NCBI GenBank assembly: GCA_011046135.1
Contig: DSBG01000126.1
Location: 1 to 59,317, forward strand
Reading direction: 5' to 3'
DNA: 59,317 nt
From: Deltaproteobacteria bacterium
GTDB lineage: Bacteria; Desulfobacterota; Desulfomonilia; UBA1062
The position numbers were made by a program, and so were the translations under genes. Below are positions 1 to 59,317 of this stretch, piece by piece. The notes under the pieces were generated by a model. It made no database searches and was not told where the DNA came from. It saw only the letters and a program-made list of their open reading frames with translations. Position 1 is the stretch's first letter. Each line of letters starts with the position of its first letter.

Positions 1-19
1 TCTTCTGGAGGTGATAAAA

Positions 20-44
20 TGAAAAGGGGGCAGAATTTGCCCCC
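20..44 (-). terminator. Rho-independent terminator after secF
   Basis: Just past the secF stop codon, read on the minus strand, a 7-bp perfect stem (GGGGGCA pairing with TGCCCCC) encloses the loop AATTC and is followed by TTTT and then more T-rich sequence. The plus strand has no T run after the stem, so it should work only for the minus-strand operon, marking the end of the yajC-secD-secF transcript. Confidence 0.85.
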
Positions 45-52
45 TCGCGATA

Positions 53-955
53 CTATTTCCGGCGTTCAAACAGGAGCAGCGTGGGACTTGCGATAAAGAT
101 CGAAGAGTACGTACCGATAACCACTCCCACCATCATGGCAAAGGCAAAATCATGGATGACACTGCCCCCCATGATGAACAGGCAGAACACCACGATGAAC
201 ACGGTCAGAGAAGTCAGGATCGTGCGGTTCAGGGTCTGGGAGAGGCTGTCATTCATGACCTCTGCGAGATTGAATGTCCCTGTGGTCTTCTTGATGTTTT
301 CCCTGATCCGGTCGAAGACCACAATGGTGTCATTGAGGGAATACCCGATGATGGTGAGCAGTGCGGCAATGATGGGCAGCGTAATTTCCTTGCCGAGAAT
401 AGAAAACACCCCCACTGTGATCACGATGTCGTGGATAAGAGCCAGGATCGCCCCCATGGAAAACCTGAGTTCGAAACGCCACCAGATGTAAATGAGAATG
501 CCTATTCCCACGTAGAGGAGCGAGAGAATTCCTTTTTCCTTCAAATCCTTGCTCACCTCAGAACCGACGGATTCGGCCCGGAGAATCTCAAGTTGTTCCT
601 TCCCGAAGGCATCCTTCAATGCGTGCTCGATCTTGAGGGTCATATCCTCCCCGGATGCATCGTCTTTAGGGATCCTGATAAAGAATTCGTTTTCATGGTC
701 TTCCCCAAAACTCTTCTGGATGCGTGCATCCGGGTATCCCAGCGATGCCAAAACACCGCGCACGTCTGCGGTATTCACGGGAAGAGAGAAGTTCACCAGG
801 ATCTCTGTTCCCCCCTCAAAATCGATCCCGTAGTTGAGCCCTCTGATAAAAAATATCGAAACAAGGCTTACCAGCACGAGCGCAAGGGAGAGGCCAAAGC
901 CAAACTTCCTGTATTTCATGAACTCGATGCGGGTTCCCGGTCGTATCAATTCCAT
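53..955 (-). CDS. secF: SecF, protein translocase subunit
   Basis: 300 residues, normal length for a free-standing SecF. It works with SecD and YajC on the periplasmic side of SecYEG, using the proton-motive force to complete protein export. A first membrane helix lies at about 20-38, followed by the FEGG motif at 46-49, a periplasmic domain to about 140, and a C-terminal helix bundle containing the family signature GYSLNDTIVVFDRIREN at 204-220. ATG start. It is 9 bp downstream of secD and ends at a terminator, so it is the last gene of the operon. Confidence 0.97.
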   Translation of the reverse strand: MELIRPGTRIEFMKYRKFGFGLSLALVLVSLVSIFFIRGLNYGIDFEGGTEILVNFSLPVNTADVRGVLASLGYPDARIQKSFGEDHENEFFIRIPKDDASGEDMTLKIEHALKDAFGKEQLEILRAESVGSEVSKDLKEKGILSLLYVGIGILIYIWWRFELRFSMGAILALIHDIVITVGVFSILGKEITLPIIAALLTIIGYSLNDTIVVFDRIRENIKKTTGTFNLAEVMNDSLSQTLNRTILTSLTVFIVVFCLFIMGGSVIHDFAFAMMVGVVIGTYSSIFIASPTLLLFERRK

Positions 956-964
956 GGCAACCTC

Positions 965-2539
965 CTAAATACTGATCCGATCAACTTTCTGGTAGATAAC
1001 CATCCATTCCATGATCCACTTGCAGAGCAACAGAACCGTAAAGAGCGTTGCCAGGATACCGATTGTCAGAGTGACTGCAAATCCCTTCACCGGGCCGGTG
1101 CCGAACTGGAAGAGAACGAGCGCTGCGATGAGCGAGGTGATGTTGGCATCCAGAATGGTGGAGAGCGCATTCTTGTAGCCTGCATCTACAGCCATTTTCG
1201 GGGTTCTCCCCAGCCTTACTTCCTCCCGGATCCGCTCATACACGAGCACGTTTGCATCCACGGCCATACCAATGGTAAGCACGATTCCGGCGATACCCGG
1301 CAGGGTCAGAACCGCATTGAACAGAGCGAGAACACCGATGATGAGAATCATGTTGCACACCAGTGCCAGGTTTGCCAGGACCCCGGAAAGCCGGTAGTAC
1401 ATCACCATGAAAAGGGCAACGAGAATCCCTCCAATGATGGCTGAGAGCACCCCTTTTCGGATGGAATCTTCTCCCAGAGAAGGGCCGACGGTTCGTTCTT
1501 CAAGTATCTCCAAGGGAGCGGGGAGTGCCCCGGCCCTCAGTACGATTGCCAGGTCGCTTGCCTCCTGCATGGTGAACCTTCCCTCGATAATGGCCTTGCC
1601 TCCTGAAATGGCTTCTCTGATCACGGGAGCAGACGAGACCCTGCCATCGAGAACGATGGCGAGACGATTTCCGACATTCTCCCTCGTGATCTGCTCAAAT
1701 ATCCGTGCACCTTCCCTATTGAACGAGATGGCGACATAGGGCTCATTGTACTGTTGCTTGATGCTCACCCGGGCATCCTCAAGGAGATCTCCTGTCATCT
1801 TGGTCTCATCCTTGAGGAGGATGGGTCTGCGGGCATCCCTCATGTACGCAATAGAGCTGCCTGGGGGGATGTCCCCTTTAAGGGCATCTTCCACGGAGTG
1901 CTTCTCATCAACCAGTTTGAACTCGAGGATCGCTGTCCTTCCTATGAGGTTCTTCGCACGTTCTGGATCGGTTATCCCGGGCAGCTGAAGAACGATCCGT
2001 TCTTTTCCTTCCGGGATAATGGACGGCTCCGTTACACCGAACTGATCGATACGGTTCCTGATGGTTTCAAGGGCCTGGGCCACAGCCTGGTCCCGTATCC
2101 TTTCTGCTTCATCGGAACTCATCCGGTACCTCACGCCGAAGGTCTCCTGGCTGCTCGATGTGGACACTTCAACGAGATACGGATACATGGTCCTCACGAT
2201 TTCCGAGAGCTTGTCAAAATCTTCGTTTCTCCTGAGCTCGACGATCAAGAAGTCAGGTGCTTCAGCAGCGATCTTTCCATAGCGGATCCTCTCCCTGATC
2301 AACTGTCCCCTGATGTCTGAGGCAACGCTGTTGAGTCTGCTCTCGACAGCCTTTTGGGAGTCCACCTTCAACACCAAGTGCATGCCTCCCTGCAGGTCAA
2401 GCCCGAGCCTCACCTTTGCCTTAGGCCCGATCCATCCATCAGGGACATCGTGCTTGCCGAAAAAAGTCGGAGCAGCGAAGATCAGCCCTAGTATGAGAAC
2501 TGCCAGTAGAAGTATCCCCTTCAGCTTGAATCTATCCAT
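965..2539 (-). CDS. secD: SecD, protein translocase subunit
   Basis: 524 residues. SecD partner of SecF in the SecDF-YajC complex. One N-terminal helix is followed by the P1 head motif GLDLQGG at 46-52, a large periplasmic domain, and a C-terminal set of helices with the conserved GMAVDANVLVYERIREE stretch. I take the ATG at 2539, preceded by GGGGGAG five bases upstream; an in-frame TTG 12 bases further up overlaps that ribosome site and is less likely. It lies between yajC and secF in the usual order. Confidence 0.97.
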   Translation of the reverse strand: MDRFKLKGILLLAVLILGLIFAAPTFFGKHDVPDGWIGPKAKVRLGLDLQGGMHLVLKVDSQKAVESRLNSVASDIRGQLIRERIRYGKIAAEAPDFLIVELRRNEDFDKLSEIVRTMYPYLVEVSTSSSQETFGVRYRMSSDEAERIRDQAVAQALETIRNRIDQFGVTEPSIIPEGKERIVLQLPGITDPERAKNLIGRTAILEFKLVDEKHSVEDALKGDIPPGSSIAYMRDARRPILLKDETKMTGDLLEDARVSIKQQYNEPYVAISFNREGARIFEQITRENVGNRLAIVLDGRVSSAPVIREAISGGKAIIEGRFTMQEASDLAIVLRAGALPAPLEILEERTVGPSLGEDSIRKGVLSAIIGGILVALFMVMYYRLSGVLANLALVCNMILIIGVLALFNAVLTLPGIAGIVLTIGMAVDANVLVYERIREEVRLGRTPKMAVDAGYKNALSTILDANITSLIAALVLFQFGTGPVKGFAVTLTIGILATLFTVLLLCKWIMEWMVIYQKVDRISI

Positions 2540-2555
2540 TGACTCCCCCAAAGAA

Positions 2556-4966
<2,411 letters not shown>

Positions 4967-4971
4967 TGCTG

Positions 4972-5169
4972 CTACATCCCGCCAAGGCGTCTGCCGAGAT
5001 AGAGAATACCGATTCCCGTAAACGCGACGACAATGCCGATCAACTGGAGAGTCTTCTCGGGCAGGGTCTGCATGTACAAGGCAAACTCCTTCATCTTGTG
5101 GGGAAAGATGATGTAGGGAATGGCTTCAATGACGCAGACCATGCCGAGTACGCATAAAAAATAATCCAT
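4972..5169 (-). CDS. Small DUF2065-type membrane protein
   Basis: 65 residues when started at the ATG at 5169. Two predicted membrane helices (about 3-20 and 38-58) joined by the short loop PHKMKEFALYMQTLPEKTL and ending in LGRRLGGM, the layout of the DUF2065/YjeT family of small inner-membrane proteins. Function is unknown for the family. It lies between the PP-loop ATPase gene (10 bp upstream) and queA, so it is probably cotranscribed. A longer reading frame begins at 5253 but would overlap the upstream gene. Confidence 0.75.
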   Translation of the reverse strand: MDYFLCVLGMVCVIEAIPYIIFPHKMKEFALYMQTLPEKTLQLIGIVVAFTGIGILYLGRRLGGM

Positions 5170-5179
5170 AGGTGAGCTC

Positions 5180-6220
5180 TTATAACGAAGTATGCGTGCC
5201 CTCGTCAATCTGGAAGGTTCTGCAGTATTCGTTCGAGAAGACGGGGGCTTCAATGGATTGATTCATCGCGTACGGATCAGAGCCGTAGAGAGCTGTGTGT
5301 CCCTGCCTGCCCCGGGCTTTTCCATAGCGCAGGCAGATACCAGCGGCCTTGAGGAGGGTGTCCCGGTGCATCACGCCCCTGAAGATACACAAGGGGCCCG
5401 GAACATCTGCAATCTTGAAGAAAATGTTTCCGGGATATCTCAGGGACGACAGCAGGGCGTTTTCCTCTTCATCGCGTGATACAACGAACACCGTAGTTTC
5501 ATCGAGTTGAAACCGTCTACCTACGACATCGAGGATCATCTCTTCACGAGGGGGGAGCTCAGGGGAATATCTCTCAAACGTCGCCTGTATCTTCTGGGCG
5601 ATCATCACATCCGTGAGGAGACATCCTCCTGCTGGATTCGGGACGTGTTCCGGTTTGATGCCATACCGCTGCGCAAGAAGCAATTGTTCCTTTCTCCCCC
5701 TGCCGGAGATGGCGAAGAGCAGTTCCCTGTCCACAAGACCTGTTCGTTCAGGCAGCGTCACGGGCATGCGTTTGGCCGACAATGGGCGCAGGAGAAGATC
5801 GGTCAGCCCGGATTCCTTTTCAATGATTCTCATGGAATCCCTGCGCTGAGACATGGGCCTCTGACCAATGACCTCTCCGGTGATGACGAAGGAGGCATCA
5901 AAGGTCTTCAGCAGATATCTCGCCTCGGTGAGCATTCCGATCTTGCAGTCGATACAGGGATTGAGATGTTTACCAAATCCATGCTTGGGCGTACGGATGA
6001 TCTGAATCATCGTCTCGGTAAAATCTTTGACCCGGACATCGATTCCATACCGCTGAACATGAGTTTCCCTGAAGGCTTCGGGATCTCTCAGTGCAGTGAA
6101 CCCATAAAAGGGGGTGCAAAAATACAAGGGGATGACTTCAACTGCCTGCTCCTGAATGATCTTGACAGCAAGGATGCTGTCGAGTCCACCCGAGTAGAGC
6201 GCTAGGCACCGTTTTTCCAT
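5180..6220 (-). CDS. PP-loop ATPase of the MnmA/ThiI tRNA-thiolation type
   Basis: 346 residues. The N-terminus holds the PP-loop SGGLDS at 10-15, which binds ATP and adenylates a tRNA uridine. Two further MnmA-like elements follow: Cys89 and Cys92 in NPCIDCK, and Cys200 in PNPAGGCLLTD, matching the paired cysteines used for sulfur transfer. The region after about 215 is not the usual MnmA tRNA-binding tail and I cannot name it. It could thiolate a tRNA, but substrate and position are not established; QueC is unlikely because its four-Cys zinc site is absent. The ATG has an excellent ribosome site (AGGGAGGAG). It heads the queA-tgt-secDF transcript. Confidence 0.75.
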   Translation of the reverse strand: MEKRCLALYSGGLDSILAVKIIQEQAVEVIPLYFCTPFYGFTALRDPEAFRETHVQRYGIDVRVKDFTETMIQIIRTPKHGFGKHLNPCIDCKIGMLTEARYLLKTFDASFVITGEVIGQRPMSQRRDSMRIIEKESGLTDLLLRPLSAKRMPVTLPERTGLVDRELLFAISGRGRKEQLLLAQRYGIKPEHVPNPAGGCLLTDVMIAQKIQATFERYSPELPPREEMILDVVGRRFQLDETTVFVVSRDEEENALLSSLRYPGNIFFKIADVPGPLCIFRGVMHRDTLLKAAGICLRYGKARGRQGHTALYGSDPYAMNQSIEAPVFSNEYCRTFQIDEGTHTSL

Positions 6221-6349
6221 TCTCCTCCCTTGAACGTCGAATTCTTGCCGGGATTGGTGTTACCTCATGGACTCAGCTCGCACAAGAACCACGGCACACG
6301 TCTATGACTGTCTGACCAGGATAATCCAGGGTAATCGTTACAACAAAGA

Positions 6350-6383
6350 AAGTCTATACCCCACGAGCATGGGGTATAGACTT
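6350..6383 (-). terminator. Terminator of the tRNA-Val/tRNA-Asp transcript
   Basis: A perfect 14-bp inverted repeat (6350-6363 with 6370-6383) and a 6-base loop lie 7 bases past the encoded CCA end of tRNA-Asp. Read on the minus strand the stem is followed by TTCTTTGTTG, a T-rich tract, so this is a strong intrinsic terminator for the tRNAs, and perhaps for hup upstream. Confidence 0.85.
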
Positions 6384-6389
6384 CAAACC

Positions 6390-6467
6390 TGGCGGGAGCG
6401 ACGAGATTTGAACTCGCGACCTCCGGCGTGACAGGCCGGCGTTATAACCTAGCTTAACTACGCCCCC
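6390..6467 (-). tRNA. tRNA-Asp (anticodon GTC)
   Basis: Folds as a full cloverleaf on the minus strand: acceptor GGGGGCG with CGCTCCC (one G-T pair), D arm GTTA/TAAC, anticodon stem CCGGC/GCCGG around CTGTCAC, T arm GCGAG TTCAAAT CTCGT, discriminator G and encoded CCA. The GTC anticodon assigns aspartate. It sits 17 bases downstream of tRNA-Val and just before the terminator. Confidence 0.95.
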
Positions 6468-6484
6468 TCTATTCCTCATCATGG

Positions 6485-6560
6485 TGGTAGGCGGAACAGG
6501 AATTGAACCTGTGACCTTCGGCTTGTAAGGCCGACGCTCTCCCAACTGAGCTACCCGCCC
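6485..6560 (-). tRNA. tRNA-Val (anticodon TAC)
   Basis: Cloverleaf on the minus strand: acceptor GGGCGGG with TCCGCCT (a G-T pair at each end of the stem), D arm GCTC/GAGC, anticodon stem TCGGC/GCCGA around CTTACAA, T arm ACAGG TTCAATT CCTGT, discriminator A and encoded CCA. Anticodon TAC reads valine GUN codons. It lies 33 bases downstream of hup without an intervening terminator. Confidence 0.95.
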
Positions 6561-6593
6561 TGATTCCGTAACAAGAGTGCTTTCTCTGTGGAA

Positions 6594-6869
6594 CTATTTG
6601 TTTACTGCGTCTTTAAAAGCCTTCCCTGGCCTGAATCGCGGTGCCTTGGAAGCCTTGATCTTGATGGTCTGTCGCGTACGAGGGTTCACGCCCTGCCGTG
6701 CTGCCCTGTGGGCTACGTCAAACGTCCCAAAACCCACCAGGGTTACCTTGTCACCCTTTTTGAGCGTCTGCTGAATGGCCTCAGTGGCGGCATTTATCGC
6801 CTTTTCTGCTGCAGCCTTCGGTATCCCTGCCTTGTTTGCCACAACTGAAATCAATTCTGTCTTTGTCAA
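6594..6869 (-). CDS. hup: HU family nucleoid DNA-binding protein
   Basis: 91 residues, typical for an HU/IHF-family subunit that bends and compacts DNA as a dimer. Shows TKTELISVVA at the N-terminus, GFGTFDVAHRAARQGVNPRTR (the DNA-contacting arm with the conserved NPRT/Pro turn) and a C-terminal APRFRPGKAFKDAVN. The start codon is TTG, not ATG: AGGAGG lies six bases upstream of it, and the nearest ATG is out of frame. Located after lon, as in many proteobacteria, with its own likely promoter. Confidence 0.95.
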   Translation of the reverse strand: MTKTELISVVANKAGIPKAAAEKAINAATEAIQQTLKKGDKVTLVGFGTFDVAHRAARQGVNPRTRQTIKIKASKAPRFRPGKAFKDAVNK

Positions 6870-6921
6870 AGCATACCTCCTAATAAATATTAGTTTTTTT
6901 TCCTATGCCCATTCTGGAGAG

Positions 6922-6950
6922 AAGGTAACAGTAATTGTAAAACCTGTCAA
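6922..6950 (-). promoter_or_regulatory. Likely sigma70-type promoter of hup
   Basis: On the minus strand a consensus -35 TTGACA (6945-6950) is followed after 17 bases by TACCTT (6922-6927), a moderate -10. It lies in the lon-hup gap, about 50 bases before the hup start, and would let hup be transcribed apart from lon. Inferred from sequence only. Confidence 0.5.
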
Positions 6951-6954
6951 TACC

Positions 6955-9264
6955 TCAGTTGAGGGCGAAAGCGATTATTTCGTCCATATGTTCAACCATA
7001 TGGATATCCATTCCCTTGACGATGTCCTTCGGGGTATCCTTCAAGTCTTTCTCGTTGTCTACAGGGATCAAGACTTCCACCATACCGGCTTCTTTAGCTG
7101 CAAGCAGTTTCTCCTTCAGCCCCCCGACAGGAAGGACCCGGCCCCCCAGAGTAAGCTCTCCGGTCATTGCCAGCTGGCCCTTCACTGCGCGATTGGTCAG
7201 CGCAGAGACGATGGATGTGGCCATGGTGATACCCGCAGAGGGGCCATCCTTGGGAACCGCTCCCTCCGGTATATGGATATGAATATCGAGATTGTTGTAA
7301 AAATCCTTTTCAAGGCCGAGGTCGTTGGCCTTTGATCGCACGTAGCTCATGCCGGCCCGGGCAGATTCCTGCATGACCTCCCCGAGCTTCCCGGTGAGCA
7401 GGAGATTTCCCTTTCCCGGCATGACCATGGTCTCCACGGTCAGCAACACGCCCCCGGCCTCGGTCCAGGCAAGACCATTTGCAAGGCCGACATAGTCCTT
7501 TTTGTCACGGATCGGCCTGCGGTACCGTGGTACACCAAGCAGTTCGTGTACCTTTGTCTTGGTAATCCGATCAGCCCTGCGTCTACCCCCCGATACCATG
7601 CCCTTGACGATCTTCCTGCAGATGGATGAAATCTCTTTTTCCATATTTCTCACCCCGGCCTCGCGGGTGTACTCGTGGATGATGGTGCTCACCGCTTTCT
7701 TGGAAAAAACGATCCCCTTGTTCTGGAGGCCATGTATCTTCATCTGCTTGGGTATGATGAACCCATGGGCAATCTTGTGTTTGTCGTAAGCTGTATAGCC
7801 TTCGATCTGAATCAGTTCCATCCTGTCGAGGAGCGGTGGGGGAATGGAGTACGACGTGTTCGCCGTCGTGATGAACATGACCTTGGAGACATCGTAATCA
7901 ACATCCATGTAATGATCGCTGAACGCATGGTTCTGTTCCGGGTCGAGGACCTCGAGGAGTGCCGCTGCAGGATCACCCCTGAAGTCTGCGCTCATCTTGT
8001 CAATTTCATCGAGAAGAAATACGGGATTCGACGATCCCGCCCTCCTGATACCCTGGATGATCTTTCCCGGCATTGCCCCGATATAGGTTCGCCTATGGCC
8101 CTTGATTTCAGCTTCGTCCCTGACACCGCCCAGGGATACCCGGACGAACTTTCTGCCGGTTGCCCGTGCGATGGAACGGCCAAGTGATGTTTTTCCCACC
8201 CCCGGGGGTCCCACAAGACAGAGGATCGGTCCCTTTACGTCTCCCACCATGGTCTGGACTGCGAGGTATTCGAGAATCCGCTCTTTCACCTTTTCGAGAC
8301 CATAGTGATCCTCATCGAGAATCCTCTCGGCCAGGCCGATATCAGTCTTGTCCTCGGTGATATCGTTCCATGGCAACGCCATGAACCAGTCCACGTAATT
8401 TCTGATGACCGTTGCCTCTGCACTCATGGGAGGCATCAAGCGCATTCTCTTGAGTTCGAGCATCGCCTTGTCTCGTGCCTGAGCCGGCATGTTTTTCTCT
8501 GTGAGCTGCTTTTCAAGCGTGGAGATCTCGTCTTCGAGATTTTCCATGGCTATCTTCTGTGTCTGAGAAGATTCCATGGCCTGCCCCCTGCGCCCTGTTG
8601 CGGTCTTCTGCTTTATCTGTTCACGCATCTGCGCCTGAATCCTGGCAATCTCGATCTCGGAGCCCAGGTATTCATAGACTTTTTCCAGTCGCGACTCGAT
8701 GTGGTTATCCTCGAGAATATCCTGCTTCTTTTCGGCCTTCATGCCCGTGTAGGATACAACGATGTCTGAGATAACCCCCGGGTCCTCCTGTGTCTCAATC
8801 TTTTCTAGGATGTCCGTGGTGATATCGACCTGGTGGATCTCGCAGAACTGTCTGAACGCATCCACGACGAGACGCCGGAGGGCTTCTGCCTCGTTCTCGT
8901 CGGTGAGAAAATCAATCACGGGCTCTGCTTCTGCATACAGGAGTTCTCCGTGCTGCACCACCTGCTTGATATACTGCCGCTTTCTCCCCTCGATGAAGAT
9001 TTTAATGGCCCCGTTTGGGATCCTGATGAGCTGCAGAATCCTCGTCGTGACACCTACAGAGTAGTAATTCTCCCGGCGGTCACCTTCTTCAGCTCCGGGT
9101 CTCCTGCAGCACACGAGGATATCATCTTCCTCTTCGTATGCGGCATTGAGCCACTGTGCCGTCTTTTCATTCTCGATAAACAGCGGAATAATCGTCTTGG
9201 GGAAGACAACGATGTCCTTGAGGGACAGCAAGGGGTACACGCACTCTGAAGATTCGATGATCAT
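6955..9264 (-). CDS. lon: Lon ATP-dependent protease
   Basis: 769 residues. Cytoplasmic AAA+ serine protease that degrades damaged and regulatory proteins. N-terminal substrate domain (about 10-200), a coiled-coil linker (about 200-280), AAA+ module with Walker [10 protein letters not shown] at 352-360 and Walker [11 protein letters not shown], and the C-terminal protease domain with the Ser-Lys dyad (KDGPSAGIT and, about 40 residues later, [13 protein letters not shown]). ATG start three bases after the clpX stop codon. It belongs to the tig-clpP-clpX-lon group. Confidence 0.97.
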
Positions 9265-9267
9265 GCC

Positions 9268-10521
9268 TCAAGCCTGGGAGGATTTTCTCTCATAGACGAT
9301 CATGGGAGGTTTGGCCTTCAGGATCACATCCTGACCGATGATGCACTCCTTGACTCCTTCCATGTCGGGTATGTCGTACATTATTTCCAGCATCACGCTT
9401 TCCATGATGGACCGCAGTCCGCGTGCTCCTGATTTTCGTTTCATTGCCTCTTCGCTGATGGACTTCAGTGCCTCTTTGGTGAAGGTTAAATCCACTCCCT
9501 CCAACTTCATCAGGGCCTGGTACTGCTTTACCAGTGCGTTCTTCGGCTCGGTAAGGATGGCTATGAGGGCATCTTCATCCAGTTCGTGCAGGGTGGAAAT
9601 AACTGGTATTCTTCCCACGAACTCGGGAATCATCCCGAATTTGATGAGGTCTTCAGGCTGCACGTGGCGGAGTATCTCTCCGATATCGCGTTCTTTCTTT
9701 CCCGTGATCTCTGCAACGAATCCGATGGTTTTCTTGTCGAGTCTCTGGGAGATGATCTTGTCGAGACCCACGAATGCCCCCCCGCAGATGAACAGGATGT
9801 TGGTGGTGTCAATCTGGATGAACTCCTGCTGAGGATGTTTTCGTCCACCCTTGGGCGGAATGGATGCAATGGTTCCCTCGATCATTTTGAGCAGGGCCTG
9901 CTGCACGCCTTCACCTGAAACATCCCTGGTGATGGAGGGGTTGTCTCCCTTGGATGCTACCTTGTCGATCTCGTCGATGTACACGATTCCCTTCTGCGTC
10001 CGCTCGATATCGTAGTCGGCATTCTGCATGAGATTGACGATGATGTTTTCCACGTCTTCTCCCACGTAGCCTGCCTCGGTCAGTGTTGTCGCATCCGCAA
10101 TGGTGAAGGGGACATCGAGGATCTTCGCAAGAGTCTGGGCGAGAAGCGTCTTCCCGCTTCCCGTGGGGCCGATGAGCATGATGTTGCTTTTGTTGATCTC
10201 CACGCCGCCGATGTTGGTACTGGCCTCGATTCTCTTGTAGTGATTGTGGACGGCAACCGAGAGAATCTTCTTCGACATCTCCTGGCCAATCACGTATTCA
10301 TCCAGAACTTCCTTGATCTCGGAAGGTTTGGGGATGTTTGACGAGGTGCTGAAGTGCCTGAACTCACCCTCTTCCTCTGCGAGGATCTCGTTGCACAGTG
10401 CTATGCACTCATCACAAATATATACATCAGGCCCGGCGATGAGTTTCCGCACCTCCTCCTGCGATTTTCCGCAGAACGAGCACCGCAACCCCGGTCTGAA
10501 ATGGTCGTTAATCTTTGGCAT
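9268..10521 (-). CDS. clpX: ClpX, unfoldase subunit of ClpXP
   Basis: 417 residues. AAA+ unfoldase that feeds substrates to ClpP. N-terminal zinc-binding domain with Cys14, Cys17, Cys36 and Cys39; Walker A GPTGSGKT at 118-125; GYVGEDVEN; Walker [10 protein letters not shown]; and sensor-2 region [11 protein letters not shown]. The ATG has the ribosome site AGGAGAAGG and overlaps the end of clpP by 14 bp, so the two subunits are translationally coupled. Confidence 0.98.
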
Positions 10522-11131
10522 GAGCCTTCTCCTCTTCCTTGTCCTTGGCAGTCCTCTTGTAGATCACGTGATCGATGATACCATACTTCATGGCGTCTGC
10601 TGCACCCATGAAAAAATCTCGTTCCGTGTCTGTCCCGATCTTTTCTATAGGTTGTCCGGTGTGTGAAGACAATACCCTGTTGAGGGCATCCTTAAGCCTG
10701 AGCATTTCTGCGGCCTGGATGTTCACATCCGTTACCTGCCCCTGAACCCCTCCCAGAGGCTGGTGGATCAGTATCCGGGAGTGGGGAAGCCCGTACCGCA
10801 TCCCGGGTTCGCCCGATGCAAGCAGAACGGCTGCCATGGAAGCCGCCTGCCCGATACAGATCGTGCTCACCTTCGGTTTGATGTACTGCATGGTATCGTA
10901 GACAGCCATTCCGGCAGTTACAGATCCGCCCGGCGAATTGATATAGAAGAAGATATCCTTGTCTGGATCTTCAGATTCAAGAAAAAGAAACTGTGCCACG
11001 AGCAGGTTGGCTATATCATCGTGGATATCGCCCCCGAGCATGACGATCCTGTCTTTGAGCAGCCGGGAATAGATATCATAGGCTCTTTCCCCTCTATTTG
11101 TCTGTTCCACCACTATCGGAACCAGCGTCAT
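10508..11131 (-). CDS. clpP: ClpP, proteolytic subunit
   Basis: 207 residues. Serine peptidase forming the 14-mer barrel used by ClpX (and ClpA, if present). Catalytic triad visible as Ser98 in GQAASMA, His123 in LIHQPLGG and Asp172 in TERDFFM. It overlaps the end of tig by 38 bp at its start and clpX at its end, a compact tig-clpP-clpX arrangement. Confidence 0.98.
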
Positions 11132-12428
11132 CTGAAACCTCCTCCACCTTCTCCACTTCCTCGACTGAGGAGTTTTCTGTTACGTAATCATAAACCTTTT
11201 TCTCAAGAATACCAAACTTCATCTCATCGAGACCCCCCCGTTCTTCCATGTTCGCTTTTACAGCACCGGGAGACATACCGTATCTTTCGGCAAGTGCAGA
11301 GATTTCCTTTTCCACGTCTTCATCGGAGACTGCGATGTCCTGTTCCTTTGCGATGGCCTCCACGATCAGTGAGGATCTGACGATATTCTCGGCTGAGGCC
11401 ATGGTTTCTTCCTTGAGGGCCTCGGGGTCCGGGTAGAGGTCCTGCATCTTCATTCCCTGCGCATTGAGTTGTTGAGAGATCCCCTGTATCATCATCATGG
11501 CCTGGAGCCTGACCATGGACTCAGGAATCTCGAATGAATTCTCTGCGACGAGCTTTTCCCTGATCTGCCTCTCGATGTATGACCGGGAATCTGCCTCGAG
11601 CCTGCTCGTGAGATCATCCCCGATGGCTCTTTTCAGATCTTCGAGGGTCTCGGTGTCCACCCTGATCTTTTTGGCAAACTCATCGTCAAGTTCGGGAAGT
11701 TCTCTCAGTTTGATTGCAGTGACGAGCAGCGTCGCATGAACGGTCTTACCCTTGACTGCTTCCAGAAAGTGATCGTCGGGAAATGCGATGTCAACATGCT
11801 TTTCCTCGCCCTGCTTCATGCCGAGAACTTCCAATTCAAGACCGGGAAAGGCGCTTCGTGTGCCTGCCTCAACCGTCATCTTTTCCCTGTTTATCTCGGG
11901 CTCTTCCTCGCTGCTCACCGTCACGACGACATAATCTCCCTTCGAAACCAGATATCCATCGTCTTCAACATCCTTCACCGTTGCATAGGTCTCCTGGAGT
12001 TTATGGAGGACATCCTGCACATTGTCTTCCTTGACCTCGATCTTGGGTTTCTTCAATTCGAACCCTGAGATTTTCTGCAAAGTGATGACGGGTTTTACCT
12101 CAAACTGTGCGGAAAATGAGAATTCTTCATTCTCCCGGGGAACCTCGTTCTGGATCTCAGGCATGGAAACCACGAACAGCTCGTTGTCCTTGACCGCCTG
12201 TTCGAACTTCTCTCTCACCAGTTTGCGGGTGAGTTCATCACGGATATAGTCTGCATAGTACATCCTGATAACATCTCTGGGCGCTTTTCCCTTTCTGAAT
12301 CCACGAACCGAAGCGCCTTTGGTTATTTCACTGTAGATCTCATTGGTAACCGAGTTCACTTCTTCCTGGAGAATCGTGACCTTCATTTCCTTCTTGGTGC
12401 TGGAAACATCCGTAATTTCGACCTTCAT
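11094..12428 (-). CDS. tig: Trigger factor
   Basis: 444 residues. Ribosome-associated chaperone with peptidyl-prolyl isomerase activity. The ribosome-docking signature appears as [12 protein letters not shown] near residues 40-50; the FKBP-like PPIase domain follows at about 150-240 (GDYVVVTV to [24 protein letters not shown]); the C-terminal helical cradle runs to about 410 and ends in an acidic, low-complexity tail. First gene of the tig-clpP-clpX-lon run. The C-terminal tail is encoded where clpP begins. Confidence 0.96.
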
Positions 12429-12491
12429 CGTGTATCCTTTCTCTTAAAAACACGGGTATACTTTCATTTGATCATGTATTACACCTGGAGG

Positions 12492-13250
12492 TCAATGGCT
12501 TTTTGGCAGCTCCAGTGCCGTAAAGACAGCGTTCATCTCACTGGTGTATGATCCCTCGTCCGAGTAGATGGTTAAAGGCCTCTCGATAATGAGCTCTTTC
12601 CCCCCATCACGCAGCCCCGACAGGAGACAGAGTTCGGCATTACTATGGGAAGTGGAGTGAACAAACATGCATCGCTTCGGTTCTATCCGATGGCGTCGCA
12701 TCGCAACCACGAGATCGACAAAACGCCACGCAGGATAGACGATGTAGAATCTCCCTGACGCAGCCAGAAGCTCGTAGGAGCTTTTCAGGAGACCATCCAG
12801 GTCCAGCAGGAGTTCGTGTCGTGCAATGGCCCTGTTCCTTTCAGGATTGAGCCTGCCGGTTGCAAGGGGCCTGTACGGGGGATTCGTCACCACGGCATCA
12901 AACTTCCCTCCTTTGAAGGTTCGCACATCTCCGCAGATGATTCGAACCTTATCCTGGAGACCAGACCTCATCACCGAGCGTGCGGACATGTCTGCAAGGT
13001 CTTCCTGGACTTCCACCCCGGTCACGTGGAGTCCCTTTACGGCGGCCAGCAGAATAGAGAGGATCCCCGAGCCCGAGCCGATGTCGACAACCTCTGCTGC
13101 GGGATTCTCATCGACAAAAGCAGCGAGAAGGTACGCATCCAGTGAGTAGCGGTACCCGGTGCGTTTCTGCAGGATGGAGAGATGTAAACAGCTCAGCGTG
13201 TCGAGTGTTTCATCCTCTCTGGGCCCAGAGGGATCATTCGTCCAAGGCAT
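12492..13250 (-). CDS. TrmN6-like SAM-dependent methyltransferase
   Basis: 252 residues from the ATG at 13250, which overlaps the end of ndk by 17 bp and has GGAGG about 15 bases upstream; the frame is open further but would run deep into ndk. SAM-binding loop VDIGSGSGILSILLA and the catalytic NPPY motif (VVTNPPYRPLATGR) mark an amino-methylating enzyme. The closest known type is TrmN6, which makes m6A37 in tRNA-Val; the opening region SILQKRTGYRYSLDAYLLAAF also fits. RNA target inferred, not shown. Confidence 0.8.
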   Translation of the reverse strand: MPWTNDPSGPREDETLDTLSCLHLSILQKRTGYRYSLDAYLLAAFVDENPAAEVVDIGSGSGILSILLAAVKGLHVTGVEVQEDLADMSARSVMRSGLQDKVRIICGDVRTFKGGKFDAVVTNPPYRPLATGRLNPERNRAIARHELLLDLDGLLKSSYELLAASGRFYIVYPAWRFVDLVVAMRRHRIEPKRCMFVHSTSHSNAELCLLSGLRDGGKELIIERPLTIYSDEGSYTSEMNAVFTALELPKSH

Positions 13251-13707
13251 AGGAGAATCTGTCAACCTCCCTGGTATAGGAGAATCGTTCCTCCGGGGAG
13301 AAGAATCTCTTGATCTCGAGGAGTGCTGTTTCCCGGCTGTCGGATGCATGGATGAGGTTGAATCTGATGCTCAAGCCCCAGTCACCCCGGATCGTCCCCG
13401 GAAGTGCACTGCGAGCGTTCGTCACCCCCGTCAGCGTCCTCACCACGTTCACCGCCTCGAGTCCCTCAACACACAGGGCCACCACCGGGGTGGCCATCAT
13501 GAACTCTCGTATCTTCGGGAAATACGGTTCATCCTTGAGGTGCGCATAGTGTTCCCTGAGAAGTTCATCGTGCATCATAAGCATTTTCATGCCCACGATT
13601 CGAAGTCCTTTTTCTTCCAGCCGTACGATGATCTTCCCGATCATTCCCCGTTCAACAGCATCGGGCTTGATGAGTACCAGTGTCTGTTCCATGGTGGTCT
13701 GTGTCAT
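13234..13707 (-). CDS. ndk: Nucleoside diphosphate kinase
   Basis: 157 residues from the ATG at 13707 (GGGAGAGAG directly upstream); the open frame starts earlier. Transfers phosphate between nucleoside tri- and diphosphates through a phosphohistidine. Family motifs: TLVLIKPDAVERG near the start and the active-site His in NLIHASDSRETA. About 15-20 residues longer than the usual bacterial Ndk, with a C-terminal extension (RFSYTREVDRFSYALDE). In the deoxypyrimidine operon it would supply the last step to dTTP. Confidence 0.95.
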   Translation of the reverse strand: MTQTTMEQTLVLIKPDAVERGMIGKIIVRLEEKGLRIVGMKMLMMHDELLREHYAHLKDEPYFPKIREFMMATPVVALCVEGLEAVNVVRTLTGVTNARSALPGTIRGDWGLSIRFNLIHASDSRETALLEIKRFFSPEERFSYTREVDRFSYALDE

Positions 13708-13760
13708 CTCTCTCCCGTGATCTTCCGTGGCACCGGGTGTGTTTACCCTGATTCTCTTCT

Positions 13761-14477
13761 TCAAACCGATTCCTTGATACTATCCTCGAAGAGGCTCGGT
13801 GCAATCTTCATTGCATCCTCGAACATGAGGTAGGCGAGACGCCGTATCTCCCACTCTGCGGATTTTTCAAGCCGGAGCTCAAAGAAGTGCCGAAGAGAGC
13901 GTGCATTCACGTACACATACGCTGCGGTGGCCCAGCCCACCGGCATGAGTCTCCTGAGTTCCTGGTTTCTCACGCCCAGGGCCTGGAGCTCCTCGTACAC
14001 GTCCATTGCGTGCTTGTGCTCCCGCTCGTAGGCGGCGTAGACAGCCCTTACCGCGTCCTCTGAGTCGAGATACTCCAGTGCGGGATAGATAAACATGTTC
14101 TTGTTCGCCTTCACATACCTGGTTGAGCGGAAGGTCCACCCTATGCCGATTCTGTGCCGCGTCCACTGTCCCGCGAGGGATTTCGACACGCCGGTCACGT
14201 AATAGATAAACTGGACAGCCTCCAGGCAGGTATGGTGTCCCCACCTGATCAACTTCCTGTTCAGAAGGAGATCGTCTTCATGAGTTCCAGCCGATTCATG
14301 GCTCAGCCGGGCGGTATATGCAGGCAGCGTCTCAGTCGTAACACCCTGGTCTTCCATGGCCTCGGTGGGCATTGTCATGCCGATACGCTGGATACAGGGC
14401 TCTTCGTTCCTGAAGAGATCCCTTCGCAGTCCCTTCCACCTTTCGATATGTTCCATTTCACGATCGAAGTACTTCAA
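13761..14477 (-). CDS. thyX: Flavin-dependent thymidylate synthase (ThyX)
   Basis: 238 residues from a TTG at 14477 whose TTGA overlaps the dcd stop codon, with AGGAGG about ten bases upstream; an internal ATG at 14456 is the alternative. ThyX methylates dUMP to dTMP with FAD and methylenetetrahydrofolate. Visible: CLEAVQFIYYVTGVSKSLAGQWTRHR, and NARSLRHFFELRLEKSAEWEIRRLA at the C-terminus. Odd: the signature reads RHRIGIGWTFRSTRY, eight residues between RHR and Ser instead of the usual seven. Neighbours are dCMP deaminase and Ndk, consistent with dTTP synthesis. Confidence 0.9.
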   Translation of the reverse strand: MKYFDREMEHIERWKGLRRDLFRNEEPCIQRIGMTMPTEAMEDQGVTTETLPAYTARLSHESAGTHEDDLLLNRKLIRWGHHTCLEAVQFIYYVTGVSKSLAGQWTRHRIGIGWTFRSTRYVKANKNMFIYPALEYLDSEDAVRAVYAAYEREHKHAMDVYEELQALGVRNQELRRLMPVGWATAAYVYVNARSLRHFFELRLEKSAEWEIRRLAYLMFEDAMKIAPSLFEDSIKESV

Positions 14478-15058
14478 AATGGTCTTTCCTCCTCGCCATT
14501 GGTCGATACCCGGTCCCCCTGCCATACCCCCCGGTAGGGAACCGCTTTACCGTCGATGGGAAAGAATGCTATGCACAGGATCCTGAAACCCATCTGGATC
14601 TCGACATCCGCAGTTCCCTGGTGCTTCATTCCCACCGTGAGTCGTCCCTGATAGTTCGGGGAGATGAACGCCGTTTCCAGGGGAATGCCCGAGCGGATGA
14701 GTGTGGTCCGCGGTCGCAGGTACCCAAAGAGCTCTTCAGGCAGGTTGACCTGTTCCATGGTCTGAAAAAGCAGATACTCACCGGGTTTCACGAGAAAGAT
14801 GCCGTCGGGGGTTGTGGTACTGTCCATGAGCTTTTCAATCTCGGGCGTCACCCTGCTGTTGCGCAGGAGTCTTGCGCTGCCCACCGGCTTGTAGATGGCC
14901 CCCAGCCTGAGGTCAACGGTGGTCCCCTCGATTCCGTCTACCTGATCCTTTTCCAGATGTTCGATGAGCGGTTTTCTCATGGCCTGTCCCGTGACATGAT
15001 CCTCCACGAGCACACCCTGACGTATCATGGAGAGTATTCTGTCTGCGCCAAGTACCAC
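14474..15058 (-). CDS. dCTP deaminase / dUTPase superfamily protein
   Basis: 194 residues, GTG start, GGAGG about eight bases upstream. Overall fold of the trimeric dUTPase/Dcd superfamily: VDLRLGA, KPGEYLLFQTMEQVNLPEELFGYLRPRTTLIRSGI, then AFISPNYQGRLTVGM. The Arg-rich PRTTLIRSG matches the Dcd motif RSSLxRxG. The family's catalytic acid (Glu in Dcd, Asp in dUTPase) is not obvious in the expected stretch. It most likely makes dUTP or dUMP for ThyX, but the activity is uncertain. It starts on the comEB stop codon and ends on the thyX start. Confidence 0.8.
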   Translation of the reverse strand: MVLGADRILSMIRQGVLVEDHVTGQAMRKPLIEHLEKDQVDGIEGTTVDLRLGAIYKPVGSARLLRNSRVTPEIEKLMDSTTTPDGIFLVKPGEYLLFQTMEQVNLPEELFGYLRPRTTLIRSGIPLETAFISPNYQGRLTVGMKHQGTADVEIQMGFRILCIAFFPIDGKAVPYRGVWQGDRVSTNGEEERPF

Positions 15059-15595
15059 CTAGAGCCTCCTCCTCGATGTATCGTGCTTCAGAAAGTCCAC
15101 CGCGTAGACAATGGTCTCTTCCTTGATGATGAGTTGTTCCACCTCTGTATTGCTCGATGCAAGAACCTTTTTCCAGAACCTGTCACGCTCAGGTACTGGG
15201 GAGTCATACGGGTATTCGTAGACAACCCGTTCGATCCCTGACATGACGATGAGCTTTGAACAGGTGATACAGGGCTCAAGGGTGCAGTAAATCGTTCCGC
15301 CCTCAAGGGACATACCCTTCTTGGATGCAAGCGCAATGGCATTGGCCTCGGCATGAGCGGATCTGCACATGTCATACTTTTCAGCCTCGGACCACTGAAG
15401 AGATCGCCTGAAGCACTGTTCTTCATCGCAGCAGTGCGCCTGACCGGGAAGCGACCCGTTGTATCCTGTTGCGAGAACCTGCTTGTCTTTGACAACCACT
15501 GCTCCGGTCGGCCGTGACAGACAGGTGGAACGGGACGCTGCAAGCTTGGCCAGCATCATGAAATATTCATCCCACGAAGGTCTCTTGTGAATCAT
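15059..15595 (-). CDS. dCMP deaminase (ComEB-type)
   Basis: 178 residues. Zinc-dependent cytidylate deaminase giving dUMP, the ThyX substrate. The zinc site is complete: HAEANA with the proton-shuttling Glu, and the PCITC pair (LEPCITCSKL). An additional insertion with three cysteines (AHCCDEEQCFRR) is common in dCMP deaminases of this class. It is the first gene of the run comEB-dcd-thyX-ndk. Weak ribosome site (GTGAGTGA). Confidence 0.93.
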   Translation of the reverse strand: MIHKRPSWDEYFMMLAKLAASRSTCLSRPTGAVVVKDKQVLATGYNGSLPGQAHCCDEEQCFRRSLQWSEAEKYDMCRSAHAEANAIALASKKGMSLEGGTIYCTLEPCITCSKLIVMSGIERVVYEYPYDSPVPERDRFWKKVLASSNTEVEQLIIKEETIVYAVDFLKHDTSRRRL

Positions 15596-16007
15596 TCACT
15601 CACCACTGTATTCTTGAACTGGTTCTCTCGACTGAATGGTCTTTTTCTCTCTCGGGATTCGATACCACACCTGCTTTATGTGATGCTACAGATAATTTGT
15701 GTGCACAGGGAAACCTTCCTCTTGCGTGATTTTCCTCAAACCCCTTAATCCCAGGTACTCCTGTGCTGCCGGCACCCGGCATCCAAGAATCACGCCCACA
15801 GAGCAGCATTCAGGACGATCCGTTCTGACTGTGGGAATGCCTCTGTGAGCGAGATTTCCCGCCACGTGCTCATCCTCTGATTCGGGCTTCGTGCATCCCA
15901 TCCAGGCATGGACAAACCCGGCACCATGATGTAGACGGAGTAGTGATACCCACGTGTACTGAACCAGGTGTCCGTGACGTGCAGGTTTTTACCCAGGAGG
16001 AAGGCTC
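15596..16007. other. Divergent intergenic region between the dCMP deaminase and FAD enzyme genes
   Basis: About 410 bases that must carry promoters for both directions. I see no convincing -35/-10 pair, RNA gene or repeat. A minus-strand frame at 15686-15901 (71 codons, ATG) has no recognisable domain and no clear ribosome site; I leave it unannotated. The plus-strand gene at 16008 has a good ribosome site (AGGAGGAAGG) at the end of this region. Confidence 0.5.
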
Positions 16008-17315
16008 ATGCTTGATGCAATAGTTATCGGAGCAGGCTATGCCGGAATGGGTACGGCCGCACTCCTGGCACATGCCGGGTGGAAGGTGCTCGTCATCGAG
16101 AAAACCTCCCTGGTCGGCGGCAGAGCGAGTTCGTTCACCGATGATCAGGGATATACGTGGGAATTCGGGGCTCACTCCTTCCGCCTCGGTCACAAAGGCA
16201 TTGCAAACGAGCTGTTTCACCGCCTGGGTCTCGAGATCAATTTTCTCCCCGAGACTCGGGACGCAAAGCTCATCTATTCATCACGGTTGTGGGACAGGCC
16301 GAACGGCGCCCTGGGGTTTCTCACAACCCCCATGCTTTCATTGCGCGCCAGACTTACCCTCCTGATGCTCCTGATCCGCATCAAGAAGGCATCTCCCGAG
16401 ATGTGGTACGACAGGACACTTCTGGAATTCTATCACCAGTGGTTTTCGAACCAGGAGCTCGAGGGTTTTCTCTCCTTCCTGGGCATGACCGTGATGTGTC
16501 CGGATTCCGGGAGAGTCAGTGCCGGCGAGGTTATCTCTTTTATCCAGAGAGCTCTGGCCGCCGGCATCGGTGCGGGAGAGGCGGTTGGCGGTACACGGCA
16601 GATCTTTGCCAAGCTGCTATTTGAGGTGGAGAAAACCGGAGAACTCCACCTCAACGAAGAAGTGCTGAGCCTGAGAACAGACCATGGAAGAGTCATCGGG
16701 GTGAAAACGGATAAAGGCACCTATGATTCCCAGCGGATCGTGTACGCGGCGCGCCTGGATCACCTCTTTGACATTGTAGATGAAGAACTGTTTTCTCCCG
16801 ATTTTTGTGCATACTGCCGTTCCATCGAACACAGCTCGGGCCTGACCATCGACTTTATCACCGATTACCCTGTGTGCGACATCAAAAGTGGCATCCTGGG
16901 AGTCGATGTCCCCATCTGGGCACGGTTCCAGTCAAATGCCGATCCGAGCTTCACGCCCCAGGGAAAATATCTTTCCACCTGGGGGATCCTCCTCCCCTGG
17001 GGGTTCGATGGAGATCCCGAGATAGTGGAAGAAACTGAAGCCAGTCTGAAATCAACTATTTCAACGCTCTTTCCCCATCTCCTCGCCAATCTGAGAAGAG
17101 AGCGAAAGCTTGTCGTGAACCGCCTCAACGGCAACGTTCTGGTTCCCCTGCATGCGAAGCCTCACCGCCCTGATGTTCACTGCGATGCCCTCGAAGGGCT
17201 CTATTTCGCCGGAGATACCTTCAGGGGTGATGGGTGTTCAGGCGACATCAGCTTTTCTTCCGCCATGAAGGTTGCAGATGCACTTCTTTCCCCACGGGTG
17301 GAAAAGAAAAGCTGA
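16008..17315 (+). CDS. FAD-dependent oxidoreductase, phytoene desaturase/amine oxidase type
   Basis: 435 residues. N-terminal dinucleotide-binding motif GAGYAGMGTAALLAHAGW followed by the Glu of the FAD ribose site (VIEKTSLVGGRASSF), and the C-terminal FAD clamp GLYFAGDTFRGDGCSGDISFSSAM. This is the layout of phytoene desaturases, carotene isomerases and protoporphyrinogen oxidases. No other carotenoid gene is present, so the substrate is unknown; an isoprenoid or other lipid is plausible given HMG-CoA reductase 3 kb away. Followed after 73 bases by the HAD phosphatase. Confidence 0.8.
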   Translation: MLDAIVIGAGYAGMGTAALLAHAGWKVLVIEKTSLVGGRASSFTDDQGYTWEFGAHSFRLGHKGIANELFHRLGLEINFLPETRDAKLIYSSRLWDRPNGALGFLTTPMLSLRARLTLLMLLIRIKKASPEMWYDRTLLEFYHQWFSNQELEGFLSFLGMTVMCPDSGRVSAGEVISFIQRALAAGIGAGEAVGGTRQIFAKLLFEVEKTGELHLNEEVLSLRTDHGRVIGVKTDKGTYDSQRIVYAARLDHLFDIVDEELFSPDFCAYCRSIEHSSGLTIDFITDYPVCDIKSGILGVDVPIWARFQSNADPSFTPQGKYLSTWGILLPWGFDGDPEIVEETEASLKSTISTLFPHLLANLRRERKLVVNRLNGNVLVPLHAKPHRPDVHCDALEGLYFAGDTFRGDGCSGDISFSSAMKVADALLSPRVEKKS

Positions 17316-17388
17316 ACGCTCCTGGAACGGTTTTGAACATCCATCACTCTTGCCATTTACGCACACCCCTGGTACAACCTGGGCACCC

Positions 17389-18063
17389 ATGCAGGATATC
17401 GCAGCGTTTTTTGACATGGATCACACCATCACCTGGGAGAACTCCGGTCTGTCTTCTGTCCGATTTGCCCGCCGGCACGGACTGATACCCCTGAGCCATG
17501 TCCTCAAGAGCATCTTCAAGATAGCCCTGTACCGCTTTTCCCTGCTGGACATTGAACAGTGGTACGAAAAAAACATGGGGATGCTCTCCGGGGTTACCCT
17601 TGATGAGATAGGGCACTTCTCAGACCTGTGGTTCCATGCCATGATCAGGAAGACCATCTACGAAGAGGCAGCTCTACTGATCCGTGATCACGTTGCCCGG
17701 GGACATCGCCTCGTCATCATCAGCAACTCACCGCCCTTCTTTGTGCTCCCCATGGCTCGGACCCTCGATATCACGGACGTCCTGTGCACGCAGGTGGAGG
17801 TCATGGATGGAAAACTCACCGGCAAGATCATAAAGCCACTGTGCTACGGGAAGGGAAAACTCACGTATGCCCGATCCTGGGCACAGGAACACGGCATCGA
17901 CCTGCTGAAGAGCTACTTTTACACGGACTCCTTCTTTGACATCGATCTCATGCAGGCTGTGGGTCACCCCGTCGCAACGAACCCCGACATGAAACTGAGG
18001 AAGGCTGCCCAGAAAAACAGCTGGCCCATCATGTCATTCAGCCGCAGGGCTGCTTTCGAATAG
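17389..18063 (+). CDS. HAD-IB family phosphatase
   Basis: 225 residues from the ATG at 17389; the frame is open upstream into the end of the previous gene. Motif I FDMDHTIT (nucleophile and acid Asp), motif II SNSP (VIISNSPPFF), a Lys in the GKGKLTYARSW region and motif IV DSFFDIDLM. The helical cap and overall size fit the SerB-like IB subfamily (hydrolases related to phosphoserine phosphatase and acyl-glycerol phosphate proteins). Substrate unknown. No clear ribosome site, so it may depend on translation of the FAD enzyme. Confidence 0.75.
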   Translation: MQDIAAFFDMDHTITWENSGLSSVRFARRHGLIPLSHVLKSIFKIALYRFSLLDIEQWYEKNMGMLSGVTLDEIGHFSDLWFHAMIRKTIYEEAALLIRDHVARGHRLVIISNSPPFFVLPMARTLDITDVLCTQVEVMDGKLTGKIIKPLCYGKGKLTYARSWAQEHGIDLLKSYFYTDSFFDIDLMQAVGHPVATNPDMKLRKAAQKNSWPIMSFSRRAAFE

Positions 18064-18134
18064 ATACATCTCATGGGAATCCCCCCTGAGCAGGGGTCCC
18101 TCAAGAACCTGATCATACCTCTGTCTGAACTCTA

Positions 18135-19202
18135 TCAGATGATGTTCGCCAGCCTGAACAGGGTGAGGAATGATTTGGCCGGGAGGCTGCTTCCATGGGC
18201 GCAGAAGGTCTTACGCTCCGACCCGCAGAATCTCGACTTGGTGAAGTACAATCCCTTGAAACTGTAGATGCTGTTGCCGTACCGGTAGAGGAGCCGGATG
18301 ATCCTCTTGAGGATCGGTGACTCGCATGCCTTTTCGTCATCGCCAACCACCAGCGGGCACAACCCCAGGTGCAGGTACTTCACCCCTTCCTCCTTGAAGG
18401 TTTCCATGGCATGCACCATCAGCGGATAGAAGATCCCCTGCCTGAACCGGTGAGAGAACCTCGAGATGTTCGGCGCGTAACTGATGATCCTGCCGTCCTC
18501 GTAGACCGGGTCGAAGAAGATGAAGCCGACGAGTTCACCATCGAGATAGGCGTAGAACCTCCTGGTCCCCTCTTCGTACTCCATCTCCATGGGCCTGATG
18601 AGGAACACGATCTCCCTGTTCCTCACTTTCCTCGTCTTCAGCCACTCTCCGGTGAGCTGCCGTGTTCCCTCGCCACTGTCCTTCTCCTCGATGCGTATCC
18701 CCTCGTTCCTCGCATGGTTCACCGAGGTCCTGAGCACCTGCTTCTTCTTGCCCCTGAGATCCCAGTTCTCAAGATCCACCACCGACTCGACGCCGAACTG
18801 GGTGCAGTAGTACCCGAACTTCTCGTGGAGGAGATCGGCCACCTCCTCTGATACCTGGGCGAACTCGATCTTCCTTCCCGTGAGGAGAAACTCCCTGATG
18901 AGCGTCTCGCGATCCTTCCTGTGGCACACGGGGTCCGCCAATACCGCGTGAAGACCCCAGAGCTGTTTGAAGGCGATGTACCCCATCCCAGGGATGTCGA
19001 AGTACTGCATGCCGGGCTGGAGCCCGGAAAAGGACATGCAGTGATTCCCGTAGTTCCTCAGGTAGACAAGGCGCTCTTCCAGGCTGAACAGATCGATCCC
19101 ACCCTTCACTCCTGCCCGGTAGAGATTCATGGACAGTATCTTGGCCCCGGTCCTATCGTCCGAACGTCTGGGTTGTGTTTCCGCACGGCTTGCAATACTC
19201 AT
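18135..19202 (-). CDS. DUF2156 / LPG-synthase C-domain-like protein
   Basis: 355 residues from the ATG at 19202, which has GGAGG four bases upstream; an ATG 21 bases earlier is less likely. It looks like the soluble C-terminal domain of phosphatidylglycerol lysyltransferase (DUF2156), a tandem GNAT-like fold that moves an aminoacyl group from tRNA to a lipid: FDIPGMGYIAFKQLWGLHAVLADPVC, then LRTSVNHARNEGI, FYAYLDGELVGFIFFDPVYEDG and YLHLGLCPL. No membrane domain is attached. Second gene after HMG-CoA reductase (24-base gap), so likely cotranscribed with it. Substrate unknown. Confidence 0.7.
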   Translation of the reverse strand: MSIASRAETQPRRSDDRTGAKILSMNLYRAGVKGGIDLFSLEERLVYLRNYGNHCMSFSGLQPGMQYFDIPGMGYIAFKQLWGLHAVLADPVCHRKDRETLIREFLLTGRKIEFAQVSEEVADLLHEKFGYYCTQFGVESVVDLENWDLRGKKKQVLRTSVNHARNEGIRIEEKDSGEGTRQLTGEWLKTRKVRNREIVFLIRPMEMEYEEGTRRFYAYLDGELVGFIFFDPVYEDGRIISYAPNISRFSHRFRQGIFYPLMVHAMETFKEEGVKYLHLGLCPLVVGDDEKACESPILKRIIRLLYRYGNSIYSFKGLYFTKSRFCGSERKTFCAHGSSLPAKSFLTLFRLANII

Positions 19203-19226
19203 AGCACCTCCACAAGCGTTCACACG

Positions 19227-20834
19227 CTATCTGTTCTTCCCGAACCGCTCGTGGCTGGTCACCCAGTCAAGGGACGAGAGGGCCCCGGCAAGGGAGATCT
19301 CTCCAGCCACCACGACGGCTATCACGATCTCTGCAAACTTCAGGACATTGCCCGAACCGTAACAACCCAGAATCTCCAGGCACTCCCGCTGGGTGGGAAG
19401 ACCGGTCCCGCCCCCGTGCGTCGCCACGATGAGTGACGGGAGCGTGATGGAACCATAGAGATTTCCCTCGGGCGTCACCTCCGTGTAGATCATGCCCGCG
19501 GATGATTCCGCAATGTTCGCAACGTCCTGTCCCGTTGCCATGAAGAGCGCAGCCAGCGCATTGGCTGCATGGAGCCCGTTGTTCGATGCCCCTGCCATGA
19601 ACGCACCCAGGTTCCCCACCCTGCAGAGATGGTCCAGGGTCTCGGGGTCCACCCGCATGTGCTGGATCATGATCTCCCGAGGAATCACGATCTCGCCGGT
19701 CACCCGCTTCCCGCGCGTGTGCAGCGTGTTGATGAGGGAGGACTTCTTGTCCGTGGTGAGGTTCGCATCCATGTAGAAGTGGCGGACCGTGTTCACCTGG
19801 GTCAGGATCCAGTTGCAGGCAACGAACGTGGCCATGCTCACCATGTTCTGCCCGGCTGCATCCCCGGTGGAGTAGTTGAACCGCAGGTAGACGAACTTGC
19901 TCGCCAGGTACTTCTCCACGTCGAGGAGCTTGGCAACACGGGAGCTGGACTGCGCCTGCTGACGTATCTCCTCCATGTGCTCGTCAACCCACAGCGCAAA
20001 GTCGCGCGCCTCGCGGGCAGAGTCGAACACAAAGGCAGGTGCGCGCTGCATGCTCTCCTGCACCACCGTGGTCTTCACCCCACCGCACATGTTGATGATC
20101 TTCATCCCCCGGTTGTAGGATGCCACCAGGGTACCTTCACTCGTGCACAGCGGAATGAGAAAGTCCCCCTTCGCATACTCACCGTTCACCTTCAACGGCC
20201 CGGCAAACCCCAGCGGTACCTGGGCAACCCCCGTGAAATTCTCGATGTTCCCCCTGGTCACCTCGGGTTCGAACGAATAGTGCTTCACGTGATGGAGCGA
20301 CGCACCGGTGAACTCCTCCACGAACTCCTGCCTGCTCCGCACAATCTCGGGATCATAGTTCGCACCCTTCCTGTACGGAATACTCTGCCTCTGCTCACGG
20401 GTCTCGATGACCGTGTCCCTGGTCTCGAGCTCGAGGGTTCCGTACAGATCCGTCGTGAAGGAGAGAATGATCTCATGCTCCCGGTTCTTGGTCAGTGCTC
20501 CCATCGGCACCTGCACGTCCACATCCTCTCCCATGGGAAAGGCTATCGGGCAGAGCTCACCTATCTCGCAGGCCCTTATCCTCGCACCGTTGCTCCTGAC
20601 TACCACCCCGTCCAGGGGCACCTCGATCCCGTTGATGGTGATCCCGTTGATCCCGGTGAGCACCGCGTCCTTCATGGGGTTCTTGATGCAGAACATCACC
20701 CCACCCTCAAGATTCCTGAGGCTCCCCGCACTGTAGATCTTCTTGAGAAACAGCGGCGAAAGGGTCACCTGCCCTTTCGGCTCCGACGTCCTGCTGATGG
20801 ATACAAGCTTCTGATCCGTGTTCGGATTCCTCAT
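19227..20834 (-). CDS. Hydroxymethylglutaryl-CoA reductase with extra N-terminal domain
   Basis: 535 residues from the ATG at 20834 (GGAAGGA upstream). The catalytic part (about 165-535) is class I-like HMG-CoA reductase, making mevalonate: ENFTGVAQVPLGFAGPL, catalytic Glu near 233 in TSEGTLVAS, Lys in TTDKKSSLIN, Asp in ATGQDVANIAESSAG and a C-terminal His in SHERFG. Residues about 25-145 form an additional beta-rich domain not found in ordinary bacterial or archaeal reductases; it loosely recalls DUF6379-type beta-sandwich proteins, but this is weak. No other mevalonate gene lies in the window. Confidence 0.92.
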   Translation of the reverse strand: MRNPNTDQKLVSISRTSEPKGQVTLSPLFLKKIYSAGSLRNLEGGVMFCIKNPMKDAVLTGINGITINGIEVPLDGVVVRSNGARIRACEIGELCPIAFPMGEDVDVQVPMGALTKNREHEIILSFTTDLYGTLELETRDTVIETREQRQSIPYRKGANYDPEIVRSRQEFVEEFTGASLHHVKHYSFEPEVTRGNIENFTGVAQVPLGFAGPLKVNGEYAKGDFLIPLCTSEGTLVASYNRGMKIINMCGGVKTTVVQESMQRAPAFVFDSAREARDFALWVDEHMEEIRQQAQSSSRVAKLLDVEKYLASKFVYLRFNYSTGDAAGQNMVSMATFVACNWILTQVNTVRHFYMDANLTTDKKSSLINTLHTRGKRVTGEIVIPREIMIQHMRVDPETLDHLCRVGNLGAFMAGASNNGLHAANALAALFMATGQDVANIAESSAGMIYTEVTPEGNLYGSITLPSLIVATHGGGTGLPTQRECLEILGCYGSGNVLKFAEIVIAVVVAGEISLAGALSSLDWVTSHERFGKNR

Positions 20835-21137
20835 CGGTTCCTTCCTTTCATCACGTTCAGGTATGGGTGCAGTATGGTTTCCCTGGATGCGCACTAACCA
20901 TGGTAGTGCAGTTAACACAAAATGTGCCAAAATATGCCTGGGAATTTACGAAACATCTACAAGTTTATTATCAGGCAATAACTGATACTATAAAACCATA
21001 CTCGTGTGATATTCGCACAGTAGCTTCAATGCAGGGGAAGGCGCTTTGGGCGATCAAAGGAAAACATTTTCCACTGTTTTAAGGAAAATATTTTCCCGGT
21101 CTCGGGAACATGCTCATCTCAGCTTGGAGTCTTCACG
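20835..21137. other. A/T-rich intergenic region upstream of HMG-CoA reductase
   Basis: About 300 bases between the HMG-CoA reductase start and the end of the minus-strand methyltransferase gene. Clearly richer in A and T than its surroundings from about 20910 to 21080. It holds the palindrome listed at 20969-20987. I could not settle on one promoter and found no RNA gene. Confidence 0.5.
20969..20987. promoter_or_regulatory. Palindrome, possible operator of the HMG-CoA reductase gene
   Basis: TATCAG and CTGATA form a perfect 6-bp inverted repeat with a 7-base spacer, about 135 bases upstream of the reductase start in A/T-rich DNA. The size and symmetry suit a dimeric repressor. No regulator gene is adjacent. 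Confidence 0.3.
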
Positions 21138-21785
21138 CTATTGGAGTTTCCTGCCACGGATGGAATAGTACCGTTCGTCACCAAACACCCTGAACGTTCG
21201 AACCTCCATGATCTCAAGTCCAAGCTGCCTCATCTGGGCAGCATAATCGTAGACGGGGTGGAATGCGTTCTGAGCCATGATATAAAACAGGGTGTCAGCG
21301 ATGTACCAGTAGATGTTCTGGAAAAGTCTCGAGACGGCACCACCTTTGGGAAGAGAGAAATCCCCCACCACCACGCTTCCTCCCGGCTTTGCGAGCTTAA
21401 CGAGGTGTCCGAGGATTTCGAACTCCAGTTCCGGAGGAAACACATTGAGAAAAAAGTTCCCGAAGACCATGTCATACTGGTCATGTTCCTCAAATGCCAG
21501 GATGTCCGAGTGGGCCTGCCTGATCTGGTGGGGGAAGGATCGTCCCTGAATCTTCCTGTTGAAAATATTCAGCATGGACTCGGAGAGGTCGACTACGGTC
21601 ACCTCTCCCGCTCTGTTGGCCGCTTCAATAGCATCTCTGCCCTGCCCCACCCCGGCAAAGAGGATCTTGTCGCCGGGTCTTATGTAGTCGTGCATGGCTA
21701 TCTTGCAACGGTCGATCTGGCCAAGGCTGAACACTGCGGCAAGAACATCATACAAAGGACCTATGATCCTGTAGCGGTCGTTCAT
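21138..21785 (-). CDS. Class I SAM-dependent methyltransferase
   Basis: 215 residues. SAM-binding motif ILFAGVGQGRDAIEAA, acidic end of strand 2 (VTVVDLSESMLNIF), and motif IV-like FGNFFLNVFPPELEFEILGHL. The pattern is of the UbiE/Methyltransf_11 class acting on small molecules or lipids. A hydrophobic patch (IYWYIADTLFYIMAQNAFHPVYDYA) near the C-terminus suggests a lipophilic substrate. ATG with ribosome site GAGGGG. Gene lies upstream of the HMG-CoA reductase group on the same strand, but 300 bases separate them. Confidence 0.75.
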   Translation of the reverse strand: MNDRYRIIGPLYDVLAAVFSLGQIDRCKIAMHDYIRPGDKILFAGVGQGRDAIEAANRAGEVTVVDLSESMLNIFNRKIQGRSFPHQIRQAHSDILAFEEHDQYDMVFGNFFLNVFPPELEFEILGHLVKLAKPGGSVVVGDFSLPKGGAVSRLFQNIYWYIADTLFYIMAQNAFHPVYDYAAQMRQLGLEIMEVRTFRVFGDERYYSIRGRKLQ

Positions 21786-22029
21786 GAAACACCCCTCAAT
21801 CGTTACTTCTCCATCATGAGCCGTCTCGGCTCTGTCATACCCGAAATGATACCTCTTGAAAAAATTCTTTGAGAGAATAGAGTGTTACCTCTGGCGAGTC
21901 AAGAACTTCTCTTGATGTGAGCAGGATGTCGGTCACGCACCAGACATTCATTTCGTGATTCGATCGATGGCGAAGCATGCAGCAGGCACTCCTGGAAAAA
22001 GGGCATCTCTCCTGAGGAAAGTAGCCGTC

Positions 22030-23310
22030 TCAATGATTCTGAATCAAGGAAATGCCGTTTCTGCGGGCAATTCTTTTCCAGAATGATCGAACCAGGGGAC
22101 TGCCCTGCTCTTTGATGCCAAGCATCTGTGCAAGCCAGCTCTTTTCCATCTGCTCCGTCTCCCGGAAGATCCCCTCTGAAAGCTCTTGGACCACTGGCTC
22201 GACACGCTCCCACCGGTATCCTGGTACTGGAATGCTGAACCGCTGCTCGAGATCGCTGATCTCGACGGCTATGGCACCAGAGACACGCGCATACCTCATG
22301 AGCACATTGATATGAAAGACCTCGTGCCGCCACCAGTAGGAATCATTGGAAAAAGAGGCACCCCCCTTCGCGAGATCGGCTGGCATGGATGAGGGCAGAC
22401 ACGGCTTGAAGGTGCTCAGACAAGGAGCTGAAGAACCGGTTATGAATATCCTGAATCGATTTTCCGGTTCGAGACACACGACCATGGATCCCGTTGTCTG
22501 TGATCTCCTGATGAGCGGTCCCCTGGCATGCATGCAGACATCCCTGTTGAACCCTGAATTCGGGAGAGGTGCGTGATGCTGCCTCAGCAGGGAAAATGCT
22601 TCCCTCTCGGAGAACTGACCTGAATGACCGGCGATGAAATCAAGGGCCGCCTTCCTTCTTGTCCTGCTGCCGGCAAAAAAAGTCATCACTCGGTCTTCGA
22701 ACCTTCCGACATCTCCATTTTTCTGGAGGGATGCTTCATCCCAGTCTCTGCCGAGCGTCATGCAATTGGATATGGCTGCATGGTTATAATACGACTTCAT
22801 GGCGTAGTCCCTGCCAATGGTTTCAAGCACAACGATTCGTTCCCGGTCAGCGATGAGAAACGAGTTCATGTAGTTGAACTTCCTGTCGCGGTACCCGCAG
22901 GGACCTGCCTGGCCGTACGTCCTGAGGAGGTCGATGATCACCTGAACCGCCTGATGCGCATCGACCGAACGTTCCAGGGCCAGGCGCAGGAGATCCATTC
23001 CGATCAGCCCGGGAAAGGGATCGTGCTTCCGGTTCGTGAAGAGCGCCTCATTGCCGATCACGACTCCGTGCTCATTCACCCCCATCTCGGCACCCCAGAT
23101 CCAGAACGGTTTCGAAAGGACCATGGCATGGGTTGTTCGAACCTGGGGGATGGCAATGTAGGTGCAGGCGAGCACATCACCATCGTTGTGCGTCTTTCGT
23201 GGAACCGATACAACACAGTGAGTTTCATCCGGTTCACGATCAGAGTTCTTTCCGAAAATGATTCCGCCCGTTCCCCGATGAAATGACCGCACAGCAAAGG
23301 TATCGCACAT
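22030..23310 (-). CDS. C69-type N-terminal-nucleophile hydrolase (dipeptidase/secernin family)
   Basis: 426 residues. Starts Met-Cys: Cys2 would become the N-terminal nucleophile after Met removal, the hallmark of peptidase family C69 (PepD, secernin) and related acyl transferases. Conserved stretches follow: IIFGKNSDREPDE, WIWGAEMGVNEHGVVIGNEALFT and NYMNSFLIADRERIVVLET. Ribosome site GGAGGGG just before the ATG. Probably a cytoplasmic dipeptidase or amidase; no signal peptide is seen. It is divergent from the AOR operon. Confidence 0.85.
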   Translation of the reverse strand: MCDTFAVRSFHRGTGGIIFGKNSDREPDETHCVVSVPRKTHNDGDVLACTYIAIPQVRTTHAMVLSKPFWIWGAEMGVNEHGVVIGNEALFTNRKHDPFPGLIGMDLLRLALERSVDAHQAVQVIIDLLRTYGQAGPCGYRDRKFNYMNSFLIADRERIVVLETIGRDYAMKSYYNHAAISNCMTLGRDWDEASLQKNGDVGRFEDRVMTFFAGSRTRRKAALDFIAGHSGQFSEREAFSLLRQHHAPLPNSGFNRDVCMHARGPLIRRSQTTGSMVVCLEPENRFRIFITGSSAPCLSTFKPCLPSSMPADLAKGGASFSNDSYWWRHEVFHINVLMRYARVSGAIAVEISDLEQRFSIPVPGYRWERVEPVVQELSEGIFRETEQMEKSWLAQMLGIKEQGSPLVRSFWKRIARRNGISLIQNH

Positions 23311-23483
23311 ATCCCCTCCCTGATACCATCGTCACGACTCAGCAGGAACCGCCCGCATGATATCCTCCTACCACTCTTTGCCCCTGTCTGGAAGCAGATC
23401 TGTGAATCTCTTCGAAAATGATCCGTCTCTTCCTCCACAGATCACTCAGGACGGGAAAATACAGAAATATTTTCCTCTTGCCT

Positions 23484-23511
23484 TTGATTTTTCAGTATGA
23501 TCTCTTATACT
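23484..23511 (+). promoter_or_regulatory. Likely promoter of the AOR operon
   Basis: TTGATT (23484-23489) and TATACT (23506-23511) with a 16-base spacer, 40 bases before the AOR start. The -10 is one base from consensus. It overlaps the 7-bp palindrome listed separately. Confidence 0.45.
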
Positions 23512-23513
23512 GA
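23492..23513. promoter_or_regulatory. Palindrome over the AOR -10 element, possible operator
   Basis: TCAGTAT and ATACTGA form a perfect 7-bp inverted repeat with an 8-base spacer; the right arm overlaps the proposed -10. A repressor bound here would block polymerase. Its half-site shares the TCAG core with the palindrome upstream of HMG-CoA reductase but is otherwise different. Confidence 0.4.
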
Positions 23514-23551
23514 TACTTTATCTGATGACTTTTTTGTGAAGGGAGGACTCT

Positions 23552-25411
23552 ATGGCGTCAGGATATGCAGGAAAGTTTCTCTTGGTTAACCTCACGGACA
23601 AGGCCTGTACTGATTTTTCAGTGGACGACCCGATCCTGAAGAAATTCATCGGGGGAAGTTGTCTCGGCGCAAAGCTCTTCCTTGACAGATATCCCGTGGA
23701 TGTCGATCCACTTGCTCCTGAGTGCCCCCTCATGATCATGACCGGACCCATGGTTGGCAGCGGCTTTCCCGGAACCTCGCGGTTCAGTATCTGCGCGAAG
23801 TCTCCTCAGACCGGTATCTGGGGAGAATCAGCCTGTGGCGGGACATTCGGCCCGGACCTGAAAAGAGCCGGGTATGACGGTATCGTCATCGAGGGAAAAG
23901 CCCCATCCCCGGTGTATCTCTCCATTACCGACGAAGGGCCGCAGATCATCGATGCATCAGAGTTCTGGGGGAAAGACATCTACGAGGTCACGAACATCTT
24001 CAAGGAGATGAACCCGTCCTTCAAGGTGCTCGCCATAGGACCAGCAGGAGAAAACCTGGTGAAGATCGCTGCCATCGGCAATGACAAGGGCCACTTCAGC
24101 GGAAGAACCGGCCTCGGTGCCACCATGGGGTCCAAGAACCTCAAGGCCATTGTGGTCAGGGGCAGCACAAAGATCGAGAAGGCACACGACGAAGGCTATC
24201 GGGAGGCGCAGAAGAGGGCCATACAGGAGGTCAAAGACTCGGCCCTCGCAGAGGGTCTCCACATGATGGGATCAGATGCCAACATGGATCTCGGCATGAT
24301 TACCGGTGATGTTCCGGTCAAGAACTGGACCGTGGGAGAAGACTTCCTCCTGTCTTCGAGCCTGAGCGGCCCCACCATGCGCGAGACATACCTCACAAAG
24401 GCCCACGCCTGTTCGAACTGCCCGGTTGCGTGCAAGCGCATCGTCAAGGTCGACGAAGGTCCGTTCAAAACCGACGAGGGGCCGGGTCCTGAATACGAGA
24501 CCTGCGGCACCTTCGGCACCATGCTCATGAACCCCGACCTGGCTGGGGTCATCAAGGCCAACGAATGGTGCAACAAATTCGGAATGGACACGATCAGCTG
24601 CGGATCCGCCATCGCCTTGGCCATGGAGCTCTACGAGAAGGGAACGCTGAGCAAAGATGAGGTCGACGGACTGGACCTCTCCTGGGGGAACATGGATGCC
24701 GTCATGGAACTCATCAGGAAGATCGCCTATCGCGAAGGCTTCGGCGACGTTCTGGCTGACGGGAGTCTCAAGGCCGCACAGAAAATTGGCAGAGATGCCA
24801 TGGATGCCGTGGTGCACGTCAAGGGACTGGAGGCACCGATGCACGACCCCCGGGGATTTCACGGCATGGGGCTCGCCTACATGATGTCCAACAGGGGAGC
24901 CTGCCACCTCCAGCATGCAGTGCTCGCAACGGAACAGGGGATGGCCTCCTGGCCGCAGCTCTTCGACATGAAGGACGACTACCAGGGCACCACGAGCGAG
25001 GGAAAGGCTGCGCTTGTCTTCAACTCGGAAAATTACGGCATCCTCTTCAACTCGCTGGCCATCTGTCACTATGTGGCCTACATCATCAAACCAGAGACCA
25101 TTCTTGATGCATTCAACGCCATTACCGGGTGGAACCTCGGGTTTGATGAACTCCTTCAGGCCGGCATGAGAGACTGGACCATCAAGCGTGGATTCAACAA
25201 CCTGCTGGGGATCACCTCCAAGGACGACAAGCTCCCCAAGAGGATCATGACCGCTCACACAGAAGGCGGGGCCGCTGGTTCCATCCCCGATGAGAAGCTC
25301 CTCCTGAAGGAGTATTACGCTCTCCGCGGGCTGGACGAACGGGGCTACCCCCTGCAGGAAAAACTTGAAGACCTTGGCCTTGATGATCTCAAGACAAGGC
25401 TGTACCGGTGA
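23552..25411 (+). CDS. Aldehyde:ferredoxin oxidoreductase (tungsten AOR)
   Basis: 619 residues, full length for AOR, a tungstopterin, [4Fe-4S] enzyme oxidising aldehydes to acids (or reducing acids with low-potential ferredoxin). Visible: GGSCLGAKLF near the start, the pterin-binding GRTGLGATMGSKNLKAIVVRG, the cluster ligands CSNCPVAC near 288-295 and a fourth Cys near 505 in SLAICHY, and a C-terminal DEKLLLKEYYALRGLDERGYP. Ribosome site GGGAGGACT. First gene of an operon with two SCP2-like proteins and an alcohol dehydrogenase. Confidence 0.96.
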   Translation: MASGYAGKFLLVNLTDKACTDFSVDDPILKKFIGGSCLGAKLFLDRYPVDVDPLAPECPLMIMTGPMVGSGFPGTSRFSICAKSPQTGIWGESACGGTFGPDLKRAGYDGIVIEGKAPSPVYLSITDEGPQIIDASEFWGKDIYEVTNIFKEMNPSFKVLAIGPAGENLVKIAAIGNDKGHFSGRTGLGATMGSKNLKAIVVRGSTKIEKAHDEGYREAQKRAIQEVKDSALAEGLHMMGSDANMDLGMITGDVPVKNWTVGEDFLLSSSLSGPTMRETYLTKAHACSNCPVACKRIVKVDEGPFKTDEGPGPEYETCGTFGTMLMNPDLAGVIKANEWCNKFGMDTISCGSAIALAMELYEKGTLSKDEVDGLDLSWGNMDAVMELIRKIAYREGFGDVLADGSLKAAQKIGRDAMDAVVHVKGLEAPMHDPRGFHGMGLAYMMSNRGACHLQHAVLATEQGMASWPQLFDMKDDYQGTTSEGKAALVFNSENYGILFNSLAICHYVAYIIKPETILDAFNAITGWNLGFDELLQAGMRDWTIKRGFNNLLGITSKDDKLPKRIMTAHTEGGAAGSIPDEKLLLKEYYALRGLDERGYPLQEKLEDLGLDDLKTRLYR

Positions 25412-25449
25412 GATACCAATAAAATTCGTGGTGAAGGGAGGGAATCAAC

Positions 25450-25875
25450 ATGGCAAAGTTCAAGGCAATGACTCAGGAATGGCTCGATGCGTACAAGGCG
25501 GCTATCGAAGCTGATCCGGAGTACAAACCCATGGCCAAGGACTGGGAGGGCAGCGTTGCCCTTGTCTGCAATCCGGACCCATCCAAGGGTGTTCCTGAGA
25601 CGATCTACATCTTCATGGACTACTGGCATGGGGATGTGGGAGAGTTTCTCGTGTGCGACAAGGCAAAGGCCGAAAGCGCCACGTTCGTCATGACAGGAGA
25701 CTATTCCCGCTGGAAGCAGGTGGCTCTCAAGGAACTCGATTCCACCAAAGCCCTCCTGCAGGGCAAGCTGAAGATGAGGGGTGACCTCCCCTACGTAGTG
25801 AGAAATATCAAGACCGTCAACAAGGTGATCGACATCCTGGGAAACGTCGATACCCTCTGGCCGGATGAAATGTAG
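25450..25875 (+). CDS. SCP2-like sterol-carrier domain protein
   Basis: 141 residues. Matches the layout of free-standing bacterial SCP2 (sterol carrier protein 2) domains: a first helix, a five-strand sheet (SVALVCNPDPS, TIYIFMDYWHGDVGEFLVC, ATFVMTGDYSRW), then ALLQGKLKMRGDLPYVVRNIKTVNKVIDIL, the G-K-L/I-x-x-x-G helix region. The fold has a hydrophobic tunnel for acyl chains or acyl-CoA. It is 38 bases after AOR with ribosome site GAAGGGAGGG. A role in presenting a hydrophobic aldehyde or acid to AOR is inference. Confidence 0.8.
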   Translation: MAKFKAMTQEWLDAYKAAIEADPEYKPMAKDWEGSVALVCNPDPSKGVPETIYIFMDYWHGDVGEFLVCDKAKAESATFVMTGDYSRWKQVALKELDSTKALLQGKLKMRGDLPYVVRNIKTVNKVIDILGNVDTLWPDEM

Positions 25876-25883
25876 CGTGTCAT

Positions 25884-25920
25884 GACGGGGGCGAATGCCT
25901 GAAGGGGTATCGCCCCCGTC
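25884..25920 (+). other. Strong hairpin between the SCP2-like and alcohol dehydrogenase genes
   Basis: A perfect 11-bp stem (25884-25894 with 25910-25920, GACGGGGGCGA and its complement) encloses a 15-base loop. No T tract follows (TGTTAG), so it is more likely an mRNA-stabilising or processing element than a terminator, or a leaky attenuator. Confidence 0.7.
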
Positions 25921-25997
25921 TGTTAGAGTTCATCTGCTCCTTCAGGGGAACAGCCCTTTCCAGGTTACTCCCCTGTGGAGGGGAAAAGGAGAATGCA

Positions 25998-27161
25998 ATG
26001 GGTTACGATTCAGATCTTTCCTTCAACTATTTTGGACCTACCAAGATCATCTTCGGAGTGGACTCATCCAAGGATGTCGAGATCGAAATGTCCTCTCTCG
26101 GCGGCACCAAGGCCATTGTGGTGACCGACAAGGGGATCATCGATGCAGGCCTCCTCGAGCACATCAAGGCGGCACTCGGAAACAAGTGCGTGGGGATCTA
26201 CAGCGATATCCCCCAGGACACCGGTGTCGAGGTAGTCGATGCCGGGGCTGAATATGCGAGAAAACAGGGTGCTGACATCGTCATCAGTGTCGGTGGCGGC
26301 AGCGTCATAGATACGGCAAAATGCATGTGCATCCTCCTCACCGAGGGGGGAAAGCTCAGAGACTTCAACGGGATACAGCTGCTCACGCGTCCCCAGATTC
26401 CGCACCTCGTCATTCCAACCACCGCCGGAACCGGCAGCGAAGTTACTACCGCTGCAGTCATCATGGACAAGGAAATGGGACAGAAGAGGCTCCTGGTGGA
26501 GAACCACAATGTTCCCCGTCTCGCCATCCTGGATCCCAAGATGACGGCGAAACTCCCCAAGCTCCTGACCGCCGGCACAGGCATGGATGCCATGACCCAC
26601 GCGGTGGAGGCTCTGCACAGCATTCAGCATGAACCTATCACCGATGGTCTCGCCGTCCATGCCATCAGACTCCTGGCACGCCATCTCCCCACCTGCATCG
26701 AGAACGGTTCTGACCTCGTTGCCAGGGGCCAGGTGCAGATCGCAGCGACACTTGCCGGATGGGCGTTCGGCAATGCTCTGGTGGGCATCGTCCATGCCAT
26801 GGCACATTCCATCGGTGCAATAGCCCATGTCCCTCACGGTCTCGCCAATGGCATTCTCCTGGCTGAGTGCATGCAGTTCAACATCGAGAGCTGCCCGGAA
26901 TCGTACGCACTCGTCGCAGAGGCCTTTGGTGTACGGGAGAGGGGAATGGACGACATGGCAGCTGCCGAGGCGGCAGTTGAGTCCATGAGAGCGTTCACGA
27001 AAACGATCCAGCTTCCCCAGAGGCTCTCGGAAGTCAACGTCAAGGAAGCAGACATCGAAAAAGCGGCCGAACTTGCACTGGGCGACGGGTCCATCGTGAA
27101 CAATCCGCGGTTCATCCTTGATTCATCAGAGGTGTTAGGTATCTTCAAGAACGTGCTATGA
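25998..27161 (+). CDS. Iron-containing alcohol dehydrogenase
   Basis: 387 residues. NAD(P)-binding GGGSVIDTAK and the metal site of group III dehydrogenases (GMDAMTHAVEALHS plus two histidines in AHSIGAIAHVPHGLANGILL). Interconverts an alcohol and an aldehyde. Beside AOR this gives an alcohol-aldehyde-acid sequence of oxidations. Ribosome site GGAGAATGCAATG just before the ATG. A 7-bp hairpin follows at 27167-27199. Confidence 0.93.
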   Translation: MGYDSDLSFNYFGPTKIIFGVDSSKDVEIEMSSLGGTKAIVVTDKGIIDAGLLEHIKAALGNKCVGIYSDIPQDTGVEVVDAGAEYARKQGADIVISVGGGSVIDTAKCMCILLTEGGKLRDFNGIQLLTRPQIPHLVIPTTAGTGSEVTTAAVIMDKEMGQKRLLVENHNVPRLAILDPKMTAKLPKLLTAGTGMDAMTHAVEALHSIQHEPITDGLAVHAIRLLARHLPTCIENGSDLVARGQVQIAATLAGWAFGNALVGIVHAMAHSIGAIAHVPHGLANGILLAECMQFNIESCPESYALVAEAFGVRERGMDDMAAAEAAVESMRAFTKTIQLPQRLSEVNVKEADIEKAAELALGDGSIVNNPRFILDSSEVLGIFKNVL

Positions 27162-27166
27162 TCACT

Positions 27167-27199
27167 CCTGGCAGGGGGACGGCGCTCCCTCATGCCAGG
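27167..27199 (+). other. Hairpin between the alcohol dehydrogenase and second SCP2-like genes
   Basis: CCTGGCA (27167-27173) pairs with TGCCAGG (27193-27199), with an inner G-rich to C-rich pairing (GGGGA and TCCCT). No T run follows, so as in the preceding gap it looks like an mRNA-processing or stability element. Confidence 0.55.
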
Positions 27200-27236
27200 T
27201 CATGATACCGTGGACGAGTACAAGAGGAGGACTACC

Positions 27237-27656
27237 ATGGCAGGCGAATTTATTGAAAACCAGGCGGATGAGGTTCCGTTCTCATACGTGATCGCAGAGC
27301 TTCTCGCCTCGAACCTTGACCAGAACCCTCACAAGATGAGGACCTTTCAGAAGATCTACGGGGTCGTTGCCATCGATCTCCCGGACATCGAGGCGGCCGT
27401 CACCCTCATCTTCTCAGGGGGGAAGCTGAAAATCCTGAAAGGGATCGTGGGCAAGCCCGACCTGATCATCAGGACAGAGTCGGACAAGGTGATCGGACTC
27501 AACAGCATCTCCGTCAAGTTCGGACTGCCCTACTACTTCGATGAAGCCGGCCTCACGGTTTTAAAGCAGCTGGCCCGGGGAGAAATCAAGATTGAGGGCA
27601 TGCTTGCGCACCCCATCATCCTGACGAGGCTGACCAAAATCATGTCGGTGATGTAG
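27237..27656 (+). CDS. Second SCP2-like sterol-carrier domain protein
   Basis: 139 residues from the ATG at 27237, preceded by GAGGAGG. SCP2-like pattern: FQKIYGVVAIDLPDIEAAVTLIFSGGKLKIL, GKPDLIIRTESDKVIGL, then LARGEIKIEGMLAHPIILTRLTKIM. Different in detail from the one at 25450, so not a recent duplicate. Last gene of the AOR group. Ligand unknown; SCP2 domains bind lipids or acyl-CoA. Confidence 0.75.
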   Translation: MAGEFIENQADEVPFSYVIAELLASNLDQNPHKMRTFQKIYGVVAIDLPDIEAAVTLIFSGGKLKILKGIVGKPDLIIRTESDKVIGLNSISVKFGLPYYFDEAGLTVLKQLARGEIKIEGMLAHPIILTRLTKIMSVM

Positions 27657-27716
27657 CCCCAACCAGCGACCCGGCAATACCGAGGGCACCGCTACATCCG
27701 AGTGAACAGCTCAGTC

Positions 27717-28550
27717 TTATTGAGAAGATGCAGAAGTACTGCGTCCAGAAGATATGCGCATCTCTACGTCCCGTTCGAGGATCGCTGCCCAGGCCTTCGC
27801 CATGGTGGAGTACCCGTGAGCATTGAGGTGCAGCCTGTCGTCCAGCCAGATATTTTTTTCATCGTGAAGCAGTGCATAAAAATCAGGCCCCCTGCGCACC
27901 AGGGATGGGTACGATTCCCAGATCTCCTCAATTCTCTCATTGATCATTCGGGTATATTCTTTGAGCCGTTCCTGCGCCCTTCTGCATGAGAACAAGATCC
28001 TGTCGAGGCCGAGGAACTGAAGCCCGCCAGGATAGCTGTTGGGGGGAATCTTGGCGAGATAAATCACCATCTTTTTCTCTGAGAGGTTGATCAACGTCGA
28101 AATGATGTTTTCCCGGGAAGTCAGGAACTCATTGTCTTCATATCCCGTTATTCCTCCCATGAGGCCGGCGATCCAGTCGGGCACCACGGAGTAATTCACG
28201 TCGTTCGTACCGATCATCATGAGGCAGATCCTGATATCCTTTGGAGAAGCCATGATCGCATCGAGGGGATATCCATTGAGCGGGAAGTCCTTCACTCCCT
28301 TCTTCTGCCATGATCTGCCCGCTGTCCAGTCAAGCGAGGTCGCCCCTCCCCTGCCGAGATTCAGCACGAGCGATGCATCTCCGCACAGCACCTCTCCCAG
28401 CATGTAGGGGTATGAAGTCTTAAGGAGCGTCCATGTGAGCGCATCCGCATACGGGGCGAATTCCGTTATTCCCGGCTGCGACCCCGCCGTGAGCGAGTCG
28501 CCGATGGCGATGATCTGGCCCGGTTCTGTTATGGGAATTTTCTTTTCCAT
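27717..28550 (-). CDS. SGNH/GDSL-family hydrolase
   Basis: 277 residues. Block I IAIGDSLTAGS with the catalytic Ser, Gly block (NLGRGGATS), block III GTNDVNY with the oxyanion Asn, and a C-terminal DDRLHLNAHGYSTMAKAW carrying the Asp-x-x-His pair. No signal peptide is obvious. It hydrolyses an ester or a polysaccharide acyl group. It starts five bases after the amino acid transporter ATPase gene, so it belongs to that transcript; why is unclear. Confidence 0.88.
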   Translation of the reverse strand: MEKKIPITEPGQIIAIGDSLTAGSQPGITEFAPYADALTWTLLKTSYPYMLGEVLCGDASLVLNLGRGGATSLDWTAGRSWQKKGVKDFPLNGYPLDAIMASPKDIRICLMMIGTNDVNYSVVPDWIAGLMGGITGYEDNEFLTSRENIISTLINLSEKKMVIYLAKIPPNSYPGGLQFLGLDRILFSCRRAQERLKEYTRMINERIEEIWESYPSLVRRGPDFYALLHDEKNIWLDDRLHLNAHGYSTMAKAWAAILERDVEMRISSGRSTSASSQ

Positions 28551-28555
28551 GAGCC

Positions 28556-29314
28556 TCAGAGCACCTTGTCGAGAAATGCCTTGACCCGGGGGTTTTCCAT
28601 CTGGGAAGAAAACACATCCAGGGGTGTTCCCTCAAAGATGAACCGCCCGTTGTCCATGAAGATGACCCGATCCGCCATCTCACGGGCAAACCCCATCTGG
28701 TGAGTGACGATCACCATGGTCATTCCCTCCTGGGCAAGGGACTTGATCGTGCTGAACACCTCTCCCACCAGTTCAGGGTCGAGTGCAGAGGTGGGCTCGT
28801 CGAAGAGCATGAGGCGGGGACGCATCGCCAGGGCCCTGGCAATCGCCACGCGCTGTTTCTGACCGCCTGAGAGAAATGCAGGGTACACATCTTTTTTGTC
28901 CAGGAGACCGACCTTTCCCAGCAGGTCCAGTGCGGTCTTTCGGGCATCCTCCCGGGATTCTTTCTTCACCGTTATGGGGCCTTCCATCACGTTGTTCAGC
29001 GCCGTCATGTGCGGAAACAGGTGAAAGTGCTGAAACACCATGCCGATCTCGCTTCTGAGTTTGCAGATCACGTCGGGCTTTTCCATGACGAGTCTGCCCT
29101 TCCTGTCCCGGCGGTATCCGGCCTCACGACCATCGATAAGAATCGTCCCGTCGTCGATCTTTTCCAGGAAATTCACCATGCGCAGCAGCGTGGTCTTGCC
29201 CGAACCGGAGGGTCCTATGATGACCGTCCTCTGACCACCGGTGATGCTGAGATCCACATGGTCGACGGCCACCAGGCTTCCGTAGTTCTTGACAACACCC
29301 GTCAGTTCGATCAT
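28556..29314 (-). CDS. Polar amino acid ABC transporter ATPase (GlnQ type)
   Basis: 252 residues. Walker [11 protein letters not shown]-loop [21 protein letters not shown], signature [16 protein letters not shown], Walker [13 protein letters not shown] and the H-loop His in [15 protein letters not shown]. This is the glutamine/histidine class of ATPases. The ATG overlaps the permease stop codon (ATGA). Confidence 0.95.
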
Positions 29315-30363
29315 CTGTTTTCGTAGACCCCCAGACGGTCTTCTATCTTCCTGAAGGTTACCGTGAAAATGCTGGTCAGGACAAGGTAGATGATGGCTGC
29401 CTGCATCAGGACGAAGATGTTGAACGTGGCGTTGAAGATCTGGTCTGCAGCACGCATGAGCTCAACCATGGCAATGGTGGATACCAGTGCCGTGTCCTTG
29501 ATGAGCGCAATGAACTCGTTGCCCACGGGGGGAACGAGACGCTTGTAGGTCTGCGGCACGATAATTCTCCTCATGGCCTGCCAGTAACTCATCCCGATGG
29601 CCTTTGCCGCTTCCATCTGTCCGGCGTCGATGCTCTCGATCGCCCCGCGGATAATCTCGGCAAGGTAGGCGGAATAGTTCAGCCCCAATCCCAGTATTGC
29701 TGCGGTAAAGGGGGACAGGGTAAGCCCCAGTTGAGGAAGGCCGTAGTAGATAAAAAAGAGCTGCAGCAGCAGGGGAGTTCCCCGGAAAATCCATATGTAG
29801 AACCAGAAGATGGCGGAGAGCATCTTCATGCGGCTGATCCTGCCCAGGGCGATGAACAACCCCGCGGTTGGTGAGACGATCATGGTGATAAGGACGAGGA
29901 TCAGGGTCATGCCGGATGCTTTGAGCAGGGTCGGCAGATAGGTTTTCATGTCCTTGAGAAATCTCAGCCACTGAGGGATCTGGGAAACCTCGGCCTGCCT
30001 GAGGAGGTTCTTTGCCTCGAGATTGTCAGGAAAGACCTCCAGGACCTCACGGCACATGCTGGCGCTGGACTCGAATTCCTGGCGGCTGAAAAAGATTCTC
30101 GCCGCTTCCATCCGGGATCTTACGAAGGCTCCACCTTCCTGGCCTTCTTGAGGTGGAGGGACCTGCTGATACAGATGAAGGGCCCTGTCCAGATCACCTT
30201 CCCGGAGAGCCTGGGTCGCCTTCAGCAGAAGGTCGTATCCATCAGGCTCTGCCTCGAGGCTCCATGGACAGAGCAGAAACAAAACGAGCAGGCTCAGCGT
30301 GCAGGCACACACGCCGAGCCTGACTCCGGTTATTTCCAGCTGGTGATATCTTCGCCGAACCAT
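29311..30363 (-). CDS. Amino acid ABC permease with N-terminal TPR-like domain
   Basis: 350 residues; the usual GlnP/HisM permease is about 220. The C-terminal 220 residues are a normal permease with the EAA loop ([24 protein letters not shown]). Before it come a membrane helix at about 17-35 and, at about 40-125, two TPR-like helix pairs ([50 protein letters not shown]). Since these permeases have their N-terminus outside, the extra domain would be periplasmic, near the solute-binding protein. ATG overlaps the end of the binding-protein gene by 34 bp. Confidence 0.88.
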
Positions 30364-31124
30364 TTGATGGAGATTTTCTTCATGGTGCCGTCGGCGAACA
30401 TCTCATCGAGTGTCTTCTGAATCGTGTCTTTGAGTGCCACATCTTCTTTCCTGATGCCGATTCCAATGGGTTCAGAGGTCAGCGCTTCAGGGAGAACAGT
30501 GTATTCGCCTGGACGGGTGGAGAGGTAGTAGCGACCGACCAGTTCATCCACTGCCAGCGCGTCGATCCTGCCGATCTTGAGGTCCATGAATGCCGAGGTG
30601 TTGTTGTCGTACTTCTTGATCTCCTTGAACTTGATGTTGAGTTTTTCAAGGGCCTGTTCCGAGGTGGACCCGAGCTGTACACCCACCTTGGTATCCGCAG
30701 TGATGTCGTTTACGCTCGTGATGTTCTTGTTGTCACCCCTGACCACCATGACCTGTTTCTCCATGATGTAGGGCTTCGTGAAGGAAATCTCCTGCTCACG
30801 TTCCGGGGTGATGGACATACCCGACCAGATAATGTCGAATTTCTTGGTTTTGAGCGACATGACCACGCCTTTCCACGCTGTCGGGATGTGCTCGATCTCG
30901 ATGCCGAGGCGTCTGCCGAGTTCTCTCGAAGCATCGATATCGAAGCCCACGAGTTCGTTCTTCTCGTTGCGGAATTCCATGGGTGGAAATGCATCGTCGA
31001 TTCCGATCACGAGCTTGCCCGCGCTCTTGACCCTGTTCCATGAATCATCCGCTGTTGCAGGTAGAGCGCAGAAGAGTGCGATCATAAAGACAACCCCTGA
31101 AATGAGCATCATAGTTTTCTTCAT
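30330..31124 (-). CDS. Extracellular solute-binding protein, family 3
   Basis: 264 residues from the ATG at 31124. Signal peptide at the N-terminus (KK, hydrophobic core, cleavage probably after PATA before DDSW). SBP_bac_3 pattern: KLVIGIDDAFPPMEFRNEKNELVGFDIDASRELGRRLGIEIE, FDIIWSGMSITPEREQEISFTKPY and GSTSEQALEKL. It would capture a polar amino acid in the periplasm for the permease and ATPase encoded downstream. First gene of that operon. Confidence 0.93.
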   Translation of the reverse strand: MKKTMMLISGVVFMIALFCALPATADDSWNRVKSAGKLVIGIDDAFPPMEFRNEKNELVGFDIDASRELGRRLGIEIEHIPTAWKGVVMSLKTKKFDIIWSGMSITPEREQEISFTKPYIMEKQVMVVRGDNKNITSVNDITADTKVGVQLGSTSEQALEKLNIKFKEIKKYDNNTSAFMDLKIGRIDALAVDELVGRYYLSTRPGEYTVLPEALTSEPIGIGIRKEDVALKDTIQKTLDEMFADGTMKKISIKWFGEDITSWK

Positions 31125-31148
31125 AGAGATGTTCCCCCTCATATGATT

Positions 31149-31154
31149 AGTATA
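31149..31154 (-). promoter_or_regulatory. Possible -10 element of the amino acid transporter operon
   Basis: TATACT on the minus strand, about 25 bases before the binding-protein start. A 17-base spacer leads to TTTTTC, a weak -35. The leader would be very short. Confidence 0.3.
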
Positions 31155-31400
31155 GTGAGTTTTAGATAATCGAAAAATCGTGCAAACACAAGGAACAAAC
31201 GCCCCAAAGTCCACACCGGCAGAATCAGGGTTCAATCAAACACTCCGGATTCACCTCAGCCGGGCATACCTGCCTCTCTCGTGTCACGGTAAAAAATGAG
31301 TGGACATGAGGAATCTTCACTCATCGGTCCATCCTGCGCTTTGTTTTCCGGGATGATGAAAAAGGGGAATACAGTGCTCATTTTTATTCAATTTCATTAT

Positions 31401-31429
31401 TTGAGTTATGCACTTCTTTTCATTATATC
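31401..31429 (+). promoter_or_regulatory. Likely promoter of the YedE operon
   Basis: TTGAGT (31401-31406), 17-base spacer, TATATC (31424-31429), about 70 bases before the YedE start. Found within A/T-rich DNA, unlike the surrounding coding regions. Confidence 0.45.
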
Positions 31430-31498
31430 CATGAGAGCGTCGTACCGGGATATCCTAAAAAGGACGCGTTCAGTCTTGATTCATAAGGAGGTAGGGGC

Positions 31499-32590
31499 AT
31501 GGTAAAAAGAAATGTTCTGGCAACACTGTATGGGATCATGGGGGTTGGCGCGATCATCGGGATCCTTGCCCCGCTCCTGCAGTACTGGGGGAACCCCGCC
31601 AACATGGGTATCTGCGTGGCCTGTTTCGATCGGGACATCGCCGGGGCCCTGGGACTTCACCGGGCAGATGTGGTGCAGTACATGCGCCCGGAGATCATCG
31701 GGTTCGTGCTCGGATCTCTCATTGCCGCCCTGATATTCAGAGAATACCGTCCGAGAGCCGGTTCTGCACCCATTGTCAGGTTCATCCTCGGCGTCTTTGC
31801 CATGATCGGCGCCCTCGTATTCCTCGGGTGTCCCTGGAGGGCGTTGCTCAGACTTGCCGGTGGTGATCTCAATGCCATCCTCGGGCTCCTGGGCCTTGCC
31901 TTCGGTATCTGGATCGGGACGCTGTTTCTCAAGCAAGGGTTCACTCTCGGTCGGTCAGAAAAGACCTACCCATCGGTGGGATTGATCCTTCCGCTGGTCA
32001 TGCTGGGATTTCTCGTTCTCATGTTCATCTTTCCACAGGTCGAAGGTGAACCCAAAAGCGGGGTCCTCTTCTACAGCATCAAAGGCCCCGGTTCCCAGCA
32101 TGCCCCGCTCTTTGTGTCCCTGGCTGTCGGACTGGCAGTCGGGATCCTTGCACAGCGCAGCAGGTTCTGCACCATGGGGGCGATCCGCGACCTCCTGCTC
32201 TTCAGGCAACTCCACCTCTTCTCAGGCTTTGTGGCTCTGGCGGTCGTCGCCTTTTTCACAAATCTCGTTCTCGGCCAGTTCAACCTCGGGTTTGCGAATC
32301 AGCCCGTGGCGCATACCATGCATGTCTGGAATTTCTTCGGCATGGCACTGGCAGGTCTCGCCTTTGCTCTGGGAGGTGGATGCCCGGGAAGGCAGCTCTT
32401 TCTCTCCGGTGAAGGCGACGGCGATGCAGCCGTGTTCGTCATCGGCATGATCGTGGGTGCCGGTATCGCTCATAATTTCGGCCTGGCAAGTTCACCCGGC
32501 GGCATCGGACCGCACGGCATTGCCGCCGTGGTGGTCGGGTTCGCTGTGTGCCTGTTCATCGGCTTTACCATGAGAAAAAAGATTGCATAA
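31499..32590 (+). CDS. yedE: YedE-type selenium (or sulfur) transporter
   Basis: 363 residues, about nine membrane segments, of the YeeE/YedE family. The opening stretch NMGICVACFDRDIAGALGLHRADVVQYMRPEI and the later GGGCPGRQLFLSGEGDGDAAVFVIGM are typical of the YedE branch linked to selenium use. AGGAGG lies just upstream of the ATG. Followed by a TusA-like gene 13 bases later and, further on, by selD, so selenium handling is the likely role; a thiosulfate or sulfite role cannot be excluded. Confidence 0.85.
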   Translation: MVKRNVLATLYGIMGVGAIIGILAPLLQYWGNPANMGICVACFDRDIAGALGLHRADVVQYMRPEIIGFVLGSLIAALIFREYRPRAGSAPIVRFILGVFAMIGALVFLGCPWRALLRLAGGDLNAILGLLGLAFGIWIGTLFLKQGFTLGRSEKTYPSVGLILPLVMLGFLVLMFIFPQVEGEPKSGVLFYSIKGPGSQHAPLFVSLAVGLAVGILAQRSRFCTMGAIRDLLLFRQLHLFSGFVALAVVAFFTNLVLGQFNLGFANQPVAHTMHVWNFFGMALAGLAFALGGGCPGRQLFLSGEGDGDAAVFVIGMIVGAGIAHNFGLASSPGGIGPHGIAAVVVGFAVCLFIGFTMRKKIA

Positions 32591-32603
32591 GGAGGACCTA
32601 TCC

Positions 32604-32822
32604 ATGGCAGCAACAGTTGATGCACGCGGGTTGTCGTGCCCGCAGCCCGTAATACTCACCATGAACAAGATCAAGGAGCTGGGAACAGGCCAGATCGAGG
32701 TGCTCGTCGACACCGACACATCCAAGGAGAACGTCTCCCGAGCTGCTAAGAGCAAAGGGTGGACCGTTGCGGATGTCACTGAGGAACAAACGGGATACCG
32801 GGTAACTCTTTTGAAGGAATAG
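32604..32822 (+). CDS. TusA-like sulfurtransferase domain protein
   Basis: 72 residues from the ATG at 32604 (AGGAGG upstream). Contains the conserved CPxP motif (DARGLSCPQPVILT) of the TusA/SirA/YedF family, whose Cys carries persulfide or, in YedF, is tied to selenium metabolism. Ends before any DsrE-like second domain, so it is TusA-length rather than full YedF. Confidence 0.88.
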   Translation: MAATVDARGLSCPQPVILTMNKIKELGTGQIEVLVDTDTSKENVSRAAKSKGWTVADVTEEQTGYRVTLLKE

Positions 32823-32863
32823 CAGAGAAGATACGCTGCTGCTGATCGGAATCAGTTCGCGCC

Positions 32864-33076
32864 ATGGTCATAAAAAAAGACATGTCAGTCCTCGATGTGC
32901 TCTTGGAACACCCTGAATCGGAGCGGGTGTTCAAGACCTATGAACAGAGAACCGGCCACTGCATCTGCTGCAACAGCCTCTTCGAAACCATTGAATCCAT
33001 TTCAGTAAAATATGGCCTGGACATCGACGCACTCATCAAAGACCTGAGGGAAGCAGTACGCTCAAAGAACGCATAA
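32864..33076 (+). CDS. DUF1858-like small redox protein
   Basis: 70 residues. Pattern of DUF1858 domains: a helix (MSVLDVLLEHPESERVFKTYE), a Cys cluster (GHCICCNSLFETIESISVKYGLD) and a final helix. These small domains often sit near Fe-S or sulfur-transfer enzymes and may carry a disulfide. No strong ribosome site; separated by 41 bases from the TusA-like gene. Confidence 0.7.
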   Translation: MVIKKDMSVLDVLLEHPESERVFKTYEQRTGHCICCNSLFETIESISVKYGLDIDALIKDLREAVRSKNA

Positions 33077-33191
33077 GATCACGTCTCTGTATGTGTGCTT
33101 TCCGCGTGTGCAACGTCTCGATGAAACTCACGAAAAGATCAGGCCATGAGCTCCTGATCCGGACAAAGCCCAGAACATGAACTCATGGATC

Positions 33192-34238
33192 TCAGCCGGC
33201 AACGACGATCCTGCCTGCAGGACCTTCGGTGATCTCTCCAATGATGGCCGCATCCGGAACACCTTCCCGGTGCATGATGTCGATCAGTTCTTCCGCTTCT
33301 TGAGGCGGAAGACAGAAAAGCAGCCCGCCTGACGTCTGCGGATCGAAAAAAATCTTCATGAGGTCGTCACTGACGGCATCGCCCCTGTCAACCATGTGCA
33401 TCCTGAACTGTTCGTTCCGGTACGCCCCTGCAGGGATCAGCCCCATGGCCGCATACTCCAGCGCAGCTTCGAACACGGGGACCCTGGAAGAATACATCGT
33501 CATCCCGACAGTGGTGTGTTCTATCATCTCACTTGCATGACCGAGCATGCCGAAGCCGGTGACATCGGTACAGGCATGCACATGAAATCGCTCCATCAGC
33601 TCTGCGGGCTTCCTGTTCAGCGTCTTCATGGTGCGTATTGCCATCTGTTCCACGGTTTCATCCGCCATGTCCGCCTTGACCGCCGTGTTGATAATGCCCG
33701 TGCCCAGCGGCTTGGTCAGGATGATGCGGTCCCCGGGAAGTCCCCCGGTGTTCTTGAGTACCTTCTCGGGGTGCACGAACCCGGTTACGGACAGACCATA
33801 CTTGATCTCGGGATCGTCGACGCTGTGACCGCCGACGAGCAGAACACCCGCCTCCTGCATCTTGTCGAACCCGCCTTTGAGAATATCCCCCAGGATAGAG
33901 ATCTCCATTCCCTTCTCAGGAAAGCAGATGATGTTCATGGCAAGGATGGGCTTTCCCCCCATGGCATAGACATCACTCAGGGCGTTGGCCACGGAAACCT
34001 GTCCGAACTCGTAGGGGTCATCCACAATGGGTGTGAAAAAATCCAGGGTCAGAATCAAGGCAGACTCGTCGGACAACCGGTAGACCCCGGCATCATCGGG
34101 ACTCTCCATCCCAACCAGCAGGTTCGGGTCATGCATGACCGGTATGGAACGCAATGCCTGGTCCAGAACCTCTGGACCGATCTTGCACGCTCACCCAGAA
34201 CCGCGAACCGTTGTCGTCAGCCTGATGTTCTTTGACAT
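33192..34238 (-). CDS. selD: Selenophosphate synthase SelD, selenocysteine-containing
   Basis: 348 residues when the TGA at 34191-34193 is read as selenocysteine. SelD makes selenophosphate from selenide and ATP for Sec-tRNA and tRNA selenouridine. Starting at the ATG at 34238 (GGGAGTGAGAAGAGG upstream), the frame gives MSKNIRLTTTVRGSG, then Sec16, then ACKIGPEVL, aligning with the E. coli catalytic Cys17 segment GAGCGCKISPKVL. The rest is standard: SPDDAGVYRL, DVYAMGGKPILAMN, GGHSVDDPEIKYGLSVTG, HACTDVTGFGMLGHASEM. Without recoding the frame would be read only from 34154. A SECIS-like hairpin follows the TGA. Confidence 0.93.
34160..34193 (-). promoter_or_regulatory. Sec codon and bacterial SECIS-like hairpin in selD
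   Basis: TGA at 34191-34193 is followed by 12 bases and then a perfect 8-bp stem (GGTCCAGA, 34171-34178, with TCTGGACC, 34160-34167) with apical loop GGT. Bacterial SECIS elements place a small stem with a G-U in the apical loop within a few tens of bases after UGA, which SelB binds. This one fits in spacing and in the GGU loop. Confidence 0.85.
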
Positions 34239-34421
34239 GGCCTCTTCTCACTCCCTGTATCGTGGCTGATCCTGCCATCACAGTTGCGGTGTTTCTTCAC
34301 CGGGAAGGCAGGAACATCTCGTCATTGAACCATACAATACGTTCATATCCTGAATGTGTCAAATTCAAATATGTTATATTTTTCATTGATCATGTTCGCG
34401 AGAAGCGGTACAGTGATCGTC

Positions 34422-35378
34422 ATGATCAAAGATCAGTTCAGGGCCATCACCCTCCAGCAACTGGAATCTCTGGTGGCGCTCATCGAGGAACGCACCTTTT
34501 CCCGGGCTGCGAAGAAGCTGCTCCTCACCCAGCCATCGCTGAGCAAGCATATTCGCAATCTCGAGATCTTCGCGGACTGCACCCTCGTCGAACGATCGAA
34601 GACGGGCATCAGCCTGACCGAAGAAGGTACCCAGCTGTATGGGTATGCCAAGAAGATCCTCAGGCTCAGAGACGAGGCGCGAGAGAAGGTCCTCCTCACG
34701 AAAGAAAAGGTATCTGGACATGTGTTCGTTGGCGCGAGCACCATACCTGCAACCTACATCCTGCCGTCCCTGCTGTCCTCTCTCAGATCCACGAATCCGG
34801 ACATCTCCCTCCATATCACCCCTGGCGACAGTGAAGACGTTATCGAAATGGTGCAAAGCTCCCAGGTGGAGCTTGGGTTCATCGGAAAACACACCCAAGA
34901 CCGAAGGCTCAAGGTAGAACGGCTCTGGGATGATGAACTCCTCCTCGTGGCGCCCAAAGGGCACCCCTGGGAGAAAACCGCTTCCCCCCTCAGCCTGGAT
35001 GAACTGGAGCAGGAGCCCTTCATCATCAGGGAAAAGGGTTCTGCAACGCGGCAGATCCTGGAAAACCACCTGAAAGAACACTTCGAATCCTCGTTGAGCC
35101 GGTTTCACGTGATCTGCGAGGTGGGTTCTTCCGAGGCGGTCAAGGAAGCAGTCATCGCTGGCCTCGGTGTCTCGATCCTTTCAATCCACGCGCTTTATCG
35201 GGAACTCCGACACAAAACGATCTCGAGGATACCCTTCGTCGGGCCTCCCATAACGAGAAGCTTCTCCCTGATCTACCGGCGGCTCTTTACGGAACACCCT
35301 CACCACAGAACCTTTATCGAGCATGCCCGGACGCACGTTCCTCCTTGCTGGTTTCACCAAGCATCACCAGGCGCCTGA
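34422..35378 (+). CDS. LysR family transcriptional regulator
   Basis: 318 residues from the ATG at 34422; in-frame alternatives lie upstream (ATG at 34392, GTG at 34413). N-terminal winged helix (ITLQQLESLVALIEERTFSRAAKKLLLTQPSLSKHIRNLE) and the periplasmic-binding-like effector domain (VSGHVFVGASTIPATYILPSLL, ELGFIGKHTQDRRLKVERLWDDELLLVAPKGHPW). Most like the CysB/CbbR/YeiE-type subgroup. It faces away from selD and lies just before an Ldh-family gene on the same strand; either could be its target. Confidence 0.92.
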   Translation: MIKDQFRAITLQQLESLVALIEERTFSRAAKKLLLTQPSLSKHIRNLEIFADCTLVERSKTGISLTEEGTQLYGYAKKILRLRDEAREKVLLTKEKVSGHVFVGASTIPATYILPSLLSSLRSTNPDISLHITPGDSEDVIEMVQSSQVELGFIGKHTQDRRLKVERLWDDELLLVAPKGHPWEKTASPLSLDELEQEPFIIREKGSATRQILENHLKEHFESSLSRFHVICEVGSSEAVKEAVIAGLGVSILSIHALYRELRHKTISRIPFVGPPITRSFSLIYRRLFTEHPHHRTFIEHARTHVPPCWFHQASPGA

Positions 35379-35493
35379 CTCGTTTATCCGTACTGCATCC
35401 CTTGACAAGATTGTCCTTCACGAAAGAGAAATGTTCTGCTATGAGTGACCTCGACCCAACAGAATTCCTTTTATCACAGGAGAGATGCTACTC

Positions 35494-36648
35494 ATGTCAA
35501 CAGCCAAGGAAATGTTCACACAGGCAGAACACAACAATGCACGCTTTCAAAAGGCCTGCAGCGTTGACTATCGCGAACTCAGGAGATTCATGAGGGATGG
35601 ATTCATCGCTCTGGGCGTCCCTGGCTCCGATGCCGAGATCTGCGCAGACATTCTCATCGAGTCCGACCTCAGAGGAATCAAGTCACACGGCATCGGCAGG
35701 TTTAAGATGTATGTCGACCGGATCCGTGCCGGAGTGCTGAACCCTGTAACAACCATCACGATACTCAAGGAGACGGAGAACACGCTCGTCATCGACGGAA
35801 ATCACGGCATGGGCCATGTTGTCGGCTTCCGGGCCATGGAGCAGGCCATTTTGAAAGCGAAGACGAAGAATATCGGCATTGCTGCCGTACGCAACAGCTC
35901 CCACTTCGGCATTGCAGGCTACTATCCCACCATGGCGGTGAAGCACAACATGGCTGGGTTTGCTTTTTCCAATGCCCGGCCTTCGGTCGCTCCCACCTTC
36001 GGGGTACGACCGGTAATCGGCACGAATCCCATCAGTTTTGGCGCGCCATCTGACGAAGACAATCCCTTCCTGCTCGACATCGCCACCTCCACGACCCAGC
36101 GGGGAAAGCTCGAAGTCTATGCGCGCGAAGGAAGAGAGACGCCCCGGGGCCTTACCATTGCTGAAGATGGCCACGAACTCACTGACAGCAGGAAACTTCT
36201 GAGCATGCTCATCGGTGGTTCTGCATCTCTGCTTCCCCTGGGCGGTGCCGGGGAGGAACTCGGGGGACACAAAGGATATGGCCTCGGTGTCATGATCGAG
36301 ATCCTCTGCGCCGCGTTCAGCGGAGGAAGTTTCGGGAGTGCCTTAAGCGGCTTTGAACAGGGCAAGGAAGTTCCCCACAGGCTGGGACACTTCTTCATCG
36401 CCATCAATATCGAGAGTTTCATCCCCCTTAATCTCTTCCGTTCCATCACCGGGTCCATCATGCGGGAGATCAGGGCATCCACCAGGGCACCGGGAAAAGA
36501 ACGGATCTACCTCGCTGGAGAGAAGGAATTCGAGATGATGGAGAGGAACAAAAACGAAGGTGTTGCCATCCCTGAGACGCTCCAGAAAACCATGATAACT
36601 CTTCACCGCGAGCTTGGTCTCGGTTCTTACGATATCGACTTTCTCTGA
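35494..36648 (+). CDS. Malate/L-lactate dehydrogenase family oxidoreductase
   Basis: 384 residues from the ATG at 35494 (AGGAGAG nine or so bases upstream); an ATG nine bases earlier is too close to the ribosome site. This is the Ldh-like NAD(P) oxidoreductase family, unrelated to classical MDH/LDH: SDLRGIKSHGIGRFKMYVDRI, NSSHFGIAGYYPTMAVK, IGTNPISFGAPS, DIATSTTQRGKLEVYAREG, GGHKGYGLGVMIEIL. It reduces a 2-oxoacid or keto compound; substrate not evident. Stop codon overlaps the next start (ATGA). Confidence 0.9.
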   Translation: MSTAKEMFTQAEHNNARFQKACSVDYRELRRFMRDGFIALGVPGSDAEICADILIESDLRGIKSHGIGRFKMYVDRIRAGVLNPVTTITILKETENTLVIDGNHGMGHVVGFRAMEQAILKAKTKNIGIAAVRNSSHFGIAGYYPTMAVKHNMAGFAFSNARPSVAPTFGVRPVIGTNPISFGAPSDEDNPFLLDIATSTTQRGKLEVYAREGRETPRGLTIAEDGHELTDSRKLLSMLIGGSASLLPLGGAGEELGGHKGYGLGVMIEILCAAFSGGSFGSALSGFEQGKEVPHRLGHFFIAINIESFIPLNLFRSITGSIMREIRASTRAPGKERIYLAGEKEFEMMERNKNEGVAIPETLQKTMITLHRELGLGSYDIDFL

Positions 36649-37565
36649 TGACCCAACCTCTTTACAGGACACTCAACGCGTTCCTGAGACAGCGGTATGG
36701 AAAACGGGTACAGAAGATAACCCTCGATGCGGGATTGACGTGTCCGCATCGTGTCTCAGCAGGTCGTGGGGGCTGCGTCTACTGTAACGACAAGGGGTCA
36801 GGTACCGGGGCCTTCTCGAGGGGGATGAGCCTGGACGATCAGATCGAAACCCAGATGAAGGCTGCCGTCAGGAAGTATCACTGTGAGGCGTTCATTGCCT
36901 ATTTCCAGTCTTACTCCAACACCCATGCACCCGTGGAGCATCTCAAGGCTCTCTACGACCACATCCTTCCCTACCCTGAGATCGTCGGCCTGTCCATCGG
37001 CACCAGGCCCGACTGCATTGATGAGGAAAAGCTTACTCTGATCAAGAGCTACGCCAAAGACAGGCTGACCTGCATCGAGTACGGTCTCCAGTCGGCAAGT
37101 GATGAAACCCTCGAGAGAATCAACCGTGGACACACTGTGCAGACCTTCATCGATGCGGTACACCTCACCGCCAGGTATCCGATAAGACAGTGTGCCCACG
37201 TCATCATCGGTCTACCCGGAGAAGGAGTGGATCAGTATCTTCAGACCGCCCGTCTTATCTCACACCTGCCGATTACCGACATCAAGATCCACCTGCTCTA
37301 TGTTATCCGTTCAACTCCGCTGGAAAGCCTGTATCTCAACGGTGCATACCAGCCATTGGCCCTTGAGGAATATGCCCGTGCAGTGGCGTTGTTCATCTCA
37401 TATCTGAGAGAGGATATCGTCATCCAGCGGATCACGGGTGATCCGCACCCAGAAGAACTCGTTGCGCCACTTTGGGCTCGGGAAAAGCACCGGGTGCGTG
37501 AACGCATCCATCAGAGCCTGGTGGAACTCGATCTGCGCCAGGGAACAAACTACCGGGGAACATGA
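36648..37565 (+). CDS. Radical SAM protein, YhcC/TIGR01212 family
   Basis: 305 residues. The iron-sulfur cluster ligands are spaced C-x10-C-x2-C (TCPHRVSAGRGGCVYCND), the distinctive pattern of the YhcC family of radical SAM proteins; GFxx SAM motifs follow (IVGLSIGTRPDCI, CIEYGLQSASDETLERINRGH). The biochemical role is unsettled. The start overlaps the previous stop (ATGA), and the end overlaps dus by four bases, so the three genes are coupled. Confidence 0.9.
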   Translation: MTQPLYRTLNAFLRQRYGKRVQKITLDAGLTCPHRVSAGRGGCVYCNDKGSGTGAFSRGMSLDDQIETQMKAAVRKYHCEAFIAYFQSYSNTHAPVEHLKALYDHILPYPEIVGLSIGTRPDCIDEEKLTLIKSYAKDRLTCIEYGLQSASDETLERINRGHTVQTFIDAVHLTARYPIRQCAHVIIGLPGEGVDQYLQTARLISHLPITDIKIHLLYVIRSTPLESLYLNGAYQPLALEEYARAVALFISYLREDIVIQRITGDPHPEELVAPLWAREKHRVRERIHQSLVELDLRQGTNYRGT

Positions 37566-38494
37566 CGCTCTACGGCATCGATTTTCATCATGGCCTCTTC
37601 CTCGCCCCCCTTTCAGGATACACGAGCTGGCCGATGCGCCTGCTCTGCAGGCGATACGGAGCAGAACTCGCCTATACCGAGATGATCAGCGCCGAGGGTC
37701 TGATCAGAAACAGGAAGGTCACCGGAAAACTCCTGGATCGTCCCGAAGAGGACAAACCCCTTGTCGCTCAACTCTTCACGGCTTCGCCTGAAGAAGCTGC
37801 TCTCGCGTCGAGGATCATTGAGGACTGCGGCCTTGATGGCATTGATCTCAACATGGGCTGTCCGGTGAAGAAGGTCGTTTCCAGAGGTGCAGGGGCGGCC
37901 CTCATGACCGAACCGGAACGTGCGCGTGACCTGGCCGAACACGTCGTGAGACAGGTGAAGATCCCGGTGAGCGTCAAGATGCGTGCAGGATGGGACAGTT
38001 CATTTCTCAATGCTGCGTCCCTCGCCGCAGCCCTTCAAGAAACAGGCATCTGTGCCATCTGCATCCACCCGAGAACAAGGGTGGATATGTACCGGGGGAT
38101 GCCACGCTGGGAGGTTCTCCGAGAAATGAAACAACGCGTTTCTCTGCCCATAGTCGCAAGCGGGGACATCAGCAGGGTCGAAGATCTCTCCCGTCTTGCC
38201 TCCCTGGGAGCGGATGCTTTCATGATAGGCCGGGCAGCCATCGGCAGGCCCTGGATCTTCCGGGAGCTCACCGGCGCTCACCCACCAGATCGAGCAGAAC
38301 ATGCTGAGGTGATGCTCTCTCACCTGGACATGATCTGTTCGTGCTACGGCAAGGACAAGGGTGTCCGCTACATGAGGAAATTTCTCTCTTCCTACGTGAG
38401 GGGCTTTACCGGGGCATCGCTCTTCCGAAAGATGGCGTGTTCTGTTCAGACACAACCAGATCTCTCTGAGTTGATTCGAGATTTCTTTTTCTAA
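37562..38494 (+). CDS. dusB: tRNA-dihydrouridine synthase (DusB-like)
   Basis: 310 residues. Reduces uridine in tRNA D-loops with FMN and NADPH. Visible: APLSGYTSWPMRLLCRRYGAELAYTEMISAEGLI, the catalytic Cys in LNMGCPVKKVVSRGAGAALM, SVKMRAGWD, HPRTRVDMYRG and GADAFMIGRAAIGRPWIF. About 10-15 residues shorter than typical. It overlaps the radical SAM gene start by four bases. Confidence 0.93.
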   Translation: MTLYGIDFHHGLFLAPLSGYTSWPMRLLCRRYGAELAYTEMISAEGLIRNRKVTGKLLDRPEEDKPLVAQLFTASPEEAALASRIIEDCGLDGIDLNMGCPVKKVVSRGAGAALMTEPERARDLAEHVVRQVKIPVSVKMRAGWDSSFLNAASLAAALQETGICAICIHPRTRVDMYRGMPRWEVLREMKQRVSLPIVASGDISRVEDLSRLASLGADAFMIGRAAIGRPWIFRELTGAHPPDRAEHAEVMLSHLDMICSCYGKDKGVRYMRKFLSSYVRGFTGASLFRKMACSVQTQPDLSELIRDFFF

Positions 38495-38710
38495 ACCTGA
38501 TCCGCAAAGGCAATCAAACTCAGGAGCATGACTGAATCACCCTCATATAGCGGGATCCCTGAAACGGTACGGGACCTGAATCTCAGAACGTGATCACCAT
38601 GGATACTGGAGAAACCCCGGCCCTATCACGGGGGAACAGATCCCTGGGGTGAGATCTCAGAATACGTTAGAGCAATTGCCTTGATATCGAGACTGCGCTA
38701 TACTCGATGC

Positions 38711-39292
38711 ATGCCGGAATATGTCATTGAGTCCAACCCGAAACTGCAGGCTGTTCACGAAGAGAGGCTCTCTGATTTCTGTGTCGTGGTGACGCACCCG
38801 CACTCCCTCATGGGGGGAGACATGCGGAACAACGTGGTCATGGCGGCATGGAACACTGCCCTGGAATGTGGCTTTTCCGCCATCCGGTTCAACTTCCGCG
38901 GCGTCGGTCGAAGCGGTGGTTCCTTCGATGACGGCAGGGGAGAAGTGGACGACCTGGCGGTTGTCATCGATCAGGTGAAAGGATCTCCCATCATCATCGG
39001 CTACTCCTTTGGTGCCTGGGTCGCAGCGAACTACCTGCAGTGTTCTGATTGCCCTGCCATCTTCATCTCACCACCAACTGCGATGTTTTCCTTTCCCACC
39101 ATGAAAGGACGCTCCCTGTGGGCCATCACGGGTGAGTTTGATCAGTTCTGCGACACCGAGATCCTCGGGACTGTCATGGAAAATGATCGCATCAGGATTG
39201 CACGAGGCGCAGATCACTTCTGGTTTGGCTTCGAGGATCAGCTCAAGCCCTTCCTGCGGGAGAAACTTTCCGAGTTCATGCGTGCTCCGTAA
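38711..39292 (+). CDS. Alpha/beta hydrolase
   Basis: 193 residues from the ATG at 38711. Small serine hydrolase-like fold: THPHSLMGGDMRNNVV, FNFRGVGRSGGSFDDGRGEVDD, the nucleophile elbow GYSFGAWVA and a C-terminal ADHFWFG with the His. Closest known type: short hydrolases of the YfbE/YcjY group. Substrate unknown. Single gene in a stretch with about 215 bases of non-coding sequence upstream. Confidence 0.85.
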   Translation: MPEYVIESNPKLQAVHEERLSDFCVVVTHPHSLMGGDMRNNVVMAAWNTALECGFSAIRFNFRGVGRSGGSFDDGRGEVDDLAVVIDQVKGSPIIIGYSFGAWVAANYLQCSDCPAIFISPPTAMFSFPTMKGRSLWAITGEFDQFCDTEILGTVMENDRIRIARGADHFWFGFEDQLKPFLREKLSEFMRAP

Positions 39293-39336
39293 GGGCTTGC
39301 ACCAATCCCCTGGGTGAAGAAGGGATGCAGCGTTGG

Positions 39337-39552
39337 TCAGGGTTCTTTCTTTCGTGACCGTTCGAGCCGTTGCCGGGCTGCCTCAATGATCATATTTGCA
39401 GTGAATACGCCAATATAGATGAAAACAGCGGTCCCTCCCCTGGAAACGATGAGGTCCGGGTGCATGAGATCCACCATGAACATGATGGCTCCTGTTGCAA
39501 TAAGCGAAACCATGGCAGAGATGATGAGAAATGAAACATCGATCCTGAACAT
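39337..39552 (-). CDS. Small two-helix membrane protein
   Basis: 71 residues from the ATG at 39552 (GAGGAACC upstream); a longer frame opens at 39591. Two hydrophobic helices (about 4-27 and 39-55) and a positively charged C-terminal tail (RQRLERSRKKEP). No domain recognised. Confidence 0.5.
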   Translation of the reverse strand: MFRIDVSFLIISAMVSLIATGAIMFMVDLMHPDLIVSRGGTAVFIYIGVFTANMIIEAARQRLERSRKKEP

Positions 39553-39827
39553 TGTCCTGTGGTTCCTCAGGCACCAGCACTGTTGCCCCACTCTATCTCT
39601 GCGCCAGATTCATGGCAAGAGAAAATCTCCACAACCATGCATCCATTCGTGGTAGAGTGGTGCATGGACATGATCGGGCTGCCCTTCATTTTCCCACGTG
39701 AAAAAGTACACGGGGTTCCTGGTGGGTGCATACGTGCGATACAATCGAATGAGCCCGTGATGCTCATATTCTCAACACATAAGATCAGTTCAATGGGTGA
39801 AAAGCCCCTTGAGCGAGGCAAAAGGCA

Positions 39828-40565
39828 ATGACGGAACATCCCGATCACAATCACGAACCATCCAAGCACCTCCTCGTGGGAATTCCCATGCAGGAGGAAC
39901 TGAATATCCTTGTCCGGACGTGGGAAGGGATGGGCTTCCGGGCTGAAGACTCCTGTGTGGGCAGACTTCCCGTGAAACACTTTCCGGATTTGAACACAAC
40001 TATTACCCGAGGAGGGATCGGAAAGGTACGGTATGCGGTTAAGATGCAACACCTCCTCGATGGGTGCACCCACAGAGACATGCTCATCTGCGCAGGTACG
40101 GCAGGCTCTCTGATAAATGGGCTCAATGCTGGAGACGTTGTCGTGGCAACCACCATCATCGAACACGATGTCCGGACCCTTTCCCCCGATCTGAGATCCC
40201 CGGTGTACGAAACGCAAGACTCGCTGGTGAACGTCTTCAGACAGGTCAACGTTCCTCGAGAAGACCTCTTCTCGATCCATTCCGGCGCCATTGCCAGTGG
40301 AGACGAAGTCATCTGCGATTCACAGCGAAGATGTTCCCTCTCTGAGAGAACCGGGGCGCTCGCCGTCGCCATGGAGGGAGCTGGCGGGGCACGGGCATGC
40401 AGGTTCAGCGATGTTCCATTTCTTGAGATCAGAGGATTGACAGATGCCGCCGACCAGCGTATCGCAACACACTTTCTCGAAAACCTCGAACCTGCGATGC
40501 GGCATGTCGCCATTGTGCTCGCTCTGGCGATACCAGCCCTGAGACACGATTCTTTTCACCCATGA
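39828..40565 (+). CDS. Nucleoside phosphorylase superfamily protein (MTA/SAH nucleosidase-like)
   Basis: 245 residues. Layout of MTA/SAH nucleosidase and futalosine hydrolase: GIPMQEELNILV at the front, GIGKVRYAVKMQHLL, ICAGTAGSLINGLNAGDVVVATTIIEHDVRTL, the ribose-binding Glu in VAMEGAGGARACRFSDVPFLEIRGLTDAAD with the Asp that protonates the base. It breaks an N-glycosidic bond in a purine nucleoside; which one is not decided by sequence. Confidence 0.8.
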   Translation: MTEHPDHNHEPSKHLLVGIPMQEELNILVRTWEGMGFRAEDSCVGRLPVKHFPDLNTTITRGGIGKVRYAVKMQHLLDGCTHRDMLICAGTAGSLINGLNAGDVVVATTIIEHDVRTLSPDLRSPVYETQDSLVNVFRQVNVPREDLFSIHSGAIASGDEVICDSQRRCSLSERTGALAVAMEGAGGARACRFSDVPFLEIRGLTDAADQRIATHFLENLEPAMRHVAIVLALAIPALRHDSFHP

Positions 40566-40674
40566 ATTCTCTGGGGGCCGGCGGAACATGCGCGGGAGAG
40601 GACCTCCCCCTTGAACACAGGTCCTGCCGAGAAACGATCCGGGATCAGAGCGTATCTCGCGTGGAGGTGTTGAC

Positions 40675-40761
40675 ATGCAAAATAACATCCTCATTACCAC
40701 TCGGGTTCTTGCCTCCGAGGGCTCTGTGAGTTATTTTTCATGGGTGTTTGGAGATTTCTGA
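40675..40761 (+). CDS. Possible 28-residue leader peptide
   Basis: A short ATG frame, with GGAGG seven bases upstream, ends 39 bases before the E1 fusion gene. The product would begin MQNNILITTRVLASEG and end WVFGDF. Position and spacing suit an upstream leader, but there is no other evidence. Confidence 0.25.
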   Translation: MQNNILITTRVLASEGSVSYFSWVFGDF

Positions 40762-40800
40762 TTCCCGTTTTCATGAAACATACGAGAGGGAGGTGGCTGC

Positions 40801-43350
40801 ATGAAGCCCTATAAGGACCAGGAGGAGTTTGAAGCCATCTTGTCGAGGTTGTGGACAAGGATTCTGGAATCACCGGAGATCGCGAAATCGATCTCCGGGG
40901 TCAAGATTATTGCCCGGTTCCGCTACACGGATTACCCCTCCGTTCTGTACATCGACACCATAGGCGATGCTCCCAGATATTACTGGAATCCCGAACAAGA
41001 CATCCCCCCTGATGTTGATATGATCCTTTCCTCGGAAACCAGCCATAGATTCTGGCTCGAGGATCTCAACGTGCCCATGGCCATAGCAAGCCGGAAGATC
41101 ATCCCCAAGGGTTCTATCCAGAAGGCTCTGAAACTGATCCCGGCGCTGAAGCCCGCCTTTGCCATGTATCCGGAAGTTCTCAAAGAATTTGGCAGGAAGG
41201 ATCTGCTCGGCAAGGCGGACATGACTGTGACTCACAAAAAAAAACTCTCGGTCAACAGGCTCCTTGACCTCTTCGGGAAAAAAGAGGTCAGGCTTTCTGT
41301 CCTGCCGAAGTTTCCCATGGTCTTCGGGGCGGGACAGTCTGTCCCGGTCGAGGTTCCTGTCAAAAAAAGGGCCAGGAAAGTCTCTGATATAACCCTTTTG
41401 AGGACCATGTGCACCATAAGGGCATTCGAGGAACACCTGGCCGCGGCATTCAAGGCCGGCCATCTTCCCACCGAGGCAATCCATCTTTCAATCGGTCAGG
41501 AGGCGGTTGCTGCAGGCGTATGCATGAACCTGCGTGATACTGACTACCTGAATACCACTCACCGGGGGCACGGTCACATTATCGCCAAGGGTGCAGACCT
41601 CAACAGGATGATGGCGGAACTGTATGGAAAAGCTTCCGGCCTGTGCGGGGGCAAGGGCGGATCGATGCATGTGACAGATGGCCAGAAGGGTGTTCTCGGA
41701 GCAAACGGTATCGTGGGGGCAGGATTCCTCCTTGCCATGGGCGCCGGGATGACCATCAGGCATCAGAATCGAGATGATATTTCGGTGGTCATTGCCGGAG
41801 ACGGGAGCGTGAATCAGGGTATGTTCCACGAAGCCATGAACATGATTGCAGTGTTTGGTCTCCCTGTCCTCGTGGTCATCGAAAACAACCTGTATGGTGA
41901 ATTCACCAGCCTGAAGAGACACTCCTGCGTCACTGAACTGTACAAACGCGGTCAATCCTACGGCATTCCCTCTACACGGCTTGACGGAAACGACGTGAAA
42001 GAAGTCTATCAAAAGATAGGATCCCTCGTGAAGGCCATGAGAAAAGACCGCAAACCGCGCCTCGTTGAGCTCATGACCTACCGCTGGCATGGTCACATGG
42101 AGGGAGATCCCGAGTCATACAGGGACGAAGCCGAGAAGGCAGCATTCCGAAAAAAGGACCCGATTCAAAGACTGATCAGGGACCTTCTGAAACGGAAGGC
42201 AGCCACCCGGGCGGAGATAGAGAAGATCCAGAAAAAGGCGAGTGATGCTGTAACCAGGGCGACTGTCTTCGCGCTCAAAGAGGAGGAGCCGAAGGGAGAG
42301 GCCCTCGTGTCGGATGTATACACTCCTGAGAACAGCACGTTCTTCACGGGAGCCATGAGCATGTCAGAAACATTAGGGGAACGGGAGGTGTCCCTTGCCC
42401 AGGCCATCAACGAGGCCATTGCCGAAGAGATGGACCGCGACGGGAACGTGTTCCTCTGGGGTGAGGACGTGACACTCGGTGGGTATTTCAATGTAACCGA
42501 AGGGTTGATAGAACGGTTCGGGAAAGAACGGGTCATCGATACCCCCATCAGTGAGTACGGCATCATCGGTGGAGCCGTAGGTGCCGCCATGACCGGAATG
42601 AGACCCATCGCCGAGATCCTGTTTGCAGACTTTCTCACCTGCTGTATGGATCCGATCATCAATCAGGCAGCAAAGCTCAGATATATGACAGGCGGACAGG
42701 TTTCCATTCCCCTTACCATCAGGTCCCCCCTTGGGAGCGGCATTGGAATGGCTGCCCAGCACTCGCAATCCATGGAAAAATTCCTCTTCGGCGTTCCGGG
42801 ACTTATCGTTGTTGCGCCGTCCGATCCCTACACAGCCAAGGGTCTGCTGAAATCCGCCATCAGGGTGAACAACCCGGTTATTTTCTTTGAACATAAGCTG
42901 CTGTATGCCGAGTCCGGCAGGATACCGGCAAAGGAGTACACCCTACCCATCGGCAAGGCTCTGATCAGGCGGACCGGGTGTGATGTGACCATCGTCACAC
43001 ACCTGCTGGGTGTCGGGATTGCCCTGGAAGCTGCAGCCTTTCTGGAAAACGATGGGATCAGCGTTGAGGTGATCGATCTCTGCACGCTCTACCCCATGGA
43101 CAATCAGACGATCCTTACGTCCGTGAGAAAAACCGGGAGGATCATCACGATTGAGGAAGGGCCGTGCACAGGAGGCATCGGGGCAGAGGTAATCGCACGG
43201 GTGACAACCGCTGCCCTGGGTCTCCTGAAGACCTCTCCTGTGCGTATTGCAGCGTCCGAGTGTCCAATACCCTATGCCAAGACCCTCGAGAACGCTCTGC
43301 TCCCGAATCACGACCAGATCGTACAAGCCATCCGCTCCATGATGGGTTGA
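40801..43350 (+). CDS. SCP2-E1alpha-E1beta fusion (2-oxoacid or acetoin dehydrogenase E1)
   Basis: 849 residues with three parts. 1-135 resembles an SCP2 domain (SGVKIIARFRYTDYPSVLYI, PPDVDMILSSETSHRFWLEDLN, LIPALKPAFAMYPEVLKEFG). About 195-500 is a thiamine-diphosphate E1alpha (HRGHGHIIAKG, GDGSVNQGMFHEAMN to IENN). About 525-849 is E1beta (GEDVTLGGYFNVTEGL, DTPISEYGIIGGAVGAAMTGMRPIAEILFADF). The fused alpha-beta subunit decarboxylates a 2-oxoacid or acetoin and needs an E2 and E3, which are not nearby. Ribosome site GGGAGGTGG. The order SCP2, alpha, beta is unusual. Confidence 0.9.
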   Translation: MKPYKDQEEFEAILSRLWTRILESPEIAKSISGVKIIARFRYTDYPSVLYIDTIGDAPRYYWNPEQDIPPDVDMILSSETSHRFWLEDLNVPMAIASRKIIPKGSIQKALKLIPALKPAFAMYPEVLKEFGRKDLLGKADMTVTHKKKLSVNRLLDLFGKKEVRLSVLPKFPMVFGAGQSVPVEVPVKKRARKVSDITLLRTMCTIRAFEEHLAAAFKAGHLPTEAIHLSIGQEAVAAGVCMNLRDTDYLNTTHRGHGHIIAKGADLNRMMAELYGKASGLCGGKGGSMHVTDGQKGVLGANGIVGAGFLLAMGAGMTIRHQNRDDISVVIAGDGSVNQGMFHEAMNMIAVFGLPVLVVIENNLYGEFTSLKRHSCVTELYKRGQSYGIPSTRLDGNDVKEVYQKIGSLVKAMRKDRKPRLVELMTYRWHGHMEGDPESYRDEAEKAAFRKKDPIQRLIRDLLKRKAATRAEIEKIQKKASDAVTRATVFALKEEEPKGEALVSDVYTPENSTFFTGAMSMSETLGEREVSLAQAINEAIAEEMDRDGNVFLWGEDVTLGGYFNVTEGLIERFGKERVIDTPISEYGIIGGAVGAAMTGMRPIAEILFADFLTCCMDPIINQAAKLRYMTGGQVSIPLTIRSPLGSGIGMAAQHSQSMEKFLFGVPGLIVVAPSDPYTAKGLLKSAIRVNNPVIFFEHKLLYAESGRIPAKEYTLPIGKALIRRTGCDVTIVTHLLGVGIALEAAAFLENDGISVEVIDLCTLYPMDNQTILTSVRKTGRIITIEEGPCTGGIGAEVIARVTTAALGLLKTSPVRIAASECPIPYAKTLENALLPNHDQIVQAIRSMMG

Positions 43351-43455
43351 GGGGGATGATACCATGGAAAACCGTTCTCTTGGGAATCAGGGGCATAAGA
43401 AACACACATTCTGTCGAGGGTTAGAGGCAGATCATATCTCGTGAAAGGACTGGTC

Positions 43456-43869
43456 ATGAAAAAGGTACGCATAACCGCAGCAGGATACGATTTTATTGCG
43501 CGCGCTGAAGATCGCGTTGCACCAGAAACCTGGAAAGAATTCCACAAACTCATGCCATACCGCGCCAGGCTCATACATGCCCGATGGAGCGGAGAAGCCT
43601 GCTGGATCCCCTTGGGAGACTTTACGCTGAATGTAGGGTTTGAGAATCCCACGAGCCACCCTGCCCCGGGTGAAATTCTGTTCCATCCCGGCGGTGTCAG
43701 TGAAACCGAGATTCTGCTGCCGTACGGACCGACCTGCTTTTCCAGCAAGGTGGGTCAGCTTGCCGGGAACAACTTTCTCACGATCATTGAGGGGCTGGAG
43801 CACCTCATGGATCTGGGACGCACGGTCCTGTGGGAAGGCGCACAGAATATCCTCTTTGAAGAGCTCTGA
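43456..43869 (+). CDS. DUF3830 family protein
   Basis: 137 residues from the ATG at 43456 (AAAGGA upstream). Recognised by ARLIHARWSGEACWIPLGD, ENPTSHPAPGEILFHPGG, SETEILLPYGPTCFSSKVGQLAGNNFLTI, a cyclophilin-like beta-barrel family of unknown function, often near amidases or hydantoinases. About 100 bases downstream of the E1 fusion on the same strand. Confidence 0.8.
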   Translation: MKKVRITAAGYDFIARAEDRVAPETWKEFHKLMPYRARLIHARWSGEACWIPLGDFTLNVGFENPTSHPAPGEILFHPGGVSETEILLPYGPTCFSSKVGQLAGNNFLTIIEGLEHLMDLGRTVLWEGAQNILFEEL

Positions 43870-44203
43870 TCGGGCTCGATACTGCGTGAACTCTTTTCCT
43901 TCAAGGCTCTCCTGGCTTGCCTTTCCGCGCTCAACGGGACGGTTTTGGGATCGAAAAGATGAACACTTTTGTGAACCCGTGCTCTCTGACTCTGACGATC
44001 CATGAATCCTCTGAAAATCTTGATGGCCCCTGATCCATGTATCCATCTTTTCCGTGCGGTCACGGGTGTCAACGAGCCCTTTTGGCCGAAAGAACTATCA
44101 CGCGAAATACATTGCCACTCCCGGGAAAATCGTTTAATAGGGTGCACAGAGATCCGATGCTTGTAACCAGGGATATCCCAGACATGACTACGAGTGCCTC
44201 AGC
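43870..44203. other. Intergenic region upstream of the efflux operon
   Basis: About 330 bases containing the promoter at 44112-44140. Otherwise nothing recognisable: no repeat, RNA or further gene. Confidence 0.5.
44112..44140 (+). promoter_or_regulatory. Likely promoter of the RND efflux operon
   Basis: TTGCCA (44112-44117), 17-base spacer, TAATAG (44135-44140), about 65 bases before the first gene. Confidence 0.45.
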
Positions 44204-45421
44204 ATGAAGAAACCCGCCATTATCACTGTGGTTGTGATCTTTGTCCTCGTGTTTGCCTGGCAGATACGAGAAAATCTCACCCGTTCACCGGAGCCATCTG
44301 TTTCACGTCAGAGTCCTCCTGTCGCTGTTGTCGTCACCCCGGTTGAGAAGATGACCATTCGTGATGTCGGCACCTATTCAGGAACACTCCTCCCCGACTC
44401 CGAGTTTATTGTTGCTCCCAAGATTGCCGGAAGGGTCGAGAAAATCTTTGTTGAGATCGGTGACATCCTTGAGCAGGGTCAGCTGGTAGCAATTCTCGAT
44501 GATGATGAATATGTCCAGCAGGTCATCCAGGCCAGGGCCGAAATGGACATCGCGAAGGCAAGCATAGACGAAGCACGCAGTTCGCTGAACCTCCAGCAGC
44601 GCGAACTCGACCGGGCAAAAACCCTGCGCGAAAAGAAGATCCTCTCAGAGGCCGAGCTCGATACAGCCGAGGCACAGTATATGGCAGCCCTTTCCAGATA
44701 CAATGTCACCATTGCCCAGGCCGCATACAGGGAGGCAGAGCTCAGAAAGGCTGAAGTCCGCCTGGAGTATACCCGCATCAGGGCCTCATGGAATGGAGAA
44801 AACAGCACCAGAGTCGTGGGGGAACGGTATGTGGATGAGGGTGCTATGCTCTCAGCCAATGCGCCCATTGCATCCATTCTCAACATCAGCACGCTCAAGG
44901 CGATCATCTTTGTCATAGAACGTGATTATCCCAGGATCAATTCCGGACAGAGGGCGATCATATCCACCGATGCCTATCCTGGAAAGACCTTTCCGGGCAC
45001 CATCGCCCGTGTTGCCCCTGTCCTGCAGGAAGCAGCAAGGCAGGCCAGAGTTGAGATCGCTGTTTCAAATCCCGAGCTCCTCCTCAAGCCCGGCATGTTC
45101 GTCCGGGCTCAGATCGAATTCGACCGGCGTGATGATGCAACGGTTGTTCCCATCAATGCCCTTATAAAGAGCAATGGCCAATCAATCATCTTCCTGGCAG
45201 ACAGGGAAACTATGCGAGTCAGACGTATCCCGGTAGAGATCGGAATCATCGACGGAACTATGGCAGAAGTGCTCAGTCCTCCGCTTGCAGGGACCATTGT
45301 AACCATCGGACAACACCTGCTTGAGGATGGAGCGTCCATACTCCTGCCCGAGGGGAAGGTTGACCCGGTATCACCTGAAACCAGACAAGGGAGCACACCT
45401 CTCACGGGGACACAGCCCTGA
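44204..45421 (+). CDS. RND efflux periplasmic adaptor (membrane fusion protein)
   Basis: 405 residues. N-terminal membrane anchor (IITVVVIFVLVFAWQI), then a lipoyl/barrel-sandwich hybrid (AGRVEKIFVEIGDILEQGQLVAILDDDEYVQQV), a long coiled-coil (about 100-190), second half-motif and a C-terminal beta-barrel (VARVAPVLQEAARQARVEIAVSNPELLLKPGMFVRAQIEF). It links the inner-membrane pump to TolC. First gene of a three-gene operon. Confidence 0.93.
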   Translation: MKKPAIITVVVIFVLVFAWQIRENLTRSPEPSVSRQSPPVAVVVTPVEKMTIRDVGTYSGTLLPDSEFIVAPKIAGRVEKIFVEIGDILEQGQLVAILDDDEYVQQVIQARAEMDIAKASIDEARSSLNLQQRELDRAKTLREKKILSEAELDTAEAQYMAALSRYNVTIAQAAYREAELRKAEVRLEYTRIRASWNGENSTRVVGERYVDEGAMLSANAPIASILNISTLKAIIFVIERDYPRINSGQRAIISTDAYPGKTFPGTIARVAPVLQEAARQARVEIAVSNPELLLKPGMFVRAQIEFDRRDDATVVPINALIKSNGQSIIFLADRETMRVRRIPVEIGIIDGTMAEVLSPPLAGTIVTIGQHLLEDGASILLPEGKVDPVSPETRQGSTPLTGTQP

Positions 45422-45437
45422 TCTCGAGTACTCTGGC

Positions 45438-48400
45438 ATGAATCTGTCCCGTTTTGCTGTACACCGCCCTGTTTTCACCGTCATGGTCATCCTGATCGTG
45501 ATCGTCCTGGGGACTGTTTCCCTCGTCCGCCTGCCCATTGATCTCATGCCGGACATCACCTACCCCACGCTGACGATTCGCACCTCCTATGGAAACGCGA
45601 GTCCCGAAGAAATCGAAAAGCTCATAACCCAACCCATCGAAGAGGCCATGAGCGCCGTGCCCGGGGTTGAAACCATCTACTCCACCTCGTCGGAAGGATT
45701 GAGCAACGTCCGCATATCGTTTACCTGGGGAACAGACCTTGATGCAGCATCCAATGACCTCAGGGACCGCCTCGATCGCGTCATCCCCCGTCTCCCCGAC
45801 AATGCAGACCGTCCCACCCTTTTCAAGTTCGACCTCGCCGATTTTCCCATTTTCATCATGGGGGCCTCAAGCAACCTGAATCCGCTCCAGATGCGCAAGG
45901 TCATCGACGATCAGATCAAGTATCGCATCGAGCGCATCCCAGGCGTCGCCTCCCTAGATGTCTGGGGCGGCTATGAGCGAGAGATCCAGGTGAAGCTCGA
46001 TGCAGGAAAGATCAAGGCCCTCGGTCTGCCCCTGGATTCAATCATGACCAGGATCAAAGAGAGCAATATCACGCTCCCGGCTGGAAGCGTCGAACGGGGA
46101 CACCGGGAGATCACCATGCGGACCATGGGAGAGTTCACCAGCCTGGATCAGCTCGCCAGTACCGTGGTGGCCGTTCGTGAAGGGGCACAGATCAGGCTCA
46201 ATGACATTGCACAGATCGATGACACCTGGAAGAAAATCAGCCGCATCATTCTGGTCAATGGCAACCCTGGGGTACGTCTTGGTGTGCGGAAACAATCAGG
46301 AACAAACACTGTGGAAGTCGCTCAGGCCGTGCTCAAGGAAATCACGAGGATCAATGACGATATCCCGCAGGTTCATCTCACCACGATTGTCGACACCTCG
46401 GACTATATCCGCACCTCTATTACCAACGTCGGGAAAATGGCCCTTTATGGGGGGATTCTCGCCGTTGCCGTGCTGCTGTTTTTCCTGCGCAGCATCGTGA
46501 GCACCTTCATCATCGCAACGGCCATCCCGATCTCCTTCATTGCCACGTTTGCACTGATGTACTTCGGCGGACTCACCCTCAATATCATGACCCTGGGCGG
46601 CCTGGCGCTGGGTATCGGCATGCTCGTGGACAACGCGATCGTGGTGCTGGAAAACATCTACCGGCACAGAGAGACTGGGGAGGACCCCGAAGAGGCCACA
46701 CTCAAAGGGTCGGGAGAAGTTGCCGCCGCCATCATTGCCAGCACCCTGACGACGCTCGCGGTTTTTCTCCCTTTGATCTTCATCCGCGGCATGTCGGGCG
46801 TGATGTTCAAACAGCTTGCCCTGGTCGTCGGCTTTGCCCTGGTGTGTGCGCTGCTCGTTGCCCTGTCCCTGGTCCCCATGATGTCGGCGCGACTGCTCCA
46901 TCTGCGACGTGCCGGTCCTGATCAGACACTTGTCAACAGGCTGTATCTGGCGAGCTCGGGCTTGTTTGATCGGCTGGAAGTGGGGTACAAGCGCCTGCTT
47001 CACCTCTGTCTCGATCACGCGGTCCTGGTCGTGGCGGGCTCATTTATTACCCTGGCAGCGTGCCTCGCACTGATCCCGATGGTAGGCGTCGAGTTCATGC
47101 CTGCCACGGACGAAGGAGAAGTACGCATCAGTGCCGAGATGGAAGTGGGCACGAGGCTCGAGCTCCTTGGAGAGCAGTTCAGAGTGATCGAGGCAATCGT
47201 GCGTGACGAGGTCCCTGAAGCCAGGAGCATGGTGTCCTCGATCGGTGGTGCAGGGTTCGGGAGAATCCAGGGCTCTCATTCAGGAACCATGCAGATTCCG
47301 CTGAAGCCGAAAAATGAACGGGAGCGTTCCAGCGAGCAGATCGCCAACGATCTCCGCAGGAGCCTGAGCACCATCCCCGGGACCACTATCCGAACCCGTG
47401 CGGGCCAGGGCCTCTTCGTGCTCAGAATTTTCACCGGTGGAGGAACGGAGAGAATCCAGATCGAGATCCGCGGCTATGATCTCGAAACATCGGACCTGCT
47501 CGCCGTGCAGGTTCAGCGCATCGTTGAAGAGATCGACGGTGTGACCGATGCCCAGGTGAGCAGGCAGACGGGCATCCCCGAAGAGAGCATCGTTGTTGAT
47601 AGGATAAAGGCATCCGACATGAGGCTCTCGGTCTCACAGATCGCGAACACACTCCAGACTGTCCTGTCCGGGACAACGGCCGGGAGCTACCGAGAAGCAG
47701 GTGACGAGTTTGATATCCGCGTGAAGATCAAGGATGCGGAAAAAATGGATCTTCGTGAACTCCTGGACCTGTCCATTACAAACATGGAAGGAACTTCGGT
47801 CGTGCTCAGAAATGTTGTCAGCATGGAGTCGAAGACCGGGCCGGTGAGTATCGAGCGGAAGGACCAGGATCGTATTGTTTCCGTGTCAGCCAATATCAGC
47901 GGCCGTGACATGGGCTCCATCATCAATGATATCCGCACCGCGATTCAATCCATCGCTGTTCCACAAGATTTCAGTATCGTGTTCGGTGGAGACTACGAGG
48001 AACAGCAGAAGGCGTTCAACGAACTGCTGATCAGCCTGATCCTGGCACTGATTCTGGTCTACATGGTCATGGCCTCGCTCTACGAATCCATCCGCTATCC
48101 ACTCATCGTCATGTTTTCCGTACCCTTTGCCTCCATAGGCGTGATCCTCATGCTCTATCTCACCGGGACAACCTTCAATGTTCAATCCTACATCGGAACC
48201 ATCATGCTCGGGGGCATTGTGGTCAACAACGCCATCCTGCTGGTCGATCACATCAACCTGCTGCGGCGTAGAGACGGGATCCCTCTGCGGGAGGCTATCG
48301 AAGAAGGTGGCAGGAGGCGTCTCCGTCCGATTCTCATGACGGCAATGACCACGATCCTCGCCATGGTACCCCTGGCGATCGGTCTCGGAGAGGGAGGCGA

Positions 48401-48554
48401 GGTTCAGGCACCGTTGGCTCGAGCGGTCATCGGGGGACTGATCAGTTCGACACTCATCACCCTGCTCCTTGTCCCGACGGTCTACATGGTGTTCGATACA
48501 CGGCTCATCAGAAAATCAGCCGATGGACAAGCATCCCGGAAGGAGACTGTCTGA
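45438..48554 (+). CDS. RND efflux permease (AcrB/MdtB type)
   Basis: 1038 residues from the ATG at 45438. Twelve-helix proton antiporter: N-terminal [40 protein letters not shown], large periplasmic loops, [26 protein letters not shown] (the helix 4 Asp proton relay region) and the matching second half [25 protein letters not shown]. Drives drug or lipid efflux with the adaptor and TolC. The frame is open for 117 bases upstream inside the adaptor gene. Confidence 0.95.
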   Translation: [1038 protein letters not shown]

Positions 48555-48557
48555 ATC

Positions 48558-50183
48558 ATGGCAACCCGTTCCCTCTTTTCCCGTTGTACCGCCTGCACGA
48601 TCATGGCGATCTCACTTTTCCTCGGTTCTCCGCAGGGCTTCTCACAGACAGATCTCCAGAAAGACGGTTCCTGCCCTGTGCTCCCGTCACCTTCCGGTGA
48701 TCACGTCATTTCGCCCGATGGAAGCCAGACCTCCCCGATTCCGGAGGATGACAAGACAGTGAGGATCACCGTACAGGACGCAATCCACCTGGTCCTGCAA
48801 AACAACCGTGCTTTGAGAGTGGAGACGTTCAACCCTGAGATCAGACGAACGGCTGAAGATGGGGCTCGTTCCGCCTTTGATCCTGTACTTTCCGGCGAAT
48901 ATGCACGTTTCCGGGAGAAAAGCTCCTCTGATCCACCCTCTGGTCGGGATCGAACACAGACGCAGGCAAACGCAGAGCTGGGAATCTCTGGATACCTGCC
49001 CACGGGTACGGGTATCGATCTCGAGATGTCGACACGACAGTCCTTTTCTGAACTCTATGGTGACGATATCTTTGCTTCACGGCTCGGGCTCACGATCACA
49101 CAGGCACTCCTCAAGGGAGTGGGGCTGGACTACAACCTGGCGGTTCTCCGTCAGGCTCGGCTCGACACCACAGCATCGGAGTATGAACTGCGCGGGTTTG
49201 CCGAGGCCCTGGTTGCAGAGGTGGAGGAGACCTACTGGGATTATGCCCTCAACCAGCGACAGATCGAGATCTTTCTCGAATCGCTCTCTTTAGCCGAGCG
49301 ACAGAAGATCGAGACCGAAGAGATGATACGGATCGGCTATCTGGCTGAATCGGAGCTTGCTGCTGCGCAGGCTGAGATCGCACTGCGCCGGGAAGGGCTG
49401 ATCAATGCCAAAAGCTCCCTGGAAAAGACACGCATCAAGCTTCTGAGACTGCTGAATCCGCCCGTATCGGACCTGTGGCAGCTGTCCATCGCGCTCCTCC
49501 ATCAACCATCCATGCCCCAGGTGAGTCTCGATGAGGTCGAGGCTCATGTTGCGGTCGCCCTGCTTTTGAGATCCGACCTGAACCAGGCACGGCTCAATCT
49601 GCAGCGGGGTGATCTCCAGGTGGTGAAAACGCGAAACGGACTGCTTCCCCGGCTGGATTTTTTCATCACCTTAGGGAGAACCGGCTACGCAGAAACCTTC
49701 GGCCGCTCTGTGAGGAGCAGCGAAGAAGCCTCGTATGATATCGGCGCAGGGCTCATGGTGGATTTTCCCCTGGTGAACCGGCAGGCCCGCGCACAGTACC
49801 AGGCCTCCCTGCTGAGTCGGGGACAGGCCGACGAGGCGCTCGAAAACCTCACACAGTCCGTTGAGGTTGATGTGCGTACTGCCTATATCGAGATCTGCCG
49901 CGCCCGGGAACAGATCACGGCAACTGCTGCCACACGATCCCTTCAGGAGGAGAAAACCAGGATAGAGACAGAAAAATTCCACGTGGGTAAATCTACGACG
50001 CTCCTGGTGGCACAGGCCCAGCGTGATCTCCTTTCAAGCCAGATTGGCGAAATACAAGCGGTCACGAATGCACTCAAGGCCCTGATCACCCTGTACCGGC
50101 TCGAGGGCTCGCTGCTGGAGCGCCGCGGCATCTCGGTTCCCGGCACACAATCATCTCTGATCCACGGAGCGAACCAGGAATAG
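48558..50183 (+). CDS. TolC-like outer membrane efflux protein
   Basis: 541 residues. Signal peptide at the start (ATRSLFSRCTACTIMAISLFLG, cleaved after FSQ). Two OEP repeats of coiled-coil and beta segments (SEYELRGFAEALVAEVEETYWDYALNQRQIEIFLESL; VEVDVRTAYIEICRAREQITATAATRSLQEEKTRIE). The gene follows the permease by 3 bases, making adaptor-permease-channel a full tripartite operon. Confidence 0.93.
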   Translation: MATRSLFSRCTACTIMAISLFLGSPQGFSQTDLQKDGSCPVLPSPSGDHVISPDGSQTSPIPEDDKTVRITVQDAIHLVLQNNRALRVETFNPEIRRTAEDGARSAFDPVLSGEYARFREKSSSDPPSGRDRTQTQANAELGISGYLPTGTGIDLEMSTRQSFSELYGDDIFASRLGLTITQALLKGVGLDYNLAVLRQARLDTTASEYELRGFAEALVAEVEETYWDYALNQRQIEIFLESLSLAERQKIETEEMIRIGYLAESELAAAQAEIALRREGLINAKSSLEKTRIKLLRLLNPPVSDLWQLSIALLHQPSMPQVSLDEVEAHVAVALLLRSDLNQARLNLQRGDLQVVKTRNGLLPRLDFFITLGRTGYAETFGRSVRSSEEASYDIGAGLMVDFPLVNRQARAQYQASLLSRGQADEALENLTQSVEVDVRTAYIEICRAREQITATAATRSLQEEKTRIETEKFHVGKSTTLLVAQAQRDLLSSQIGEIQAVTNALKALITLYRLEGSLLERRGISVPGTQSSLIHGANQE

Positions 50184-50553
50184 CGTGAACATTCCGATGA
50201 GTCCCAGGGATCTGAAGTGTCCCTGAACCGGGAGAACCCCTCCGGCGGTTCATACACTCATCCGCGGTACATCCCATACAAGCGCAACCTTCTCATAACA
50301 ACTTCGCCCCTCATCACTGAGACCACCTGCGACAGATACATCCCAACAAGAACAATGACCGGGAACGTGCCTTGTTGACCCTGCAGAGACACGAGACGTG
50401 ATCTGCAAGGATCTCGGGACACGATTCAGGTCTTGACCCTTTGTGCCTTCAATGAGAGAATTATGTCTCTGCTCTCATCCGGGATGAAATCCCGGGTTGT
50501 CATTGAAAACACGGTGAATGAACCGACGAACTGAAAGGAGTGGTACGCAGAAA
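50184..50553. other. Intergenic region after the efflux operon
   Basis: About 370 bases. An imperfect hairpin near 50224-50251 (arms GAACCG and CGGTTC) could be a terminator, but no T run follows. A 7-bp stem with loop GAA (arms CCGGGAT and ATCCCGG) lies at about 50480-50500. No convincing promoter or gene. Confidence 0.5.
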
Positions 50554-51225
50554 ATGGACGACGATATGCAGCAGTATCTTCAACCGACCCCCACCATGGA
50601 CTTTGATACGCCTGAGGTCTTGGAGTTTGCCTTCAGGAATGCAGGTGATTCCAGCGAACAGAGGCTCCAGGCAGTGAGTCTCTACTATGCGGTACGGGAT
50701 GGCATCCGGTACGATCCCTACACCATAGACCTGTCCATCAACGGTCTCAAGGCCAGTACAACGCTACTAACCGGCCGCGGATGGTGCGTCGCAAAGGCGA
50801 TCCTCCTGGCAGCATGCTGCCGTGCACACGCAATTCCCGCGCGCCTCGGATATGCGGATGTGCGAAACCACCTGACCACTGCCCGGATGCGCGAGCAGAT
50901 GAAGACCGACATCTTCTACTACCACGGATACACGTCCATCTACATCAATGGGAAATGGCTCAAGGCAACGCCTGCCTTCAACATCGAACTCTGTGAAAAA
51001 TTCCGGCTCAGACCCCTCGAGTTCGATGGTCAGAGCGATTCGATCTATCACCCCTTCGATCTCGACGGGAAGCAGCACATGGAGTACCTTCGCAATCGCG
51101 GTGAATATGCTGATGTCCCGCTTGATGACATGATGGAGACGTTCAGCAGAGAATACATCGTCGAGGCCTCCTGGAACGAGGCGAATTTCGATCAGGAGGT
51201 GGACAAGGAGACAGAGCATCTCTGA
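50554..51225 (+). CDS. Transglutaminase-like cysteine protease family protein
   Basis: 223 residues from the ATG at 50554; an earlier in-frame ATG at 50518 has weaker support. Papain-like fold: catalytic Cys in GWCVAKAILLAACCRAHAIPARLGYADVRNH, His in YHGYTSIYINGKWLKATPAFN with an Asp-like residue later. Function unknown, no signal peptide. It is eight bases upstream of the HNH gene, so probably cotranscribed. Confidence 0.8.
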   Translation: MDDDMQQYLQPTPTMDFDTPEVLEFAFRNAGDSSEQRLQAVSLYYAVRDGIRYDPYTIDLSINGLKASTTLLTGRGWCVAKAILLAACCRAHAIPARLGYADVRNHLTTARMREQMKTDIFYYHGYTSIYINGKWLKATPAFNIELCEKFRLRPLEFDGQSDSIYHPFDLDGKQHMEYLRNRGEYADVPLDDMMETFSREYIVEASWNEANFDQEVDKETEHL

Positions 51226-51232
51226 GGCGAGC

Positions 51233-51643
51233 ATGGACAACAGTTCACGATCACGCAAAACCGGCAGCCCTCCTGTGAGCAAGGAAGAACTCGATCAGAT
51301 CGTGGCGCGCGCACGACAGGCCAGGCAGGAACGCATGAAAGGCTATCGCGAGCAGTGCCTGCGGATCCATCCCTGGGTGTGTGCACGATGCGGGAGACAG
51401 TTTACCCCCAAGAACCTCTACCAGCTCACGGTCCACCACAAGGACCACAACCACGACAACAACCCGCCGGACGGGAGCAACTGGGAACTCCTGTGCGTGT
51501 ACTGCCACGATCATGAACACGGAAGGGATCTCGATGACACGTCTCCTGACAGCGGCATCGACCTGGAAGAGCACGCCCCATCGATCACCCACAGCCCGTT
51601 TGCCGGGCTGTCTGACCTGATCAAAAAAAAGAGCTCCGAGTGA
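51233..51643 (+). CDS. HNH endonuclease domain protein (YajD-like)
   Basis: 136 residues. Zinc-bound HNH site: CARCGRQF, then LTVHHKDHNHDNNPPDGSNWELLCVYCHDHEHGR. Of the small stand-alone YajD type, sometimes found outside phage or defence contexts. Ribosome site GAGGCGAGC before the ATG. Confidence 0.88.
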   Translation: MDNSSRSRKTGSPPVSKEELDQIVARARQARQERMKGYREQCLRIHPWVCARCGRQFTPKNLYQLTVHHKDHNHDNNPPDGSNWELLCVYCHDHEHGRDLDDTSPDSGIDLEEHAPSITHSPFAGLSDLIKKKSSE

Positions 51644-51797
51644 TACGACCCTCATGCTGGATCGCCGGAGCAACCCGATCTTTACGTTCCCAACTCAGCC
51701 TACAGTTGTATCCATGCTGAACGTGCCAGCTGATTTCCGGTAGGGTTTTTGGGAGGTGCATGATACTATCATCTAAGGAGCATCTGGAGGGATCGGT

Positions 51798-52319
51798 ATG
51801 AAGGGATGGACTGAAGAGGAATTCAGGAACAGAGAACTCATGGCCCCTTGTGGCCTGTACTGCGGGGTGTGCGGTGTCTACATCGCCACGAGGGACAACA
51901 ATGCAAAATTCAAGGAAGTGATGGGAAGGCTCTACGGGACAAAACCCGAAGAGACTCGGTGTCTCGGGTGCATGCAGTCGGACCCATCGAAGAACCTCTA
52001 TGCCTACTGCAGACTGTGTCCCTTACGGGACTGCATCACAGCAAAGGGTTTCTACTCCTGCCACCAGTGCGACGAATGGCCGTGCGATCTGATAGAGAAC
52101 TTCGGACTCGCAACAGGGGTCAGGGTAATGAAACGCACGATCCCTGTCTGGAGAGCCAAGGTTGCAGAACGAGGTGATGAGGAAGGCAGCGTTGAGTGGG
52201 CACGCCTTGAGTGCGAACGCTACCACTGTCCTAACTGCGGAGAGCCGCTCTTCAGGGGAGCGCTGCGCTGCCGGGCTTGCAAACAGAGTGTTGCAGACAA
52301 GCTCGACGGATCTCTGTAG
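51798..52319 (+). CDS. DUF3795 cysteine-rich protein
   Basis: 173 residues. Opening MAPCGLYCGVCGVYIA is the DUF3795 signature; further Cys pairs (CLGCMQS, CRLCPLRDCI, CHQCDEWPC, CPNCGEPL, CRACKQS) suggest metal or Fe-S binding. Common in anaerobes; function unknown. Ribosome site GGAGGGATC. Confidence 0.82.
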   Translation: MKGWTEEEFRNRELMAPCGLYCGVCGVYIATRDNNAKFKEVMGRLYGTKPEETRCLGCMQSDPSKNLYAYCRLCPLRDCITAKGFYSCHQCDEWPCDLIENFGLATGVRVMKRTIPVWRAKVAERGDEEGSVEWARLECERYHCPNCGEPLFRGALRCRACKQSVADKLDGSL

Positions 52320-52407
52320 TCTAGAACAGGGAGCCGTCAGTCACTCCCGCCTGAAGCCCGGAAGTGGACAGGGAGCACACACCATCACATCACGTGAGGA
52401 GGAACTC

Positions 52408-52713
52408 ATGATCACAGTCATTGCTGTAATGAAGGCGAAAAAGGGAACAGAGCAGGAAATGGAGCAGGCCCTCAGAGACGTGGTGAAAGACGTGGCGGGT
52501 GAGGAAGGAACCCTGGCCTACGTGCTGAACCGCGCGAAGAAAGATCCTCAGAAGTTTCTCATGTACGAAAAATACCGGGACAAGGAGGCACTGAACCATC
52601 ACGGCAGCACCCCGCACTTTGCCGCCATGTTCCAGAAGATCGCCCCCCTGCTCGATGGAGACCCATCCATAGAGATCTTTGAAGAGCTCACATCAATCGA
52701 AGGGAAGCGCTGA
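52408..52713 (+). CDS. Antibiotic biosynthesis monooxygenase (ABM) domain protein
   Basis: 101 residues from the ATG at 52408, with GAGGAGG upstream; a longer frame opens inside the previous gene. Small ferredoxin-like barrel with the ABM pattern: MITVIAVMKAKKGTEQEMEQ, YVLNRAKKDPQKFLMYEKYRDKEALNHHGSTPHFAAMF. Stand-alone ABM domains often oxidise or detoxify quinone-like compounds. Confidence 0.85.
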   Translation: MITVIAVMKAKKGTEQEMEQALRDVVKDVAGEEGTLAYVLNRAKKDPQKFLMYEKYRDKEALNHHGSTPHFAAMFQKIAPLLDGDPSIEIFEELTSIEGKR

Positions 52714-52819
52714 AACATCAAGTTGAGACTGACCATATCGACTGGTTTGGCGGATGATCACCAGGTACTCCGGCACACGAGGCTAGGAGCTAATATCCTG
52801 CAGTTTTTCGGAGGTATTC

Positions 52820-54124
52820 ATGAGCACCATTATCATTGAATCCCAGGAACGTATCGTATGCCCCAACTGCACACACATGTTTGCCATTAACGAGGGAATC
52901 ACCCGTCAGACCATCGAGCGCTATGAAAGAGACTATCTCAAGGCCTTTGAACAGCGGGAGGCGGAGCTTAAAAACGAGATCCACAAGGAGATCGAGGCTC
53001 GGATCAGCAGGGCCCATGCACGGGAAGTCTCAGTCCTCACAGAGCAGCTCGATGAACTCAAGGCTGCCAAAGAAGAGCTCGCAAGCAGGATCGATCTCGT
53101 CAGACAGGAGGCCCGCGAGAAGGCACAGGCTGATTTTGAGCAGGAGAAGAAAGATCTTGCCCTTGAGCTTGCTCAAAAAGAAGGCAAGCTCCATGAATTC
53201 CGCGAGCAGGAACTGAAGCTCAGGCAGGAGAAGAAGAGACTCGAAGAGGCTCACCAGAACCTGGAGCTCGAGATGTCGAGGAAGCTCGATGAGGAAAAGA
53301 AACGTCTCGAAGAGCAGATCCGGGCCACAGAGACCGAGAAATTCAGGTTCATCGAAGCCGAATACCGCAAAAAGATAGAGGATGCACACAGGGCGAACGA
53401 GGAGCTCAAACGCAAGCTCGAGCAGGGCTCCCAGCAGCTGCAGGGAGAGGTCCTGGAACTCGAGCTTGAACATCTGCTGAAAACGAGCTTTCCCTTCGAT
53501 GAAATCGAGTCTGTCAGGAAAGGCGCCCGCGGTGCGGATGTCCTCCAGATTGTGCATACCAGGGGCGGCCAGACCTGCGGCAGGATCATCTGGGAGGCGA
53601 AGCGCTCGGAACACTGGTCGAACAACTGGATTGCCAAACTCAAGGAAGATCAGCAGGCCAGCAGCGCAGAGCTCGCCGTACTGGTCACGACCAGCATGCC
53701 GAAACAGACGAGCGAACCCTTCTGCCTGATGGACGGGGTGTGGGTGGTCGGCATGACGGCTGTCCGGCCTGTGGCAGAGACGCTGCGGGTGGTTCTCCAG
53801 GAACAGTACAAGTCAAAGGTGATCAGTCTTGGCAGAGGCGAAAAGATGGAGGCACTCTACGACTACCTGTGCAGCCCCCAGTTCGCCCAGCGCATCAGGG
53901 CTGTGGTGGATGCATTCACCGCCATGAAGAAGGATCTTGATTCCGAGCGGAATTCCATGGAGCGAATCTGGAAAAAGCGAGAAAAGCAGCTCGAGCGTGT
54001 GACGCTCAACATGATGGGTATGTGCGGCGAGCTGCAGGGCATTGCCCGGGAATCGCTCTCCCAGCTCGACGAAATCGGCAGGCTCCCCGGGCCTCAGGAG
54101 GATTCTGATACCGAGAATCTCTAG
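52820..54124 (+). CDS. DUF2130 protein with long coiled coil
   Basis: 434 residues. N-terminal Cys motif (IVCPNCTHMFAINE), a long coiled coil of alternating Glu, Lys and Leu (about 35-215), then the DUF2130 core (FPFDEIESVRKGARGADVLQIVHTRGGQTCGRIIWEAKRSEHWSNNWIAKLKEDQQAS), which looks nuclease-like (D-x-n-ExK), and a C-terminal helical part. The family is uncharacterised. Ribosome site GGAGG. Confidence 0.88.
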   Translation: MSTIIIESQERIVCPNCTHMFAINEGITRQTIERYERDYLKAFEQREAELKNEIHKEIEARISRAHAREVSVLTEQLDELKAAKEELASRIDLVRQEAREKAQADFEQEKKDLALELAQKEGKLHEFREQELKLRQEKKRLEEAHQNLELEMSRKLDEEKKRLEEQIRATETEKFRFIEAEYRKKIEDAHRANEELKRKLEQGSQQLQGEVLELELEHLLKTSFPFDEIESVRKGARGADVLQIVHTRGGQTCGRIIWEAKRSEHWSNNWIAKLKEDQQASSAELAVLVTTSMPKQTSEPFCLMDGVWVVGMTAVRPVAETLRVVLQEQYKSKVISLGRGEKMEALYDYLCSPQFAQRIRAVVDAFTAMKKDLDSERNSMERIWKKREKQLERVTLNMMGMCGELQGIARESLSQLDEIGRLPGPQEDSDTENL

Positions 54125-54208
54125 AACACGCAGTCCCGAGGTTCATGAGAAGAAACGATTGTTCTCGAGCAAGAGGGTATGATGCACAAAACTCTAGGGG
54201 GTGACGGC

Positions 54209-55024
54209 ATGAAGATTCATCATCTCAATTGTGGAACCATGAAGATCTCCAAGATCCTATCCGCGGGGAGGATCCCGGACCATGCAGTGTGCCACTGTCT
54301 CCTCATCGAGACCAGGCAGGGACTCGTCCTGATCGATTCCGGCATCGGCACGAGGGACATGGTCGACCCTTCACGCCTGGGTCCCACGCACTACCTCCTG
54401 CCCGTCAGAGAGGACATGGACGAGACCGCGCTCAACCAGGTCCTGAGCCTGGGATACAAGACAGATGATGTCCGGCACATCATCCTGACACACCTCGACC
54501 TGGATCACACGGGAGGGATCCCCGATTTCCCCCATGCCGCCATCCACGTGCTCCTCGATGAATACAGGGCTGCCCACAACCCATCGGGCTTCAAGGAAAA
54601 GAACCGCTACCGGAAGGTTCACCTCGCTGCGGCCAAGAGCTGGGAAACCTATGAAGAGCGCCCTGGTGACGAATGGTTCGGGTTCCCGTGCATCAAAGGC
54701 CTGACTGGCCTGCCCGAGGAAATCATCCTCGTGCCCCTGCGGGGTCACACAAAAGGTCACTGCGGGGTCGCCGTCGCATCCGGAAACGGGTGGCTGCTCC
54801 ATGCAGGCGACGCCTATTACTCGGCAAGGGATATGGCCCCTGACCCACACTGCCAGCTGCCGTTCAAACTCTTTGAATACCTCGTCCACATGGATCATTC
54901 CCGCGCTGTATTGCTCAAAAAACGCCTGTGGAACCTGGCCTACCGGAGTGGAGCCCCCGTCAGGGTGTTCTGCACCCATGACCCGGGCGAATTCGAGTGG
55001 TTCAGGCTCCATGCGCAGGCATGA
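54209..55024 (+). CDS. MBL-fold metallohydrolase (lactonase-like)
   Basis: 271 residues from the ATG at 54209 (GGGGGTGA upstream); an earlier ATG at 54179 has no ribosome site. Metal site HxHxDH-like: LTHLDLDHTGG, then the His in RGHTKGH and Asp in HAGDAYYS. Similar in shape to AHL lactonase-type metallo-beta-lactamases. Substrate not predicted. The next gene starts 22 bases later, so they may be cotranscribed. Confidence 0.85.
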   Translation: MKIHHLNCGTMKISKILSAGRIPDHAVCHCLLIETRQGLVLIDSGIGTRDMVDPSRLGPTHYLLPVREDMDETALNQVLSLGYKTDDVRHIILTHLDLDHTGGIPDFPHAAIHVLLDEYRAAHNPSGFKEKNRYRKVHLAAAKSWETYEERPGDEWFGFPCIKGLTGLPEEIILVPLRGHTKGHCGVAVASGNGWLLHAGDAYYSARDMAPDPHCQLPFKLFEYLVHMDHSRAVLLKKRLWNLAYRSGAPVRVFCTHDPGEFEWFRLHAQA

Positions 55025-55046
55025 GCTGAGGACCAGGAACGCACGT

Positions 55047-56213
55047 ATGGAACATGAACAGACAAGGAGGAGCGCCCCGGCACATCCCGATCAGCGTGCG
55101 CTTGCCGAGGTATTCACCTCGGTGTCGCTCCTGGGCCCACCCATGAGCGACACCCTCCTGGAACTCGTCTGCCACCTCTTCAGTCCGGAAGAGGCAGCCG
55201 TTGCCCGATACCTGCCGTTCTACCTGCCGAAACCCATCGAGACCATCGCACACAGGGCCCGCACGAGACCTGAAGAGATCAGGGAGATCGTGCTCAGGCT
55301 TGCCGAACGCCGTGTCATCTATTCCAACAGCAGGGGGTATGCCCTGCTGCCGCTCATCCCGGGCATGTTCGAATACCTCCTCATGGACGGGCGCGACACC
55401 CCGTGGCACCGAAGGTATGCGCAGCTCATCGTCGATCTCTTTGGGACCGGGTACTCGAGTCGGTACAACACCTCCCCTTCCCCGCTCATCAGAACCATCC
55501 CGATCCAGACAGCCGTCGAAGAAGAGAGCCGCGTGGTGGATGCAGACCTCATGAGTGAGATGATAGCCTGCCACCACAGGCTCGCCGTGCTGAACGTGTG
55601 CCAGTGCAGGCAGTCTCTCCTCTTTGTCGGCCACGAGTGCAGCCGCTCGAACCCCCAGGACGGCTGCCTGGTGTTCGGGTCCTTTGCAGAGTCCACGGTG
55701 GAGAGCGGGAGCGGCCGATTCGTGAGCAGGGAGGAGATGCGTGACATCGTGCAGGAACGCTGGGAGAAAAACCTGGTGTTCATGTCAGCAAACCTGGTTC
55801 CCTCGAGTTCGAACGCGATCTGCACGTGCTGCGACTGCTGCTGCCACTACCTGGAATCCATCAACAGCTTCAAAGGACGCATGTCGCTAGCCCCTCCCCT
55901 CTTCCTGATTCAGGTTGATGAGAGCTCATGTACCTCGTGCGGGAAGTGCGTCAAGGTGTGCAACACCCACGCCCACACTATTGAGGACAGGGTACACAGG
56001 TACAACCATGAGCACTGCATCGGGTGCGGCCTGTGCGTGACTGCCTGTCCGGCACACGTGATCACCGTTGCAGAAAATCCCGGCTACCGTCCTCCATCAA
56101 AGAGCTGGCTGCACCACGGACTGAGGATCCTGCCCGGGAGCGTTCTCTCTGCCATGAAGATCAAGCTGACCTCGTCTTTTGAATCCGTGAAAGCGGGGAG
56201 AAAAAAACCATAG
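55047..56213 (+). CDS. Winged-helix and Fe-S ferredoxin-domain protein
   Basis: 388 residues from the ATG at 55047 (another ATG at 55011 overlaps the preceding gene). N-terminal helical/winged-helix part (PIETIAHRARTRPEEIREIVLRLAERRVIYS), then CQCRQS to DGCLVFGSFAEST, a CTCCDCCCHYLES cluster, and a C-terminal two-cluster ferredoxin domain (CTSCGKCVKVCNTHA and CIGCGLCVTACPAHV). This composition is common in Desulfobacterota and may be redox-responsive, but no function is established. Confidence 0.85.
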   Translation: MEHEQTRRSAPAHPDQRALAEVFTSVSLLGPPMSDTLLELVCHLFSPEEAAVARYLPFYLPKPIETIAHRARTRPEEIREIVLRLAERRVIYSNSRGYALLPLIPGMFEYLLMDGRDTPWHRRYAQLIVDLFGTGYSSRYNTSPSPLIRTIPIQTAVEEESRVVDADLMSEMIACHHRLAVLNVCQCRQSLLFVGHECSRSNPQDGCLVFGSFAESTVESGSGRFVSREEMRDIVQERWEKNLVFMSANLVPSSSNAICTCCDCCCHYLESINSFKGRMSLAPPLFLIQVDESSCTSCGKCVKVCNTHAHTIEDRVHRYNHEHCIGCGLCVTACPAHVITVAENPGYRPPSKSWLHHGLRILPGSVLSAMKIKLTSSFESVKAGRKKP

Positions 56214-56252
56214 GACCACATCCCCCGGAGATACTCCCGTCGTCATCTCGAC

Positions 56253-56290
56253 ACACTATCCACCACCCGAAACACTATCCACCGCCCATA
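56253..56290. repeat. Two tandem copies of a 19-bp repeat
   Basis: ACACTATCCACCACCCGAA (56253-56271) followed directly by ACACTATCCACCGCCCATA (56272-56290), 16 of 19 bases identical. It lies in the non-coding gap between convergent genes. Confidence 0.8.
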
Positions 56291-56414
56291 CGCTGTTGCT
56301 GCGGCACTGGCTGACGAGGAGTTCGTGGCAAGTAAAAAACATCCGTCGCGGTGGCATTGAGACTCTCCCGTCTGTGTGCTTCACCGGTCCTCACCCTTCA
56401 CCTGTCATCGCCCT

Positions 56415-57560
56415 TCACCTGTCCTCAGCATGGACGAGATCGATCACGGTCACCTCGGGGGGAGAGAGAAAGCGCATTGGCGGGCCCCAGGTGCCGGTGC
56501 CGCTGCTCACGTACAGGTGAGATCCCTGCCCCAGGTCGTACCATCCTGCCACACGGGGATGAACCTGCCTGACCAGGAACCGGAAGGGAAAAATCTGGCC
56601 GTTGTGCGTATGGCCCGAGAGCTGCAGGTCGAACAGGCCCAGGGATCCCTGGTTCAGGTAGGGCTGATGTTTGAGGAGCAGGACGAACCGTTCCCGTGAA
56701 AGGCCCGGTAGCAGGTCTTCCTCAGGTATCCCCGACATGAGTCCCATCCTCTGTGCGGTGGGATCGTCTACACCCGCAAGGGTGAGCATGCCTGAAACAT
56801 CCACCGCCTCGCCCCTGAGCACGATGAACCCTGCCTGGGCCGTGATCTCGAGGGCATGATCGAGCCCTGCGTAGAATTCGTGGTTGCCCGTGACAGCATA
56901 CTTTCCGAAGCGAGGCTGGATCTCGTCAAAGAACTCCGGGAGTCCCTGGAGGCTGTCGATCTGCCCGTCCACGAGATCCCCTGTGGAAACCAGGACATCC
57001 GGGCCAGCCTCCCGGATGACATCAATGATCCTGTGCAGCCGCCACCCCCTGACCACGAGGCCGAGGTGGACATCCGAGACCTGGACGATCCTCACCCTTT
57101 CGATTGAAGCGGGGATCTTGGAGGAGGGAACGGTAATCACTTCAGGCCTGATGGCAATGGCTTCGAAGAACCCGTAGACAGCTATGCAAAGAGCTACGAT
57201 CAGGGCAATGAAAAATGCCGCCCTCGACGAGAGCAGGAACATCCCCGGGTCCCGCTGGAGGAGAACGCCGGCACCACAGACCAGGATACGGAAGAGGTCG
57301 ACCAGGATCGATGCACAGAAGAAGAGGAACAGAACACCCATCCAGGTGTAGCCGATGCACGAGAGGGCTCGTGCTGAAAGGTCATAACCCTGCCACTCCA
57401 GCATCCGGACCAGGATGGGCGTAACGGTCATGGTTGCCAGGAACAGCCCCAGAACTATTCCTGGAACGAGACCGAAGCCCAAAGCGGTGCGTATCTTGAA
57501 AAAAACGTAGATGTGCACCGCACCGTATACACTGAACACCGAGAGCAGGAACAGGGGCAT
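56415..57560 (-). CDS. Membrane metallophosphoesterase
   Basis: 381 residues from the ATG at 57560 (AGGAG upstream). Four or so membrane helices at about 5-130, then a calcineurin-like phosphoesterase: VSDVHLGLV (Asp, His), VSTGDLVDGQ (GD-x-D), GNHEFYAG (GNHE) and LSGHTHNGQ (GHTH). Likely releases phosphate from a phospholipid or UDP-sugar-like substrate at the membrane, similar to YkuE-type enzymes. Confidence 0.88.
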   Translation of the reverse strand: MPLFLLSVFSVYGAVHIYVFFKIRTALGFGLVPGIVLGLFLATMTVTPILVRMLEWQGYDLSARALSCIGYTWMGVLFLFFCASILVDLFRILVCGAGVLLQRDPGMFLLSSRAAFFIALIVALCIAVYGFFEAIAIRPEVITVPSSKIPASIERVRIVQVSDVHLGLVVRGWRLHRIIDVIREAGPDVLVSTGDLVDGQIDSLQGLPEFFDEIQPRFGKYAVTGNHEFYAGLDHALEITAQAGFIVLRGEAVDVSGMLTLAGVDDPTAQRMGLMSGIPEEDLLPGLSRERFVLLLKHQPYLNQGSLGLFDLQLSGHTHNGQIFPFRFLVRQVHPRVAGWYDLGQGSHLYVSSGTGTWGPPMRFLSPPEVTVIDLVHAEDR

Positions 57561-57767
57561 CTCCAACTCCTTCAGAGCTGTTTTTCGCGCACACCACCTC
57601 TCTGACGTGGCGCAAACGTATCCACCGTACCCTAAATCCATCCCAGGAAGCAATGGAACAGAGCATGTACATAAGACGCCCTTTTACAGAAATACATTGT
57701 GCCGCTGGAGATCTTTCGCTATCATCAATGGCCATACCCTGTTCTGCCGTGGTGAGGAGATGATTCC

Positions 57768-58691
57768 ATGAGCACAGACAAGATCCACGATCTCTCTACC
57801 TGGATAGAATCCATCATCCAAGACTTCCTCAACAATCCCTTCGAGAACCTGCTCTGGCCCGGTGGTCCGGAAAAGGCCTGGGCCGATGCCCTGGTGGGGT
57901 ATTCCCGGGGAGACGACCCCGTCTTCGCATCCTTCAAGGAACATGTGGGGCCGTTTCACTGGACACCCGGTGAAGCATTCCGACTGGCGTATCCGGAAAC
58001 TCCGGTCGAAGACAGGGACCTTACCATCATCAGCTGGGTGCTGCCCAAGACGGAACCGACAAAGACAGACAACAGAAGGGAAACAACCTATCCCTCCCAG
58101 CGATGGGCTCGGACCAGGATCTTCGGTGAAGAGATCAACGATAGGCTGAAGCAGCGTGTCGTCGACGATCTCCTCTCCGAAGGCCTTGCTGCGCTTGCCC
58201 CTTCCCTGCTCCCTGCCTGGTCCTGGCAGACATCAGAACAGTACGGGTTCGCCTCCACGTGGTCAGAGCGGCATGTGGCATATGCATCGGGCCTGGGGAC
58301 CTTCGGCCTGTGCGACGGACTGATCACGGCAAACGGCAAGGCCATGCGGGCAGGATCGGTGATCGCCAGAATCGATGTCCCGGCAACACCGAGGCCATAC
58401 ACCAATCACAGGCAGTACTGCCTGTTTTACACGAGCAGGGCGTGCAGGGCGTGCATCTCCCGCTGCCCGGTGGATGCCATCAGCGAGAACGGCCATGACA
58501 AGATGAAGTGCTTCAATCATCTGGCAATCACCATTGCCCCGTACGTGAAGGAGCGGTTCGGATTTGAGGGATATGGGTGCGGCCTGTGCCAGACCGGGGT
58601 TCCCTGTGAATCAGGGATTCCTGTCGTTTCAGCTCATAAGTACACTCAACCTTCGTTTCTTCCTGAAGAACCCTCCCGGGGAAAACCATGA
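57768..58691 (+). CDS. QueG-like 4Fe-4S double-cluster protein
   Basis: 307 residues. C-terminal double cluster: CLFYTSRACRACISRCPVDAIS and YGCGLCQTGVPCESGIP, with GLGTFGLCDGLIT before it, as in epoxyqueuosine reductase and related corrinoid Fe-S enzymes. It is shorter and the N-terminal part is unlike QueG, so a queuosine role is unlikely. Function unknown. Ribosome site GAGGAGATG. Confidence 0.8.
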   Translation: MSTDKIHDLSTWIESIIQDFLNNPFENLLWPGGPEKAWADALVGYSRGDDPVFASFKEHVGPFHWTPGEAFRLAYPETPVEDRDLTIISWVLPKTEPTKTDNRRETTYPSQRWARTRIFGEEINDRLKQRVVDDLLSEGLAALAPSLLPAWSWQTSEQYGFASTWSERHVAYASGLGTFGLCDGLITANGKAMRAGSVIARIDVPATPRPYTNHRQYCLFYTSRACRACISRCPVDAISENGHDKMKCFNHLAITIAPYVKERFGFEGYGCGLCQTGVPCESGIPVVSAHKYTQPSFLPEEPSRGKP

Positions 58692-58707
58692 CGCAAGGAG
58701 AACTGGT

Positions 58708-59100
58708 ATGATCGGCACGACTTCGATACTCTTGTTCCTGCTCATCGGTATTGCGGCAGGAATCAGCTCCGGCCTGTTCGGCATCGGCGGCGGCGTCATT
58801 ATTGTCCCTGCCCTGATATTCATTGCAGGGTTCTCTCAGCACAGCGCCGTGGGAACGAGCCTCGCCATTCTCCTGCCCCCGGTGGGCCTCGCCGCGGTCA
58901 TCGAGTTTTACCGTCACGGTCATGTCGACATCAAGGTGGGTCTGCTGGTTGCCCTGGGTCTGTTCCTCGGTGCCTGGCTCGGGGCCTTTGTTGCGAACAA
59001 CCTCCCGCAGGCTCACCTGCGCCTGTATTTCGGCCTGTTCGTGATTTTCATGGGCGGCTATATCGTCTACACGTCGATGAGGAAACTCGGGACACTCTGA
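58708..59100 (+). CDS. Half-size TauE/SafE-type permease
   Basis: 130 residues from the ATG at 58708 (AAGGAG upstream), about half the usual TauE/SafE length. Has the family start (GISSGLFGIGGGVIIVPALIF) and about four helices, ending KLGTL. TauE/SafE proteins export sulfite or sulfonates; half-size forms must pair. Sits 17 bases downstream of the QueG-like gene. Confidence 0.8.
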   Translation: MIGTTSILLFLLIGIAAGISSGLFGIGGGVIIVPALIFIAGFSQHSAVGTSLAILLPPVGLAAVIEFYRHGHVDIKVGLLVALGLFLGAWLGAFVANNLPQAHLRLYFGLFVIFMGGYIVYTSMRKLGTL

Positions 59101-59198
59101 GCCCGATCACCCCCGAACTCAAGAGGCAAAAAATCCCCTTCAGTGGAGCCCCGTGGTTGTCCGGAACCTTGCCATCTCAAGGACACACGGGGTACGGG

Positions 59199-59317
59199 TC
59201 ATGTTCCGATCTGGCTCAAGAACCTGCCATAGGCACTCATGTGGGCTGCGATAGTCACCGCATCCTCAGGTGAAGACAGGATGCACACCCTGCCGTGGTC
59301 GGTGTCTGCCAGGGAAA
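59199..59317 (-). CDS. C-terminal end of a minus-strand gene (cut by window edge)
   Basis: On the minus strand one frame is open from the window edge to a TGA at 59199-59201, giving 38 residues (beginning SLADTDHGRVCILSS and ending FLSQIGT) that look like real protein. Too short to name. Convergent with the TauE/SafE gene. Confidence 0.45.
   Translation of the reverse strand, partial: SLADTDHGRVCILSSPEDAVTIAAHMSAYGRFLSQIGT

Follow-up and report, generated by a model that had tools for sequence, protein, structure and literature searches.

A Conserved Four-Gene Unit in Desulfobacterota Interleaves an Aldehyde Oxidoreductase and an Alcohol Dehydrogenase With Two SCP2-Like Proteins

Why should the genes for a tungsten-type aldehyde:ferredoxin oxidoreductase (AOR) and an alcohol dehydrogenase (ADH) each be followed by a gene for a different small SCP2-like protein, and what might the four products do together? 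The question is raised by a 59,317-nucleotide stretch of DNA (the window), contig 7 of a 2.9 Mb genome that is 99% complete. A preliminary description reported that an AOR and a group III ADH are interleaved here with two SCP2-like proteins, and Pfam matches and structure models place all four genes at positions 23552-27656. Below we describe the unit, its conservation and the occurrence of SCP2 neighbours beside other AORs, and weigh what the SCP2-like proteins may contribute.

Anatomy of the locus and predicted features of its proteins

The four genes lie consecutively on the + strand in the order AOR (23552..25411), SCP2A (25450..25875), iron-type ADH (25998..27161), and SCP2B (27237..27656), encode proteins of 619, 141, 387, and 139 aa, and are separated by gaps of 38, 122, and 75 nt, respectively. 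Purine-rich Shine-Dalgarno sequences stand upstream of all four start codons. The SCP2B start is most likely at 27237, after AAGAGGAGGACTACC, and not at 27192, because a Shine-Dalgarno sequence precedes it and relatives begin there too. Values of dN/dS between 0.03 and 0.27 across the four genes indicate strong purifying selection. The gap between SCP2A and the ADH contains a strong, GC-rich hairpin without a T-run (25883..25920, + strand, folded with RNAfold), which may set unequal levels of the two operon halves. A conserved RNA structure in this gap was considered and rejected, because the long gaps in relatives, although they fold too, do so dissimilarly. Just upstream, on the opposite strand (18135-20930), lie an HMG-CoA reductase and then a stand-alone MprF-like LPG synthase C domain, shared with a single relative (L027), while a protein resembling acyl-CoA:6-aminopenicillanate acyltransferase (AAT/C45), under the Pfam cut-off, is encoded at 22030-23310 and is divergent from the AOR.

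The AOR matches the Pfam domains AFOR_C (7.7e-125) and AFOR_N (3.5e-72) over its full length, and its nearest solved structures are AORs, among them that of P. furiosus (1aor). The four Fe4S4 cysteines (P. furiosus C288, C291, C295, and C494) and the active-site residues E313 and H448 are present, and we take their roles to be those known for 1aor. Among the cassette AORs, the cysteines and the histidine occur in 18/18 and the active-site glutamate in 17/18. The P. furiosus pterin-motif residues Asp338 and Asp489 and the mononuclear-iron ligands E332 and H383 are replaced in the window AOR by Asn, Asn, Lys, and a hydrophobic residue, but because many of the other AORs compared lack them as well, they are features of the P. 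furiosus enzyme and not of the whole family. The ADH matches Fe-ADH (1.2e-45) and ADH_Fe_C (7.2e-54), keeps the GGGS nucleotide motif, and bears the metal ligands D197, H201, H266, and H280, which are invariant in 21 relatives. It also has an aspartate, D44, which by analogy with FucO presumably confers a preference for NAD. Judged by sequence, both enzymes retain their predicted catalytic residues, iron-sulfur and active-site residues in the AOR and metal ligands in the ADH.

The preliminary description had assigned both small proteins to the SCP2 fold, an assignment that is upheld by Pfam, whose cut-off both proteins pass, and by predicted structures that agree with it. SCP2A matches Pfam SCP2 with an E-value of 1.2e-11, and its AlphaFold (AF2) model (pLDDT 92.5, built on 23 relatives) finds as its best Foldseek matches the Thermus SCP2 structures 1wfr and 2cx7 (TM 0.82-0.83; 2cx7 at 1.6-1.8 Å). 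The Pfam match of SCP2B (E 2.2e-4; 21.9 bits, the cut-off being 21.3) is weak taken alone, so it is the AlphaFold models and the fold search that settle both proteins as predicted SCP2 folds. For SCP2B, the model (pLDDT 85, built on 20 relatives) is closest to the UbiJ-SCP2 structures 6h6n/o/p (E 4e-6, TM about 0.57-0.59), and the Foldseek matches below E=1e-3 are SCP2 proteins without exception. We also considered whether SCP2A and SCP2B are recent duplicates, and rejected this when a profile comparison gave no real similarity between them.

Conservation of the four-gene order

Searching GTDB genomes with SCP2A as the query returned 22 loci, and an AOR lies directly upstream of SCP2A in 22/22. 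The full order AOR-SCP2A-ADH-SCP2B is present in 19 of them, the other three (L020, L028, and L029) being truncated by contig ends. A scan of the phylum added 12 loci from the Desulfobacterota families f7, f9, f30, f33, and f93; ten are complete, and in the other two (L082 and L083) the contig edge follows immediately after SCP2A. The four-gene order is therefore intact in every relative that is not cut by a contig end, and the absence of conserved gene order that the preliminary description had named as grounds for abandoning its proposal did not occur. In the phylum scan, 21 SCP2A homologues score above 93 bits, and every one of them adjoins an AOR. The nearest cassette relatives are MAGs named Syntrophaceae, Syntrophales, or deltaproteobacterial, and the group that carries the unit consists of anaerobic bacteria of sediments. 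Within the organism's own family SCP2B was found in 15/24 genomes and 4/10 genera, so the module is patchy at this level.

When neighbouring genes were clustered across all loci, near and far sets shared the four genes only, plus their antisense and out-of-frame shadows. Because the flanking genes are not kept, the conserved unit is exactly the four genes. A larger operon was rejected on the same grounds, the HMG-CoA reductase and its neighbours being common to L027 only. A chance or regional neighbourhood, in which SCP2 genes merely happen to lie beside an AOR, has next to no probability; no evidence in its favour emerged, and it was ruled out by the conservation of gene order: the order is kept in all uncut loci while the flanks vary, and distinct AOR-SCP2 arrangements recur in other places.

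Some loci depart from the common pattern. One genome (G051) carries two cassette copies (L089 10425-12317 and L090 10498-12258), and its assembly may be chimeric. Stop-codon readthrough was rejected as an account of the split AORs at these loci, since a single frame runs through; around residues 70-112, L089 has a local duplication and L090 a local deletion, possibly an assembly artefact. The gap in the AOR of L082 is a run of N. Another genome (G224) contains a second ADH-SCP2B pair (L084 15743-17192) with no adjoining AOR or SCP2A, in which the N-terminus of the ADH is shortened and the visible start of SCP2B is identical.

AORs with and without SCP2 neighbours

AOR neighbourhoods were also sampled by AOR score alone within one phylum, the Desulfobacterota, and arrangement types were labelled with profiles built in this analysis and checked against Pfam where stated. 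Eight genomes contain the order ADH-SCP2-AOR (type II), with an SCP2 protein of a subfamily distinct from both SCP2A and SCP2B that scores over the Pfam cut-off in 8/8 (E 3.6e-6 to 4e-11). A further genome (G086) has SCP2-AOR without an ADH, its SCP2 being unmatched by Pfam and assigned by our own profile only. The order SCP2-SCP2-AOR occurs in three genomes (G336, which also has type II, G018, and G011); at L094, in G336, it lies among genes for an acyl-CoA dehydrogenase, ETF, an AMP-forming ligase, and a 2-hydroxyacyl-CoA dehydratase-type protein, and at L095 near an AMP-ligase-like gene and a 2-hydroxyacyl-CoA dehydratase-type gene. An SCP2A-like protein that Pfam does not confirm is encoded about 2 kb from an AOR in another three genomes. 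Altogether, an SCP2 neighbour accompanies roughly 12 of the 75 AORs sampled by score alone, or 9 without the three that Pfam does not confirm, and we estimate the chance expectation for such adjacency at about 1-2% from the eight SCP2 matches in the 2.9 Mb genome. On a tree of 102 AOR sequences, SCP2 linkage requires at least five changes.

The co-occurrence of AOR and SCP2 suggested in the preliminary description thus holds in part. It recurs in further arrangements, but an SCP2 neighbour is absent beside most of the sampled AORs, including the other eight AOR-family matches above cut-off in the window's own genome (two of them on short contigs). SCP2 neighbours are likewise lacking for the AOR homologues of family f3, which branch immediately outside the cassette clade; not every such AOR therefore requires SCP2, although these homologues may act on a different substrate from the cassette AORs. 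Three AORs inspected on plasmids from outside the Desulfobacterota have no annotated SCP2 gene adjacent. Also near the cassette clade are AORs of two genomes (L121-L124; G061 and G024) that lie, without SCP2, beside a succinyl-CoA-ligase-like protein or an acyl-CoA dehydrogenase, and in two of them Gln replaces the active-site Glu.

These distributions bear on whether the SCP2-fold proteins might be structural subunits, or maturation or stability factors, of the AOR and ADH, in which case the substrate could be small and soluble. Among 23 relatives, SCP2A has a mean column identity of 82%. It evolves as slowly as the enzymes and carries many near-invariant polar residues, including those of the C-terminal helix RNIKTVNKVID, which could point to a structural subunit and count against a carrier. 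Accessory proteins of AORs do exist, AorDE being putative maturation factors in Aromatoleum (PMC9295118), although the accessories in that AorABCDE system are a polyferredoxin, an FAD subunit, and maturation factors, with no SCP2. The scarcity of SCP2 neighbours among the sampled AORs, however, argues against a general maturation factor, and the use of two unlike SCP2 subfamilies, with a third in type II, points instead to the hydrophobic pocket that they share. We consider a structural or maturation role unlikely.

A putative carrier-assisted route and its relation to known systems

The route by which AOR and ADH interconvert alcohols, aldehydes, and acids is established (PMC10816221), and the reading of the present pair as a probable case of it is well founded. 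As in the AOR-ADH pathway of Thermoanaerobacter and acetogens, a tungsten-type AOR is combined here with an alcohol dehydrogenase; their genes are linked and the linkage is conserved, and the two enzymes may act on one substrate series. That pathway is not known to include SCP2 partners, whereas the present unit comprises four linked genes, with a putative carrier after each enzyme, in Desulfobacterota.

SCP2 domains are binders of apolar ligands. For the SCP2 proteins themselves, a precedent is UbiJ of the E. coli Ubi metabolon, a stand-alone SCP2-fold accessory of soluble enzymes that is proposed to bind hydrophobic ubiquinone intermediates by their polyprenyl tail (PMC9499169), and whose SCP2 domain is the closest solved fold to SCP2B. 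At 139 aa against 201 for UbiJ, SCP2B has the length of the SCP2 domain alone, without the C-terminal coiled coil that binds UbiK; UbiK is absent and the enzymes are others. Alkyl sulfatases (SdsA1, SdsAP, and Pisa1) also combine an SCP2 fold with an enzyme for alkyl substrates (PMC5426288), but there the SCP2-like domain is fused at the C-terminus and the enzyme is a hydrolase and not an oxidoreductase. A third comparison comes from plasmid pHME132 of Haloferax mediterranei (L213), which encodes alkyl sulfatase-type proteins, an ALDH, a Zn-ADH, an SCP2 protein, a long-chain fatty-acid-CoA ligase, and an acyl-CoA dehydrogenase. Its SCP2 gene, one of only two SCP2A relatives in the plasmid collection and only 24% identical, lies downstream of the alkyl-sulfatase-type genes, between the ALDH/ADH pair and the ligase. 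This archaeal cluster, predicted from its genes, shares with the present unit an ADH and an aldehyde-converting enzyme beside an SCP2A-like protein, with fatty-acid activation genes, but it has an NAD-type ALDH instead of an AOR, a zinc ADH, and one SCP2. It possibly represents an archaeal long-chain alcohol pathway; on two other plasmids, relatives of the Haloferax SCP2 have no such gene context.

By analogy with these SCP2 roles (UbiJ and the alkyl sulfatases), and from gene context, the SCP2 proteins most likely ferry or hold a hydrophobic substrate. We hypothesize, with somewhat more than even confidence, that the four-gene module interconverts poorly water-soluble alcohols, aldehydes, and acids while its SCP2 proteins hold the substrate. 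The ADH would convert alcohol and aldehyde with NAD(H), the AOR would convert aldehyde and acid with ferredoxin, and the SCP2-fold protein after each enzyme would bind the hydrophobic part of the substrate or intermediate and present it to the neighbouring enzyme, much as proposed for UbiJ. In type I each enzyme gene is followed by its own SCP2 gene, and in type II a single SCP2 gene lies between those for the ADH and the AOR. The analysis establishes the genes, the two predicted folds, the retention of catalytic residues, the conservation of the module, and the recurrence of AOR with SCP2 (and ADH) in other arrangements; we infer ligand binding, contact between enzyme and carrier, the substrate and its chain length, and the direction of flux. 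The type II order, the acyl-CoA genes around SCP2-SCP2-AOR, and the Haloferax cluster all speak for the carrier reading. Against it, SCP2 folds also serve without a proven carrier function, and some characterised AORs need no carrier to accept nonanal and decanal (PMC10816221).

The carrier-assisted route more likely runs oxidatively, and our guess is that medium- or long-chain or otherwise apolar alcohols and aldehydes would be oxidised to acids for acyl-CoA metabolism, yielding NADH and reduced ferredoxin; the 33 AMP-binding matches in the window's genome fit an acid-activating metabolism. Instead of catabolism, the operon might scavenge hydrophobic aldehydes released when lipids or hydrocarbons are broken down, with SCP2 sequestering them. 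Detoxification is among the proposed roles of AORs (PMC10816221), and operon anatomy does not separate it from catabolism, but the presence of a dedicated ADH, and of an SCP2 to go with it, suggests that alcohols also belong to the pathway, and the genome encodes eight further AOR-family matches; we regard detoxification as improbable. The reverse conversion of acid to alcohol is chemically possible, and a little less probable still is a module in which reduced ferredoxin drives free fatty acids through aldehyde to alcohol, for instance for alcohol export or alkyl lipids. Acid reduction by AOR and ADH has been demonstrated in other anaerobes (PMC10816221), and the AOR is the first gene of the operon, but neighbour clustering found no lipid-synthesis partner gene conserved beside the module, and the Haloferax analogue sits in an apparently catabolic cluster.

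AOR-ADH pairs and SCP2-assisted enzymes are each known, and it is their fixed combination that seems new. A search of an open-access literature library found no paper joining AOR with SCP2 or with sterol carrier or binding terms, in agreement with the preliminary statement that no AOR-SCP2 system has been described. More tentatively than the carrier reading itself, we suggest that such modules could form a novel class of tungsten-enzyme metabolon. Its SCP2 carriers would pass alcohols, aldehydes, and acids that do not dissolve in water between two enzymes, an iron ADH and an AOR, and would thereby offer syntrophic Desulfobacterota a CoA-independent long-chain alcohol/fatty acid route; types I, II, and IV would be its variants on separate AOR branches. 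AORs are sought after as acid reductases, yet for many of them no substrate is known, and the conserved SCP2 partner is a pointer to hydrophobic substrates and substrate channelling in this clade. If true, the proposal would assign a role to the small SCP2 proteins of bacteria and shed light on how syntrophs deal with oily alcohols and aldehydes. Elsewhere in the window's genome (L212 2521-4623; G000 C153), an SCP2 protein of the type II kind directly adjoins an AMP-binding acyl-CoA ligase.
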